Positions 1-62,022 are shown, counted from the first letter of the stretch. The stretch is DNA of 62,022 nucleotides from Sulfurimonas sp. (GCA_021648405.1 JAKISX010000003.1:1-62022), one strand, 5' to 3'. Numbers and translations are program-made. The notes: a model not told the origin generated them from the letters alone.

Positions 1-402
<402 letters not shown>

Positions 403-1018
403 TTGTCTGTTTCCTTGAAACGGAACTAGTCCCGTTTCAATTCCTTGCACTAAAGCTTCAAGCAAAGCTTGAAAGATAGTGTTTAGAACTTTTGTGAAAC
501 TTTAATCAAGTAAAGTACTTATTGCTAAGTATTACTGATCTTTTGCCCAAGAATTAAAATTCATTGGCTTTGTTGTTTATAGTCTAGTCTTTAACTGCTT
601 AAGTAGTTAATAACTCGACTGTATAGTATCTATTACTATAAGGGAACTAAATATATAAATATATCTAGTAACTTACAGAATAGACGGTTGTTGTTATTGT
701 GTTTATAAAGTAAACTTTATATAAACGCTAACTGTATTCTTTCGTTAGTCATTCATCTGTTTACTTGCTTAGTTTTCAATGATCTCAAACATCTTTTTTA
801 AAGTCTCTTAAATTAAAAACTCTTAAAGCCCTAAACATTAGGTCTGTGTGTTTGTGGATGGGAATTATAGAGAAATATTGCTTTATTAGGGCTTAACTTT
901 TGTGGGGAGTTTGGAAATGTTTTTAATTTGTGTGTTTAAATAGTAATAACTCTGCTACTACCATTCTTAATTCAATCGACATCAGTATCCAGCTTAGTCG
1001 ATTTCTTACATAAATTAT

Positions 1019-2335
1019 TTAGTTTATTTTTTCATCTTCTTCTTTAAATTTTTTAAAATATTTTCGCATGATTGTTCCAGCTGGCATACTATCTATTTTT
1101 GAAAAAATTAAATAACTAATAACAGCGTGAGCAATTAAAGTAATAATTAATCCCTCAAAAATACCTACTTTAAAAACCAATAAAGCACAAACGGTTGCGA
1201 GCAGTACAGCATAAGGACCAAAAGTAGCTACATGTAGCAAACCTAAAATCATTTTAGAACCCACAAATGCCATAATAATTGCTAGTGCAAAATATGGTAA
1301 ATGATCTAAATATTGAACATTAAACACAAAGAATGTTATCAATAAACCAATTATCAATACAGAAAACTTAGTATAAGCACCAGCTAAATGATTTGTTGAA
1401 GATTTAGCTAATCCGTCCAAATTTGTCATACCACCGAAAAAACTTGCCCCCATATTTGATACCCAAATCGATAATAAAGAGTTATTTGAATGACAAGGGC
1501 GTTTTAATGGATCAATTTTTTCAATAGCTGCGTTACTCATAACCTGTTCAATAACATCAACCACTGCCAACATTAATGCGAAAAAGATTGCGTACACCCA
1601 CAAATAAACAGAATCAAAATCAGGAATTGGTAAACCAATATTAAAATCCATATCTTCTACTTTTAACATTCTAACATCAAAAAAGAGTGAAGCTGCAATA
1701 CCAAATGCAATTAAAGCAAAGTATGGCAGTGCGGGCTTAGTGCTTTTAAATTTCTTAAATAATCCAAGAAATAAAACAGCTGCTATCGCTGATAGTGCTA
1801 CAACTTGGATACGGGCATCTGTCCAAAATTCTTCACTAACTGTCATGCCAGCTGGTAACATCCACATAAAAGGCAAAAATTTTAATGCTATCTTTAAGCC
1901 AATGCCTGCTAATAAGCCTTCTACTAAATAAGAGGGGACTGCCTTTAATAAATGTCTCTGCCAATCATATTTCCATATAATAGCCTGAAAAGATGATGTC
2001 AAGAAAATAATAAAAGCCATGTTTTCAATGCCAAAAGATGCTACTCCCATAGCAAGAATTGGTGCTAAACCAGCTGCAATTCCTGGAGCACCTATATAAT
2101 TACCTGGGCGAAACCAAGCAAATATAAAGCCTATAAAAGAAGCAAAAGCAACTGTTGCTAAGCCAACTTGGATAGGATAATCAGACATCATTGCTATGCC
2201 AATAGATAATGGGATGGCCATTGTTGCTGTGATAGTACCAGCTTGAATATCACGAATAGCGTATTTAGCAACAAATGCTGCAGAACCATGGTCTACACTC
2301 TGAATCTGCTCAATATTTATATTTTTTTTTGCCAT
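1019..2335 (-). CDS. SulP-family inorganic anion transporter, no STAS domain
   Basis: 438 aa polytopic protein with SulP-like N-terminus (DIQAGTITATMAIPLSIGIAM) and internal NMGASFFGGMTNLDGLAKSSTN segment; ends without a recognisable STAS domain. Confidence 0.75.
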   Translation of the reverse strand: MAKKNINIEQIQSVDHGSAAFVAKYAIRDIQAGTITATMAIPLSIGIAMMSDYPIQVGLATVAFASFIGFIFAWFRPGNYIGAPGIAAGLAPILAMGVASFGIENMAFIIFLTSSFQAIIWKYDWQRHLLKAVPSYLVEGLLAGIGLKIALKFLPFMWMLPAGMTVSEEFWTDARIQVVALSAIAAVLFLGLFKKFKSTKPALPYFALIAFGIAASLFFDVRMLKVEDMDFNIGLPIPDFDSVYLWVYAIFFALMLAVVDVIEQVMSNAAIEKIDPLKRPCHSNNSLLSIWVSNMGASFFGGMTNLDGLAKSSTNHLAGAYTKFSVLIIGLLITFFVFNVQYLDHLPYFALAIIMAFVGSKMILGLLHVATFGPYAVLLATVCALLVFKVGIFEGLIITLIAHAVISYLIFSKIDSMPAGTIMRKYFKKFKEEDEKIN

Positions 2336-2609
2336 TTTTATTTACCTATTCTTTATTATTTTTTAAATATATTTTCTATTTTCATTATAAATATTAGATT
2401 TTAGTATATTATAATATCACTTATAAACAAAACAACTTAGCACCATCATTTTTTTTTACCTTAAACTGTTACTTTACCCCACATTTTTAAGATGTTATTA
2501 GTTTTTTTCTTGAAGTAATGCCAATGCGAGGTTTTAAAGGTGCCCATATGTAATTTAGTTTAAAAATATATTTATATCCTAATATATTTTTAAACTAATT
2601 ATTATATAT

Positions 2610-2635
2610 AAAGACTCGAGATAACTCGAGTCTTT
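2610..2635. terminator. Hairpin AAAGACTCGAG-ATAA-CTCGAGTCTTT downstream of the nar operon
   Basis: Perfect 11-bp inverted repeat 17 nt past the narK stop, with T/A-rich flanks on both strands. Confidence 0.7.
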
Positions 2636-2651
2636 ATTATTTTTTATAGAA

Positions 2652-4208
2652 TTAACACTTAATTTCAGAGTTCTTTCTATCATAGTAATAAATATTTAAT
2701 ACCAAACAAACTATATAGTAAACAACAAAGCCGTAGATTGCATATTCAGCATGCCCAGCTTTAATTTGTTGACCAAATAATTTAGGCATAATGAAAGCAC
2801 CATATGCACCAATAGCAGCTGTCCAACCTAATACAGGACCAGCTTGTACTTTGTTAAAGATGTATGGAATAGATCTAAATGTAGAACCATTACCAATACC
2901 AGTACCAGCAAATAAGAACATGAATCCCCAAAAGAATGGCCACCAAAATTGTTCAGCAGCAGCAGCAGCGCCTTCAACAGCAGCAACTTCTCTAGCTTGT
3001 ACAATAAAGTAAGCAACAAATAAAGCAGATACAACTTGAAGTATAGTACTCCATGTAGTAACTCTAGCACCACTTCCTATTTTATCTGACAACCAACCAC
3101 CTAAAGGTCTAATTAGAGCACCAACTAATGGCCCTAAGAATGCATATGCAAATGGGTTAATTTCACCTTGAAAAATATCTTGAATAAGTTTAGGGAAAGA
3201 TGCAGCATATCCAATAAATGATCCAAATGTCATTACATAAATAATAGTCATAATCCATGTGTGCTTATTTCCAAATATTGCAAATTGCTTATCGATATTT
3301 TCTTTTAATTCGCCAGGTGATAGGTACTTCATTAATGCTAATGCAATAATTACAACTGTAGGAAGAACTATCCACATGTTAACTTTTAATCCGATTAACA
3401 TATATGCACCAATACCAGCAGCTATAATACCAAATATTAATAATAAAATAGTTTTACTAAGTTCACCAACAATATTACCAAGTTTTGGTGTAGCTGATTT
3501 AAGGTTATTCATACCAAAGAATGCAGCAATAGCTGTAATACCAATCAATGGTACCCATACCCATGCAGCATCTTGAATATAAACAATTTTTTCAGTACCT
3601 GGCATTTGCATACCTGAACTAAACGCACCACCAGCAAGCATTAATGGAATTAAGAATTGCATTGTACTTACCCCTAAGTTACCAAGACCAGCATTTAAGC
3701 CTAACGAAGTTCCTTGTACCTTTTTAGGAAAAAAGTAAGAGATATTTGACATTGAAGATGAGAAGTTACCACCACCAAAACCAGATGTTGCAGCAAGTAC
3801 TGCTAAAACAGCATAAGAGACATCTTTATCTCCCATAGCCCAACCAGCACCAAATGCAGGAATTAAAAGAAGAGCTGTTGTAAAGAAAATAACATTTCTA
3901 CCACCACCAATACTAATTAAAAATGTATTTGGAATCCTAAGTGTTGCACCTGCTAGACCTGCTACCGCCGGTAATGTCCAAAGCATTGCATTTACTTGTG
4001 CCCAATCTTCAGGTGTTTGAGGATTCATACCTAATGTGAATCCCATTTTTTTCATTTGTACAATAAGCATACCCCACATTAACCATACCGAGAAAGCTAG
4101 TAATAGTGCAGGAATTGAAATCCAAAGATTTTTAGTAGCTATACTTTTACCCTCTTTATCCCAAAACTTTTCGTCTTCAACATCCCATTTTTCTATGTTA
4201 ATTGCCAT
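2652..4208 (-). CDS. narK: NarK-type nitrate/nitrite transporter (MFS)
   Basis: 518 aa MFS; GFGGGNFSSSMSNISYFFPKKVQGTSLGLNAGLGNLG nitrate-signature region; located in the nar operon. Confidence 0.88.
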   Translation of the reverse strand: MAINIEKWDVEDEKFWDKEGKSIATKNLWISIPALLLAFSVWLMWGMLIVQMKKMGFTLGMNPQTPEDWAQVNAMLWTLPAVAGLAGATLRIPNTFLISIGGGRNVIFFTTALLLIPAFGAGWAMGDKDVSYAVLAVLAATSGFGGGNFSSSMSNISYFFPKKVQGTSLGLNAGLGNLGVSTMQFLIPLMLAGGAFSSGMQMPGTEKIVYIQDAAWVWVPLIGITAIAAFFGMNNLKSATPKLGNIVGELSKTILLLIFGIIAAGIGAYMLIGLKVNMWIVLPTVVIIALALMKYLSPGELKENIDKQFAIFGNKHTWIMTIIYVMTFGSFIGYAASFPKLIQDIFQGEINPFAYAFLGPLVGALIRPLGGWLSDKIGSGARVTTWSTILQVVSALFVAYFIVQAREVAAVEGAAAAAEQFWWPFFWGFMFLFAGTGIGNGSTFRSIPYIFNKVQAGPVLGWTAAIGAYGAFIMPKLFGQQIKAGHAEYAIYGFVVYYIVCLVLNIYYYDRKNSEIKC

Positions 4209-4860
4209 ATTTTTGTTCCTTATTAAGACTATCTAACATCTCTGTTAGTTCTTCGTTTGAAAGATTATTATGTGCATAGTTAAAGATAATTGTATCTTCT
4301 CTATAAATATGCACTCTTAATAACTCCACCAATTCTTTTGCTTGAACCACCGCTGCATCCAAAATAATAATACGAGATCTTTCATCAGGTATTCTTGAAA
4401 ATAATGCAAATAAATTAAAAGTGACTGCTGATAATTGTAATGCTTTTGTATGTTCATCTTCTAAAACATCAATAGCATTAAAAAAATCACCACTTTTTGA
4501 GTGATCACCTGTTTCATTCATTATCCTACTAATAGTAGGGAAAATTGTTTTTTCTTCTTCTAAATTATGTTCTCTAACTTTTTCATCAAAAAAAGTATAA
4601 AATTCTAACAGTCTTTTATTGACTTCTTTATCAACCTTACCACTTTCAATCATGGCAAGCGTTTCTTCAAAATTAACTAATATATTGTCATAATCTCTAT
4701 GATCATCCGTAAATTTTTGTAATAGAGGATGCAAATCCTCATAAGGGACCTGCTCATCTATTTTAGGTGGATTATATGCTTCTGGAGGAGAATAAGGCGA
4801 AGCCCCTCCTCCATCATTTATTTCCACCTCTGTTTCATTATTTGTTAAACTAAAATCCAT
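4198..4860 (-). CDS. Hemerythrin (HHE) cation-binding domain protein
   Basis: HPLLQKFTDDHRDYDNIL, EHNLEEEKTIFP, DEHTKAL and HIYREDTIIF motifs; overlaps the downstream narK by 11 nt. Confidence 0.8.
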   Translation of the reverse strand: MDFSLTNNETEVEINDGGGASPYSPPEAYNPPKIDEQVPYEDLHPLLQKFTDDHRDYDNILVNFEETLAMIESGKVDKEVNKRLLEFYTFFDEKVREHNLEEEKTIFPTISRIMNETGDHSKSGDFFNAIDVLEDEHTKALQLSAVTFNLFALFSRIPDERSRIIILDAAVVQAKELVELLRVHIYREDTIIFNYAHNNLSNEELTEMLDSLNKEQKYGN

Positions 4861-4886
4861 ATTTCTCCTTTGTATAAATAAATTAT

Positions 4887-6356
4887 TTATTTATTTATTA
4901 TTTTTTTATCGGTAGTATCTTTTAATAGCCACCACATACCTAAGAATGTAATGAATACCATAAATGCCCATGCACTAGACCAAAGCCCTGTGTAAGTTAG
5001 TAGATACCCGAATATTATTGGTGTGAAAAAACCACCAAGACCACCAAGGACTCCTACTATACCACCTACCATACCAACATCATCTGGATATTGTTCTGGA
5101 ATATATTTATAGACAGCTGCCTTACCAATACCCCAAATTGCACCGATAAGAATTACTAATACTGCAAAAATCCAAACATTTGCTTGAAATGATATTCTTG
5201 TAGTACCTTTAATTAGAAGTTGTTTTTTCTTAACTTTATCACCAACTTTAACAACAGCTTCTTGCCATGATTTTTTAATTGGAAAGATATGCATATCTTC
5301 GCTATCAATTTCATTTATTTCATCTTCTGCTGTTTTTGGTGAAAATTTATACACTCTTTTACCAACTGTTACAGAATTTTCAGTAACCTCTGTAACAATT
5401 CCAGGAATTTTGGCTATAACACCTTTACCTGGTGAGAATGCCTCAACCTTTGGTACCATTAACATTGCACTAATCACTAATGAACTAACAAGCACCCAAA
5501 CCATAACTTTTCTTCCACCATAAATATCTGATAACCATCCACCAAAGGCACGAATAACACCAGAAGGAAAACTGAATGCTGCGGCAAATAAACCAGCTGT
5601 TACTAGTGGTAAATAATATACATTAACAAAATACGGAACTAACCATTGAGAAAATGCAACAAAACAACCAAATACTAGAAAGTACCATAAACCATATTTC
5701 CATACTACAGGGTCTTTGAGTGGTTTCATCATTTGCATCATTGTTTTTTTAGAAGCTGATGTTTTTTTGTTTTCTGTACCTATTAAAAATATTACAGCTG
5801 TAGCTAATAACATAATTGAATAATAAACTGGGAGCATTCTCCAACCATCTGGATTATCTCCAGCTGTTAAACTTAGTAATATTGTAGGAGCCAATAACGC
5901 TGTACCTGCAGCACCTGCATTTCCTGCACCAAATATACCTAATGCAAAACCTTGATTTTTCTTAGGATACCAAACTGAAGTAAAAGCGATACCAACAGCA
6001 AATGTAGCCCCAGTAAGACCAAATCCAAAACTACACCATGCATATTCTGTAAAAGTTTCTGCTTTAGATAATAAATACATAGGAATTGCAGATATTGCAA
6101 GAGTTCCAGCAAATATATATTTACCGCCGAATTTATCAGTTAGCATACCTGCAGGAAGTCTCATTAGTGCACCTGTTAATACAGGAATACCCATTAACCA
6201 ACCAATTTCTACAGCATTCCAATCAAATATTTCGTTACTTACTAAAAAAGTAACTAATACACCATTTAGTAGCCATGCTGAAAATGCTACTGTAAATGCA
6301 AATGTGTTAAAAAATAACATTCTATGAGATTTGCTAGTTGCTACTTTTACATGCAT
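4887..6356 (-). CDS. narK: NarK-type nitrate transporter (MFS) with a large inserted soluble segment
   Basis: 489 aa; GIPVLTGALMRLPAGMLTDKFGGK and GGWLSDIYGGRK MFS motifs; about 85-90 aa hydrophilic insert between predicted late TM helices. Confidence 0.85.
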   Translation of the reverse strand: MHVKVATSKSHRMLFFNTFAFTVAFSAWLLNGVLVTFLVSNEIFDWNAVEIGWLMGIPVLTGALMRLPAGMLTDKFGGKYIFAGTLAISAIPMYLLSKAETFTEYAWCSFGFGLTGATFAVGIAFTSVWYPKKNQGFALGIFGAGNAGAAGTALLAPTILLSLTAGDNPDGWRMLPVYYSIMLLATAVIFLIGTENKKTSASKKTMMQMMKPLKDPVVWKYGLWYFLVFGCFVAFSQWLVPYFVNVYYLPLVTAGLFAAAFSFPSGVIRAFGGWLSDIYGGRKVMVWVLVSSLVISAMLMVPKVEAFSPGKGVIAKIPGIVTEVTENSVTVGKRVYKFSPKTAEDEINEIDSEDMHIFPIKKSWQEAVVKVGDKVKKKQLLIKGTTRISFQANVWIFAVLVILIGAIWGIGKAAVYKYIPEQYPDDVGMVGGIVGVLGGLGGFFTPIIFGYLLTYTGLWSSAWAFMVFITFLGMWWLLKDTTDKKIINK

Positions 6357-6463
6357 TGTAAATCCTTATAAACTTAATTTTGACTACTAAATATCTAAGG
6401 TAAGAAAAGATAAAGAATAGCAAAATAATTATAAGCTATTCTTTATTAAGGGTGCCTTAAAAT

Positions 6464-7177
6464 TTAGTTATTTTCAGGTCTTTTAATGTCATCCCACTGA
6501 GTTTTAGGATCTCTAATTGTTTTTCTATCCCAGTTCCATCTAACAACTTGCAAAGGTCTAGTAATATAGTGTAAAGGTACTACTAAAAAGTGTACTAATC
6601 TTGTAAATGGAATCAAGAATATAATCAAAAATGCACCAACAACATGCAATTTAAGCAATAAAGGCATTGCAGCCATTGCTACTACATCTGGAGAAAAAGC
6701 AAATAGTGACCATAAATAAGGTGCCATGTTAGATGCATACCATCCTGAACCCCATCTTAACTCGATTGCTACTAATATTCCAACTACAAACTGAGCAATA
6801 AGTAAAATTTCAATCAATAAATCCATTTTATTCGTTACCATTTTTACTCTATCGTTTGTAACTCTTCTAATAAATAAAAATACAAGTCCAATAAGTCCAA
6901 GGAAAGCAAAAATTAATCCTCCAATTTCCAAGTATACTAAACTCATACCACCGAAAGATGTGTAGAATGATGGGAATATAAATCCAACTAAGTGTGCTAA
7001 AAATACAACTATTATTCCGATGTGAAAAGGAACAGATGCTGAATAAAGCTTTTTACCTTCTAGTAGTTGTGAAGATAAAGATGAATATTTAAATCCAGTC
7101 TTGTATCTAAAAATTGTTCCTACTAAAAAAATCACTAAAGCAACATAAGGAAATGCGCCAAATAATATTACGTCCAT
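6464..7177 (-). CDS. narI: Respiratory nitrate reductase gamma subunit (cytochrome b)
   Basis: 237 aa membrane protein with paired His residues (FHIGIIVVFLAH; LKLHVVGAF...RLVHFLVVPLHYITRP); operon position. Confidence 0.93.
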   Translation of the reverse strand: MDVILFGAFPYVALVIFLVGTIFRYKTGFKYSSLSSQLLEGKKLYSASVPFHIGIIVVFLAHLVGFIFPSFYTSFGGMSLVYLEIGGLIFAFLGLIGLVFLFIRRVTNDRVKMVTNKMDLLIEILLIAQFVVGILVAIELRWGSGWYASNMAPYLWSLFAFSPDVVAMAAMPLLLKLHVVGAFLIIFLIPFTRLVHFLVVPLHYITRPLQVVRWNWDRKTIRDPKTQWDDIKRPENN

Positions 7178-7206
7178 ATTAAACTCCTTTGTTTAATTTT
7201 AATTTA

Positions 7207-7935
7207 TTAACAAGTAGAACAGCCACTACCCATTGTACCACCTACATCAAATGTAGGACCACAACTAGTATTGGAGCTCTTTTTACCTTCTTCAACTTCA
7301 AGTTCACTACTTAAAAAGCCAAAAAAACTTGTATCTCCAAATGGTTTATTTTCTTTGATTAACTCAAAGTCTGTATCTAAAACCAAATAGATAGCTTTTA
7401 TAAGATGCATAAACATTGCCAAAGGAACATCTGGAACTATTAATGTTTTGTATTGTTTTTTATACAAAGCATCTTTTTGTTCCATACTTGAGGGAGTGAA
7501 CTCCTTCATCATGTTCTCTACAGCAGGGGCAATCATTAGTCTTACTAACTCTTTAATTGTTTCTTGATTTTTCATTTTTGAAATTAATCTCAAAACATTT
7601 GTTAAATGATCAGACAATTCATGTCCGCAGTCATTATTAACAGCAGCATGTTCTTGACTTAACCCAACCATAACATCACCCCTAGTATAATCATCACCGT
7701 AAAGAAGGTACCCTATCTCTAATGAAGTAACTGCTTGGACTTCGAAAGATTTTGTATAAATCTCTTGAAGTTGATAAATATCCTTTGGAATAAGCTTTTC
7801 AAACTTTTCCAATTCTTCCAAAGCACTATCATATTTACCTGCTAAAACAGTTTTTACCTCTGCTATTGCTTCGTAATAGTTTTGAGCTGGGTAATCAAAT
7901 AGTAATGAAAATTTTGCATAATGATCTAAATTCAC
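7207..7935 (-). CDS. narJ: Nitrate reductase molybdenum cofactor assembly chaperone
   Basis: 242 aa, NarJ-like (DYTRGDVMVGLSQEH), between narH and narI; Cys-rich C-terminal tail. Confidence 0.88.
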   Translation of the reverse strand: MNLDHYAKFSLLFDYPAQNYYEAIAEVKTVLAGKYDSALEELEKFEKLIPKDIYQLQEIYTKSFEVQAVTSLEIGYLLYGDDYTRGDVMVGLSQEHAAVNNDCGHELSDHLTNVLRLISKMKNQETIKELVRLMIAPAVENMMKEFTPSSMEQKDALYKKQYKTLIVPDVPLAMFMHLIKAIYLVLDTDFELIKENKPFGDTSFFGFLSSELEVEEGKKSSNTSCGPTFDVGGTMGSGCSTC

Positions 7936-7937
7936 TA

Positions 7938-9485
7938 CTAAATCCCTCTTGCTGGCTTATCTAAGAAACCAAATCCTGTACTACCTTTAACATCAGATGT
8001 TGACTCAAGCATCTCGATAGCTTCTTCTCTGTGTGCTGCTGGAATTACAAATCTATCATCAAACTTAGCTAATGAAGTCATCTGATAGATAGCTTCTGCA
8101 GTAGCTGGATTAAGTCCACAATCACTTAATGCTGCATTTGATTTCGCTTCTGAAATATCACCAACAGTAAGATGTCTTCTATAAACTCTTACAGCCATTA
8201 ACTTTTTAAGCTTGTCGGCCATTAGTGATTCGTCGCCATTGCTAAATAAGTTAGCCATATATTTAAGTGGCATTCTCATATTATCAATAGATCCAAAAAT
8301 TTCATCTATACTTGTATCGTATAACCACTTATCATCCCAAGCTTTTGCTTTAGAGTTAAGAGTTGAAAGATCTTTAGAGTTTTCACTAATTGATGCCATA
8401 ACTGGTAACATTGGTGGAACATAAAATAAGTTAGGCAGTGTTCTGAACTCCGCATGTAGTGGGAGTGCAATTTTCCATTCTTTTACAAACTTATAAACTG
8501 GTGACTCTTGAGCTGCTTTAATAGTTGAATCTGCTACGCCATTTTGTTGAGCTGCTTTAATCACTCTAGGATCAAAAGGATCAAGATATATATCCATATG
8601 CTCATCAATTAAGCTACTATCACTTGCTGATGCTGTTGATTGAATTTTATCTGCATCGTATAACAATACACCTAAGTATCTGATTCTACCAACACAAGAG
8701 TGCATACAAGCTGGTGCTAATCCTGATTCAATTCTTGGAAAACATAATAAACATTTTTCAGACTTACCTGTACTCCAGTTATAGTATGTTTTCTTATAAG
8801 GACATGCAGTTACACACATTCTCCAAGCTCTACATACATTTTGATCAATTAAAACAACACCATCTTCACCTCTTTTATAGATAGCTCCTGATGGACATGA
8901 AGCTACACAAGCCGGATTTAGACAGTGATTACAAATACGAGGTAAATAATAAAACGCTATTTGCTCTAACTGAAACATTGCTTCTTGCTCTGTTGCAGAA
9001 AGATTGTGTAAATTTGGATCTTTTCTAGCATGCTCAGGAGTTCCGCTTAAATCATCATCCCAGTTTGGACCCATTTTAATATCAATAGGCTTACCAGTAA
9101 TTAGTGAAACTGGTCTAGCTGTTGGTTGAATATCCATCTGTGGTGATTCTGTTAAATCTAAATACTTATAAGTAAATGGCTCATAGTAATCATCTATTAC
9201 CGGAAGATTAGGATTATGAAATATATTCAGTAATCCTTTCATCTTACCAGCACCTTTTAGTGAGATGTCTCCAGAACTACTTCTGTCCCATCCACCTTTA
9301 TATATATCTTGGTCTTCCCATTTAGTAGGGTAACCAGTTCCCGGTTTAGTTTCAACATTGTTGAACCACATATATTCAGCACCTTTACGGTCTGTCCATA
9401 TATTTTTACATGCAACTGTACAAGTGTGGCAACCTAGACATTTATCTAGGTGAAAAACCATCGACATTTGTGATCTTACATCCAT
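7938..9485 (-). CDS. narH: Respiratory nitrate reductase beta subunit (Fe-S)
   Basis: 515 aa; four Cys clusters including CLGCHTCTVACKNIW, CNHCLNPACVASCPSGAI, CRAWRMCVTACPYKK, CLLCFPR. Confidence 0.97.
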   Translation of the reverse strand: MDVRSQMSMVFHLDKCLGCHTCTVACKNIWTDRKGAEYMWFNNVETKPGTGYPTKWEDQDIYKGGWDRSSSGDISLKGAGKMKGLLNIFHNPNLPVIDDYYEPFTYKYLDLTESPQMDIQPTARPVSLITGKPIDIKMGPNWDDDLSGTPEHARKDPNLHNLSATEQEAMFQLEQIAFYYLPRICNHCLNPACVASCPSGAIYKRGEDGVVLIDQNVCRAWRMCVTACPYKKTYYNWSTGKSEKCLLCFPRIESGLAPACMHSCVGRIRYLGVLLYDADKIQSTASASDSSLIDEHMDIYLDPFDPRVIKAAQQNGVADSTIKAAQESPVYKFVKEWKIALPLHAEFRTLPNLFYVPPMLPVMASISENSKDLSTLNSKAKAWDDKWLYDTSIDEIFGSIDNMRMPLKYMANLFSNGDESLMADKLKKLMAVRVYRRHLTVGDISEAKSNAALSDCGLNPATAEAIYQMTSLAKFDDRFVIPAAHREEAIEMLESTSDVKGSTGFGFLDKPARGI

Positions 9486-9514
9486 TCTATTCTCCTTAAT
9501 TATATTTTGTGTGC

Positions 9515-12500
9515 TTAAAAAACAACACTGTCTTTTTTTCTAACAACAACATGAGCATCTCTGTTTACAGCAACTGGACCCCAATAGTTGAAGTAGTATG
9601 TAAACTGAGCATAACCACCAGCTAAAAGATTTGGCTTAAGACGAACTCTAGTAATAGCATTGTTACCACCACCTCTTGTTCCACCTTTAAATCCTGGACG
9701 CTTATCTGTTAATGGGATACTTATTGTTCTCTCAATAGTATGATAAACAATACACGCACCCTTAGGTATTCTAGCACTAACACAAGCTCTAGTTGCATAT
9801 ACACCATTATCATTAAGGACTTCAACCCAATCGTTATCTTTGATTCCAAGATCTTTAGCATCAATTTCACTAATCCAACAAGGCTCCATACCACGAGAAA
9901 GAGTTAACATTCTAATGTTGTCCATATAAGTAGAGTGAATATGCCATTTACCATGTGGAGTTAAACAACTAAGCACTTTTGCATTACCCTCAACTACTGT
10001 TTCTCTTAAATCCCCATAAACTTCTTTGTTTGGTGAAGGTTTAAAAGTTGGTAGATGCTCACCATGCGCAATATAAAGCTCATGATCAAGGTAAGTATGT
10101 TGCCTACCAGTTAATGTTCTCCAAGGGACCATTTTTTCAACATTGTAAGTATAAGCAGCATAAGCTCTGTCTGAATTTATAAGACCAGACCAAACCGGAG
10201 AAGAATTATATCTACGAATAGTTTTTTGTAAATCTCTATAGTTTATATGAAGATGTTCTTGTCCCTTAGCAATATCTTTAAGATCTAGACCAGTTTTCTT
10301 CTCTGCATTCGCATAAGCTTTGTTTGATAACTTACCGTTAGTAACACTAGATAAGTGAAGAACAGCGTCAATAGCAGAAGTATCTTTTTTCAAAGATGGA
10401 TAAATTTTACCATTGAATGGTTCTAGCTCCGTAATAAAATGATTAGAATCAATCATTTCATCATAAGCTTCTTCAGTTTCGTAACTATTACCGTGAGCAC
10501 CAGCACCATTTCTCATGTTTGGCCCAAGGCGGATATATTTGTCATAAAGCTCTGTGTAGTTTCTTTCTTGGATAGCAATTTTATGCATTGTTTTTCCAGG
10601 GATAGCTTCACATTCGCCTTTGTACCAATCTTTAATAGTTGATTGAGTAATCTCATCAGCCGTATCATGCCCTAGAGGAAGTGTTACAACATCTTTAACA
10701 GTACCTGGCAAGTGAGTTTTTGCTAATTCACTTACATCTTTAGCAATATCACTAAAAATTTGCCAGTCTGTTTTTGATTCCCATACAGGCTCAATAGCAG
10801 CACTAAGTGGATGAATAAATGAATGCATATCAGTAGAGTTAATATCAGCTTTTTCATACCATGAAGCAGATGGAAGAACGATATCTGAATATAGTGCAGA
10901 TGTATCCATTCTAAAGTTAAGGTCAATTACTAAATCCATTTTACCTTCAGGAGCAACATCACGCCATACAACTTCTTCAGTTGCAGCTTGATCAGTTGCA
11001 GTGATATTATGAGTATTTGTACCAAGATAGTGTCTAGCACAATATTCTTGACCTTTCATACTACCGCCAATTGCATTACCTCTCCAAATATACCATACAC
11101 GAGGAAAGTTTTCCTCAGCATCTACATCAGAAACAGCATATTTTAATTTTTTGCTTTTTAGTTCCTCTAATACATACTTTTGAATTGTCGCATTATCATC
11201 ACTTCCAGCTTCTTTAGCAACCTCTAATGAACTTTTGTCAAATTGAGGGTAAAAAGGCATATGTCCCATTCTAACTGATTTAAAAATATCATCAGCCATA
11301 TGACCACGAGTATGCTTGTTGTCAGGTACAGTATTATATTCTGCATGTTTAGAATCGTATCTGTACTGGTCAGTATTCATATAGTGCCAGATTGGACCTT
11401 GTTGCAATCTTGCAGTTGCATTCCAGTCTTTTGCAAGAGCGATAGGTCCCCATGAATCAACAGGAGCAAGTTTTTCTTGTCCAACATAGTGATTAATACC
11501 ACCACCATTTTTACCAACTGAACCAGTAAAAATAAGCGCCATTGTAGCAGCTCTATACATAAGGTTTTGGTGATACCATTGATTAATACCAGCACCAACG
11601 ATAACCATACATTTACCCTCAGTTATCTCACCAGTATTACCCCACTCTCTAGCGATACTAATGATAGTTTTAGCATCAACACCTGTGAAGATTTCTTGCC
11701 ACGCAGGAGTATAAGCAGCAGTTTTATCATTATAATCTTTAGGATATTCGCCCTCTAGACCACGATTTACACCATACTGTGCAAAATGAACATCAAATGT
11801 AGTTGTAACTGCAACTTTTTCACCACTTGTAGTAGTGATATATTTAACAGGAACACCTCTCATTCTTTGTTCATCTAAACCAAAGTCATCAAAAGCAGCT
11901 TGAACTACACCATCATTATCATTGATAAATGTAAGTGTAGGGTCGTAAGCTTTATCATCGATAGAGCTTTCTAGTTTCATGTTCCATTTACCAGTCTCTT
12001 GCTTATCCCATCTGTGACCCATACTACCTTTTGGTACTACAAACTCTCCTGATGTTGCATCATGCTGAATAAATTTCCAATCACCATTTTCAATATCTTT
12101 ATGCTCAGCTAACTCGTTAGCTCTTAAAAGTCTACCTGGCTTAATAATACCTGTTTCATCTGCTTCAATTTTTACTAAGTATGGAACATCTGAGTATTTT
12201 TTCAAGTAATCATTAAAATATGGAACTTGTTTGTCATGGTGAAACTCTTTAAGAACAACATGTGTAATAGCTTGCCAAAAAGCACCATCACTACCAGCGT
12301 GAAGTGGAATCCATTGATCAGCAAATTTACTAACCATACTAAAGTCAGGTGCACATACGATAGTTTTTGTACCATTATGTCTAGCTTCTGCAAAGAAGTG
12401 ACAATCCGGAGTTCTAGTCATATTAAGGTTTGCACCCATATCTATAATCATCTTAGAATTATACCAGTCAGCACTTTCACAACAATCTGTTTGCTCACCC

Positions 12501-13156
12501 CAAATTTCTGGAAACGATGGTGGAAGATCACAATACCAGTCATAAAAAGAGATGTTCATACCGCCAAAAAGTTGTAAAAATCTTGAACCAGCTGCATAAC
12601 TAAGCATTGACATTGCAGGAATTGGAGAGAATCCAACTACGCGGTCTGGACCATATTTTTTAGCTGTATATATGGTAGCATTAGTCATAATCTCTCTTGC
12701 TTCTTCCCAAGATGCTCTTCTAAATCCACCTCTACCACGAGCGTGTTGGTAAGATTTTCTTTTTTCTTTGTTTGCTTGAAGATTAGTCCAAGCTACCATT
12801 GCGTCTCCGCCAGCTTTACTTTTTTCTTCTCTATAAGCATCAAGTAATGCACCTCTAATTAAAGGGTACTTAATTCTAATTGGGCTATATAGATACCAAG
12901 AAAAAGAGATCCCTCTTTGACAACCTCTAGGCTCATACCCTGGTAGTTTACTATCGATTTCTGGATAATCTAATTGTTGAGTTTCCCATACAACAATTCC
13001 ATCTTTTACAGCAACTTGCCAAGAACAACTTCCTGTACAGTTTACACCGTGCGTACTTCTAACAATCTTATCATGCGCGAATCTATTTCTATAAAACTCT
13101 TCCCATTTACGCGTGCTAGGATTTACTATATCTTCTATCCAACTCATATTATGCAT
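9515..13156 (-). CDS. narG: Respiratory nitrate reductase alpha subunit (Mo-bisPGD)
   Basis: 1213 aa; HDKIVRSTHGVNCTGSCSW, GPDRVVGFSPIPAMSMLSYAAG, YDWYCDLPP match NarG; no Tat signal seen. M4 (13147) has better SD spacing (GGAGG) than M1. Confidence 0.97.
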   Translation of the reverse strand: MHNMSWIEDIVNPSTRKWEEFYRNRFAHDKIVRSTHGVNCTGSCSWQVAVKDGIVVWETQQLDYPEIDSKLPGYEPRGCQRGISFSWYLYSPIRIKYPLIRGALLDAYREEKSKAGGDAMVAWTNLQANKEKRKSYQHARGRGGFRRASWEEAREIMTNATIYTAKKYGPDRVVGFSPIPAMSMLSYAAGSRFLQLFGGMNISFYDWYCDLPPSFPEIWGEQTDCCESADWYNSKMIIDMGANLNMTRTPDCHFFAEARHNGTKTIVCAPDFSMVSKFADQWIPLHAGSDGAFWQAITHVVLKEFHHDKQVPYFNDYLKKYSDVPYLVKIEADETGIIKPGRLLRANELAEHKDIENGDWKFIQHDATSGEFVVPKGSMGHRWDKQETGKWNMKLESSIDDKAYDPTLTFINDNDGVVQAAFDDFGLDEQRMRGVPVKYITTTSGEKVAVTTTFDVHFAQYGVNRGLEGEYPKDYNDKTAAYTPAWQEIFTGVDAKTIISIAREWGNTGEITEGKCMVIVGAGINQWYHQNLMYRAATMALIFTGSVGKNGGGINHYVGQEKLAPVDSWGPIALAKDWNATARLQQGPIWHYMNTDQYRYDSKHAEYNTVPDNKHTRGHMADDIFKSVRMGHMPFYPQFDKSSLEVAKEAGSDDNATIQKYVLEELKSKKLKYAVSDVDAEENFPRVWYIWRGNAIGGSMKGQEYCARHYLGTNTHNITATDQAATEEVVWRDVAPEGKMDLVIDLNFRMDTSALYSDIVLPSASWYEKADINSTDMHSFIHPLSAAIEPVWESKTDWQIFSDIAKDVSELAKTHLPGTVKDVVTLPLGHDTADEITQSTIKDWYKGECEAIPGKTMHKIAIQERNYTELYDKYIRLGPNMRNGAGAHGNSYETEEAYDEMIDSNHFITELEPFNGKIYPSLKKDTSAIDAVLHLSSVTNGKLSNKAYANAEKKTGLDLKDIAKGQEHLHINYRDLQKTIRRYNSSPVWSGLINSDRAYAAYTYNVEKMVPWRTLTGRQHTYLDHELYIAHGEHLPTFKPSPNKEVYGDLRETVVEGNAKVLSCLTPHGKWHIHSTYMDNIRMLTLSRGMEPCWISEIDAKDLGIKDNDWVEVLNDNGVYATRACVSARIPKGACIVYHTIERTISIPLTDKRPGFKGGTRGGGNNAITRVRLKPNLLAGGYAQFTYYFNYWGPVAVNRDAHVVVRKKDSVVF

Positions 13157-13652
13157 CCCTCCATTGACTTGACTGTGTTTGATTCACTTGTTGTCTATCA
13201 TATAATTCTTGATTAACTGATTGTTTTCTTCTTCCATTACCTAGAAGGCTTAAAATAATAAACATTATAACAGCACCTGCTACACCCATCATTACAAAAT
13301 TTTCTCCACCTGCACTACCAGGATTGTTTACTGCATCTAATACAAATGCATCAAGATCAGCAATCTCCTCTTTTGTTAGGGGCTTACCTTTGTATGCTTC
13401 TTGCATAACTGGTGATGACATGTTTTCAACAGAACCTAGCGAATACTCAAAAGTACCACCCATACCTGTTAAATCCATTGCCAATGTACCTCCGCTTATA
13501 ACAGCGGAACTATTAACATTGTGACAAACCACACATGATACAGCACCATTTTCAAATGACTTTGTTCCATCATATAAATTTGCACCATTTTCTACACTTG
13601 CAGCAAAACATGCTGCTGAAATAGACAAACCAACTATAAGACGTTTTATCAT
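13149..13652 (-). CDS. Membrane-anchored mono-heme cytochrome c, NarC-like
   Basis: 167 aa: N-terminal signal sequence, CVVCH heme motif, C-terminal TM helix (FVMMGVAGAVIMFIILSLL); SD AAGGAGG; overlaps narG ORF. Confidence 0.82.
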   Translation of the reverse strand: MIKRLIVGLSISAACFAASVENGANLYDGTKSFENGAVSCVVCHNVNSSAVISGGTLAMDLTGMGGTFEYSLGSVENMSSPVMQEAYKGKPLTKEEIADLDAFVLDAVNNPGSAGGENFVMMGVAGAVIMFIILSLLGNGRRKQSVNQELYDRQQVNQTQSSQWRDA

Positions 13653-13685
13653 AACTACTTTCCTCCTTAATATTAACTGTCTTGG

Positions 13686-13714
13686 AGTATATAGGCTTAA
13701 TTATTTTATGTCAA
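13686..13714 (-). promoter_or_regulatory. Candidate sigma70-type promoter for the nar operon (TTGACA-17-TATACT)
   Basis: Minus strand TTGACA TAAAATAATTAAGCCTA TATACT, about 34 nt upstream of the cytochrome start with SD between. Confidence 0.65.
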
Positions 13715-13963
13715 TTAAATTTAAGGTATCTTTTCAAATATACAAACTATCTACAATTTTTTTAAGTTAGTGTTACTTTTCGACACAAAGAAAACTTACG
13801 TTTATATTATATAAAATGTCACTAAAGTGTTACTCTATTATTTTTTATTATTTTTAAATAAAGATAATTTTAATATTTTATCATTGCCCTGCATATAGGT
13901 ATTTCAGCATACTTTTACTTAAATTATTGTATAAATAATGAAATATTTACACTGAGGAAAATC

Positions 13964-14728
13964 ATGCAAAATAACACTTTCGCATATACATCAAGTACAC
14001 TACTTAATGCATATAAAAAACGACGAAATGAATTAACACCTTTACTAAAGAAAAAGAAAGAAAAGGATGAAGAAAAAAAAATTCACCTAGCTCTACTATC
14101 AATTGATTTATGTATCCAAATTTTTAATGATGCAAATCGTGAATTTCCTAAAATCAATAAATTAATTATTGAAAAAGAAAATAAAAACATTCCATTAATT
14201 AAAAATAAAACCTCTGGAATTAAAAAACTTAAAAAAGGCATTGCTGCATTAGATGAACATGACAATATTATTTTTAAGAGAAAAATGCATTACTCTATAG
14301 AATTAGCTAATAGTTCTAGCAATCAGATACCATCTGAAATTGCTTCAAATATACTCAAAGAAAATGCTTTCTTATTTACGCATATATTACATGTGCTATA
14401 TAATAATGAAAATCAAAAAGAGGTATTTAATGCAATTTCAGCACAATTAAAATATATCATGGGATTATGTATTATAGAGCCTATATCTACTGGAAAAGAT
14501 ATATACAAAGAGATACTTAAAGAAAGAGAAAAATATGATAATACCTCAGATGAATTAGAAAGTTTCATACTTAATTCTCACCACTATTGTTTAACTATCT
14601 TACTTTTTTCAAAACACTGGATGGGATATAGAAAATTTTCCTTAGAAGAGGCAGAAAAAGCTTTAAACGAAAAAATAAACGATATTTTAAAACAAAGAAA
14701 AAGTAATTCTGCTCCTGCTCAAAAATAA
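13964..14728 (+). CDS. Hypothetical protein, Lys-rich, predicted mostly helical
   Basis: 254 aa ORF with upstream GAGGAAA SD-like sequence; no recognisable domain; divergent from the nar operon. Confidence 0.7.
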   Translation: MQNNTFAYTSSTLLNAYKKRRNELTPLLKKKKEKDEEKKIHLALLSIDLCIQIFNDANREFPKINKLIIEKENKNIPLIKNKTSGIKKLKKGIAALDEHDNIIFKRKMHYSIELANSSSNQIPSEIASNILKENAFLFTHILHVLYNNENQKEVFNAISAQLKYIMGLCIIEPISTGKDIYKEILKEREKYDNTSDELESFILNSHHYCLTILLFSKHWMGYRKFSLEEAEKALNEKINDILKQRKSNSAPAQK

Positions 14729-14730
14729 AA

Positions 14731-15714
14731 TTATTCCCAGTCAAGTAATCTTTTTTCACCCTCCAAACAACGGATATGAGTCACATCTTGGCTCATCTCT
14801 ATAACTCCACGATAGGTGCCATCATTATCACGAACAGGAAAATACTGGATATGAATAAATTGACCTTTGAAATTAATCCAAAACTCTGCTAAATCCTGTC
14901 TTCCTGCCTTAAACTCTTCTAATATCTTAATAACTTGATCTACACTTTTTGGTGGATGACAAAACCTTACTTCTCGGCCAATAATACCTGCACTTCTAGG
15001 AAAAACTCTATCCTCTCCTCTGTTATAAAATACTACTTGGTCATTTTCGTTCACATAAGTAATATCTACAGGCAAGATTCTAAAAATGGAGTTAACTTGC
15101 TCAGGTGTTAAGTAACCTTCGTCATAGTGCGTTTTGTCGTCTATAGCAAATGGTAATTTTCTTTTCTGTGTATCTTGGCCTGGATGTATATATTCATCTT
15201 CAGGATATGGTGTTGGATTTTTATCAAACATCCAGCCTATCTCTTTATCCCCATCTTTAAATTCCCTCCACTCATCTTCACTTAACATCCCCATAGCATT
15301 AGGAAAAAGTCTTCCCTCTTCTACACTTAAGAGATGCTCTATTGTTGAAAAAAGTTGTTTTGAAGAATCGTTAATATTTGAAATATCTTTTGATTTTATA
15401 TATCCTCTTAATGCTTTGATATAATCTCTAATATTATCATGCATCGCCCACATATTTTGTGATGGACTTGTCCAACCATGTTTTTCTAAATATGGAAACA
15501 GTTGATTTTCTTTTCGAATAAAATGTAAATTTATGGTTGCTAATTTTTCAAATACTTTTTCATATAATTCTAAATCTTCATTCGCATCAATAGATTTTAA
15601 TTTATCTATATATTTATTTATTAAAATATTTTCTTCCATATAGGTGCGGATAGGATGTCCATCTGGAAAATACCCATCAAAGGGGGATGGTTGGGGAAGT
15701 GAAAATTCATTCAT
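14731..15714 (-). CDS. Hemerythrin + PAS domain protein (DUF438-like)
   Basis: HFIRKENQLFPYLEKHG, EEGRLFP (hemerythrin-like) followed by LPVDITYVNENDQVVFYNRGEDRVFPRSAGIIGREVRFCHPPKSVDQV PAS motif. Confidence 0.82.
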   Translation of the reverse strand: MNEFSLPQPSPFDGYFPDGHPIRTYMEENILINKYIDKLKSIDANEDLELYEKVFEKLATINLHFIRKENQLFPYLEKHGWTSPSQNMWAMHDNIRDYIKALRGYIKSKDISNINDSSKQLFSTIEHLLSVEEGRLFPNAMGMLSEDEWREFKDGDKEIGWMFDKNPTPYPEDEYIHPGQDTQKRKLPFAIDDKTHYDEGYLTPEQVNSIFRILPVDITYVNENDQVVFYNRGEDRVFPRSAGIIGREVRFCHPPKSVDQVIKILEEFKAGRQDLAEFWINFKGQFIHIQYFPVRDNDGTYRGVIEMSQDVTHIRCLEGEKRLLDWE

Positions 15715-15768
15715 ATAGATATACCTTTATTTTTTTAAGTAGTATAACTTAATGAAGAAAAAAAACTA

Positions 15769-15782
15769 TTGAGTTATATCAA
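15769..15782 (-). promoter_or_regulatory. Candidate FNR/CRP-family site TTGATATAACTCAA
   Basis: One mismatch from TTGAT-N4-ATCAA, 55 nt upstream of the hemerythrin-PAS start. Confidence 0.45.
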
Positions 15783-15791
15783 TAAGGTATT

Positions 15792-18389
15792 TTATTTTTT
15801 ATTTGCTTTATTTATCTCTATATACTCTGCTTGTGAAAAATTTGGAACATCATCATAAGAAAAAACTGCATAATATTTATGTGTATCTTTATCTCCAAAA
15901 CTATCATAAGTGTAGTTATCTGTCCCGCCATAAAGTTTTTGCCCATCATATGGGGAGCATGGCACTCTAAATGGATTTTTTACAACTATCGAACCTTTAT
16001 AAGCATCATCATTTGGGATATCCCATTCTAGCTTAACGACGCCATCATTTAGAGAATGTCTTAAATTATCAACGCTCTTGGGCGCAATTTTTCTTTTTTT
16101 AATATAATTTATTACTAGCGATGGTCTTTTATCTCTTTTTGAATCAGTCCAACTAACTTCTTTAGATTTACAAAATGATTTATCAGATGATGCTGATATA
16201 ATAAATGTAACTTCTGGATTTTTATTTGCATTTCTAAGCATCTCTTTTATTGCATGTTTATCAAAAATAAACCTTTGTTTAGCCCTATCTTTAATATCTG
16301 ATATACTTACATCATAACCAATTCTTTCAATAATTTTTCTATTTTTAATCTTTTTATATGTTTTTTCTCCACCACATGAGATAACCATCTCTATATGAAA
16401 ACGAAGAGAATTTATAGAATTTATTTTATTTACTTCCATATCTATATATGCATCAGATATAACTGTATTATCCATATTTGGTAAATTTGATAAATCAAAT
16501 TCTATACAACCATATTTTTTATCTCCATTTTCATCAAATCCAACATCTAGTTTTGATTCAATCATCTCTTTTTTAGAGGCTGTTAATTCAGAGAATGATT
16601 GTAAATCTATTCTAGCTTCATTTATAGTATATGATATGTCTAATTTTGGTCTAAAAGAAAGCCCTTCACTAAATTTTCCGTACCCAATATCCCACTGCAT
16701 CAATTGTGATGCACGATTAAGAGGAAGTGATAATGGTCCTTGCATTCTAAAATAAGCCTCTCTTCTTTTTAATGATTTTTGTAAAACCTCAATCTCTTGT
16801 GCAGCAAAGTCATATTTTCTCCAAATACCTTGTGATAACTGAGCTGAACCAGTAGGTCTATCTATATAACTCAATATTTTAGCATTTTTAATATCATCAA
16901 AACTAGAAATTTTATCTATTGTTCTCTCATCAATTTGAGCAACCCTCCATTCACCAAAACTCTCTACTTGAACAGATACACGATTCATGGGATAAAAAGA
17001 TATTGATGCGCTTGTGATTATTGCATTTTGTGGGATAGTATTTAAAGAAAATCCACAAACTCCAAAACATTCACCTCTAGATTCAGAGATACCAACAAAT
17101 AGAGAATTATTTCCAAAATGATCACTATTTTTTTTAGTTTTTTCACCAACATAACCAATTTTATCAGCTGATGGGTATAAAATTTTTGAAAACATATTGT
17201 ATGCAGGTTGTGTTCTCACAGCACACTTTTGCGCAAATGGAGATTTTATATTTCTATGTTCACATGCTGCACGAATATAGTAACAAAAATTAGTAGAAGA
17301 TGGTAGATTTTTATCAGTAAATACTTTTAATTTTGTCATCCCAATTCTATTTGAAGCCTGCGCATAACCTTTTTTTTTAGTTGAGCGATATATTTCATAA
17401 TATGCATCTTGTGAATCTGAATATTCCCAAGTAAACTCCACCTCTTTTGATGTCACTGAAGTACTAATAAAATTTTCAATCCTTGGCAAAAAGTTGTCTT
17501 TTGAGTAATTATTTGCTTCAGATAAAGCAAATATAAGCGCTGGAATATTTTCATCTATATGCCCTCTCATATGCTCTATGTAATCACTAATATTTCTAGT
17601 CCCTACCTCTGCCACCAAGGATAAAGCACCTTGTGAATAATAAAATTCCCTACCGCTTCCTGAAATAAGATGTACAGGCGGTTTTCCCATGTGAACGCCA
17701 TATTCCCTACTAGATTCTTTTCTTATCTCTTCAGCCATATTTGATGCTAAAAGGTTTAAATCAATAGCATCCACAGCATCTTCATGTATGAAATTATGAG
17801 CTGGAAAAAACACATTTCCTTGTGAATGATAATCAAGTGCTATTGTTATGTTTTTATGCTCTAATACAAAATCTCTTAACGCAACTGTTTCAGGTTCACT
17901 AAAAGGATGTGGACCTGAATAAACATTTGAAGACATATCCTTATTTTGAGTAAATCCAACTTCGAAGTTTCTATTTAAATCTACACCAAAACTTCCATCC
18001 CCATTTACCCTTCTATTTTTTCTCCAAAAAGAAAAATGATTTCTTGAGTATTCAAAACCATCTGGATTTGCACATGGAACCATGTAAAGAGTCGTTTTAT
18101 CTAAAATTCTATTTAATTGTGGATCATAATCAATATGCTCTAATATATATTTTGCAAAACTAAGTGAAAGTTCAATTCCTACCCACTCTCTTGCATGAAT
18201 AGTGCCTGTATAAAATAATGCTGGTTTACTCTTATGTAATTTAACATCTTTTGTGATAGTTACAGCTATTATCTCTCTATCTTCCCAAGTATTTCCGATT
18301 GATTGGACTTTAAAAAGGTTTGGATTTGTTTTTTGTGCAGATTTGAAAAATTCTATACATTCGTCATATGAAGTATATTGTTGTCTCAT
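15792..18389 (-). CDS. M14 zinc carboxypeptidase with C-terminal fibronectin-III/DNRLRE-like modules
   Basis: GTIHAREWVG (HxxE), NPDGFEYS, GVDLNRNF, LDYHSQG, SLVAEVGTRN catalytic motifs; FnIII-like EVEFTWEYSDSQDAYYEIYRS and VKLEWDIPNDD; no signal peptide. Confidence 0.85.
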   Translation of the reverse strand: MRQQYTSYDECIEFFKSAQKTNPNLFKVQSIGNTWEDREIIAVTITKDVKLHKSKPALFYTGTIHAREWVGIELSLSFAKYILEHIDYDPQLNRILDKTTLYMVPCANPDGFEYSRNHFSFWRKNRRVNGDGSFGVDLNRNFEVGFTQNKDMSSNVYSGPHPFSEPETVALRDFVLEHKNITIALDYHSQGNVFFPAHNFIHEDAVDAIDLNLLASNMAEEIRKESSREYGVHMGKPPVHLISGSGREFYYSQGALSLVAEVGTRNISDYIEHMRGHIDENIPALIFALSEANNYSKDNFLPRIENFISTSVTSKEVEFTWEYSDSQDAYYEIYRSTKKKGYAQASNRIGMTKLKVFTDKNLPSSTNFCYYIRAACEHRNIKSPFAQKCAVRTQPAYNMFSKILYPSADKIGYVGEKTKKNSDHFGNNSLFVGISESRGECFGVCGFSLNTIPQNAIITSASISFYPMNRVSVQVESFGEWRVAQIDERTIDKISSFDDIKNAKILSYIDRPTGSAQLSQGIWRKYDFAAQEIEVLQKSLKRREAYFRMQGPLSLPLNRASQLMQWDIGYGKFSEGLSFRPKLDISYTINEARIDLQSFSELTASKKEMIESKLDVGFDENGDKKYGCIEFDLSNLPNMDNTVISDAYIDMEVNKINSINSLRFHIEMVISCGGEKTYKKIKNRKIIERIGYDVSISDIKDRAKQRFIFDKHAIKEMLRNANKNPEVTFIISASSDKSFCKSKEVSWTDSKRDKRPSLVINYIKKRKIAPKSVDNLRHSLNDGVVKLEWDIPNDDAYKGSIVVKNPFRVPCSPYDGQKLYGGTDNYTYDSFGDKDTHKYYAVFSYDDVPNFSQAEYIEINKANKK

Positions 18390-18450
18390 GCTACTATCTT
18401 TAAAGAAAATCTTTTTTTTGCAAATTTATTTATTATCATTATTTTTCCGA

Positions 18451-18475
18451 TTTTATTTTATTTTATTTTATTTTA
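18451..18475. repeat. Pentanucleotide microsatellite (TTTTA)5
   Basis: Five perfect TTTTA units spanning the 3' end of the ATP-grasp gene at 18463. Confidence 0.95.
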
Positions 18476-19362
18476 GAATCTATTAAATCAACTATTTTTT
18501 CAATTTTTTTATCATTAAATGTTAATCCGATTTTTTCTTGTTCTGGTGTTGCAAATGCTGAAATTGCGTTTACCTCTAAAACTACATATTCTTCTTTTTC
18601 TCTATCATAAATAATATCAACACCAGCTATATCAAGCCCTAAAACTTTTGTTGCTCTTTTTGCTATTTCTATTATTTCATCATTTGCTTCACGAAGAATA
18701 ATACTACCACCGCTAGAGATATTTGTTCTCCAATCCCTTGCATTAGCTTTTCTTCCATAACATGAGATATATTCACCATTAACTATATCGATACGATAAT
18801 CTGAAAAGTCGTTATCTATAAACTTTTCTAAATATATATGACGAATACCAGTTTGGTTTAAAAATGGCAACAATGAGTCTATGCTTTGACAAGATTCTAA
18901 TAATATCATGCCATTACCACCCCATCCATCAATTTGCTTAAAAATCAATTTTTTCCATTCTTTAAATTTTTCAACTAAGTACTCTGGTGATTCTCTATGA
19001 CATAAAAAAAACTCAGTTGTTTTTATGCCCGCTTTATTCAATGCTATATTAGATTTAAATTTATCCTCTGCTAGTGCAAATGATTGATAACTATTCACTG
19101 TGCTTATATATTTATCTATTGTTTCATACATATATTTTTGCGTATTTGTTTGTTCTCCTGCATTGTATGAAAAAAATAAATCTAATTCTAACATACTTAC
19201 ATTATTACAAATAATACCCTCTTTAGAACCTTTTGCAAAACGAAGATTAAGATTTGTTTGTACTTCAATCTCTCTCTCCATTAATTGATCTATAATTTTT
19301 TTTTCTATATCCTTACCGCCACCATTATGATACATCCACATACCAATTTTTTTATTTGCCAT
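18463..19362 (-). CDS. RimK-like ATP-grasp ligase paralog B
   Basis: DWRTNISSGGSIILREANDEII..LGLDIAGVDIIYD...VVLEVNAISAF; similar along its full length to the upstream gene. Confidence 0.85.
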   Translation of the reverse strand: MANKKIGMWMYHNGGGKDIEKKIIDQLMEREIEVQTNLNLRFAKGSKEGIICNNVSMLELDLFFSYNAGEQTNTQKYMYETIDKYISTVNSYQSFALAEDKFKSNIALNKAGIKTTEFFLCHRESPEYLVEKFKEWKKLIFKQIDGWGGNGMILLESCQSIDSLLPFLNQTGIRHIYLEKFIDNDFSDYRIDIVNGEYISCYGRKANARDWRTNISSGGSIILREANDEIIEIAKRATKVLGLDIAGVDIIYDREKEEYVVLEVNAISAFATPEQEKIGLTFNDKKIEKIVDLIDSKIK

Positions 19363-19395
19363 AATATTTCCTTTGCAAATTAAATTTGAAATAAT

Positions 19396-20301
19396 TTATT
19401 TTTTTAATGTCCTTTTGTCTATTAAATCTACTATTAAATCTATTTTTTTATCATTAAAATCTAGTCCTATTTTTTCTTGTTCTGGTGTTGCAAATGCTGG
19501 AATTCCATTTACTTCTAAAACTATATATTCCTCTTTTTCTCTATCATAAATAATATCAACTCCACCAATATCAACTCCACATGCTTTACATGCTTTTATC
19601 GCTATATTTATTATCTCATCATTAGCCTCACGAACAAAAACACTACCACCGCTACCTACATTTGTTCTCCAGTCAGTTCCGCTAGCTTTTCTTCCATAGC
19701 AAGATACAAATTGCCCATCAACTATATCTATCCTAAAATCAGTATTATCATAATTAATAAATTTTTCTACATAAAAATATCTTAAATCCATCTGATTTAA
19801 AAATGGCATTAACATGTCTAAGTTTGCTTCATTCTCGATTTTTGTAAGTCCAACTCCACCCCAACCATCAGTTGGTTTATAAACCATTTTATCCCATTTT
19901 TTGATGATTTTTTTGAGTTCATATCCATCATCTCTATGACAAAGCTTATAATCAGCTGTTTTAATACCATTATTTCTCAGTACAAAAGAGGTATGAAATT
20001 TATCCTCGCTTAGCGCAAAAGAATCGTAAGAGTTAATCATAGGAATTACTCTATTTAATGCTTGATAAATATACATTTGGTATTGTGTTTGTTCTCCAGC
20101 GTTATAAGAAAAGAACAAGTCTAGCTTATTTAGTTTCTCATCACCATGCATTATTCTTGAATTTTTTGCTATAGTGTTTCTTAGGTTAATATTATTTAGA
20201 GTAGTTATCTCTCTTTCTCTTAATTTTTTAATAATATTTTTTTGAATTTTATCGCCACCGCCATTGCTATAGAACCACATACCAATTCTTCTATCGCCCA
20301 T
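19396..20301 (-). CDS. RimK-like ATP-grasp ligase paralog A
   Basis: KPTDGWGGVGL, DWRTNVGSGGSVFVREANDEI, GVDIGGVDIIYD, VLEVNGIPAF typical of RimK/glutathione-synthase-like ATP-grasp. Confidence 0.88.
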   Translation of the reverse strand: MGDRRIGMWFYSNGGGDKIQKNIIKKLREREITTLNNINLRNTIAKNSRIMHGDEKLNKLDLFFSYNAGEQTQYQMYIYQALNRVIPMINSYDSFALSEDKFHTSFVLRNNGIKTADYKLCHRDDGYELKKIIKKWDKMVYKPTDGWGGVGLTKIENEANLDMLMPFLNQMDLRYFYVEKFINYDNTDFRIDIVDGQFVSCYGRKASGTDWRTNVGSGGSVFVREANDEIINIAIKACKACGVDIGGVDIIYDREKEEYIVLEVNGIPAFATPEQEKIGLDFNDKKIDLIVDLIDKRTLKK

Positions 20302-20304
20302 ATA

Positions 20305-21417
20305 TTAATCCTTTTTAAAATCTAAGTTTTCAACAAAAAAAGTAAAGAGTTTTTTACTTAAATCTATTCTACTCTCAAAACTACTTTTTTTTGCTCTCTC
20401 ATTTATAGTATGATCACCATCTCCAAATGGACCAAATCCATCTAAGGTAATAACTCCGCAAGAACTAATGATATTTGCATCACTTACACCACCTCTTTCT
20501 TCGTATTTTAATGTTTGCAAAGTTATATTTTGTATATTTTTTATTAATTTTAAAGAGCTTTGTGTTGTTTGCATAACATCTCTTTGAATTCCTCCAGATA
20601 ATGTTGCTGATGTTGCATCCACATATGTATTCTCAACAATTATATTGATTTGTTTTAGTACCCTATCTCTTTCTTCTAAGTTTTTATATCTAAGCTCAAA
20701 AACTAATCTAGCATGTGGTGATATGGTATTTGCTCCAATCCCACCATTAATTTTACCAACATTGACAGTAGTCCCTTTACTTAAATCTGTAAGCTTTACT
20801 AATTCTTGAAGTTTATATGATGCTTCTAAATTAGCATCATTCCCTTCTATATAACAGTTTCCTGCATGAGCGGCTTTGCCCTTTATTTCTATGAAAAAAG
20901 TACCAACACCTTTTCTTGCTGTTACAACCTCACCATTAATTCCAGCAGCCTCATAAACAAAACAATAATCATAATCTTTTGCTATAGATGTACTTAAATA
21001 TTTAGAATCATCACTTCCTGTTTCTTCGTCACTAACTAAAAGAACATCAATGTTTTTAATATCAATATTTTGTTTTTTTAGCTCCCTTAATGCCTCAAGT
21101 ATTACAATAATACCACCTTTCATATCGCATACACCTGGTCCATATATCCACTCTTCATCTTCGGAAAAATTTTCAAATTTTTGTGGAGGAAAAACTGTAT
21201 CTAAATGTCCTAGTAAAAGTAGTTTTTTAGAATTTTTTTGAGATACTGAAGTATAATGTTTATGATTACCAATATTTTTACGCTTATGTGTCTGTACTGT
21301 AAAACCTAGTTCACTAAACCAACTATCAAATATTTTCGCAACTTTGTCTACACCACTTTTATTTTTAGTATATGAGTTTATATTTACAATAGTTTTAAGA
21401 TCATCTAAATAATTCAT
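20305..21417 (-). CDS. M20 family metallopeptidase (carboxypeptidase G2-like)
   Basis: LLGHLDTVFPP, YGPGVCDMKGG, SDEETGS, GGVSDAN, GDGDHTINERA motifs; no signal peptide. Confidence 0.9.
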   Translation of the reverse strand: MNYLDDLKTIVNINSYTKNKSGVDKVAKIFDSWFSELGFTVQTHKRKNIGNHKHYTSVSQKNSKKLLLLGHLDTVFPPQKFENFSEDEEWIYGPGVCDMKGGIIVILEALRELKKQNIDIKNIDVLLVSDEETGSDDSKYLSTSIAKDYDYCFVYEAAGINGEVVTARKGVGTFFIEIKGKAAHAGNCYIEGNDANLEASYKLQELVKLTDLSKGTTVNVGKINGGIGANTISPHARLVFELRYKNLEERDRVLKQINIIVENTYVDATSATLSGGIQRDVMQTTQSSLKLIKNIQNITLQTLKYEERGGVSDANIISSCGVITLDGFGPFGDGDHTINERAKKSSFESRIDLSKKLFTFFVENLDFKKD

Positions 21418-21494
21418 ACATGGATTATACTACTTATTTAATTAAAGTTTGTAAAAAGTAAATTGAGTTTATATAATGAAAGTTTTGAAGTAAA

Positions 21495-21520
21495 ACTTAG
21501 AAGATTATTTTCTTCTAAGT
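21495..21520 (-). terminator. Hairpin ACTTAGAAG-N8-CTTCTAAGT overlapping the rplS stop, followed by T-rich tract
   Basis: 9-bp perfect inverted repeat; minus strand continues TTTTACTTC. Confidence 0.65.
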
Positions 21521-21864
21521 TCTTTAATACGAGCTGCTTTACCAGCAAGGTCACGAAGATAGTTAAGTTTAGCACGACGAACGCGACCACGACGAAGAAC
21601 TTTTATCTCAGTTAGTGAATCAGAATATGTTGGAAATATTCTCTCAATTCCAACACCATTTGCTCCAATTTTACGAACAGTTATAGTTTGACCTGTTCCT
21701 TGACCTCGTTTAGATATACATACACCCTCATATGCTTGAATACGAGACTTTTCACCCTCTTTAATAATTACTGATAAACGAACAGTATCACCAGCACGAA
21801 AGTCTGGAATAGTCTTCTCAGATACTTGTGCTTTTTCAAAGTTTTCAATATACTTATTTCTCAT
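21505..21864 (-). CDS. rplS: 50S ribosomal protein L19
   Basis: [45 protein letters not shown]. Confidence 0.98.
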
Positions 21865-21891
21865 AAGATTTCCTTAATTTTATCATCTACG

Positions 21892-22617
21892 CTAACGCTT
21901 GGTTTTGCTCGACACAAAGTCCATTTCACTAGTGCAATTATGTTTTAATAGTTGCTCTGGTCTGAAAAATTTACTTTTGCATTTAGATAGTGCTATTTTT
22001 AGTGTGCGAATTTTACTATGATTTCCCTTTATATATTCTTTAGGTACTTGTATATTTTCATAAGTCGCTGGTTTAGAGAATGATGGTGCCTCTAAAAGCA
22101 GTGTTTCAAAGCTTTCAATCTCCAAAGATTCACTATTTCCTAAAACTCCATCTATATTTCTTGACACCGCATCACAGATAACTAATGAAGGCAATTCTCC
22201 ACCTGTTAAGATATAATCTCCAATAGAAAATACCTCATCAGCATAGGTTTCAATTACTCTCTCATCAATGCCTTCATATCTACCACTTACAAATGCTACA
22301 TGAGTTTTTTTTGCTAACCTTGAAGCATCACGCTGTTTAAATTGCTTTGCCACTGGAGTTAAAAAAACTATATGCACATCTTCATCTTGTTTTTTTAATT
22401 CATCTAAACAATCAAATAATGGTTGAGGATTCATAACCATACCAGCACCACCGCTAACTGCTTTATCATCTACTTTATTGTGTTTATTTAAACTAAAATC
22501 TCTAGGATTTATATATGATATCTCTAATATCTTTTTCTCTATTGCTCTTTTTAAGATAGAGTCATTGAAGTATCCTTCAATAATATTTTGAAATAAAGTG
22601 ACAAATGTAAATCTCAT
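21892..22617 (-). CDS. trmD: tRNA (guanine-N1)-methyltransferase
   Basis: VSGRYEGIDERVIETYADEVFSIGDYILTGGELP. Confidence 0.97.
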   Translation of the reverse strand: MRFTFVTLFQNIIEGYFNDSILKRAIEKKILEISYINPRDFSLNKHNKVDDKAVSGGAGMVMNPQPLFDCLDELKKQDEDVHIVFLTPVAKQFKQRDASRLAKKTHVAFVSGRYEGIDERVIETYADEVFSIGDYILTGGELPSLVICDAVSRNIDGVLGNSESLEIESFETLLLEAPSFSKPATYENIQVPKEYIKGNHSKIRTLKIALSKCKSKFFRPEQLLKHNCTSEMDFVSSKTKR

Positions 22618-23150
22618 TATGATGCTTCTAAAATATCCATTGCAGCATTTGTGGTGATGATTTTATTTTCTATATCTGTTTTTATTATGAATGGTTCATT
22701 ATGTGGTAGTAAAAAAGTTTTTGCGCAACCACTTTTAATAAGTTTCTCATCTGTATTAATTTTCAAATAATTTAAAGAGTTAATTCTATCTATATCAGTA
22801 ACTATACCTAAAGATATACTATCTTCTATTATTTTACATCCTACTAAATCAAACCAAAAAAATTCACCCTCTTTAAGATGACAATTTTTTCGTGTTTCTT
22901 CCATGGTTGCATAAAGTTTTTTATTTGTAAATTTTTTAGCGTCTTCGGGTGTAAATACACCATCTATTTTAATAAGTCCTCTATCTAAATTAACTTCTCT
23001 TAAAGTTAATCTTTCATTAGGATTTATAAAAAAAGATGAATTGTTTTTAAATTGTTCTGGAAAATCTGTATATAGATGAAGTTTCATATCGCCTTTTATA
23101 CCGACCGTTTTGCCGATAATTGCGATATGAAGAAGATCAGATTGCTTCAT
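22617..23150 (-). CDS. rimM: Ribosome maturation factor RimM
   Basis: IGKTVGIKGDMKLH; next to trmD and rpsP. Confidence 0.94.
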   Translation of the reverse strand: MKQSDLLHIAIIGKTVGIKGDMKLHLYTDFPEQFKNNSSFFINPNERLTLREVNLDRGLIKIDGVFTPEDAKKFTNKKLYATMEETRKNCHLKEGEFFWFDLVGCKIIEDSISLGIVTDIDRINSLNYLKINTDEKLIKSGCAKTFLLPHNEPFIIKTDIENKIITTNAAMDILEAS

Positions 23151-23182
23151 ATTATTTCGTATAACATGCTCATCATGGAGAT

Positions 23183-23419
23183 TTACACGGCCTCGACATT
23201 GATGCGGTAGCTCATACCATCTTTAGCTTTACAGCCAGAGATAACAGTTTTTATAGCACCAATCATCTTACCCTCTTTGCCAATCAGCTTACCAATGTCA
23301 GCCTGATTAGCATAAAGTATAATCTCAGTTACTTCATCGCCTTGTTTAACCTTAACATCCACATCATCAGGGTGAAGAGCTATAAGTTTTGCAAATTGTG
23401 CGACAAATTCACTAATCAT
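23183..23419 (-). CDS. KH domain RNA-binding protein
   Basis: IGKLIGKEGKMIGAIKTVI KH motif; ribosomal cluster position. Confidence 0.93.
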   Translation of the reverse strand: MISEFVAQFAKLIALHPDDVDVKVKQGDEVTEIILYANQADIGKLIGKEGKMIGAIKTVISGCKAKDGMSYRINVEAV

Positions 23420-23423
23420 TTGA

Positions 23424-23645
23424 CTAACGACCAGTTATTTTTTTAACGCGGCTACTCATTTGAGCACCAACACTTAACCAATAATCAACTCTCTCATTAT
23501 CTACTTTAAGTTCTTTTGTCATTGGGTTATAGTAACCAATAAGTTCAATCCAACCACCATCTCTACGCTTACGGCTATCTGTTACCGCGATACGATAAAA
23601 AGGTTGTTTTTTTCTTCCCATACGAGTAAGTCTAATTACTGTCAT
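23424..23645 (-). CDS. rpsP: 30S ribosomal protein S16
   Basis: [31 protein letters not shown]. Confidence 0.98.
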
Positions 23646-23890
23646 AAATAAGTTCCTAAATAAAAATTTGTTTGGGGGTTTTCTTGCAAAATAAAATATA
23701 CTAAATGTAGCTTTATTGTGCCTCTTACCGCCTTCGAGTCATGCTCGATATGCGTCTTATACTTTGCAAATGCCTAGTACCTTCTAATCACAGAGGGATT
23801 ATTTCAGAAGTTATTACGATAGTGGAAGTATAGCGAGTTATTTTTCAAATGTAAATAGCAAAAGAAAAGTGCCTTTATCCTATTTTAATT

Positions 23891-25237
23891 TTAGCGAGGA
23901 ATTGCTCCTGCTCCGCCCATTTGCCCCATCATTGCTTGTAAGTCTTTCATTCCATTTTTACCCGATAATTTTTTAGCCATTTTACCTGCATTTTTGAACT
24001 GTTTAATCATGCGATTAATCTCTATTTGCGTAAGTCCACAACCTTGCGCTATACGTTGTTTTCGAGAATTATTTAATAGGTCTGGATCTTCTCTTTCTTT
24101 TTTAGTCATAGAGCCTACCATCGATTTTATATTTTTAAATTCGCTTGAATTTTCCATATCAAAATCTTTAAGTGCTTTAGACATATTTCCCATTCCTGGA
24201 ATCATACCCATAAGAGATTTCATAGAACCCATCTTCTTCATTTGTTCCATCTGAGCTAAAAAATCATTGAAGTTAAATTTACCTTTTTTAATTTTTTGAG
24301 TTAATTGTTTTGCTGATTTTTCATCTATGATATCAGCGGTTTTTTCAGCAAGTCCCTCAACATCACCAAACCCCATAAGACGGTTTACAATACGCTCAGG
24401 CACAAAAACTTCTAAATCTTGCATTTTTTCACCATTACCGATGAAACGAAGTGGTACTTGAACTTGACTCGACAACCCAAGAGCTACGCCACCTTTAGCA
24501 TCGCCATCATATTTTGAAAGAATTACACCATCAATTCCAATCTTTTGTTTAAATGTAGTAGCGGTGCGAACAGCATCTTGACCAGTCATAGAATCTGCTA
24601 CATAAAAAATTTCACTTGGATTTGCTGCTTTTTTAACGGCTTGTAGTTCATCCATAAGTTCATCATCAATAGCTAAACGACCAGCTGTATCTATTAAAAC
24701 TACATCATAAATTCCAGATTTTGCTTTTTTAAGTGCAGCTTTTACAACCTCTACTGGATTTTTAATAGCTTCATCCTCAAAAAGTTCAACCTCTATTTGA
24801 GTTGTAATTTGACGAAGTTGCTCAACTGCTGCTAAACGCTGTAAATCGGCTGCGACAATTAAAACTTTTTTTTGTTTGTTTTTTAAATATGTTGCTAATT
24901 TGCCTGTTGTAGTTGTTTTACCAGAACCTTGAAGTCCTGTCATTAAGATTACTGTTGGAGGGTTTGGAGCAAAGATAAAACCTTTATTCCCACCAATTTC
25001 TAGTAATTCGTAAAGAGTATCTCTCATTACATCTAAAAACTGATCTTTACCTATCCCTTTAGCTTTAGTACCCTCTTGAACTTTAATTATTAATTCTTTA
25101 ACAACTTTATGATTTACATCCGCTTTAAGAAGTGATTTTTTTAACTCATCTAATGCTTTTTTAAGTGCCTTTTCATCATCAAATGTGCGAATTTTTTTAA
25201 TGGCTGCTGTAAATGAATTAGTTAGTGACTCAAACAT
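23891..25237 (-). CDS. ffh: Signal recognition particle protein
   Basis: GLQGSGKTTTTGKLA, DTAGR, Met-rich C-terminal M domain. Confidence 0.98.
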   Translation of the reverse strand: MFESLTNSFTAAIKKIRTFDDEKALKKALDELKKSLLKADVNHKVVKELIIKVQEGTKAKGIGKDQFLDVMRDTLYELLEIGGNKGFIFAPNPPTVILMTGLQGSGKTTTTGKLATYLKNKQKKVLIVAADLQRLAAVEQLRQITTQIEVELFEDEAIKNPVEVVKAALKKAKSGIYDVVLIDTAGRLAIDDELMDELQAVKKAANPSEIFYVADSMTGQDAVRTATTFKQKIGIDGVILSKYDGDAKGGVALGLSSQVQVPLRFIGNGEKMQDLEVFVPERIVNRLMGFGDVEGLAEKTADIIDEKSAKQLTQKIKKGKFNFNDFLAQMEQMKKMGSMKSLMGMIPGMGNMSKALKDFDMENSSEFKNIKSMVGSMTKKEREDPDLLNNSRKQRIAQGCGLTQIEINRMIKQFKNAGKMAKKLSGKNGMKDLQAMMGQMGGAGAIPR

Positions 25238-25320
25238 AAAATACCTTTTTAGTAGATGTTAAATTTCTTAAATTATAACAAAATGGGGCTTTTGGTTTGC
25301 TTATCTATTGTAAGGGAAAA

Positions 25321-25638
25321 CTATTTACCAATAGTTAGTGAAAATTCTTCTAATTCAGAGACAGAGTATTTTGCAATTTGGGCTTTCATAAGCTCTGCTT
25401 TTGAACTACCGTATGAACCATCCATATAACCTTTAAGAGAGATAGCAATTTCGGCATGGGTCATTTGAGAAACATCTAAACCTATTCCTAGAGCTTTTTT
25501 ACTCCAATCTTTTCCATGACAAAACGCACATGTTTTAGCATTTACAGTAGCCATCAAAGTTGTAGTTGTGATTAATGAAATAATTAATATGCTAATTTTT
25601 TTCATCTTTTTCCTTCGGATAATACATTTATCAACCAA
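25321..25638 (-). CDS. Small periplasmic cytochrome c (likely start MKKISIL)
   Basis: Signal peptide followed by CAFCHG heme motif; about 94 aa from the internal Met. Confidence 0.8.
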   Translation of the reverse strand: MVDKCIIRRKKMKKISILIISLITTTTLMATVNAKTCAFCHGKDWSKKALGIGLDVSQMTHAEIAISLKGYMDGSYGSSKAELMKAQIAKYSVSELEEFSLTIGK

Positions 25639-25766
25639 ATACTATAAAGGGTTGAGTTCATTAAAATACACACAATTATAGTTTTAATTACTTAAATCCA
25701 AAGTTAATAATTTCTAAAACTAATTTTACTTAATAAAAATTTAAATAATTGCAAGTATGTATTATA

Positions 25767-26222
25767 TTAAGGGCACTTTATTTTTCCTAAAAATGCATTT
25801 AACTGATTAGCAAATAACTCTGCATCTTTTTTTGAAAAAGGCTTTGGACCACCTGTCATCTCTCCACTTTCACGAATTTTTTCCATCAAGTTTCTCATTG
25901 CAAGGTATTGTTTAATATTATCAACACTATAAAGTTCACCCCTATGATCTATGGCATGTGCATTTTTACTTATGATTCTATCTGCTAATGGGATATCGGC
26001 TGTTATTACTAAGTCACCCTCTTTTGTCATCTCAACTATTTTATGATCAGCTTCATCTGCACCTTGCTCAACTATGATATATTCTATTAAACTAGACTTT
26101 CCAATATTGATTTTTTTATTTGCTATAACTATTGTTGAAATTTTCAAACGCTCAATCTGTTTGAGAAGAATTGGTTTTAATGAATTTACAAAAGCATCAC
26201 CATCTACATATATTTTAAACAT
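25767..26222 (-). CDS. YaiI/YqxD family protein (DUF188)
   Basis: FKIYVDGDAFVNSLK...VEQGADEADHKIVEMTKEGDLVITADIPLADRIISKNA...DHRGELYS. Confidence 0.92.
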   Translation of the reverse strand: MFKIYVDGDAFVNSLKPILLKQIERLKISTIVIANKKINIGKSSLIEYIIVEQGADEADHKIVEMTKEGDLVITADIPLADRIISKNAHAIDHRGELYSVDNIKQYLAMRNLMEKIRESGEMTGGPKPFSKKDAELFANQLNAFLGKIKCP

Positions 26223-27174
26223 TTAGCAACTCCAATTTTTTCTCTTTACTTAGTTGTTTTATTGCATATTCTCTTTGCATTGCATTAACTTTGTCATCAC
26301 AGTTTTCATAGTAAACTAACTTCACTGGTCTTCTAGCTTTCGTATATTTCGCACCGAGTTTTGTACCGTTATGTTCTTTTACTCTTCTATGTAAATCAGT
26401 TGTAATTCCAGTGTAGAGTGTATTATCATTACATCTTATCATATATACTTTCCACATGCTAATAGGTGTTACAAATGTATTTACTCCATCAACCTGATAA
26501 AACTTTACCTCATTATATTGACAATATTTTATACAATATCCACACACTAAAGAGTCTAGCATATCTTCGTAATCTTTTAGACCCTGCCCTTTTAAAGTGC
26601 TAATATCTTTTTTTAGTATATCGTGTGAAAATAACTCTTTTTTTAAGTAGTTTTTATAAATTTCTAATTGCTCTTTTATAAACTTCGTTGAGCGACCTTT
26701 TTTTCTTTTGTATTGCAAAATTTTATGATTATTAAAACACATTGCGATTGTGGAGTGGGTATATACTTCAAAAATTACTTTATCTGATTTATAATCTCTT
26801 TTAAACCCATACTCTGAGAGTTTTTTAAACAAAACTTCACTTCTAATTTGTGGAGAATATTTTGTAAGTATTTTTTTATTTGCTGGAAGCATTGCAATTT
26901 TATATTTTGCAAAGTCTTTATTGAATTTTTTTTCTACTTCACGATTGCCTGTTTCATTTGGCACAATAAGTGGAGCATCAACTCCAACATAAATTTTATA
27001 GTCTTTATATTTTTGTATCTCTTGGATAATCTCATCAATTGATTTAATAAGTTTTAGATCTAAAATTTTTAATTTTTTTGCATACGAATTTGATTCTAGG
27101 ACACAAAAGCCTGAAAGGTTTTTCTCTCCCCAAGCTAAATCTATACCTATATACACACTATTCAAAGTGTACAA
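26215..27174 (-). CDS. DUF429 (RNase H-like predicted nuclease) fused to GIY-YIG endonuclease domain
   Basis: N-term YIGIDLAWGEKN, YVGVDAPLIVPNETGNR, FEVYTH, MLDSLVCGYC; C-term WKVYMIRCNDNTLYTGITTDLHRRVKEHN...AMQREYAIK. Confidence 0.88.
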   Translation of the reverse strand: MYTLNSVYIGIDLAWGEKNLSGFCVLESNSYAKKLKILDLKLIKSIDEIIQEIQKYKDYKIYVGVDAPLIVPNETGNREVEKKFNKDFAKYKIAMLPANKKILTKYSPQIRSEVLFKKLSEYGFKRDYKSDKVIFEVYTHSTIAMCFNNHKILQYKRKKGRSTKFIKEQLEIYKNYLKKELFSHDILKKDISTLKGQGLKDYEDMLDSLVCGYCIKYCQYNEVKFYQVDGVNTFVTPISMWKVYMIRCNDNTLYTGITTDLHRRVKEHNGTKLGAKYTKARRPVKLVYYENCDDKVNAMQREYAIKQLSKEKKLELLNV

Positions 27175-27892
27175 AAGCCTTTGGTTCAGGTGCAGTAAAT
27201 TCCATACCTAAAAGTCTAACTTTAAAAGCGTGAAGCATAACTCTTTTTGCTCTGCGGCCACCATATTGTTCATCTCCAACTATTGGATGATCAACATAGC
27301 GTAAGTGTGTACGAATCTGATGGGTGCGTCCATGGTGGATGATACACTTTATTTTTGTTTTTTTACTTCCTACAAGATCAGGGAAAAATTCACTTCTTGC
27401 AGGTTTTCCTTTACTAGATACATTTGAAGTTGCACGATTATTTTTTTTTGTAGTGTAGATTGGCTTGTCAACCTCGATAGGTTCACTCATAATACCCTCA
27501 ACCCATGCGATATACTCTTTATAAACTTTATTCTTTTTAAACTCACCGATAGCTTTTAGACGAAATTCTTCATTTTTAACAAGCATTAAAACTCCGCTTG
27601 TTTCGCGGTCAAGTCTATGAAGCAGTTTAACATCTTTATACATTCTCTCAATCTCATCAGAGTTAACATATGGTGGTTTGTCCACTACTAATATATTGTC
27701 ATTTTCAAATATAATTTTTGGTTTTTCAACCTTTATAACACGAAAAGATGTCTTATCATCAAGCTCGCCACGAGCTATCATAACTTTTTTATTTCCAACA
27801 TATACAAGTCCGCGATCAATCATCGATTTTGCAGCTCCATTAGAGATACCCTCTTGTGCAGCTACTAATTTATAAGCTTTTTCTTTTGCCAT
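27158..27892 (-). CDS. RluA-family pseudouridine synthase
   Basis: LLHRLDRETSGVLMLVKN, GRTHQIRTHLRYVDHPIVGDEQYGG. Confidence 0.95.
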   Translation of the reverse strand: MAKEKAYKLVAAQEGISNGAAKSMIDRGLVYVGNKKVMIARGELDDKTSFRVIKVEKPKIIFENDNILVVDKPPYVNSDEIERMYKDVKLLHRLDRETSGVLMLVKNEEFRLKAIGEFKKNKVYKEYIAWVEGIMSEPIEVDKPIYTTKKNNRATSNVSSKGKPARSEFFPDLVGSKKTKIKCIIHHGRTHQIRTHLRYVDHPIVGDEQYGGRRAKRVMLHAFKVRLLGMEFTAPEPKAFVHFE

Positions 27893-29058
27893 TAGTTTAT
27901 TTCCTTAATTTTATCTATCACTTTATCTAAGTTTATTATTTGTTCAACCATTGATGGTGGTAATTTTTCACATGCTATAAATGCTTCGTAAATCTCATTT
28001 GGTTCAACATATTGAACATGGTGCACATACTTAAACAATTCTTTTTGATGAAAAAAATGTTTGCCTGTAATTATTTGACATCCAAAAAAAGCAGGTTCAA
28101 GTGGATTGTGTCCACCTACATCAGCCTTAAAAGCTCCACCTAAAACTGCTATATCACTTATGGCATAAATATTATTTAATTCACCCATAGCATCTACTAA
28201 AATCAAGTCTGCATCAAAATTTGCTTTATCTGAAAACTTTGATAAATTCAAAGAATTATCTTTGGCATATTTTTGCATCAACTCATAAACATTACCAAAT
28301 CTCTCAGGATGCCTAGGCACTATTATGAGTTTAGAATCTTTTTCTTTTTTATACTTTATAAACGCTTTTAAGATTGATTCTTCTTCACCTTCATGAGTAC
28401 TTCCTGCTACTATTGTCTTAGTGTGAGGTTTTTGATACTCATTTGTCTTTTTTATCTTACCAGCGAGTTTAATATTACCAATAACTTCTATATTTCTAGC
28501 ACCCAAAGCTAAAAATCGATTTTTATCAGCATCACTTTGAGCATAAATAACTTCTACATATTTAAGCATTTTTCTATAAAACCAAGCAAATTGCAAATAT
28601 TTTTTTGCACTTTTTTCAGATATTCTAGCATTTAAAAGAATTACCTTTGAGCCTCTTGAGGCAGCTATAACAAATAACATGTACCAAAACTCAGCTTCTA
28701 AAACAACTAAAACTTTTTGCTTACTCATCCAAAATGGTAAGAACATTTCATAAGGTAAATATCTAACCTCTGCATCATATTTTTTAGCTTCTGCTTGACC
28801 CGTATGGGTTATTGTAGTTATTTTTATATCTTCATTTTTTAACCTATCTAAAACGGGTTTTAATGCTCTTGCTTCACCGAGTGAACATACATGAAACCAA
28901 ATACCATTTTTGGTTTTAAATTTTTTGTTTTTTAAAAGGAAAAATCTTGATGGGATTGAGTCTTTATATTTTGGCTTAAACGACAGAAAAATCAAAAGTG
29001 GCAATGCTATAACATATAGCATTACACTTAAAATGAAATATAAAAAAGTAAAAGGCAA
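27892..29058 (-). CDS. waaA: 3-deoxy-D-manno-octulosonic acid transferase
   Basis: WFHVCSLGEARALKPVLDRL, GSTHEGEEESIL, IVPRHPERF, GGAFKADVGGHNPLEPAFFG. Confidence 0.93.
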   Translation of the reverse strand: MPFTFLYFILSVMLYVIALPLLIFLSFKPKYKDSIPSRFFLLKNKKFKTKNGIWFHVCSLGEARALKPVLDRLKNEDIKITTITHTGQAEAKKYDAEVRYLPYEMFLPFWMSKQKVLVVLEAEFWYMLFVIAASRGSKVILLNARISEKSAKKYLQFAWFYRKMLKYVEVIYAQSDADKNRFLALGARNIEVIGNIKLAGKIKKTNEYQKPHTKTIVAGSTHEGEEESILKAFIKYKKEKDSKLIIVPRHPERFGNVYELMQKYAKDNSLNLSKFSDKANFDADLILVDAMGELNNIYAISDIAVLGGAFKADVGGHNPLEPAFFGCQIITGKHFFHQKELFKYVHHVQYVEPNEIYEAFIACEKLPPSMVEQIINLDKVIDKIKEIN

Positions 29059-29062
29059 AGCC

Positions 29063-29776
29063 CTACTCTTGAGTTAAATCCACATAAAGGATACGCCCAC
29101 AATGTGGACAGTTTGTAATATCTTCAGCTTTGATAACATCAGCATAAACTTTATCACCAATAGTCATATTACACCCTCTACATGCTTGTTCTTCAACTTT
29201 AACAACAGTTGTATTTTTAGCCCAACGACGAATTTTTTGATAAAAAGTTAAACCTTTTTGATTTACATTACTCAAAAGTTTTTCTTTTTTAATAAAAACT
29301 TGTTGTCTAGCTTCGTTTATCATCTTTAATTTTTCATCAACTTCAGTTTTTACTATCTCTAAATTTGACTCAACATCTACTAAAGATTCTTTTGCAGCTT
29401 CAATTTGCTCTTTTTTATTGCTAACAATTTTTTCTAAACGTTCAATCTCTTCATTTGCAAAAGTAACTTGCTCTTTTGCAATCTCTTCTTCAAGCTGAAG
29501 CGATTTCATCTCACGCTCAGTTTTTATATCTTTACTTTTTTTAGAGTTATCTTCAAGTTTTTGAGAAAGTTCTGCTAGATGAAGTTCATTTTTAGATTTT
29601 TTAAGCTCTTCTTCTTTAATCTCATTGCTTAAGTTTTCAATATCTTTATCTATACTGTTTTTTTTTGCTACTGCTGCTTCATATTTATAGTTAGCCTCTT
29701 CAATTTGAGGTTCAAAAGCATCAATTTCTTGATCAACTATTGATAGGTCTATAAGTTGTTTTAAGTGCGGATTCAT
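29063..29776 (-). CDS. Coiled-coil zinc-ribbon protein, HP0958-like (start MNPHLKQL)
   Basis: Long coiled coil then EEQACRGCNMTIGDKVYADVIKAEDITNCPHCGRILYV; ORF track start at 29824 is probably too early. Confidence 0.88.
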   Translation of the reverse strand: MNPHLKQLIDLSIVDQEIDAFEPQIEEANYKYEAAVAKKNSIDKDIENLSNEIKEEELKKSKNELHLAELSQKLEDNSKKSKDIKTEREMKSLQLEEEIAKEQVTFANEEIERLEKIVSNKKEQIEAAKESLVDVESNLEIVKTEVDEKLKMINEARQQVFIKKEKLLSNVNQKGLTFYQKIRRWAKNTTVVKVEEQACRGCNMTIGDKVYADVIKAEDITNCPHCGRILYVDLTQE

Positions 29777-29789
29777 TAATCTCCTTCGA

Positions 29790-30512
29790 TTAAATATATG
29801 TAAAAGGGTTCTTTGATGATGCAATTATAGCTTCTAAACCTAAATTTTTCAAATGTTTTTGTAAAATTTCACTAAAAAAGCATTCACTTTCAAAATGTCC
29901 AATATCAATAAGTGATAAATTTATACTTTTTGCTTGCATTGCATCGTGATATTTTATATCTCCAGTTAAGAAGCATTCGGCAGTAATTTCAGGGATTAAA
30001 GAGCACCCTGAACCAGTTGTTAAAACTGCCGTTTTTATAAAGTTTGAGCATTTTACAAATTTTGTATTTTTTAATAAAAATTTTTCTTTTACATTTTGGA
30101 TAAATTTATCAAAATTTTCATTAATGTCAAGATAAATTCCAAATCCATCTTGCTTTATAATCTTATATCCTAAAATTTCTTTTGCTACAAATTCATTCAA
30201 ATGTGTTTTATCAAAGTTAGTATGCATCGCAATATTTGAAATATTTTTTTTTATCATTTTTTGAAGCAAATTTGATGGATATTTATCAAAATTAATTTGC
30301 TTTAAACCACTAAAGATAATTGGATGATGAGTTATTAAAAGCGTATCAACATCTAGTGAATCTATCAACTCATCATCAACATCTATACTTAGTACTATCT
30401 TTTTTATTTCTTGATGAAGCGAACCTACTTGAATTCCTGAATTATCCCACTCTTCTTGTAGTTCAAAGGGAGATATTTCATCAAGTATTTTATATATTTG
30501 GGACAACTTCAT
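29790..30512 (-). CDS. Nif3-like dinuclear metal center protein
   Basis: EEWDNSGIQVG, DTLLITHHPIIFSGLKQI, IAMHTNFD, LIDIGHFESE. Confidence 0.92.
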   Translation of the reverse strand: MKLSQIYKILDEISPFELQEEWDNSGIQVGSLHQEIKKIVLSIDVDDELIDSLDVDTLLITHHPIIFSGLKQINFDKYPSNLLQKMIKKNISNIAMHTNFDKTHLNEFVAKEILGYKIIKQDGFGIYLDINENFDKFIQNVKEKFLLKNTKFVKCSNFIKTAVLTTGSGCSLIPEITAECFLTGDIKYHDAMQAKSINLSLIDIGHFESECFFSEILQKHLKNLGLEAIIASSKNPFTYI

Positions 30513-30514
30513 AT

Positions 30515-31141
30515 CTATTCTTTTTCTAATTTTGCTAACTCTTCTTTTGCCTCTTGAAAATCAGGATTTAACTTTATTGCTTTTTGATACATCTCTTGTG
30601 CTGCTTCTTCATTTTCCATATCTAACATCAAGTTTCCATAGTTGTAGTATGTAACAGGATTTGCATCATTAATGGCTAGAGAATCATTCAAATGTAACTT
30701 AGCGGAAGAAAACTGTTTTTCTTTTCTATAAACAGAAGCTAAAGAATTGTGTACAAATTCATCATTGTTATTTATATCTAGTGAGCGCCTATAATATCTA
30801 ATAGCGTTCATATTATCATCAATACTTGCACTTATATAGCCTAATTTAAACAAAATCTCTGTATCGTTTGGTGCTTTTACATCTGCTTCTATCAAAAATG
30901 CTAAAGATTTTTGAGCATCACCCTCTTCAAAAGCTTCATCTGCTTTTTGAATTAATTCTGATGCACTAAATGGAGAAAATGAGTCCATCCCTTTGTCTTC
31001 ATTATTTGAATCTAAATCTGAATTTTGATTTGAATTTGAATTTTGATTTCCATCCCGACTTTGTAAAGTTTGAATATGTTCAAAAACTTTATATGCAAAA
31101 AAAGCAGATATACCTAACATAATTAACTGTAATGTTGTCAT
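30515..31141 (-). CDS. TPR repeat protein with N-terminal TM segment
   Basis: Tandem TPR motifs; N-terminal hydrophobic helix; Asn/Gln/Asp low-complexity linker. Confidence 0.82.
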   Translation of the reverse strand: MTTLQLIMLGISAFFAYKVFEHIQTLQSRDGNQNSNSNQNSDLDSNNEDKGMDSFSPFSASELIQKADEAFEEGDAQKSLAFLIEADVKAPNDTEILFKLGYISASIDDNMNAIRYYRRSLDINNNDEFVHNSLASVYRKEKQFSSAKLHLNDSLAINDANPVTYYNYGNLMLDMENEEAAQEMYQKAIKLNPDFQEAKEELAKLEKE

Positions 31142-31146
31142 TTTTT

Positions 31147-31983
31147 TTATAACCTTTTGTTTAATAATTTTATCAATTGTAACGGATCAACTTGTACACC
31201 GCTAACTCTAGCAGAAAAATGCAAATGAGGACCTGTTACTCTACCACTTACACCTGAGAGACCAATAATTTGTCCTTTTTTAACTCTCTGGTTCTTTTTA
31301 ACATTAAAACTGCTCATATGGGAATAACCTATATAAATACCCCTACCATGGTCAATTATGACTGAACCACCAGAATAGAATCTGTCTTTGACCAAAACTA
31401 CTACTCCGTCATTACTAGATATAAGAGGAGTTCCAACTTTTGCTCTAAAATCTGTTCCACTATGATAACCACTTAAACTACCGTTATACATTCTAGCATT
31501 ACCAAAATCACTCGTTATTTTAGAATTTAATGGCATTATAAACTTTGTCTTAAGGTATGATTCTTCTGTAAAACTGTTGTAAATACTCATAGCTTCTTTG
31601 TATTCTTTTGCTGCTCTTATTTTATTTGATTTATTTAAAGAAACTTTTCCTTTAGCAACTCTAAGAATCTCTTTTTTGTATTTTCCATCAACTATACGAA
31701 GATTAATTATGTGAAATTTCATTTTGGAACTATTTTCTCTATAATTAACTATTAGTTTTAAATTTTTAGCTTTTTCGTAGTAACTAATAGGGATTAAAAC
31801 AAAATTATTATATATTTTAAATCTTTTTTTATCTATACGCACATGTTTATACTCTATGTTGTCGTTTTTGTCAAACTCAATAAATACAGTTTTTCCATTT
31901 GCAATAGTTGAGCTTGACATATTAAAACCAAAACCACTAAGTGAACATACTAAGACTAATGTTAAAATAAAATACTTCATCAA
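31147..31983 (-). CDS. M23 family peptidase
   Basis: [25 protein letters not shown]...[17 protein letters not shown]...[12 protein letters not shown]. Confidence 0.94.
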
Positions 31984-32432
31984 TAATCTTTCATAGCTCT
32001 TTGTATGTCTCGTTTCATATCTTTTTCTTTTAAATCTTGTCTTTTGTCATGTAATTGTTTACCCTTAGCGATGGCTATTTGAATTTTTACAAGGTTTCTC
32101 GCATTGAAATAAAGTTGAAGCGGGACTATTGTATATCCATCTTTTTCAACTGCTTTTTTCATCTTCACTAATTGTTTTTTATGTAAAAGAAGCTTTCTAC
32201 TGCCACGCTCTTCATGTGTATAATAATGATGTGTAGTCTCCAGCCTTCCAATATGAGCATTAAAAAGAAAAGCTTCACCATTTACAAAACGGATAAAACT
32301 ATCTTTTAAATTTACTCTATTTGCACGAATACCTTTTACTTCACTACCAGCTAAAACCAATCCAGCCTCAAATTTTTCTTCAATAAAATAATCATGATAG
32401 GCTTTTTTATTTTTAGCTACTGTTTCGCCCAT
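31980..32432 (-). CDS. smpB: SsrA-binding protein
   Basis: [50 protein letters not shown]. Confidence 0.98.
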
Positions 32433-32553
32433 TATTTCTTTTTCCTTGTTTTTATAATTGAACTCTCTGATTAATTATATCTCATAATGCTTAAACATTA
32501 TTTTGCCTAGTTTATAGGGGACATTCCAGTATGAATTTAAGTTACCACTCCAA

Positions 32554-32582
32554 CTAGATTCCGTGTCAAACACGGAATGACG
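32554..32582 (-). repeat. 29-bp palindromic element, copy A
   Basis: Minus strand CGTCA TTCCGTG TTTGA CACGGAA TCTAG; overlaps the 3' end of ispE. Confidence 0.85.
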
Positions 32583-33348
32583 GAATAACCCTAAAAAAAC
32601 TACTACCACTACCACTAAAGTAATAGCCTTCTTTATGATGTTTTTGTAATTTTTTGTACTCTTTTAATGCTGGTGAAAACAGATCATTTGCCTCTTTTGG
32701 CGAAAAAAAATCTAAAACTTCTAAACTCTTAGTTTGCTTTAGCCTCTGAACCTCAGCGTATGAAATTGGATTATAAAAATTTTCTCTGTAAGATATATAA
32801 ACTTTTGGAGTTGAAATTTCAATATTAGGAGTATATATATCAAAATTTAGTAATTGTTCTTCAAACTCTTCTACAATTTCGCCAATTCCACTAACATTAG
32901 CACTGTTATATCCATATATGAAAAATGGAACATCTGCTCCAACTTTTAATCCAATTTGTGCGAGTTCATTTAAAGAAAGCTCTAAATGCAAAACTTCATT
33001 ACACATTTTAAGATAAGTTGCCGCGTCACTACTTCCACCACCAAGTCCTGCGAAAGCTGGGATATTTTTAACTACTTTTATAGCATACCTCTTCATAAGG
33101 TCTTTAAGCGACTCACTTCTTGTATATTCTAATAAATGTATGTATGCTTTGTAAATTGTATTTTGTTCTACTATGCATGAAAAATTACCAATAATTTCAA
33201 AATTTTCATAGTCTTTTGGCTCAAATGATAACTCATCATATAAATTATTTACCCTCATAAAACGAGAAATTATTTCATGATAATTACCTCTGGTTCCTGT
33301 TATTTTTAAAAAAATATTAACTTTAGCATAAGCCCTGTATATCTTCAT
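32566..33348 (-). CDS. ispE: 4-diphosphocytidyl-2-C-methyl-D-erythritol kinase
   Basis: AYAKVNIFLKITG, IPAFAGLGGGSSDAATYL, YFSGSGSSFFRV. Confidence 0.95.
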   Translation of the reverse strand: MKIYRAYAKVNIFLKITGTRGNYHEIISRFMRVNNLYDELSFEPKDYENFEIIGNFSCIVEQNTIYKAYIHLLEYTRSESLKDLMKRYAIKVVKNIPAFAGLGGGSSDAATYLKMCNEVLHLELSLNELAQIGLKVGADVPFFIYGYNSANVSGIGEIVEEFEEQLLNFDIYTPNIEISTPKVYISYRENFYNPISYAEVQRLKQTKSLEVLDFFSPKEANDLFSPALKEYKKLQKHHKEGYYFSGSGSSFFRVIPSFRV

Positions 33349-33351
33349 AAT

Positions 33352-33582
33352 TTATTTTTTAATTATCGCACTTAGTTGTGATAGAGAGTTAACATCAACA
33401 CCTTTTGACGCTGCAATATTTGAATCTTTTATATCCTCTAAAAGTTCATTTCTTATAATCGAGATATCTCTTGGTGCATCAATGCCTAATTTTACAACAC
33501 CCTTTTCTACTGATATGACTTTTATTGTTATATTCTCGCCTATAACTATTGATTCATTAAGTTTTCTTGCTAATACTAACAT
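33352..33582 (-). CDS. csrA: Carbon storage regulator
   Basis: MLVLARKLNESIVIGENITIKVISVEKGVVKLGIDAPRDISI. Confidence 0.98.
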   Translation of the reverse strand: MLVLARKLNESIVIGENITIKVISVEKGVVKLGIDAPRDISIIRNELLEDIKDSNIAASKGVDVNSLSQLSAIIKK

Positions 33583-34400
33583 ACACTTACCTTATTGAGC
33601 TCATATTTTACACTTTTATCATTTATATATATTATTGATATAGTATCACCTGAATCTAACCAGTAATATCCATCATCCTTCGTCTCTAAATCTTCTAAAG
33701 CAAGAACTCTTCCATATTTTAAATTTTGCTGATCTCCATGATAAAAATTTTGTTTCATATTAAGTGATTTTTTAATATCTAGCTGTTTTTCACCATCAAA
33801 TAAGAATTGCCCCTCACTTAATCTTTGTAAAGCACTTAAGCTTCCAAACTCTACTCCAAGCCTGCGTGCTATTATGCTACCTAATGAACGAATATATGTC
33901 CCCTCAGATACTGTAACTTCAAAGGTTACAAATGGGTGAGAATAATTTATCAATTTAGATTTATATATAGTAGAATTTATCTTATTTAACTCAAATTTTA
34001 TTCCCGCTCTTGCCAAATCATAAGCTCGTTTTCCATCAATTCTTTTAGCACTAAAGATAGGTGGTTCATACTCTAAATCACCCTCTAATGATTTAACTAC
34101 TTTTTGCATACTAGTATGTGAGAACTCTTTTATAATATCTACATATTCTATCATCTCTGTATCAAGAGAATCACTCTTTGCGCCTAGCCAAAGTGTAGCA
34201 CGATATGTTTTTGGTGTTTTTGCTAAAAAACGAAATAGTTTTGTATGGGCGCCCATCCCAATAATAAGCGTACCTTGTGCAAATGGGTCTAAGGTTCCTG
34301 AAAAACCAGCTTTTTTTTCACCATATTTTCTTTTTAATCTACTTAAAAAAAAATTAGAGCTTATTCCTGTTGGTTTAAATGCTACAAAAAGTCGATTCAT
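33576..34400 (-). CDS. truB: tRNA pseudouridine(55) synthase
   Basis: KPTGISSNFFLSRLKRKYGEKKAGFSGTLDPFAQGTLIIGMG. Confidence 0.95.
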   Translation of the reverse strand: MNRLFVAFKPTGISSNFFLSRLKRKYGEKKAGFSGTLDPFAQGTLIIGMGAHTKLFRFLAKTPKTYRATLWLGAKSDSLDTEMIEYVDIIKEFSHTSMQKVVKSLEGDLEYEPPIFSAKRIDGKRAYDLARAGIKFELNKINSTIYKSKLINYSHPFVTFEVTVSEGTYIRSLGSIIARRLGVEFGSLSALQRLSEGQFLFDGEKQLDIKKSLNMKQNFYHGDQQNLKYGRVLALEDLETKDDGYYWLDSGDTISIIYINDKSVKYELNKVSVC

Positions 34401-36460
34401 AAGCGTTCTATAAAGGAAGCCAATATATCTTTTTTCGTACCTGCAAAATTTATGTTTAGTTTAAACTCTTTGCCAGACTTGCTAATACCTAAAATTCTAC
34501 CCGTACCAAAAATTTTATGACGAACTAAATCACCTTTTTTAAATGATGTATTTTTAACAACTTTTAAAGAACCTTGACATAACCCAGCTTCATTGAAAAA
34601 TCTTGATTTTTCTAAATCGCTTCTGCGACCCTTATAAAATCTACTAGCAGCATGTGAAAGCGTTAAGGTATCTTTTGCACGAGTAAAAGACACATAACCT
34701 AAGCGACGCTCTTCTTCTAGGTCACTTCCATCACCAGTAAGTGGTAAAAACCCTTCTTCAAGCCCTATAATAAAAATATGGTCAAATTCTAAGCCTTTTG
34801 AAGCATGGATACTCATCATATATATGCTATCGCCCTCCACTTGATCTTGTTCACTTTGAAGCGTTAGCTCATTTAAAAATTCATCTAACCCAGATTCTGG
34901 ATTTTTTGTTATAAAATCACGAAACAAAGCATAAAATTCATCCATGTTTAAAATTCTGTCTGACTCATCTGCTTGACCTTTATATATATCTTTTAGATGA
35001 AAAGTTTCCTCTAATGTATCTATAAAATTGTAGGTGGATTCCTTTACCTTTTTTGCAACTGATTCAATATTTTTTATAAATTGTTTTAAAGTTTTGGCAT
35101 TTTTCTTTCTAACTAATACTTCTAAATCTACAATTTTTGTTGATTTTACAAAGTTAAATATTGATTTTTCAGCGGAGAGTGCTGCTAATTCTAACTTGTT
35201 TATACTAGCTTTTCCTAAACCTCGTTTAGGCTTATTTGCAATACGCTTAAAAGAAAAATCATCATGAAAATTTGTAATAACCCTAATGTAGCTAATAAGA
35301 TCTTTAACTTCAGCTCTATCATAAAATCTTTGTCCGCCAACAAGCTTATAGTTAATTCCTGCACGATTCAACCCATCTTCTATCGAACGAGATAATACAT
35401 TAACGCGGTATAGGACTGCTATATCTTTAGCGTTTACCCCTTTATCCATTAGCTTTGTAATTTTTAGTGCTATTTTTCTTGATTCTTCATTTTCATCTTG
35501 AGAATTTAAAGTAACTACTTCATCTCCACTTCCACGAGTAGGGATTAGTTTTTTGCCAAGGCGTGAACGATTATGTTCAATCAACGCATTTGCTACTTTT
35601 AAAATTGGCTCACGAGAACGATAATTATTTTGAAGCTTAAATGTTTTAGTTCCTGCAAAATCTTCATGAAATTCCATAATATTTCGTATATGAGCTCCAC
35701 GCCAGCCATAGATACTTTGGTCATCATCACCAACTACACATATGTTTGTATGAGTTGTACATAGCTTTTGTAATAATTTTAGCTGAAGCTCATTTGTATC
35801 TTGATACTCATCAACCATGATATATTGATATTTTTGAGATGTTGTTTTTGCTAACTCTGGATTTTGATTTAATAGCTTATATGTGAGTGCAATCAAGTCA
35901 TCAAAATCAACTAAATTGTTCTCATGTAAATAAGCTTCATACTCTTCATAGACTTTAGCAATTTGCTGATAATTAAAAAGCTCAGCTTGTTTATATGCAT
36001 CATCGGGAGTTAAAAGAGAGTTTTTATATCTTGATATTTCACTTGCTATTAATGGCGTAGCAATCTCTGAATTTATTTTTTTAATTATACGCTTTTTATC
36101 ATCAGTATCTATCACAACAAAATTATTTTTTCTATCCATCATGTGAATATTAAATTTTAAAAACAGAAGTCCGAACTTGTGAAATGTACAAAGCAAAGGT
36201 GGGTAACCTTCATTTTGCATCATCGCCGTTGCTCTCTCACGCATCTCTTTTGCAGCTTTGTTTGTAAAAGTAAGTGTAAGTGTGTTTGAAGCGGGAATAC
36301 CAACTCCCTCTATAAGATATGCTAAACGAGATATTATTGTTGTTGTTTTTCCACTTCCTGCCCCTGCCAAAATTAAAACAGGACCCTCAGTTTGCTTGAC
36401 AGCTTCGCTTTGTTCATCATTTAATTTTGCAAATATTTTTTCCATAACTCCACTTATCAT
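34397..36460 (-). CDS. UvrD/Rep-family ATP-dependent helicase
   Basis: GPVLILAGAGSGKTTTI, TFTNKAAKEMRERA, VDEYQDTNELQ, VVGDDDQSIYGWRGA, SIHASKGLEFDHIFI. Confidence 0.97.
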   Translation of the reverse strand: MISGVMEKIFAKLNDEQSEAVKQTEGPVLILAGAGSGKTTTIISRLAYLIEGVGIPASNTLTLTFTNKAAKEMRERATAMMQNEGYPPLLCTFHKFGLLFLKFNIHMMDRKNNFVVIDTDDKKRIIKKINSEIATPLIASEISRYKNSLLTPDDAYKQAELFNYQQIAKVYEEYEAYLHENNLVDFDDLIALTYKLLNQNPELAKTTSQKYQYIMVDEYQDTNELQLKLLQKLCTTHTNICVVGDDDQSIYGWRGAHIRNIMEFHEDFAGTKTFKLQNNYRSREPILKVANALIEHNRSRLGKKLIPTRGSGDEVVTLNSQDENEESRKIALKITKLMDKGVNAKDIAVLYRVNVLSRSIEDGLNRAGINYKLVGGQRFYDRAEVKDLISYIRVITNFHDDFSFKRIANKPKRGLGKASINKLELAALSAEKSIFNFVKSTKIVDLEVLVRKKNAKTLKQFIKNIESVAKKVKESTYNFIDTLEETFHLKDIYKGQADESDRILNMDEFYALFRDFITKNPESGLDEFLNELTLQSEQDQVEGDSIYMMSIHASKGLEFDHIFIIGLEEGFLPLTGDGSDLEEERRLGYVSFTRAKDTLTLSHAASRFYKGRRSDLEKSRFFNEAGLCQGSLKVVKNTSFKKGDLVRHKIFGTGRILGISKSGKEFKLNINFAGTKKDILASFIERL

Positions 36461-36581
36461 AATTAGTATTTTTTAGTAGTTATTCATTATATCAAAAATT
36501 ATCTAAATTATTTTAAAACTATTGCTTTAATTATAATTTTGAGTTATAATCGTACTATTACTTAAACTTATCGGAATTATT

Positions 36582-37484
36582 ATGTTAAAAGATTTTGCTA
36601 AACTACAAACGTTTTTAATGGTTACAAAAGAAAGAAGTTTTTCTAAAGCATCTGCTAAACTAGGAATATCACAACCTGCGGTTACTCAACAAATTAAATT
36701 TATAGAAGACTACTTAGATACTAAAATTGTTCAAAGAAAAAAGAATGGTATTTTGCTAACCAAAGAGGGAGAAGACCTCTATCGTATAGCTAAAAGACTT
36801 GAAAAAGCTATACAAAGCAGTGAAAAAGACTTAATAAATATTATCAATAAAGAGTTTACATTTGTCATTGGCTCATCTAATGCAATTGGGAATTATGTGC
36901 TTCCAAACTATTTAAATGAAATAAAAAAAAGAATCTCTAACGAAGTTCATATGAGCGTAGATAGGTCATGTAGAATAATTGATGAAATTGAAAATAAAAA
37001 AATTGATTTAGGACTTATTGAATCACCAGTGTTTAGAGATGATATAATCTATAGACAATGGATAGAAGATGAGCTTGTGTTTTTTTCAAACCAACCGATT
37101 AAAAAGCACTTAATTGCTGAAGATTTATTAGGATTTAATTGGATTTGTAGAGATGAAAATTCACATACTAGAAAACTAGTTTCTGAAGTTTTTGAAGAGA
37201 TTGGTGTTCAATGTAATAATTTTAATGTACTTAGTGTTATGGAGAGCCCAACTGCTATAAAAGAAGCTATTTTATACTCTGATAAAAATGTAGAAAACCC
37301 ACTTGTGTCTGTTATGAGTCGCCATGTTATTAAAAATGAGGTAGCTAATGGACAACTTTTTGAAGCTAGAATAAAAAACTATAAACTAGAGCGTAATTTT
37401 TATATAGCGTACTCAAAAGATCGCAAACATGATGCATTTGTTGAGAATGTTGTAAATTATCTTTTATCTTTAAATAAAGTATAA
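36582..37484 (+). CDS. LysR-family transcriptional regulator
   Basis: N-terminal HTH FLMVTKERSFSKASAKLGISQPAVTQQIKFIEDYL. Confidence 0.93.
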   Translation: MLKDFAKLQTFLMVTKERSFSKASAKLGISQPAVTQQIKFIEDYLDTKIVQRKKNGILLTKEGEDLYRIAKRLEKAIQSSEKDLINIINKEFTFVIGSSNAIGNYVLPNYLNEIKKRISNEVHMSVDRSCRIIDEIENKKIDLGLIESPVFRDDIIYRQWIEDELVFFSNQPIKKHLIAEDLLGFNWICRDENSHTRKLVSEVFEEIGVQCNNFNVLSVMESPTAIKEAILYSDKNVENPLVSVMSRHVIKNEVANGQLFEARIKNYKLERNFYIAYSKDRKHDAFVENVVNYLLSLNKV

Positions 37485-37493
37485 ACTCGACTT

Positions 37494-37522
37494 CGTCACC
37501 CTGAACTCGATTCAGGGTCTAT
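37494..37522 (+). repeat. 29-bp palindromic element, copy B
   Basis: CGTCA CCCTGAA CTCGA TTCAGGG TCTAT. Confidence 0.85.
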
Positions 37523-37583
37523 TTCTTAATGAAGTATAAACTAGACCCAGTTATCATACCCTCATGGCACAAGCCGCAATAGC

Positions 37584-37833
37584 CTCGTCATAGGAGTTTT
37601 CACTACTTTAGAGTAAACTCTACTCTACTCCGGCTAAACTTTACTTTGTAAAGTTTGCTCGTCATAGGAGTTTTCACTACTTTAGAATAAACTCTACTCT
37701 ACTCCGGCTAAACTTTACTTTGTAAAGTTTGCTCGTCATAGGAGTTTTCACTACTTTAGAGTAAACTCTACTCTACTCCGGCTAAACTTTACTTTGTAAA
37801 GTTTGCTCGTCATAGGAGTTTTCACTACTTTAG
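37584..37833. repeat. 74-bp tandem repeat, 3 full copies plus partial fourth
   Basis: CTCGTCATAGGAGTTTTCACTACTTTAGAGTAAACTCTACTCTACTCCGGCTAAACTTTACTTTGTAAAGTTTG starting at 37584, 37658, 37732; partial at 37806. Confidence 0.97.
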
Positions 37834-38283
37834 AAATTTTGAATTCTCTGGGTTTGTTAAAAATGAATTCATAGAATTTTTTATCCCTTTTTCTTTTATT
37901 TCATTTTTTATCTCTTTTATCTCTTTCTTATATATTGCTAAATTTATTAAAACTGGTGTTTCATCTATTATTATTTGCATTATACTTAACAATGGTACTG
38001 TTACTAACGAACCAAAATTATCAGTTCCAAATCCAGCTTCAAAAACTAAATATTCATCGTCTATTCGTGCTGTTTCAAAAGTATAGCCAGCTAAAAAGAA
38101 AAGCGTCATTTGGTGAAATTGATTTTGTATATCCTCTGGAAGCTCTGGGGAGAACTCAACATCTTTGATTTTACATAATATACCAAAATTTTGCTCTTTT
38201 GAGAAAAAATGTAAAATCATATCTTGCATATTTTTTTGCATCACATTTGCAAAATCTGAGTCTTTGATTATATTATCTAACAA
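37825..38283 (-). CDS. Hypothetical protein
   Basis: 152 aa ORF abutting/overlapping the class IV aminotransferase gene; no domain recognised. Confidence 0.7.
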   Translation of the reverse strand: MLDNIIKDSDFANVMQKNMQDMILHFFSKEQNFGILCKIKDVEFSPELPEDIQNQFHQMTLFFLAGYTFETARIDDEYLVFEAGFGTDNFGSLVTVPLLSIMQIIIDETPVLINLAIYKKEIKEIKNEIKEKGIKNSMNSFLTNPENSKFLK

Positions 38284-38885
38284 AAGATATCCTTTATGTT
38301 TTGTTGTTGTATTATATCAAAATCTATCATGGCATTTAATAGTGCGATTTTTGTAAAATTTTTTATATCACTTACTTTAATTTCTGATTCTACAATTTTA
38401 CCTTCATTTAGGTATCTAGCCCTAGTTGTTCCTTTTAATAGTGGAGATGAAGGTGTTTTCCATTGTCCATCAAAAAAAGCTATATTTGCTACAGATGTAT
38501 CTGTTATGTATCCATTTTTTACTATAAGTATATCATCACAACTCTCTCGCAAAGCAAAAAGGCTATTTATATTTTTTCGGTTTAAATATTTAAAAGAATA
38601 ATCTATTTCATCATCATAAACAAGTTTTAAAGAGTTAATCTCTCTCTTTTTATATTTTATATATTGTATATTTATAATTTTTTGTAAGTTATATATCAAG
38701 CGACAACGATATAACCCTTTTTTGGAAGTATTTAAATAGGTGTCTAACCTTTGTATATTTTTTACATCAAAAGAATTTAATACATTTGTGTATCTACTTT
38801 GATGATAAGATAAATGAGAGTATATCCCATCTTTTACTCTTATAGTTTCTAAAAATTCATATTTCATTATAGTCCCTATTTTCAT
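38277..38885 (-). CDS. Class IV aminotransferase / aminodeoxychorismate lyase-like
   Basis: IVKNGYITDTSVANIAFFDGQWKTPSSPLLKGTTRARYL. Confidence 0.85.
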   Translation of the reverse strand: MKIGTIMKYEFLETIRVKDGIYSHLSYHQSRYTNVLNSFDVKNIQRLDTYLNTSKKGLYRCRLIYNLQKIINIQYIKYKKREINSLKLVYDDEIDYSFKYLNRKNINSLFALRESCDDILIVKNGYITDTSVANIAFFDGQWKTPSSPLLKGTTRARYLNEGKIVESEIKVSDIKNFTKIALLNAMIDFDIIQQQNIKDIFC

Positions 38886-38891
38886 ATTCTA

Positions 38892-40466
38892 TTATAAACT
38901 ACTAGATGCCATACCTAAATAACAACCTTGTGCATAATCTATACCTATTAGCTTAGTTTTATCATATATCTCTTTTGAAGATACATACTCACCAATCACT
39001 TCTATATCATTTTTATTAGCAAAACAAACTATAGCTTCAACAACATTGCAAAGCTTTTTGTCTGTATTAATTTTACCTATTAAACTACCATCTATTTTAA
39101 TAAAATCTGCATCTAATTTTATCAAGTATTCAAAATTACTATACCCAGTTCCAAAATCATCAATAGCAATTTTCATCCCACACTCTTTTGCTTTGCGAAT
39201 AAAGGCATTCATCTCATCGTATATATCTATCCCTTCAGATTCTACAAGCTCAATAATAACTCTATTAGATACTTTTTTTTCTTTTGCTAAATCAAAAAAC
39301 CACTTTCCTATATCATTTGCTATAATATCCTCTACACATAGATTTATAGAAAAAGAGTAATCAGAATCACTAAATTTATCAAACGCTTTTGTAACTACAA
39401 TATTTGTCAAATTTTTATACATTCTTGTTTTTTTAGATATCTCTAAAAAATGCACTGGAGATATAATCTCTCCATCTCTTTTTTTTAAACGCATGAGTAT
39501 TTCGTATTTTTTTATTTTTTTAGTTATAACATCAACTATAGGTTGAAAATATACAATAATTCTATCTTCTTTAATTGCACTAGAAAGCTCTTTTGTCCAA
39601 TCTAGATTTTTTTTATACTCTTCATCAGTATTTATTTTTTCACAATACTCTGAGATATCTTGATTTATTTTTTTTGCATGCTTGTGTGCTATGTGGGTAT
39701 TGATTAATAAGTTTTCTTTTGTATATGCTATTCCACAAGTAAGTCTTGTTGTAACATCTATATTTTCATCTATTTTTAATTCATATTTTTCGTTTAATTT
39801 TATAAATTCATGAACTTTATTATAAAAATCTTTTTTAGAAGAATTTCTTTTATAGCCCAATACCCCAAATTCATCTGAACCTAAATAATATACATTCATA
39901 CTATTATTAGCAAAATGACTTTTAACTCTTTGAGCTAAATCTTTTAAAATTTCATCGCCAATTTCATGTCCATAAAACTCATTTTTTTCTCTAAAGTGAT
40001 GGATATCTATAATCACTAAATAAGATGCCTTTTGAATATCAATAATCATTTTTTGTCTATTTTGTAATTTAGTTAAAGAATCAACTATTAATAAATCTTG
40101 AAATGCACTAAATGAACTTGCAGCTTGTTTTAAAAAAGTATTGATTTCTATACTAACTACACCTATCTCATCTCTATTGCTATATTTTAATTTATGCTCA
40201 TCATATATTTCAATTGGACAAAGACCATTAGCAATACTGACGTTAATATTTTTTACATTTAACAAAAGTTTTGCTATTGGTCGTCTGATTGTAAGATCAA
40301 GTAAAACGACTAAGGTTAATATGATAATCGCATATACAGCTAGTAAGATCCATACTTTATCAGTTGCAGAATTATTTATAATTACACTTAAGCCTATTGC
40401 TATTATAAATAATAATGGAATGTAAATTTTATATGGTATTGCTAAGTTTTTAAGTTTATATATCAA
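38892..40466 (-). CDS. GGDEF-EAL domain protein with N-terminal TM helices
   Basis: GSDEFGVLG (variant GGDEF); YEILMRL, IELVESEG, IDDFGTGYSNF, FIKIDGSLI (EAL domain). Confidence 0.92.
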   Translation of the reverse strand: MIYKLKNLAIPYKIYIPLLFIIAIGLSVIINNSATDKVWILLAVYAIIILTLVVLLDLTIRRPIAKLLLNVKNINVSIANGLCPIEIYDEHKLKYSNRDEIGVVSIEINTFLKQAASSFSAFQDLLIVDSLTKLQNRQKMIIDIQKASYLVIIDIHHFREKNEFYGHEIGDEILKDLAQRVKSHFANNSMNVYYLGSDEFGVLGYKRNSSKKDFYNKVHEFIKLNEKYELKIDENIDVTTRLTCGIAYTKENLLINTHIAHKHAKKINQDISEYCEKINTDEEYKKNLDWTKELSSAIKEDRIIVYFQPIVDVITKKIKKYEILMRLKKRDGEIISPVHFLEISKKTRMYKNLTNIVVTKAFDKFSDSDYSFSINLCVEDIIANDIGKWFFDLAKEKKVSNRVIIELVESEGIDIYDEMNAFIRKAKECGMKIAIDDFGTGYSNFEYLIKLDADFIKIDGSLIGKINTDKKLCNVVEAIVCFANKNDIEVIGEYVSSKEIYDKTKLIGIDYAQGCYLGMASSSL

Positions 40467-40631
40467 TTTATTTCTTTAAATATAGTTTTAAGTTATTATA
40501 CTATCATTTTTTTAAATTTATCATTAATTATTGTTTATATTATTATTTAACAAATTGTTTAATGTGAACATCATTGACTTAAGCTAAATTGTTTAAATTT
40601 TGAATCTAGCTTATGCTTAATGGAGGTGCCC

Positions 40632-41372
40632 TTAAGAGTTAATTTTTTCTTTTATTATTTTTGCTAATTTACTACACTCTGAAATTTTTTTGGAATAATT
40701 AAGATTATCTTTTAATAAAATATCTATAAAAGCACTCCCTACAATAACTCCATCAGCACCCTTAATTTTATCTTTTGCTGTTTTTTCATTTACTCCAAAA
40801 CCAACATAAACTGGGGTCTGTGTATATTTTTTTATATTTTGCAAAAATGGTTGTAAGTCTTCAGCTTTTCCTGAGCCAGTTATACCAGTGTAGGCTACCA
40901 TATATATAAATTTACAAGCATCATTTACTATCTCTTTTATCCTATCTTCACTATCCGTTGGTGCTACAAAAGATATATTTGCCATATTATTTGCATCAAA
41001 TAGATTTCTATAAGACAAAGCCTCTTCATGTGGTAAATCAGGGATAATCATTCCACTAAGCCCTAGCTCTTTAGCATGTGGGATTAAAGTTTCCATATTT
41101 TGTTGATAAAAAGAGTTAAAATAACCCATCCATAATGTATCGACTTTTGGTGCTACAATCTTTGTAATCTCTAAAAGATGTTTAAATTTAAATCCAAGCT
41201 CTAATGCTTTATGATTTGCTTTTTCTATAAGTGGTCCATCAGCTACTGGATCTGAAAATGGAACTCCAAGTTCAAGTGAATCTACACCATTTTCACCCAA
41301 TGAAAGGGCTAGGTCTATACTAAAAGATTTTTCAGGATATCCTGAAGTTATAAAGGCTACTAAGTTTTTCAA
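40632..41372 (-). CDS. trpA: Tryptophan synthase alpha chain
   Basis: DSLELGVPFSDPVADGPLIEKAN, MIIPDLPHEE, VGFGVNEKTA. Confidence 0.97.
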   Translation of the reverse strand: MKNLVAFITSGYPEKSFSIDLALSLGENGVDSLELGVPFSDPVADGPLIEKANHKALELGFKFKHLLEITKIVAPKVDTLWMGYFNSFYQQNMETLIPHAKELGLSGMIIPDLPHEEALSYRNLFDANNMANISFVAPTDSEDRIKEIVNDACKFIYMVAYTGITGSGKAEDLQPFLQNIKKYTQTPVYVGFGVNEKTAKDKIKGADGVIVGSAFIDILLKDNLNYSKKISECSKLAKIIKEKINS

Positions 41373-41806
41373 TTATTATCCAAATCTGGTATTTTAAGTA
41401 GTGCATATCTTACTTTTGAGAGAATATTATCATCTTTGATGTCATCTTGCCATTTTGCATATATATCACTTATCTCTAACAACCAAGTAACTGTTTCTTG
41501 CGATATTGGTTTATCTTTTTGTCTAAGTTCCTCAAGCACTTCTTCAACAAAAGTTGAAAGTCTTTTCATGGGCTCTATTTTAAGGTAAGCTGATGCTGAT
41601 TTTATATTATGAAAGACACGAAAAAGTTCGTCAACACTTCTTTTATAATCATTTGGTTTTGATAAATCTATAATCATAACTTCCATACTTTCAACCATCA
41701 TAGAATAATGATCATAAAATTCATCAACTATTTCGTAATCATACTTAGCATCCAAGTCAGCTCTAATTCCCATAAAATACTCTTTCTTAATACATGCAAT
41801 AAACAT
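41369..41806 (-). CDS. HPt-domain phosphotransfer-like protein (likely start MGIRADLD at 41773)
   Basis: Helical; LFRVFHNIKSASAYLKI HPt motif. Confidence 0.75.
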   Translation of the reverse strand: MFIACIKKEYFMGIRADLDAKYDYEIVDEFYDHYSMMVESMEVMIIDLSKPNDYKRSVDELFRVFHNIKSASAYLKIEPMKRLSTFVEEVLEELRQKDKPISQETVTWLLEISDIYAKWQDDIKDDNILSKVRYALLKIPDLDNN

Positions 41807-41878
41807 AAACCATTCTTTAGTTCATCAGTTATTTGCTACTTATGTCAAATTATAGCAATTTTTGGTTAAAATACTTTT

Positions 41879-42670
41879 ATGAATAAAAAAATGACAATAA
41901 CTTCTATACAAAAAGCTAAAGGTGTGCAACCATTAGTGATGATTACGGCTTATGATGCATTATTTGCAAAATTATTAGAACCAAGTAGTGATATAATTTT
42001 AGTAGGAGATAGCCTAAACATGACTTTTGGTGGGCAAGCAGATACTATCTCTACAACTTTAGAGCAAATGATATATCATACAAATGCAGTTTGTGAGGGT
42101 GCAAAAAATAGTTTTATTATTTGTGATATGCCATTTGGAACTTATACCTCTAAAGATGATGCACTAAAAAATTCTATAAAAGTTTTTCAAAAAACAAAAG
42201 CTGATAGTGTAAAAATTGAAGGTGGTGCTGATAAAGCTGAGATAGTTAAACATCTTACATCTAATGGTATTGCAGTTTGTGGCCATATTGGTTTGCTTCC
42301 TCAAGCTTTTAGAAGTGAGGGTGGCTATAAAATCAAAGGCAAAACAAAAGAGCAAAAACAGCAACTAGTCATTGATGCAAAAGCCATTGAAGAAGCTGGT
42401 GCATTTTGCATGGTAATAGAGGGAGTTAAACCTGATGTTGCACGCGAGGTAGCACAAAGCGTAAATATTCCTGTAATTGGAATTGGAGCTGGTAAAGATG
42501 TAGATGGTCAAGTATTAGTATTTTCAGATATTCTTGGTCTTTGTGAAGGATTTACCCCTAAATTTGTAAAAAAATATCTTGATGGAGCCTCTCTTGTAAA
42601 AAATGCTATTGAGCTATACTCAAATGAAGTTAAATCAAAAGAGTTTCCACAAGAAGAACACACATATTAA
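41879..42670 (+). CDS. panB: 3-methyl-2-oxobutanoate hydroxymethyltransferase
   Basis: [60 protein letters not shown]. Confidence 0.97.
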
Positions 42671-43683
42671 TGGAACGATTAGTTGAGATACAAAGATTTG
42701 ATTCTGAAGAAAGCAGTAGTGAGCTCTCTCTTCGTCCTGATGCTTGGAGTGAATATATTGGTCAAGAACAAATCAAAAAGAACCTTGGTGTATTTATAGA
42801 AGCTAGCAAAAAAAGAGATGAAGCCCTTGATCATGTTTTATTTTATGGACCACCAGGGCTTGGAAAAACTACCTTAGCTCTAATAATAGCAAATGAGATG
42901 AATGCAAACATCAAAGTTACAGCTGCTCCAATGATAGAAAAAAGTGGAGATTTGGCTGCAATTTTAACAAATCTTGAAAAGGGAGATATTCTTTTTATTG
43001 ACGAAATTCACAGACTCTCACCAGCTGTTGAAGAGATTTTATATTCATCAATGGAAGACTTCAGAATAGATATTATTATAGGGAGTGGTCCAGCTGCTCA
43101 AACTGTAAAAATAGACCTACCAAGATTTACTTTAATTGGTGCAACAACTCGCGCAGGAATGCTTTCTAATCCTCTTCGTGATAGGTTTGGAATGAGTTTT
43201 AGAATGAATTTTTATAGTTCAAATGAATTATCACAAATTATATCTCAAGCCTCAAATAAATTAGACAAAGAGATCATTAATGATGCTGCTCATGAGATAG
43301 CAAAAAGGAGCCGAGGCACTCCTCGCATAGCATTAAGACTTCTTCGTCGTGTTCGTGATTTTGCAGATGTTGCAAATGAGTTAGATATACAACACTCTCG
43401 CACCAAATTTGCACTTGATGAATTGGGAATTAATTCCTTAGGTTTTGATGAGATGGATTTAAAACTTTTAAAACTTTTAGCTGGTGCAAAAGGCAGAGCT
43501 ATGGGACTTAGCACTATTGCCGCTTCACTAAGTGAAGATGAGGGGACAGTTGAAGATGTACTAGAGCCGTATCTACTTGCTAATGGTTATTTGGAGCGTA
43601 CTGCTAAAGGAAGACGCGCAACTCGTGCTACCTACGATGTACTAAATATAGATTTTATAGATGAAAATGGGACACTATTTTGA
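42670..43683 (+). CDS. ruvB: Holliday junction ATP-dependent DNA helicase RuvB
   Basis: [41 protein letters not shown]. Confidence 0.98.
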
Positions 43684-43701
43684 AAAAAAAGACAGATATC
43701 A

Positions 43702-44742
43702 ATGAAAACTAAATATTTTGTAGGTATCCTTTTTGCAACTTCATTGTACTGGATGTATCTTCTATATTCTCCATTTATTCTCACAATAACTATAGCTGCA
43801 CTGTTATCAATATCAACATCAAGTATTGTAAATTATTTTGAAAAATTATTTTCTTCTAAACTTATTGCATCATTCATATCTAGCTTTTTATTAGCTATTT
43901 TATTTTTTGCACCACTTGGTTATTTTTTAACAACACTAACTATTCAACTAAAGAGTATTGATCCTAAAACTTTTGAAGAACTTACTGAATATCTCTCTTA
44001 TTATATTGTAAATCCTCCAGAATATCTTGCATTTATTAAGCCTTATATTTTAGATGAATTTAAAGATATTGATGCAAATTTAATCACTTCAAAAGTATTA
44101 TCTTTAACTGCTACTATTGGTGCTTTTAGTGCAGGTTTTTTGAAAAATGCTCTTTTAATAATTATCTTTTACTTTTTTGCTCAACTTAACGGAACAATTA
44201 TGGTAGATTATTTAAAACGAATTATACACATATCAGCACATGAATCTAACCAACTCATAAAAGAATTAACATCTGTTATGAGTGTTGTATTTTACTCAAT
44301 CATAGTAACAGCAATGTTTCAAGGAATTTTATTTGGACTTGCAATTTCATATATGGGATATAACGGTCTTTTATTTGGAATTATGTATGGATTTGCATCA
44401 CTTATTCCTGTTATTGGTGGAATTATTATGTGGTTGCCTTTTATGATTTGGGAGTTTTCAGTTGGAAATAATGCAAATGCAATATTTATAGCAGTTTATT
44501 CTGTTGTAGTTATATCTATAATAGCTGATACATTCATAAAACCGCTAACTATAAAAGAGATTAACTATAGGTTACTTAAAGATGATGATACGCGAATAAA
44601 TGAGATAGTAATTTTCTTTGCTATTATCGCTGGACTTACTACATTTGGATTTTGGGGTATGATTTTGGGACCAGCTATTACAGCATTTTTCTTAACGATT
44701 TTAAAACTTTTTGAAGCTAGAACCGCAGAGTGCGAAACTTAG
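43702..44742 (+). CDS. AI-2E family transporter-like membrane protein
   Basis: Polytopic 346 aa; YGFASLIPVIGGIIMWLP...FGFWGMILGPAITAFFLTILKLF. Confidence 0.88.
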   Translation: MKTKYFVGILFATSLYWMYLLYSPFILTITIAALLSISTSSIVNYFEKLFSSKLIASFISSFLLAILFFAPLGYFLTTLTIQLKSIDPKTFEELTEYLSYYIVNPPEYLAFIKPYILDEFKDIDANLITSKVLSLTATIGAFSAGFLKNALLIIIFYFFAQLNGTIMVDYLKRIIHISAHESNQLIKELTSVMSVVFYSIIVTAMFQGILFGLAISYMGYNGLLFGIMYGFASLIPVIGGIIMWLPFMIWEFSVGNNANAIFIAVYSVVVISIIADTFIKPLTIKEINYRLLKDDDTRINEIVIFFAIIAGLTTFGFWGMILGPAITAFFLTILKLFEARTAECET

Positions 44743-45624
44743 TTATTTATAAATTTCAGGATTATCACTTTTCCAACGACGATGAAGCCAAAACCAAAAT
44801 TTTGGCTCTTTAGTGATAATACTAGTTAACCAATCGGCTTGAAGTTGCGTAGCTTTTAAAATATCTGCATTTTCATCTTCAGTTTTTTGTACTGGAATTT
44901 CATCAAACAGCATAAGTGTATAGTTTTGTTCATCATCAGTTCTAATAGTTACAGGGATAATCGCCGCATTAAATTTTCTCGCTAAATATGCTGGGGTTGA
45001 AGTTTGACGAATAGATTTACCCATAAACTCAACTATAATTCCCTCATTTTTTCTCATATTTGTATCTATTAACAGACCTGATGCTTTACCTTTTTTAATA
45101 AGTCTAATAAGTGGTTTTATAACATTTTTTTTCTCTAAATTTGTATTTCCAAAACTTGATCTTGCTTCAAGTAACCAGTTTTCATATTCTGTATTTTTAA
45201 GTTTTTTATATACAGCTGCAAGTGGTTCTACAAATGCACCAAGCGATGCACCACCTAGTTCCCACGAGCAATAATGTGTAGTTACATATATAACCGCGCG
45301 CCCCTCATTATGCACTTTTTGTACAGCTTCAATATTTTGTACAGTAATTTTTTTTTCTAACTCTTTTTTTCTCATATGTCGAAGTTCCATAAGGTGTAAA
45401 AAGTTATACATTAAATTTTTAAAGGCATATCTAGTAATTTTATCTATCTCTTTATCATTTTTTTTTCCATCAAATGCATAATTTAAATTTTGGTAAGCTA
45501 TATTTCTATATTTTTTTGAAATATAATATCCTATAATTCCCAAAAAAGAAAAAAATGACTTTCTCACCCTTTTTGGTAAAATCATTAATAGGCTCTCTAA
45601 TAATAATAAAAGTTTAAGTTGCAT
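44743..45624 (-). CDS. Lipid A biosynthesis (KDO2-lipid IVA) acyltransferase
   Basis: TTHYCSWELGGASLG, PVTIRTDDEQNYTLMLFDEIPV, WFWLHRRWKS. Confidence 0.92.
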   Translation of the reverse strand: MQLKLLLLLESLLMILPKRVRKSFFSFLGIIGYYISKKYRNIAYQNLNYAFDGKKNDKEIDKITRYAFKNLMYNFLHLMELRHMRKKELEKKITVQNIEAVQKVHNEGRAVIYVTTHYCSWELGGASLGAFVEPLAAVYKKLKNTEYENWLLEARSSFGNTNLEKKNVIKPLIRLIKKGKASGLLIDTNMRKNEGIIVEFMGKSIRQTSTPAYLARKFNAAIIPVTIRTDDEQNYTLMLFDEIPVQKTEDENADILKATQLQADWLTSIITKEPKFWFWLHRRWKSDNPEIYK

Positions 45625-45713
45625 ATATATTTATCCTTGTAATTAAGCATTATATCAAAGCCATTGTAAATATGCTTTTGCTATAATTGCATAATTAAAA
45701 TTAAGGCTACAAA

Positions 45714-46622
45714 ATGGTTACATTAGATATTCAACAATTTTCTATCGGTCGTACAAAAGCAAGGGCTTATTTTTGTTATTTGTTTTCTAGAAATATTCCA
45801 AACAGGCTACCATCACTAAGTAAAGAGATGATTATGCCTAAACTTTTAAAGATAAAGGCTGATTTACAAAATTGTGAGGGTGTTTATCTTTTAGATTATA
45901 AAGGTGTCCAAATCACTCCTACCTTTACATCTAAAGGACAAGTAGATGAAGATGCTGGCAAAATTCGCGCAGATCGTGCATATTATTATCGTGCTGTTCG
46001 TGAAGGTAGATGTACAATAACTGATCCTTATCCATCACTTATTACTAAAGAGCTTACAATTACTGCCTCTCAACCAATTTATTGTGAAAAAGATGAATTA
46101 AAATATGTAGCATGTTTAGATATGCCTCTTGATGAAGTGATAAAAATTTCACATCTAAATACATCAGATCTTGCATTTTCTAAACTTTTTAAATATGCAT
46201 ATGGAGCCTTTTCATTCGCTCTCATTGCAATAGCTTTATTATTATTTATCTCTGCTATTCAAAGCTTTTTTTTATTTGAAATTTCACCATCACATTTTCA
46301 AATTAAAGAGGTATTTGAAGCTACAATCTTAATGACTTTAGCTTTAGCTATATTTGATTTAGCTAAGACGCTTATAGAAGAAGAGATATTAGGACGACAT
46401 AAAGAACAAAATATATCTGGGCCACATAAAACCATGGTTCGATTTTTAGGTTCAATTATTATAGCCTTATCAATAGAAGCTTTAATGTTAGTATTTAAAT
46501 TTGCTATAACAGACCCAGCACAGCTAATATATGCAATGTATATCATTGGCGGTGTAGCTATGTTACTTATTGGTTTAGCAGTATATATAAAATTTACAAA
46601 AATTGAAAATGAGCAGCGATGA
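45714..46622 (+). CDS. Membrane protein with N-terminal PDC/PAS-like sensory region
   Basis: Soluble N-terminus (GVYLLDYKGVQITPTF...RADRAYYYRAVREGRCTITDPYPS) followed by several TM helices. Confidence 0.65.
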   Translation: MVTLDIQQFSIGRTKARAYFCYLFSRNIPNRLPSLSKEMIMPKLLKIKADLQNCEGVYLLDYKGVQITPTFTSKGQVDEDAGKIRADRAYYYRAVREGRCTITDPYPSLITKELTITASQPIYCEKDELKYVACLDMPLDEVIKISHLNTSDLAFSKLFKYAYGAFSFALIAIALLLFISAIQSFFLFEISPSHFQIKEVFEATILMTLALAIFDLAKTLIEEEILGRHKEQNISGPHKTMVRFLGSIIIALSIEALMLVFKFAITDPAQLIYAMYIIGGVAMLLIGLAVYIKFTKIENEQR

Positions 46623-47239
46623 GTGAAACAATTGCTATAGTTGATTATAATATGGGCAATTTAGCAAGTGTGCAAAATGCATTTGCAAAACTTGGGCAAA
46701 AAACAATTATTGAGAGAGACCCTAATAAATTTAAAGATTATGATAAGTTGGTTTTACCTGGTGTTGGTGCTTTTGGCGATGCTATGGAGCATTTAAGAGA
46801 TCGAAATATGATAGATGCTCTAACAAGTTATGCTAAAAGTGGAAACTATATGTTTGGGATATGTCTTGGAATGCAACTACTATTTGATAGTAGTGAAGAG
46901 TTTGGCAACCATGATGGCTTAGGTCTTATAAAAGGAAAAGTAACAGCTTTTGATGCAACTAATTTTAGTGAAGCGTTAAAAATTCCACATACGGGTTGGA
47001 ATAGAGTGTTTACAGAGCAACATCCTCTTTTTGAGAACTTAGATGAAAATCATTATTTGTATTTTGTACATTCGTATCATGTCAACTGCACAAATAAAGC
47101 TGATATAATTGCTCAAACAAATTACGGTTATGAGTTTACTTCATGCGTATCTCATAACAATATTATGGGAATACAACCCCACCCTGAAAAAAGCCATAAA
47201 AATGGATTAAAAATTTTAGAAAACTTTATAGGATTATAA
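46619..47239 (+). CDS. hisH: Imidazole glycerol phosphate synthase, glutamine amidotransferase subunit
   Basis: VDYNMGNLASVQNAF, MFGICLGMQLLF, IQPHPEKSH. Confidence 0.97.
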   Translation: MSETIAIVDYNMGNLASVQNAFAKLGQKTIIERDPNKFKDYDKLVLPGVGAFGDAMEHLRDRNMIDALTSYAKSGNYMFGICLGMQLLFDSSEEFGNHDGLGLIKGKVTAFDATNFSEALKIPHTGWNRVFTEQHPLFENLDENHYLYFVHSYHVNCTNKADIIAQTNYGYEFTSCVSHNNIMGIQPHPEKSHKNGLKILENFIGL

Positions 47240-47242
47240 CAA

Positions 47243-47953
47243 ATGACTTTATACCCAGCAATAGATTTAAAAGATGCAAAAGCGGTTAGGCTTACAAAAG
47301 GTTTGATGGATAGTGCAAAAATTTATTCAGATGAACCATGGACATTAGTTAAAAAATTTGAAGAGATGGGTGCAGAGTGGGTTCATTTAGTTGATTTAAA
47401 TGGTGCATTTGCAGGGGAACCAAAAAACTTAGAGCAAATCATAAAAATACGTCAAAATTGTAGTGTAAAACTAGAACTTGGTGGTGGTATTCGCGATGAA
47501 AAAACTATACAAAAGATGCTTAAAATCGGCATTGATAGAATTATTTTAGGTTCAATCGCTGTAAAAGATCCACAATTTGTAAAAGATATGGCTGCAAAAT
47601 ACCCCATAGCAGTTGGGATAGATGCAATTGATGGCTTTGTTGCTGTTGAGGGCTGGGGTAAGGTTAGCTCAATGCGTGCAACTGATTTAGCTAAAGAGTT
47701 TGCAAATGCAGGTGTTGAAGCTATTATCTGTACTGATGTAGGTAAAGATGGTACTCTTAGTGGTGTAAATGTAGATTTTACGGTTGAGATTGCAAGAGCA
47801 AGTGGTATAAGTACTATTGCTAGTGGCGGAGTTAAAGATGAGAGTGATATCCAAGCACTAATTGCAACCAATGAAGTAGATGGTGTTATCATAGGAAAAG
47901 CTTATTATGAGGGGACACTAGACTTACCAAAAATGTTTAAATTATTAGATTAA
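47243..47953 (+). CDS. hisA: Phosphoribosylformimino-5-aminoimidazole carboxamide ribotide isomerase
   Basis: [47 protein letters not shown]. Confidence 0.97.
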
Positions 47954-48027
47954 TAGACATGAAATAAAAATTTTGCTATTATAGTGATAATAAATTATGC
48001 AAAATATAATATAAAAAAGGATTCTAA

Positions 48028-48399
48028 TTGAAGTTACTTGTTGTTGATGACAGTTCTACGATGCGTCGTATTATTAAAAACACTTTAGCTAGACTTGGAT
48101 ATAAAGATATACTAGAGGGCGCTGATGGGGTTGAGGGTTGGAATCAAATAGACTCTAATCCAGACATTGATATGTTAATTACAGACTGGAATATGCCTGA
48201 AATGAACGGCTTAGAACTAGTTAAAAAAGTTCGCGCAGATAGTCGTTTTACTGACTTGCCAATTATTATGGTTACTACAGAGGGTGGTAAAACTGAAGTT
48301 ATAACTGCACTTAAAGCTGGAGTAAACAATTATATTGTAAAACCATTTACGCCGCAAGTATTAAAAGAAAAACTTGGCGCTGTTATGGGCGTAACCTAA
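48028..48399 (+). CDS. cheY: CheY-like response regulator (TTG start)
   Basis: KLLVVDDSSTMRRIIKNTLARLGYKDILEGADGVEGW...DMLITDWNMPEMNGLELVKKVR. Confidence 0.95.
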   Translation: MKLLVVDDSSTMRRIIKNTLARLGYKDILEGADGVEGWNQIDSNPDIDMLITDWNMPEMNGLELVKKVRADSRFTDLPIIMVTTEGGKTEVITALKAGVNNYIVKPFTPQVLKEKLGAVMGVT

Positions 48400-48401
48400 T
48401 A

Positions 48402-49235
48402 ATGCAAGAGAGCTATTATGAGCTCACTGTAAAAGTATCCTCTCATATAGACTTATTTAGAGATTTTTTGAATGATACTGTAGATATTGGTTTTGAAGAA
48501 ATTGACGGTGGTTTTATAGTTAGAAGCGAAGATGAATTAGAAATTCTTTCTTGGGGGTTAGAACAATTTACTTCAGCCCTTTGTAAAGCACTTAAAATAA
48601 ATGTAGAATGTGAATGTTCTCAAAAAAAATTAGCTAACAACGATTGGGTTGAGATTTATAAAAAAAGTGTTAGCCCAGTTGAGATAGCAGGCTTTTATGT
48701 ACATCCATCTTGGAATGAACCAAGTGCAGAGTTGATAAATATAAAAATTGACCCAGCTTTAGCTTTTGGAACGGGGCACCATCCCACAACAGCTTCAGCT
48801 CTTCGTGCAATATCAAAATATGTAAAACATAATTCTAGTGTTTTAGATGTTGGTTGCGGAAGTGGAATACTTGGAATTGGTGCTATTAAACTAGGCGCTA
48901 ACGTAGATGCATGTGATACTGACCCTGCGTCAATACAAAACACATTGCAAAATGCAAAGTTAAATAAAGTAGAATTTAAAAACGTTTGGGAAGGTTCATG
49001 TTCCTTAACAAAAGAGACTTACGATATTGTTATAGCAAATATTGTAGCTGATGTATTAACTTTTATTGCAAAAGATTTGAAACTAGCAACAAAAGATGAT
49101 GGAATTTTAATACTATCTGGAATATTAGATAAATACGAAGATAAAGTTTTAAAGTTTTACAAAGATTTTAAAACTATACAAAAAGTAACCCAAGATGAAT
49201 GGGTAACACTAATTTTACAAAATAATAGGAACTAA
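48402..49235 (+). CDS. prmA: Ribosomal protein L11 methyltransferase
   Basis: DPALAFGTGHHPTTASALRAI, SVLDVGCGSGILGIGA, VIANIVADVL. Confidence 0.96.
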   Translation: MQESYYELTVKVSSHIDLFRDFLNDTVDIGFEEIDGGFIVRSEDELEILSWGLEQFTSALCKALKINVECECSQKKLANNDWVEIYKKSVSPVEIAGFYVHPSWNEPSAELINIKIDPALAFGTGHHPTTASALRAISKYVKHNSSVLDVGCGSGILGIGAIKLGANVDACDTDPASIQNTLQNAKLNKVEFKNVWEGSCSLTKETYDIVIANIVADVLTFIAKDLKLATKDDGILILSGILDKYEDKVLKFYKDFKTIQKVTQDEWVTLILQNNRN

Positions 49236-49240
49236 GTTAA

Positions 49241-51229
49241 ATGCAAAATAATAAAAACAATAAAAACAATAAAAATGATAATAATAATTTTTTTAATCAA
49301 AATCCATTAATAACATTTGCAATATTTTCAGTAGTAATAATTTTGCTATTTAAAACACTTGTTGGCGAAAACGCAACATTAAACTCAGGAGAGCAAAACC
49401 AAAAAACTCAACAAGTAAGTTATTCTGAATTAAAAGGCTTAATAACTACCAAAACAGTTAATAAAGTTGAAATTGGACAAAGCTACATTAAAGCAACTTC
49501 AGCTGATGGCAATGTATATACTACTAGAATTATTAAAGGTGATACAGAATTAGTAAAAGAGCTTGATAAACAAGGAATTGAATATACTGGCTTTAGTGAA
49601 ACAAACTGGTTTACAGAGATGTTTGGATGGTTATTTCCATTTTTATTAATTATGGGTATATGGATGTTTTTTGCTGGACGAATGCAAAAAAATATGGGTG
49701 GCGGAATCCTTGGTATGGGTGGATCTAAAAAAATGATTAACTCAGAAAAACCAAAAACAAAATTTGATGATGTTGCTGGAGTAGAAGAAGCTAAAGAGGA
49801 AGTTCAAGAGATAGTTGATTTTTTAAAATACCCTGCTAGATATGTTGAAATTGGTGCAAAAATTCCAAAAGGTGTACTTTTAGTTGGAAGTCCTGGTACT
49901 GGTAAAACACTTTTAGCTAAAGCTGTTGCTGGAGAAGCTGATGTACCATTTTTCTCAGTTACAGGTTCTAGTTTTATAGAGATGTTTGTTGGTGTTGGTG
50001 CAGCAAGAGTTCGTGACTTATTTGAGCAAGCAAAAAAAGATGCTCCAAGCATTATCTTTATAGATGAGATAGATGCTATTGGTAAAAGTCGTGCAGCAGG
50101 TGCTCAAATGGGCGGAAATGATGAGCGTGAACAAACACTAAACCAACTTCTAGCAGAGATGGATGGTTTTGGAACAGATACACCAGTGATTATTCTAGCA
50201 GCTACAAATAGACCTGAAATTCTTGATCAAGCTCTACTTCGTCCTGGTCGTTTTGATAGACAAGTATTAGTTGATAAGCCAGATTTTGAAGGCCGTGTAA
50301 AAATTTTAAAAGTACACATGAAAGATGTGAAAATGGATAAAGATGTTGATGTTGAAGAGGTAGCTCGCTTAACTGCTGGTTTAGCTGGTGCTGATTTGGC
50401 AAACATTGTAAACGAAGGTGCTCTTTTAGCTGGTCGTAAAAGTCAAAAAACTGTTAAGCAAAAAGATTTGTTTGAATCAGTTGAGCGTGCAATAGCTGGT
50501 CTTGCAAAAAAATCAAGAAGAATTAATCCTAAAGAGAAAAAGATTGTTGCATATCATGAGAGTGGTCATGCGTTGTTAGCTGAGACTACAAAAGGTGCAA
50601 AAAAAGTATCTAAAGTATCAATTGTACCTCGTGGATTAGCAGCCCTTGGTTATACACTGAACACACCTGAAGAAAATAAATTTATGATGCAAAAACATGA
50701 GCTTTGGGCTGAAGTAGATGTATTACTTGGTGGTCGTGCAGCTGAAGAAATTTTTATTGGCGAAATATCAACTGGTGCTGGAAATGATTTAGAACGCGCT
50801 ACTGATATTATTAAATCAATGGTTCAAACATATGGTATGAGTGATGTAGCTGGTTTGATGGTACTAGAAAAATCTCGTCAATCCTTCTTGGGTGTAGGTG
50901 GTCCTGCAGCTCGTGAGTATAGTGATAAAATGGCTCAAGATATGGATAACTTTATAAAAACATCGTTAGATGAAAGATACAAAGATGTTTTACAACGCCT
51001 TAATGAGTATAAAGATGCTATTGAAAATATGGTTAAATTACTTTATAAAAAAGAAAATATTAGCGGCGATGAGGTTCGTGAAATAATAATTAATTTCGAA
51101 GAGGAAAATAATATAGACTCTAAAGTTGAAATTGTAGCTGACGAGATAGCAGAAGAGTTAAAACAAGATGCTAAAATGGCACAAGACAAAGAAAGCAAGG
51201 AAAATAAGGAAAAAGAAGATGAACAATAA
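49241..51229 (+). CDS. ftsH: ATP-dependent zinc metalloprotease FtsH
   Basis: [52 protein letters not shown]. Confidence 0.99.
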
Positions 51230-51851
51230 CCTTTTACCTTTAGCCAAAGAGGGTTGGAGTTATGTTGCATATTCTACAATAACCTTTTTAGTATTAGGTT
51301 TTTTAGATTTAGAATTTTTACAATTTTTTTCATTTTTAGCAATACTACTATTCCTTTATATATTTAGAAACCCTGAAAGACAAATGCCATCATTAGAAAA
51401 AGGTGGAATTATCAGCCCAGTTGATGGAGTTGTCACTTGCGTAGAAGAGCTTCAAGGGAATGATTTTTCATATAAAGTAGGTATAGAGAGTTCTTATTTT
51501 GATGTCTCTATTTTAAGAGCACCTATTGAATCTAGTGTCAAAAGTATCAATATTTTAAAGGGAGCAAAATTATCTAAATTTTCTGATTTAAGTGATAAAC
51601 TAAATGAAAGTATAGAGCTTGTATTTGAAGATGCTGATTCAAATACAATCAAAATAATACATCAAAATACATTAGGCTTTAGTGATATTAAATTTGATTC
51701 ATTTGTATCTAAGAAATTAGTTCAAGGCTCAAGATATGGGGTAATGACAAAAGGGATTACAAATATTTATTTTCAAAAAAATACAAAACTAAATGTAACT
51801 GTTGGTATGGAACTAAAAGCTTGTGAATCTATTATAGGTTATCTTTATTAG
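51219..51851 (+). CDS. Phosphatidylserine decarboxylase-like protein, possibly catalytically inactive
   Basis: [14 protein letters not shown] and [15 protein letters not shown] match short-type Psd; start ATG 51219 overlaps ftsH by 11 nt. Confidence 0.8.
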
Positions 51852-54171
51852 CTATAATTTTATCTAAATACAACTTTTGTGTATCTATCTCAAAGTTAAA
51901 AAATCTAGAAGTAAAACCTCCATCTCCAATCTGCTTAAATTGAATTACTGCTCCGCCATTATTTTGCGTCTCTAGGTATAAAAGTCCAAGTGCATATCTA
52001 CTCTCTTTATTTTTACGATTTTTCATTTTAGCTAACTCAAGTAGTGCTATTGCATTAGCTGGGTGAGAAGATGCTGTAGATGCTACAGCCCCTAAAAATA
52101 AAGTATGTGAATCACGCACTTTTAAATCATCAATAAGGTGATTGTAAAGGACATATGACTCTTCGTATTTTTTATCATAAAGAGAAGCTAAAGCTAAAGA
52201 GCTTACAATCTCTTGTGTATTGTTATGTGTAGTTTCTAAAGTATCTCTAAGCTGTTTTCTTAAAAAAAACAATCTACCTGTAATTAAATTTTGTTGTATA
52301 TATAAATATCTAGTAATATATGGTCCATAATATAGATCATCAAAATTAAATTTTTGCTCTTTTAGATAATTCATAACTTCAAAAGCATACTCTTTTTGTT
52401 TTAATTCATTAAAATGTGCATCAATATACATCATATGTGGCAAAATATCATTAGGCGATAGAGCAACAAGGGCTTTTGTCGCACGAGAAGCGATATCTTT
52501 ATTATTTAACTCTAATGCAATAATTGACTCTAATGCTAAATATATTGGTCTTTGTTTATAATCATTATATAACCAATCGAGTGCACTTACAGTATTATTA
52601 TCACTAACATACAAAAGAGTTTTTATAAATCTAATATATTCACTCTCTTGTTCTAGTGATATAGATTCTTTTATTGTTGCAAGTAATCTGGTATGCTCTT
52701 TATCTAATATTTTAGCACACATCACTCCATAGATACCAGATAGATAGTTTTTAGCATCTAAATGAAACGATTTTATAAAATATTTATGTGCTTGTGCAAT
52801 ATCACCTAATTGAGCATAAGTAAGCCCAATGTTATAATTCAAAATTGAATGTTTTGGTTGAATATTTACTAATTCTTTTAATTTTTCATTTGCATCTCTT
52901 ATATTAAAAGATAAAGCCATTTTTATAGCTTGGACAATTCCTTTATTTACAGTAGATGTTGCTGTACTTTTATTTAAATATGTTTGAGCACTCTGTATGT
53001 TATCAATAAACATATTTGAATTCCCCTTACGAATATAACTTATAGTTTTGTGTGCATCAAATATTTTATATGGTGAGTAATAAAATATTTTATGATAATT
53101 TGTAAACTTATCTTTAGTTATATTTTCTCTATAACTATCTTGTGCTTTAGCAGAATCAAATAATTCATCTTTTAAAGTAACTTTTATTGGATATGGTTTA
53201 TAAATTTCTTCTGGGAACATATCTGTTGTATTTTCTATTAGTTTTCCCGCAGATGCTACAAGACCTGATTTTAGATATATATAACTTAATGCTAAAGCAG
53301 ATTTAACAGGTTCAATGTTTTCTCTCATAGCGTCTTTAAAATATTGTTTTGCTAATGTCAAATCACCAACTCTTGCATAAAGTAAACCAACAGAAAAAGC
53401 ATCACTTTTTTGGTAGTCTTTTTCTAAATCTTCAATAGCCTCGTAATTATTCCCATATAAAGCATTTATCTTTGCTTTTAAATGTTTTTGTATATTTGGA
53501 TATGCATCTGTAGTAGGATTATTCAGTGAACTAAGAGCTTCAAGATAGTTATTTGAATAATACTGAATTAATGTATAATAATATGAATAAAGTGGTGATT
53601 TATTTTCTTGAGGAAGATAAGCATATGCAAGGTCTATATAATAATCAAAACTTTTTTTGTCTTTTAAGTGCAGGGAGCAAACAGCGGCATTGATAGCACT
53701 TACACATCTCTTTTCACCATTTAGAATTGCCTTTGCAAATGTTTTTAAAGCAGTATCATATTGCTCATTTTTCAGTTGCGCTACACCTAGATTATATAAA
53801 GAGATTGATTCACTATACTCTGCGATTTTTTCATACAAATTTAAAGCTTTTTCTTTTGAGCCATGAGAATAGAGGTAATTTGCTTTTGCAATCATATTTT
53901 CTAATTTACTAAGTTCTACAGTTTTTTTATTGTCCTCATCTAGTCTTTCTTCTATGTAATCTAATGAGTAAGTTTGTTTTTTATCTTTAGATGAACTAAA
54001 TACAAGACTAATAATTATTATAATTAATAAAATAGCTCCAATAATAGAAAATATAATTATTTTTTTCTTCTTATCGTCATTTTGAAGTTCGGGAGTAGTT
54101 GAATCTAATTCATGGTCTATTGCAGCATCACTCTCTTGGATAATAATTATTTCTTCTTCAAGCTTAGCCAT
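51832..54171 (-). CDS. Large membrane-anchored TPR protein
   Basis: 779 aa; single TM (KKIIIFSIIGAILLIIIIISLVFS) after a cytoplasmic N-term, then many TPR-like repeats. Confidence 0.82.
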   Translation of the reverse strand: MAKLEEEIIIIQESDAAIDHELDSTTPELQNDDKKKKIIIFSIIGAILLIIIIISLVFSSSKDKKQTYSLDYIEERLDEDNKKTVELSKLENMIAKANYLYSHGSKEKALNLYEKIAEYSESISLYNLGVAQLKNEQYDTALKTFAKAILNGEKRCVSAINAAVCSLHLKDKKSFDYYIDLAYAYLPQENKSPLYSYYYTLIQYYSNNYLEALSSLNNPTTDAYPNIQKHLKAKINALYGNNYEAIEDLEKDYQKSDAFSVGLLYARVGDLTLAKQYFKDAMRENIEPVKSALALSYIYLKSGLVASAGKLIENTTDMFPEEIYKPYPIKVTLKDELFDSAKAQDSYRENITKDKFTNYHKIFYYSPYKIFDAHKTISYIRKGNSNMFIDNIQSAQTYLNKSTATSTVNKGIVQAIKMALSFNIRDANEKLKELVNIQPKHSILNYNIGLTYAQLGDIAQAHKYFIKSFHLDAKNYLSGIYGVMCAKILDKEHTRLLATIKESISLEQESEYIRFIKTLLYVSDNNTVSALDWLYNDYKQRPIYLALESIIALELNNKDIASRATKALVALSPNDILPHMMYIDAHFNELKQKEYAFEVMNYLKEQKFNFDDLYYGPYITRYLYIQQNLITGRLFFLRKQLRDTLETTHNNTQEIVSSLALASLYDKKYEESYVLYNHLIDDLKVRDSHTLFLGAVASTASSHPANAIALLELAKMKNRKNKESRYALGLLYLETQNNGGAVIQFKQIGDGGFTSRFFNFEIDTQKLYLDKIIANKDNL

Positions 54172-54227
54172 TACTTACCTTAGAATTTATTAGTTGTTTT
54201 AAGCAATAAAAGTACCAAAATACTCAA

Positions 54228-55376
54228 CTAAATGTTTTTCAAGGCTTCTTGAATTTTTATAGCTTGAATATGTTCACCTACATCATGAACTCTGAGTATT
54301 GACACCCCATTTTTAACAGCTTCTAAATGCAAAGACAAAGTTCCCCCTAATCTGTTTTGTGGTAGTGAAGATGATATTTTATCAATCATAGATTTTCTTG
54401 ATGCTCCAATTAACAATGGTTTATTTAGAGTTAAAAAATGTTCTAAATGTTTAATCAAAACAAGATTATTTTCTAAACTTTTCCCAAAACCTATACCAAC
54501 ATCTAAAATAATATCTTTAATTCCAAAAGATTCTGCCTTATTAATTCTCTCTTTAAAAAAAGAATAAATATCACTTAAAATATTTTCATAACTAGGGTTA
54601 TTTTGCATTGTTTTTGGGGTCCCTTGCATATGCATTATTACAACCTTTGCATCATATTTAGCACAAATTACACACACCTCATCATTTTGTAAACCTGTAA
54701 TATCATTTACAATTTTAAACCCACTCTCAAGTGCTTCTTGTATAACTAAAGGTTCATATGAATCTATACTAAAGTCAACTTTTTCATAAAGCTTTTTCTT
54801 TTTAATAATTTCTAAAACTGGTTTTATTCTCTTTAATTCTTCCTCTGGGGTAACTTTATGTGCTAAAGGAGCTGATGATACAGCACCAATATCTATAATT
54901 GATGCACCATCATCTATCATTTTTTGTATCTTTTGTATCGCTTGTGAATCTATAAATCTACTACCACTAAAAAAGCTATCGTTATTAGTATTTATAACTC
55001 CCATTATCTCAACTTGCTTTGGAGTTACAGTATTTAAAATTGATTCTAACTCAAGAGCTAGCTCTTTTAAGCCAAACGGTTGTGCTAACTCTTTTTTACT
55101 TAATAGTTTCAATTGTTTAGTAGTAGCTATCAGCAAACAATCAACTTTAGGAGTTTGTGCTAAAACCGTACCTCTTGGCACTGCCAAATCTGCACTAATA
55201 CTTAGTGCATCTTGCTTTAATATATTTGCACCACCTACATTTAAATCTCTTATATAAATTAGATGCACCTTAGTCTTTGAGCTTAAAATACTTATCCCAC
55301 TACTATCTACACCTAAATTTTTTAAAAGTGCTGCAACATCACATTGTGCATTTAGTTTTTCAATCTGCATGTGCAA
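54228..55376 (-). CDS. folP: Dihydropteroate synthase
   Basis: IMGVINTNNDSFFSGSRF, IIDIGAVSSAP, VNDITGLQ, VIMHMQGTPKTMQNNP. Confidence 0.95.
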   Translation of the reverse strand: MHMQIEKLNAQCDVAALLKNLGVDSSGISILSSKTKVHLIYIRDLNVGGANILKQDALSISADLAVPRGTVLAQTPKVDCLLIATTKQLKLLSKKELAQPFGLKELALELESILNTVTPKQVEIMGVINTNNDSFFSGSRFIDSQAIQKIQKMIDDGASIIDIGAVSSAPLAHKVTPEEELKRIKPVLEIIKKKKLYEKVDFSIDSYEPLVIQEALESGFKIVNDITGLQNDEVCVICAKYDAKVVIMHMQGTPKTMQNNPSYENILSDIYSFFKERINKAESFGIKDIILDVGIGFGKSLENNLVLIKHLEHFLTLNKPLLIGASRKSMIDKISSSLPQNRLGGTLSLHLEAVKNGVSILRVHDVGEHIQAIKIQEALKNI

Positions 55377-55977
55377 AACTCATTAAAACAAGTGCTAACA
55401 CACTTTGAGGACGAGAATTTAACTCTAAAAGCCTATATGCTTTATCAAAAATTTCTAATTGTTCGTTTGATAAAATAAGCGTATCAACTATTGTAGCTCT
55501 TGCATAGATTGCTTCTACTAACTCTTTAACCTCTATTTTTGAAACTCTTGCATTTGTTTTTAAAAATGCAAACACTTCAGCATAATCTATTTTTGCTAAA
55601 CTCATATCAAAATTTTTTGTTTCATGGGTTATTTTACCTTTAAAAATCGGTAATCTGGAGCGAACAGTTGGAAGTAGATTTGATTTTGTTGGACTAATGA
55701 TGATAAACTCAATGTTTTTAGGGGGCTCTTCAAGAACTTTAAGTAAAGAATTTTGAGCTTCTACTCCAAAACTTTGAGAACCTAAAACTATATATTTTGT
55801 TTGACTCTCACTAATATAAGCTTCTGCCACAACAGCTTTTGCATGTTCTAGCTTGAATTTTTCTTCTATAAAACCTACAACTCTTAAGGGATGAAGTTTC
55901 TCTTGAAATTTTTCAAATTCATTTAATATATCTGTAGATACTAAGATATGACTTTTTATTGCATCATGAGGTAACAT
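55360..55977 (-). CDS. holB: DNA polymerase III delta-prime subunit-like
   Basis: SFGVEAQNSLLKVLEEPPKNIEFIIISPTKSNLLPTVRSRL; hobA-adjacent. Confidence 0.9.
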   Translation of the reverse strand: MLPHDAIKSHILVSTDILNEFEKFQEKLHPLRVVGFIEEKFKLEHAKAVVAEAYISESQTKYIVLGSQSFGVEAQNSLLKVLEEPPKNIEFIIISPTKSNLLPTVRSRLPIFKGKITHETKNFDMSLAKIDYAEVFAFLKTNARVSKIEVKELVEAIYARATIVDTLILSNEQLEIFDKAYRLLELNSRPQSVLALVLMSFAHAD

Positions 55978-56521
55978 CTACCTCTCCAAACATTGCTGCA
56001 TTTAGTGATAAATCAAAAAGACGATAAACCTGTAATAGCTTTATGTCTAGGTACTTATCATAGCTTTTTAAGTTAAAACTATTTACATACTCTTCATCAA
56101 AAATCCAAAGATAACTATTGTTTTTTCTTTTTGCAATATCAGCTTTTTTATTATCTCCTGAACCAATATACCAAAAAAAATAATCATCTTTTAATGAAAG
56201 ATTTATCATATTTTCAATTATATTAATCTTATCTCCACCACTAATATTGTTGTAGTGTGGATATAAAGAATCTAAACTTACAATGGGTAAAAGTGGACGA
56301 TCAAATTTCTCAGAGTTAATTGTATATAATATATAGTTTTGTAACCATTTTCTTTTATCATCAGTTATAAGAATAATAGTCTGCCCATTTAGTATTTGCT
56401 CAAGTGCAATAGAAGTAGCAGGTGTCCAATCAAATCTAAGCTCTTCTAACCAAGAAAAACTAGAGCCCTCTTCTCTTATTGTTTCTAAACTCCATTGGGC
56501 AAAATCTATATCATTAAACAT
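55964..56521 (-). CDS. hobA: DnaA-initiator-associating protein HobA
   Basis: 185 aa; WSLETIREEGSSFSWLEELRFDWTPATS; position between lysC and holB as in Helicobacter. Confidence 0.88.
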   Translation of the reverse strand: MFNDIDFAQWSLETIREEGSSFSWLEELRFDWTPATSIALEQILNGQTIILITDDKRKWLQNYILYTINSEKFDRPLLPIVSLDSLYPHYNNISGGDKINIIENMINLSLKDDYFFWYIGSGDNKKADIAKRKNNSYLWIFDEEYVNSFNLKSYDKYLDIKLLQVYRLFDLSLNAAMFGEVDVTS

Positions 56522-56526
56522 CTTGA

Positions 56527-57738
56527 TTACTTATCTAACTCATAAGAGGCGTGAAGTCCACGAACTGCTAATTCTGCATATTTTTCATCGATAATCATAG
56601 ATACTTTTATCTCTGAAGTTGAAATCATATTGATATTTATATTGTTTTTTGCCATTGTTGAAAATGCAAGTGCTGCTACGCCAGTATGTGACTTCATTCC
56701 AACGCCAACAACTGATACTTTACAAATATTTTCATTATAAGAATCAGACTTTATCTCTCCAGTTTTTATAAAACAATCTACAATATTTTTTGCATCTTCA
56801 ATATCACTAACTGGGACTGTAAAATCTATGCTAGTACTACCATCATAAGCTTTAGTTTGAATAATCATATCTATATTTATATCATTTGTTGCTAGTTTAT
56901 TAAAAATATCAGAAGCTATTCCTGGTCTATCTTTTACGCCAACTAAAGAGATACGAGCTTGGTTTCTGTCTAATGCTATTCCGCTTACTAGTGGTGCTTC
57001 CATAATATTTTCTTCCTTTGTTATTAATGTTCCCTCTTCATCTGAAAAACTTGAGCGTGTTACTAAATTTACATTTAGTTTTTTAGCCATCTCTACTGAG
57101 CGACTTTGAAGTACTTTTGCACCAAGAGATGCTAACTCTAACATCTCATCATAAGAGATGTAGTCTAATTTTTTAGCACGTGGTTCAATACGAGGGTCAG
57201 TTGTATAGATTCCATTTACATCTGTATATATTTCACATAAGTCTGCTTTTAGAGCTCCTGCTATTGCTACAGCGGATAAGTCACTTCCCCCACGACCAAG
57301 AGTTGTAACATCCCCGTTTTCGTTTACACCTTGAAATCCTGCTATTACAATTATTTTTCCAGATTTAATCTCTTTTTTCATAGCATCTGGATTTATTACT
57401 TCTATTCTTGCTTTTGTATGGTGCATATTTGTCACAATCCCAGCTTTACGACCAGTCATTGCAACTGCCTCATGCCCCATTTCATTAAGAGCTATTGATA
57501 AAAGTGATGCGGTAACTCTCTCCCCTGAACTCAACAACATATCCATATCCGCCCTACTTGGAGTAGATGAAAAATGCTCAGCATACCCAACAAGCTTATT
57601 TGTTTCCCCACTCATAGCAGATACAACTACAACTACATCATTGCCAGCTTTTTTGCATTTACTAACACGATTAGCCACATTTTGAATGCGATCTAAATCA
57701 CCAACACTTGTTCCGCCAAATTTTTGAACAATTAACAT
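56527..57738 (-). CDS. lysC: Aspartate kinase
   Basis: IVQKFGGTSVGDLDRIQNVA, TTLGRGGSDLSAVAIAGAL, ACT domains. Confidence 0.98.
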   Translation of the reverse strand: MLIVQKFGGTSVGDLDRIQNVANRVSKCKKAGNDVVVVVSAMSGETNKLVGYAEHFSSTPSRADMDMLLSSGERVTASLLSIALNEMGHEAVAMTGRKAGIVTNMHHTKARIEVINPDAMKKEIKSGKIIVIAGFQGVNENGDVTTLGRGGSDLSAVAIAGALKADLCEIYTDVNGIYTTDPRIEPRAKKLDYISYDEMLELASLGAKVLQSRSVEMAKKLNVNLVTRSSFSDEEGTLITKEENIMEAPLVSGIALDRNQARISLVGVKDRPGIASDIFNKLATNDINIDMIIQTKAYDGSTSIDFTVPVSDIEDAKNIVDCFIKTGEIKSDSYNENICKVSVVGVGMKSHTGVAALAFSTMAKNNININMISTSEIKVSMIIDEKYAELAVRGLHASYELDK

Positions 57739-57739
57739 T

Positions 57740-58210
57740 TTATAAATAACTCTCTTTTTTAAAATAATTTATTACTTTTTTATAAACTTCTTGCTTAAAT
57801 GCAGCACTTAAACCCAATACATCATTAACTTTTACAAACTTATACGCACTAAACTCTGGATGCTTTGTTTGTAGATTAATCTTTGCATCAACACCCAATT
57901 TTAGCAAAAAATATCTTTGAGTTTGACCAGTAAATGGTTTCATCGATGCAGCTATTTTAGAAGGAAAATCATAAGATATCCACTCAGGGTACTCTGCAAT
58001 AATAGTTGCATCTTTTGTACCTATCTCCTCTTCAAGCTCACGAAAAAGTGCTTCTTGTACCTCTTCGCCCTCATCTATTCCACCTTGTGGAAATTGCCAA
58101 ACATTTTGTAAATCATTTCTTTGTGCTATAAAAATCTCTTTTTTTTGTGGATAATTATGTGATACCACAATCATAGCTACATTAGGACGATATAGTTTTT
58201 TTTTACTCAT
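57740..58210 (-). CDS. rppH: RNA pyrophosphohydrolase (Nudix)
   Basis: QFPQGGIDEGEEVQEALFRELEEEIG Nudix box. Confidence 0.95.
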   Translation of the reverse strand: MSKKKLYRPNVAMIVVSHNYPQKKEIFIAQRNDLQNVWQFPQGGIDEGEEVQEALFRELEEEIGTKDATIIAEYPEWISYDFPSKIAASMKPFTGQTQRYFLLKLGVDAKINLQTKHPEFSAYKFVKVNDVLGLSAAFKQEVYKKVINYFKKESYL

Positions 58211-58284
58211 TAGATTCTCTGTATTTAAATATCGCGATTATACAAAAATAGCTATTAAAATAAGATTACGAGTTAATTAAAAAA

Positions 58285-59352
58285 ATGATACACTTTGAAA
58301 TGTTGTTATATATCCATATTCCATTTTGCGATTCTAAATGTTCATACTGCGCTTTTAACTCTTATGTAGATAAATTTCATCTTAAAAAAGACTATATGAA
58401 AGCCCTTGAAATTCAACTAAATCTTGAATTAAAAAGATTTAATGTTTATAAAAAAAATATACAAACCATATTTATCGGTGGTGGTACACCATCTACTGTT
58501 TCACCAAAATTATACGCACCATTATTTAAAATTTTAAAACCTTATTTAAAATCAAATGCTGAAATAACCATCGAAGCAAATCCAAATAGTTCCACTCATG
58601 ATTGGCTTCTCGATATGCATGAACTTGGGGTAAATCGTATAAGTTTTGGAGTGCAGAGTTTTAATGATGATAAATTAAAATTGTTAAATCGTGCTCATAA
58701 TTCAAAACAAGCAAAAGAAGCAGTTTTAAATGCTAAAAAAGTTGGTTTTAAAAACATCTCCTTAGACTTAATATATGCAACTTATGGCGATACAAAAAAA
58801 TTACTTAGCAACGATTTAATTGAGGCGTTTAAACTACCAATAAACCATCTAAGTGCATATGCTTTAACCATTGAACAAGGCACTCTTTTTGAAAATAAAC
58901 CTCAAATGTCAAAAGAAAAAATACAACTTACTTCATGGTTCTTTGAGTCTATCATAACACATGGGTTTGAACAATATGAAATAAGTAATTTTGGCTCATA
59001 TAAAAGTGAACACAACTTAGGTTATTGGCAGTATAAAGATTATATTGGGCTAGGAAGTGGAGCTGTAGGAAAATTAAAAAATGAGCGTTTTTATCCAACT
59101 AGCAACATTGATAACTATATACTAAACCCAAATGATATAGACTCAGAACTACTAAGTAGCGATGAAATAAAAATAGAAAAAATCTTCTTAGGACTTCGCT
59201 CATGTATAGGTATAAAAAAAGAGATTTTAGATGAAAAAGAATTAAAACAAGCAAAATTATTAGTTAAAGAAAAAAAATTATATTTTAAAAATAATACTTT
59301 TTATAACTATAATTTTCTTTTAGCAGATGAGATTGCACTGTTTTTGTTTTAA
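58285..59352 (+). CDS. hemW: HemN/HemW-like radical SAM protein
   Basis: IHIPFCDSKCSYCAFNSY, FIGGGTPS, EANPNS, GVQSFND; likely start MLLYIHIP. Confidence 0.92.
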   Translation: MIHFEMLLYIHIPFCDSKCSYCAFNSYVDKFHLKKDYMKALEIQLNLELKRFNVYKKNIQTIFIGGGTPSTVSPKLYAPLFKILKPYLKSNAEITIEANPNSSTHDWLLDMHELGVNRISFGVQSFNDDKLKLLNRAHNSKQAKEAVLNAKKVGFKNISLDLIYATYGDTKKLLSNDLIEAFKLPINHLSAYALTIEQGTLFENKPQMSKEKIQLTSWFFESIITHGFEQYEISNFGSYKSEHNLGYWQYKDYIGLGSGAVGKLKNERFYPTSNIDNYILNPNDIDSELLSSDEIKIEKIFLGLRSCIGIKKEILDEKELKQAKLLVKEKKLYFKNNTFYNYNFLLADEIALFLF

Positions 59353-59430
59353 GATTATTGTTCGGTATATCTCTATTTTAATCATTCTTTTGCTAAAATC
59401 CACATAATTATTTTTTTAACAAGGTTTTAC

Positions 59431-59781
59431 ATGTTTGGTATGGGTTTTTCAGAGATACTTATTATCGCTGTTATAGCTATTATATTTTTAGGTCCCGATA
59501 AGCTTCCGTCTGCGATGATTGAAATTGCTAAGTTTTTTAAAAATACTAAAGAAACTATTAGTTCAGTTAAAGATTCAATAGAAGAAGAGATACATATAAA
59601 AGATATGAAAGAGGAAGCCTTGGCTTACAAAAAAGAACTTCTAGGTGCTTCAAATAAACTAAAAAAAGTAACAAACTCTTCACAAATAAGTTCTAAGCTA
59701 ACAAAAATTGGAGATGATATTCTCCATGACTCTAAAGACGAAAAAATTATTTTTGAAAAAAAAGAATCGCCAAATGCTTAG
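59431..59781 (+). CDS. tatB: Sec-independent translocase TatB
   Basis: MFGMGFSEILIIAVIAIIFLGPDKLPSAMIEIAKF. Confidence 0.95.
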   Translation: MFGMGFSEILIIAVIAIIFLGPDKLPSAMIEIAKFFKNTKETISSVKDSIEEEIHIKDMKEEALAYKKELLGASNKLKKVTNSSQISSKLTKIGDDILHDSKDEKIIFEKKESPNA

Positions 59782-60538
59782 TGATTTAAGACCACATCTT
59801 GTAGAGCTTAGAAAAAGATTAGCTATTTCAGCTGGTAGTTTAATCGTTATGTTTTTTGTAATGTTTTACTTCCATGAAGCTATACTTAGCTGGATGATTG
59901 AACCACTAAATTATGCACTAGCTGAAGTTGGTAAAAAATCAGTCCATGCAGCGGATGGTATGGTTACTACCAACCAAGTTGGAGGGGCATTTTTTGCAGC
60001 TCTAAAAGTTTCATTTTTTGCAGCAATTTTAGGAGCACTACCAATAATCCTTTTACAAATTTGGCTTTTCGTTGCTCCTGGTTTATATGCTAATGAAAAA
60101 AAGATGATTGCCCCATTTGTACTTGGTGGCACAATAATGTTCACTATTGGGGTGCTTTTTGCATATTATGTTGTTACCCCTTTTGGGTTTGATTTTTTAA
60201 TCACTTTTGGTGATTTTAAATTTACTCCACTTATTAATATTGAAGATTATGTTGGTTTTTTTACAAAAATTATGTTTGGATTTGGTATAGCATTTGAGCT
60301 TCCTGTTTTTGCTTACTTTTTGGCCTTACTTGGTATGGTAAACGACAAACAGATGATAAGTTTTTTTAAATACGCAGTTATTATAATCTTTATTGTTGCT
60401 GCACTTTTAACTCCACCAGATATTTTAACTCAACTTCTTATGGCAGGTCCACTTATTATACTATATGGCTTTTCTATTTTAATTGTTAAAATAGTTAATC
60501 CTGCTAAAATCGATGACGATGAAACAGATGCAAAATAA
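59774..60538 (+). CDS. tatC: Sec-independent translocase TatC
   Basis: MLSDLRPHLVELRKRLAIS start; FVAPGLYANEKKMIAPFV; ORF track start at 59708 is too early. Confidence 0.97.
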   Translation: MLSDLRPHLVELRKRLAISAGSLIVMFFVMFYFHEAILSWMIEPLNYALAEVGKKSVHAADGMVTTNQVGGAFFAALKVSFFAAILGALPIILLQIWLFVAPGLYANEKKMIAPFVLGGTIMFTIGVLFAYYVVTPFGFDFLITFGDFKFTPLINIEDYVGFFTKIMFGFGIAFELPVFAYFLALLGMVNDKQMISFFKYAVIIIFIVAALLTPPDILTQLLMAGPLIILYGFSILIVKIVNPAKIDDDETDAK

Positions 60539-61559
60539 TAAAGAATTCCTAACCTCCAGTTATGACTTTACACTACCGAGTGAACTTATAGCTACTCACC
60601 CAGCACACCCAAGAGATAGTGCAAAACTTCTTATATATAATCGCCAAACTGATGAAATAATTCACACATATTTTTATGATTTTGAAAAATATATCCCAAA
60701 AAATTGCGCTTTAATCTTTAATGACACAAAAGTAATAAAAGCAAGACTTTATGGGAAAAAACAAAGTGGTGGAAATATTGAACTTTTAATAAATAAACCA
60801 CTAAACGCATTTGAGATAAATGTATATATTCGTGGTAAAGTAAAAGTTGATACAGAGATATCTTTTGAAAATGATTTAGTAGCTAGGGTTATAAAACTAG
60901 AAGATGATGGAAGTCGTATTGTTGAGTTTTCAACATCTAAAAATAAGCTTAGATTTGAAGATTTGCTACCTATCATTGATATAATCGGTCATGTTCCTCT
61001 TCCTCCATATATCAATAGAGATGATGAAAAATCAGATGAAAGTGAGTATCAAAGTGTATTTGCAAAAAAGCAAGGTGCAGTAGCTGCTCCAACTGCTTCA
61101 CTACATTTTACAGATGAACAACATACTCGAATTTGCAATAATTTTAAACACGCTTATGTAACTTTACATGTGGGAAGTGGGACATTTAAACCTGTAGATG
61201 TTGAAATTATAACACACCATCCTATGCACTCAGAATATTATAATATCTCAAATGAAGCAAAATCTTTGCTAGATTCAGATACTCCGATACTTAGTATAGG
61301 GACAACATCTACAAGGACTATTGAATTTTACGATAAACATGGGAAAATTCTTCAAGGTGAAGCAAATCTGTTTTTACACCCCAACAACAAACCAAGTCGA
61401 GTAAACCATCTTTTGACAAATTTTCATCTACCCAAATCAACACTTTTGATGTTAGTTGCGTCATTTGTTGGAGTACAAAAAACTCAAGTACTTTATGCAC
61501 AAGCTATAAAAAATAAGTATCGTTTTTATAGTTATGGTGATGCGATGTTGATTATTTAA
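60519..61559 (+). CDS. queA: S-adenosylmethionine:tRNA ribosyltransferase-isomerase
   Basis: FTLPSELIATHPAHPRDSAKLL, ALIFNDTKVIKARLYG, HVGSGTFKPV. Confidence 0.97.
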   Translation: MKQMQNNKEFLTSSYDFTLPSELIATHPAHPRDSAKLLIYNRQTDEIIHTYFYDFEKYIPKNCALIFNDTKVIKARLYGKKQSGGNIELLINKPLNAFEINVYIRGKVKVDTEISFENDLVARVIKLEDDGSRIVEFSTSKNKLRFEDLLPIIDIIGHVPLPPYINRDDEKSDESEYQSVFAKKQGAVAAPTASLHFTDEQHTRICNNFKHAYVTLHVGSGTFKPVDVEIITHHPMHSEYYNISNEAKSLLDSDTPILSIGTTSTRTIEFYDKHGKILQGEANLFLHPNNKPSRVNHLLTNFHLPKSTLLMLVASFVGVQKTQVLYAQAIKNKYRFYSYGDAMLII

Positions 61560-61598
61560 AAAACAACATAACAAAGCGTCATTCTCAGTTTAACAACT

Positions 61599-61627
61599 CG
61601 TCATTCTCAGCTTGACTGGGAATCTAT
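61599..61627 (+). repeat. 29-bp palindromic element, copy C, preceded by a 12-bp half copy at 61577-61588
   Basis: CGTCA TTCTCAG CTTGA CTGGGAA TCTAT (one G.U wobble); CGTCATTCTCAG also at 61577. Confidence 0.8.
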
Positions 61628-61856
61628 AGCAAAATTATTCAAAAAAGACTTTAACAGAACTAATCTGTTTCTTTAAGCTTTGGGTTGTAAAAACTACTTT
61701 TTAGGCAGCTTTCATATTGCCTATTTTAACTTCGCTATTGACACTTTTAGCTTGTTGTCTAATTTGGTATGGAATTATTGGGGTTAAAGTTGTTATTAAT
61801 CATGTGTTATACTCGATTCAAATAAATACTATAGTTATTATGCATGGAGATTAAAA

Positions 61857-62022
61857 TTGATTAAAAAATTAGTACTTTTTCTTAGTGTACTTTTAGTTCT
61901 TATAACTATGAATACTCATCTGCATCTAAATCATAATGAAGAACATCAGCATATACATAAAGACCACCATGAAATGCATAGCTTTCACTCTGATGTGCAT
62001 AACCATGAACATATAGTGGAAT
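61857..62022 (+). CDS. His-rich secreted/membrane protein, partial (runs off window)
   Basis: TTG start with GGAGA SD: LIKKLVLFLSVLLVLITMNTHLHLNHNEEHQHIHKDHHEMHSFHSDVHNHEHIVE; open to the window end. Confidence 0.65.
   Translation, partial: MIKKLVLFLSVLLVLITMNTHLHLNHNEEHQHIHKDHHEMHSFHSDVHNHEHIVE

Follow-up and report, generated by a model that had tools for sequence, protein, structure and literature searches.

A conserved set of two ATP-grasp ligase-type and two exopeptidase-type genes in Campylobacterota and its possible role in amino-acid ligation and removal

Four genes, encoding an M20 metallopeptidase, two ATP-grasp proteins (designated AG1 and c3) and a large M14 carboxypeptidase, constitute a genuine conserved module in Campylobacterota, the association of which goes beyond chance because the genes are neighbours in nearly all loci that were read and show a near all-or-none co-occurrence over 200 genomes. 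The module is described here with respect to a 62,022 nt stretch of DNA (named the window), being contig C46 of a Sulfurimonas-like Campylobacterota MAG (1.68 Mb, 82% complete) whose nearest named relatives are Sulfurimonas MAGs. The fact that two ligase-type enzymes travel together with two C-terminal exopeptidase-type enzymes suggests a cycle of ligation and removal, and the module is tentatively interpreted, at somewhat less than an even chance, as a cytosolic, ATP-dependent cycle that probably handles glutamate-like residues. If this reading holds, the module would represent a compact four-enzyme set, occurring in two phyla, which writes and erases amide-linked amino acids and which includes one ATP-grasp protein, the uncharacterised c3, better conserved than its partners. 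An earlier note on the window had proposed either that these genes write and erase an amino-acid tag or that they form a pathway making a small peptide; this interpretation is partly supported, either option being, as regards the substrate, something we infer from the enzymes. No published account of the cluster was found in the literature searched, and an earlier description is possible.

Gene content and distribution of the module

The loci that were read comprise 39 Campylobacterota ATP-grasp neighbourhoods and one from Photobacterium. At least two module genes adjoin in 39 of these 40 loci, the exception (L034) being a solitary ATP-grasp gene. The conserved set consists of the M20 peptidase, a RimK/MptN-like ATP-grasp protein of ~300 aa (AG1), a second ATP-grasp protein of 420-506 aa (c3) and an M14 carboxypeptidase of ~860 aa, usually in the order M20, AG1, c3, M14, either on a single strand throughout or with M20 being divergent. 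No fifth conserved gene was found in the cluster across the 40 loci, and the small room available inside it, with genes that overlap or are tens of bases apart, led to rejection of a RiPP or other precursor peptide encoded within it.

Among 200 Campylobacterota genomes, AG1 is present in 18, intact c3 in 17, M14 in 17 and a close M20 homologue (>400 bits) in 19. All four genes occur together in 17 genomes and nearly all others contain none, these being raw genome counts in which kinship is ignored. Three cases are partial: G045 has AG1 and M20, its AG1 being close to the end of a contig, G110 has M20 only, and in G088 a fragment of c3 contains stop codons. The carriers are spread over several families, some of which also include non-carriers. 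The co-occurrence across Campylobacterota on which the earlier note had made its proposal depend is thus evident both from gene neighbourhoods and from genome content.

The set is also present in another phylum, where Photobacterium sp. DA100 harbours M20 divergent from AG1-c3-M14, with no other gene within the cluster. The corresponding identities are 53% for AG1, 56% for M20 and 44% for M14 (window proteins as queries), and 68% over the core for c3 (with the protein of locus L018 as query), c3 thus appearing as the most conserved of the four components. The DA100 cluster fits the transfer of a self-sufficient set. Beyond Campylobacterota, the search extended to the records of plasmids and phages and to a single pattern scan of a genome collection. 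A phage origin was rejected, c3 being absent from the phage records and viral contigs, as was a role in anti-phage defence, for which PADLOC returned no match. A salinity study of Photobacterium damselae in which RimK and an M20 peptidase are named was disregarded, as the genes in question are unlinked.

The window locus and the displaced c3 gene

All four ORFs of the window locus are located on the minus strand, in the order M20 (CPG2-like, 370 aa, 20305..21417), ATP-grasp b (AG1, 301 aa, 19396..20301), ATP-grasp a (a second AG1 lineage, 299 aa, 18463..19362) and M14 (865 aa, 15792..18389). Their coordinates, with intergenic gaps of 3, 33 and 73 nt, and their Pfam assignments (Peptidase_M20, 4.9e-21, and M20_dimer, 3.2e-17; RimK, 2.2e-20 for b and 1e-22 for a; Peptidase_M14, 7.7e-56) confirm the four consecutive genes on one strand that the earlier note had described. 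No signal peptide was evident by eye in the four window proteins, as had likewise been noted, and their orthologues begin at the same residue. ATP-grasp a and M14 are separated by a spacer (18390..18462, minus strand), the 5' end of which is spanned, together with the stop codon of ATP-grasp a, by an AT-rich run with about five TAAAA units.

On the other side of the cluster, a perfect 9-bp AT-rich hairpin (ACTTAGAAG/CTTCTAAGT) lies over the stop codon of rplS and is followed by a T-rich sequence (21495..21519, minus strand). This hairpin, which was read by eye as it is too AT-rich for a terminator scan, probably serves as a terminator between rplS and the cluster. A promoter-like sequence, TTTACA-17-TAGTAT, is present just upstream of M20 (21427..21455, minus strand) and matches the consensus at 9 of 12 positions; the count of promoter-like matches of that kind in the region is not above chance.

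The two tandem RimK-like ligases reported in the earlier note are indeed present, but among the 40 loci this arrangement is restricted to the window and to L036 and L037, both closely related to it, and the conserved pair of ligases is formed by AG1 and c3, the latter being located on another contig of the window genome (C12), directly behind efp. The gene list was corrected in this respect: the window contains M20, AG1, M14 and an extra AG1 copy, and one of the four components would be overlooked if its genes alone were considered. ATP-grasp a and b share 57% identity. The b protein shares ~84% identity with the AG1 proteins of most Sulfurimonas module loci, with which it groups in the tree, while a is placed in a separate supported clade together with AG1 of L016, L038 and L039. 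The tandem pair is a lineage-specific variant in which two old AG1 lineages stand side by side.

Displacement of c3 extends to other genomes. Ten Sulfurimonas genomes contain AG1 and M14 with no c3 in the cluster, and nine of these encode c3 elsewhere, its position being at or close to efp in every case where the two share a contig; the tenth genome (G019) has no efp in its assembly. In the loci read, none of the Sulfurimonas genomes with an in-cluster c3 was seen to carry c3 at efp (the efp of G015 being left out). Several module-free Sulfurimonas have efp directly followed by dnaE, so that c3 looks inserted at efp. The complementary positions of c3, together with this efp-dnaE adjacency, therefore indicate that c3 was moved and kept rather than lost.

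Sequence features of the four enzymes

AG1 proteins match RimK, MptN and LysX, with LysX and ArgX among their closest solved relatives, and the ATP-binding lysines K101 and K142 and the metal triad D249, E263 and N265 are invariant. The window ligases score 118 and 131 bits against the RimK family model TIGR00768 (cut-off 143, not reached), and 56 and 52 bits against the E. coli-type RimK model (cut-off 331). The best profile for ATP-grasp b, MptN, yields 145 bits against an equivalog cut-off of 350, while the NAGGN synthetase model TIGR03103 yields 22-27 bits against a cut-off of 569, only its generic ATP-grasp part being matched. Since scores for the NCBIfam equivalogs (MptN, LysX, RimK, CofF and NAGGN synthetase) are all far below cut-off, neither window ligase is, by those standards, orthologous to a characterised enzyme. 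Both are of the RimK/MptN/LysX kind, in keeping with the RimK-like assignment of the earlier note.

The c3 proteins give Pfam RimK scores between 2.1e-13 and 3.4e-10 and have a C-terminal helix-hairpin-helix (HhH) region, which stands out clearly in some members but only weakly in others. LysX is the nearest solved relative, at a distance, and ArgX is also among the closest; a structure model (pLDDT 56) was of too low a confidence to support a fold search. Residues K95, K135, D241 and E255 are invariant, and the usual ATP-grasp Glu-x-Asn is replaced by Glu-Cys-Ala. Catalysis by c3 is uncertain because alanine (Ala257) occupies the position of the metal-triad asparagine. Furthermore, where RimK and LysX have the motif [A/H]RGG, AG1 has SGG and c3 has QGG, and the amino-acid substrate may therefore differ from glutamate.

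The M20 peptidase has carboxypeptidase G2 as its best PDB match (8.6e-25) and is CPG2-like rather than LysK-like. The dimerisation domain and the metal-site, catalytic and substrate-carboxylate features of this family are all present: H71, D73, D98, E131, E132, E156 and H336 correspond to the metal and catalytic residues of CPG2, and H184, N230, R243 and R279 to those contacting the substrate carboxylate. These residues point to an active exopeptidase-like site, not to glutamate specificity as such.

The M14 catalytic domain (residues ~1-295) is closest to carboxypeptidases T/A/B, with pancreatic carboxypeptidases A/B as the best matches in a fold search. It is followed by FN3-like and DNRLRE-like beta-sandwich domains: the DNRLRE profile matches the window protein at 3.5e-08, just under the cut-off, an FN3 profile match was obtained for the orthologue of L018, and the AlphaFold model (pLDDT 71.6, usable for fold only) contains beta-rich domains beyond residue 295. 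The zinc site (H65, E68 and H188), the clamp (N139/R140) and the catalytic E261 are invariant in 18 orthologues, R67 and R123 are also kept, and the conserved active-site residues of M20 and M14 are in line with the C-terminal exopeptidase activities that the earlier note had assigned to both.

The S1' specificity residue is Asp in carboxypeptidase B and Arg in carboxypeptidase O. The latter enzyme prefers acidic residues (PMC6214572). An invariant arginine of M14, R247, is aligned by HMMER to Ile255 of carboxypeptidase A4, i.e. the S1' specificity position, with the caveat of a one-residue gap between R247 and the catalytic Glu; its placement at S1' predicts acidic C-terminal residues as the target of M14. 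Some doubt about this specificity comes from that same gap near R247 and from a His at the position of Tyr248 in carboxypeptidase A. Beta-sandwich accessory domains are commoner in secreted proteins. Despite their presence, M14 may well be cytosolic, since none of its orthologues possesses an N-terminal extension.

Possible function and competing explanations

In the proposed ligation and removal cycle, AG1 and c3 would use ATP to form an amide bond between an amino acid and a carboxyl group on a cytosolic acceptor. The added residue would most likely be glutamate or a different acidic one, and it would be removed again by the CPG2-like M20 and by M14 with its predicted acid-binding S1' pocket. 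Because the module does not encode an acceptor, some general molecule is expected in that role. The C-terminus of a protein or peptide is considered a little more likely than a small metabolite, on account of the HhH region of c3 and of the size and accessory beta-sandwich domains of M14. Points against the cycle are the SGG and QGG motifs, the Glu-Cys-Ala of c3 and the His for Tyr248 in M14, to which it may be added that CPG2-like M20 enzymes usually act on small substrates and that no acceptor was found. A more specific version, which we regard as unlikely, is reversible tagging, in which c3, steered by its HhH region of nucleic-acid-binding type, and AG1 would add acidic residues to a conserved macromolecule from which the two metallo-exopeptidases would erase them. 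If true, it would be a bacterial counterpart, by mechanism, of tubulin glutamylation and deglutamylation, where a TTLL ligase (an ATP-grasp enzyme) writes and an M14 cytosolic carboxypeptidase with acidic specificity erases. The working mode of ATP-grasp writer and M14 eraser would be shared, whereas the module M14 is nearest to carboxypeptidases T/A/B, its ligases are of the RimK type and tubulin is not involved.

A bacterial precedent for a writer acting with an eraser is RimK, which adds glutamates to ribosomal protein S6, these being removed by a protease (PMC11957791). The proposed cycle would work in a similar mode, with two metallo-exopeptidases in place of a retropepsin. The RimK/RimB system (PMC11957791; PMC12239564) likewise combines a RimK-superfamily ligase with a residue-removing enzyme and has a patchy, accessory distribution, but AG1 is below the RimK family cut-off, the erasers would be M20 and M14, and the module adds c3, with its C-terminal HhH region, as another ATP-grasp protein; across the 40 loci the conserved cluster contains only M20, AG1, c3 and M14, and no retropepsin RimB. 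There is also no sign of S6 as the target: its C-terminus is acidic or an A-E tail in genomes with and without the module alike, so that S6 is not supported. A role of c3 and AG1 in modifying the translation apparatus (EF-P, L19 or S6) could be supposed from the many Sulfurimonas genomes in which the AG1 cluster follows rplS and c3 follows efp, but it is judged improbable, as the cluster stands among unrelated genes in other families and a probable terminator follows rplS. EF-P and L19 were rejected as targets, the adjacency being confined to Sulfurimonas and relatives and resembling an insertion site.

A small-peptide pathway, in which AG1 and c3 would combine free amino acids into a solute or storage compound resembling a di- or tripeptide and M20 and M14 would recycle it, is on balance somewhat improbable, yet almost as likely as modification of a protein or peptide C-terminus. 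The named module hosts, judged from their genera, are largely marine or vent bacteria, to which Photobacterium is added; a gene for a transporter of the CitMHS family overlaps the end of M14 in three loci of the Nitratiruptor type and is near M14 in a fourth; and a self-sufficient four-gene unit in two phyla, with no dedicated acceptor gene, would suit such a product. An analogy is offered by the NAGGN osmolyte operon, asnO-ngg-peptidase (PMC8070244), in which ATP-grasp amino-acid ligation and a peptidase gene are similarly combined. As the earlier note had pointed out, the cluster differs from this operon in that asnB-like (asnO) and GNAT genes are absent from it. An amidotransferase gene is absent as well, the peptidases belong to other families, the two ATP-grasp proteins are separate, a NAGGN-type ligase fused to a GNAT domain is not conserved across the 40 loci, and the match to NAGGN synthetase is generic and far below cut-off. 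For a small solute, it would also be unusual to find an M14 of 865 aa that carries accessory domains and a ligase equipped with an HhH region.

MptN and CofF are alpha-glutamate ligases, MptN being the best profile for ATP-grasp b, but b is far below the equivalog cut-off and the corresponding cofactors (methanopterin and F420) are not expected in these bacteria. A carrier pathway of the LysW/LysX/LysK type, where an ATP-grasp enzyme loads a carrier protein and an M20 enzyme releases the product, would account for the presence of LysX and ArgX among the nearest solved relatives of each ligase and for an M20 hydrolase (as LysK is) in the same cluster. It is nevertheless highly improbable and largely refuted: the LysW model matched none of ten module genomes (4 of 14 control genomes matched), no small conserved gene was seen in the cluster, M20 is CPG2-like and not LysK-like, and the module adds M14. 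Finally, these could be ordinary peptide salvage genes that are neighbours by accident, considering that M20 and M14 peptidases are common and that each protein comes from a broad family; we consider this a poor prospect in view of the near all-or-none co-occurrence, of a c3 gene that is retained even when displaced, and of the occurrence of the same set in another phylum.

Possible module loss and the efp-dnaE junction

The site of c3 (the module's second ATP-grasp gene) in some Sulfurimonas species is the efp-dnaE junction, which in other species of the genus is either empty or occupied by other genes (compared loci L055 8146-10142; L096-L125). A genome that belongs to the same genus but has no module retains a c3 remnant containing several stop codons (G088:C1:157104-157472), which suggests that the module has been lost.

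Sequences flanking the M14 gene

Approximately five TAAAA units span the end of the gene for ATP-grasp a and the beginning of the spacer preceding M14 (window 18390-18470, -), and this simple repeat could be subject to length variation. The 3' end of M14 is overlapped by a CitMHS-family transporter gene in three Nitratiruptor-type loci (L019 14212-15270, L045 6395-7468 and L052 13855-14904), while in L040 such a gene (14115-14903) is positioned 256 nt from M14.

Other genes of the window

A hemerythrin-PAS protein gene (14731-15714, -) is convergent with a gene (13964-14728, +) whose 254-aa product had no confident Pfam match; both are retained beside the module in L036, a close relative of the window locus. 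The gene group at 7938-13652 (-), judged from sequence only, specifies a large molybdopterin-type oxidoreductase of 1213 aa together with a 515-aa iron-sulfur subunit and a small protein that is cytochrome-like, a set resembling a respiratory oxyanion reductase. Finally, a TTG-initiated ORF of 319 aa (26215-27174, -) combines a C-terminal part that is GIY-YIG-like by eye with an unrelated N-terminal part.
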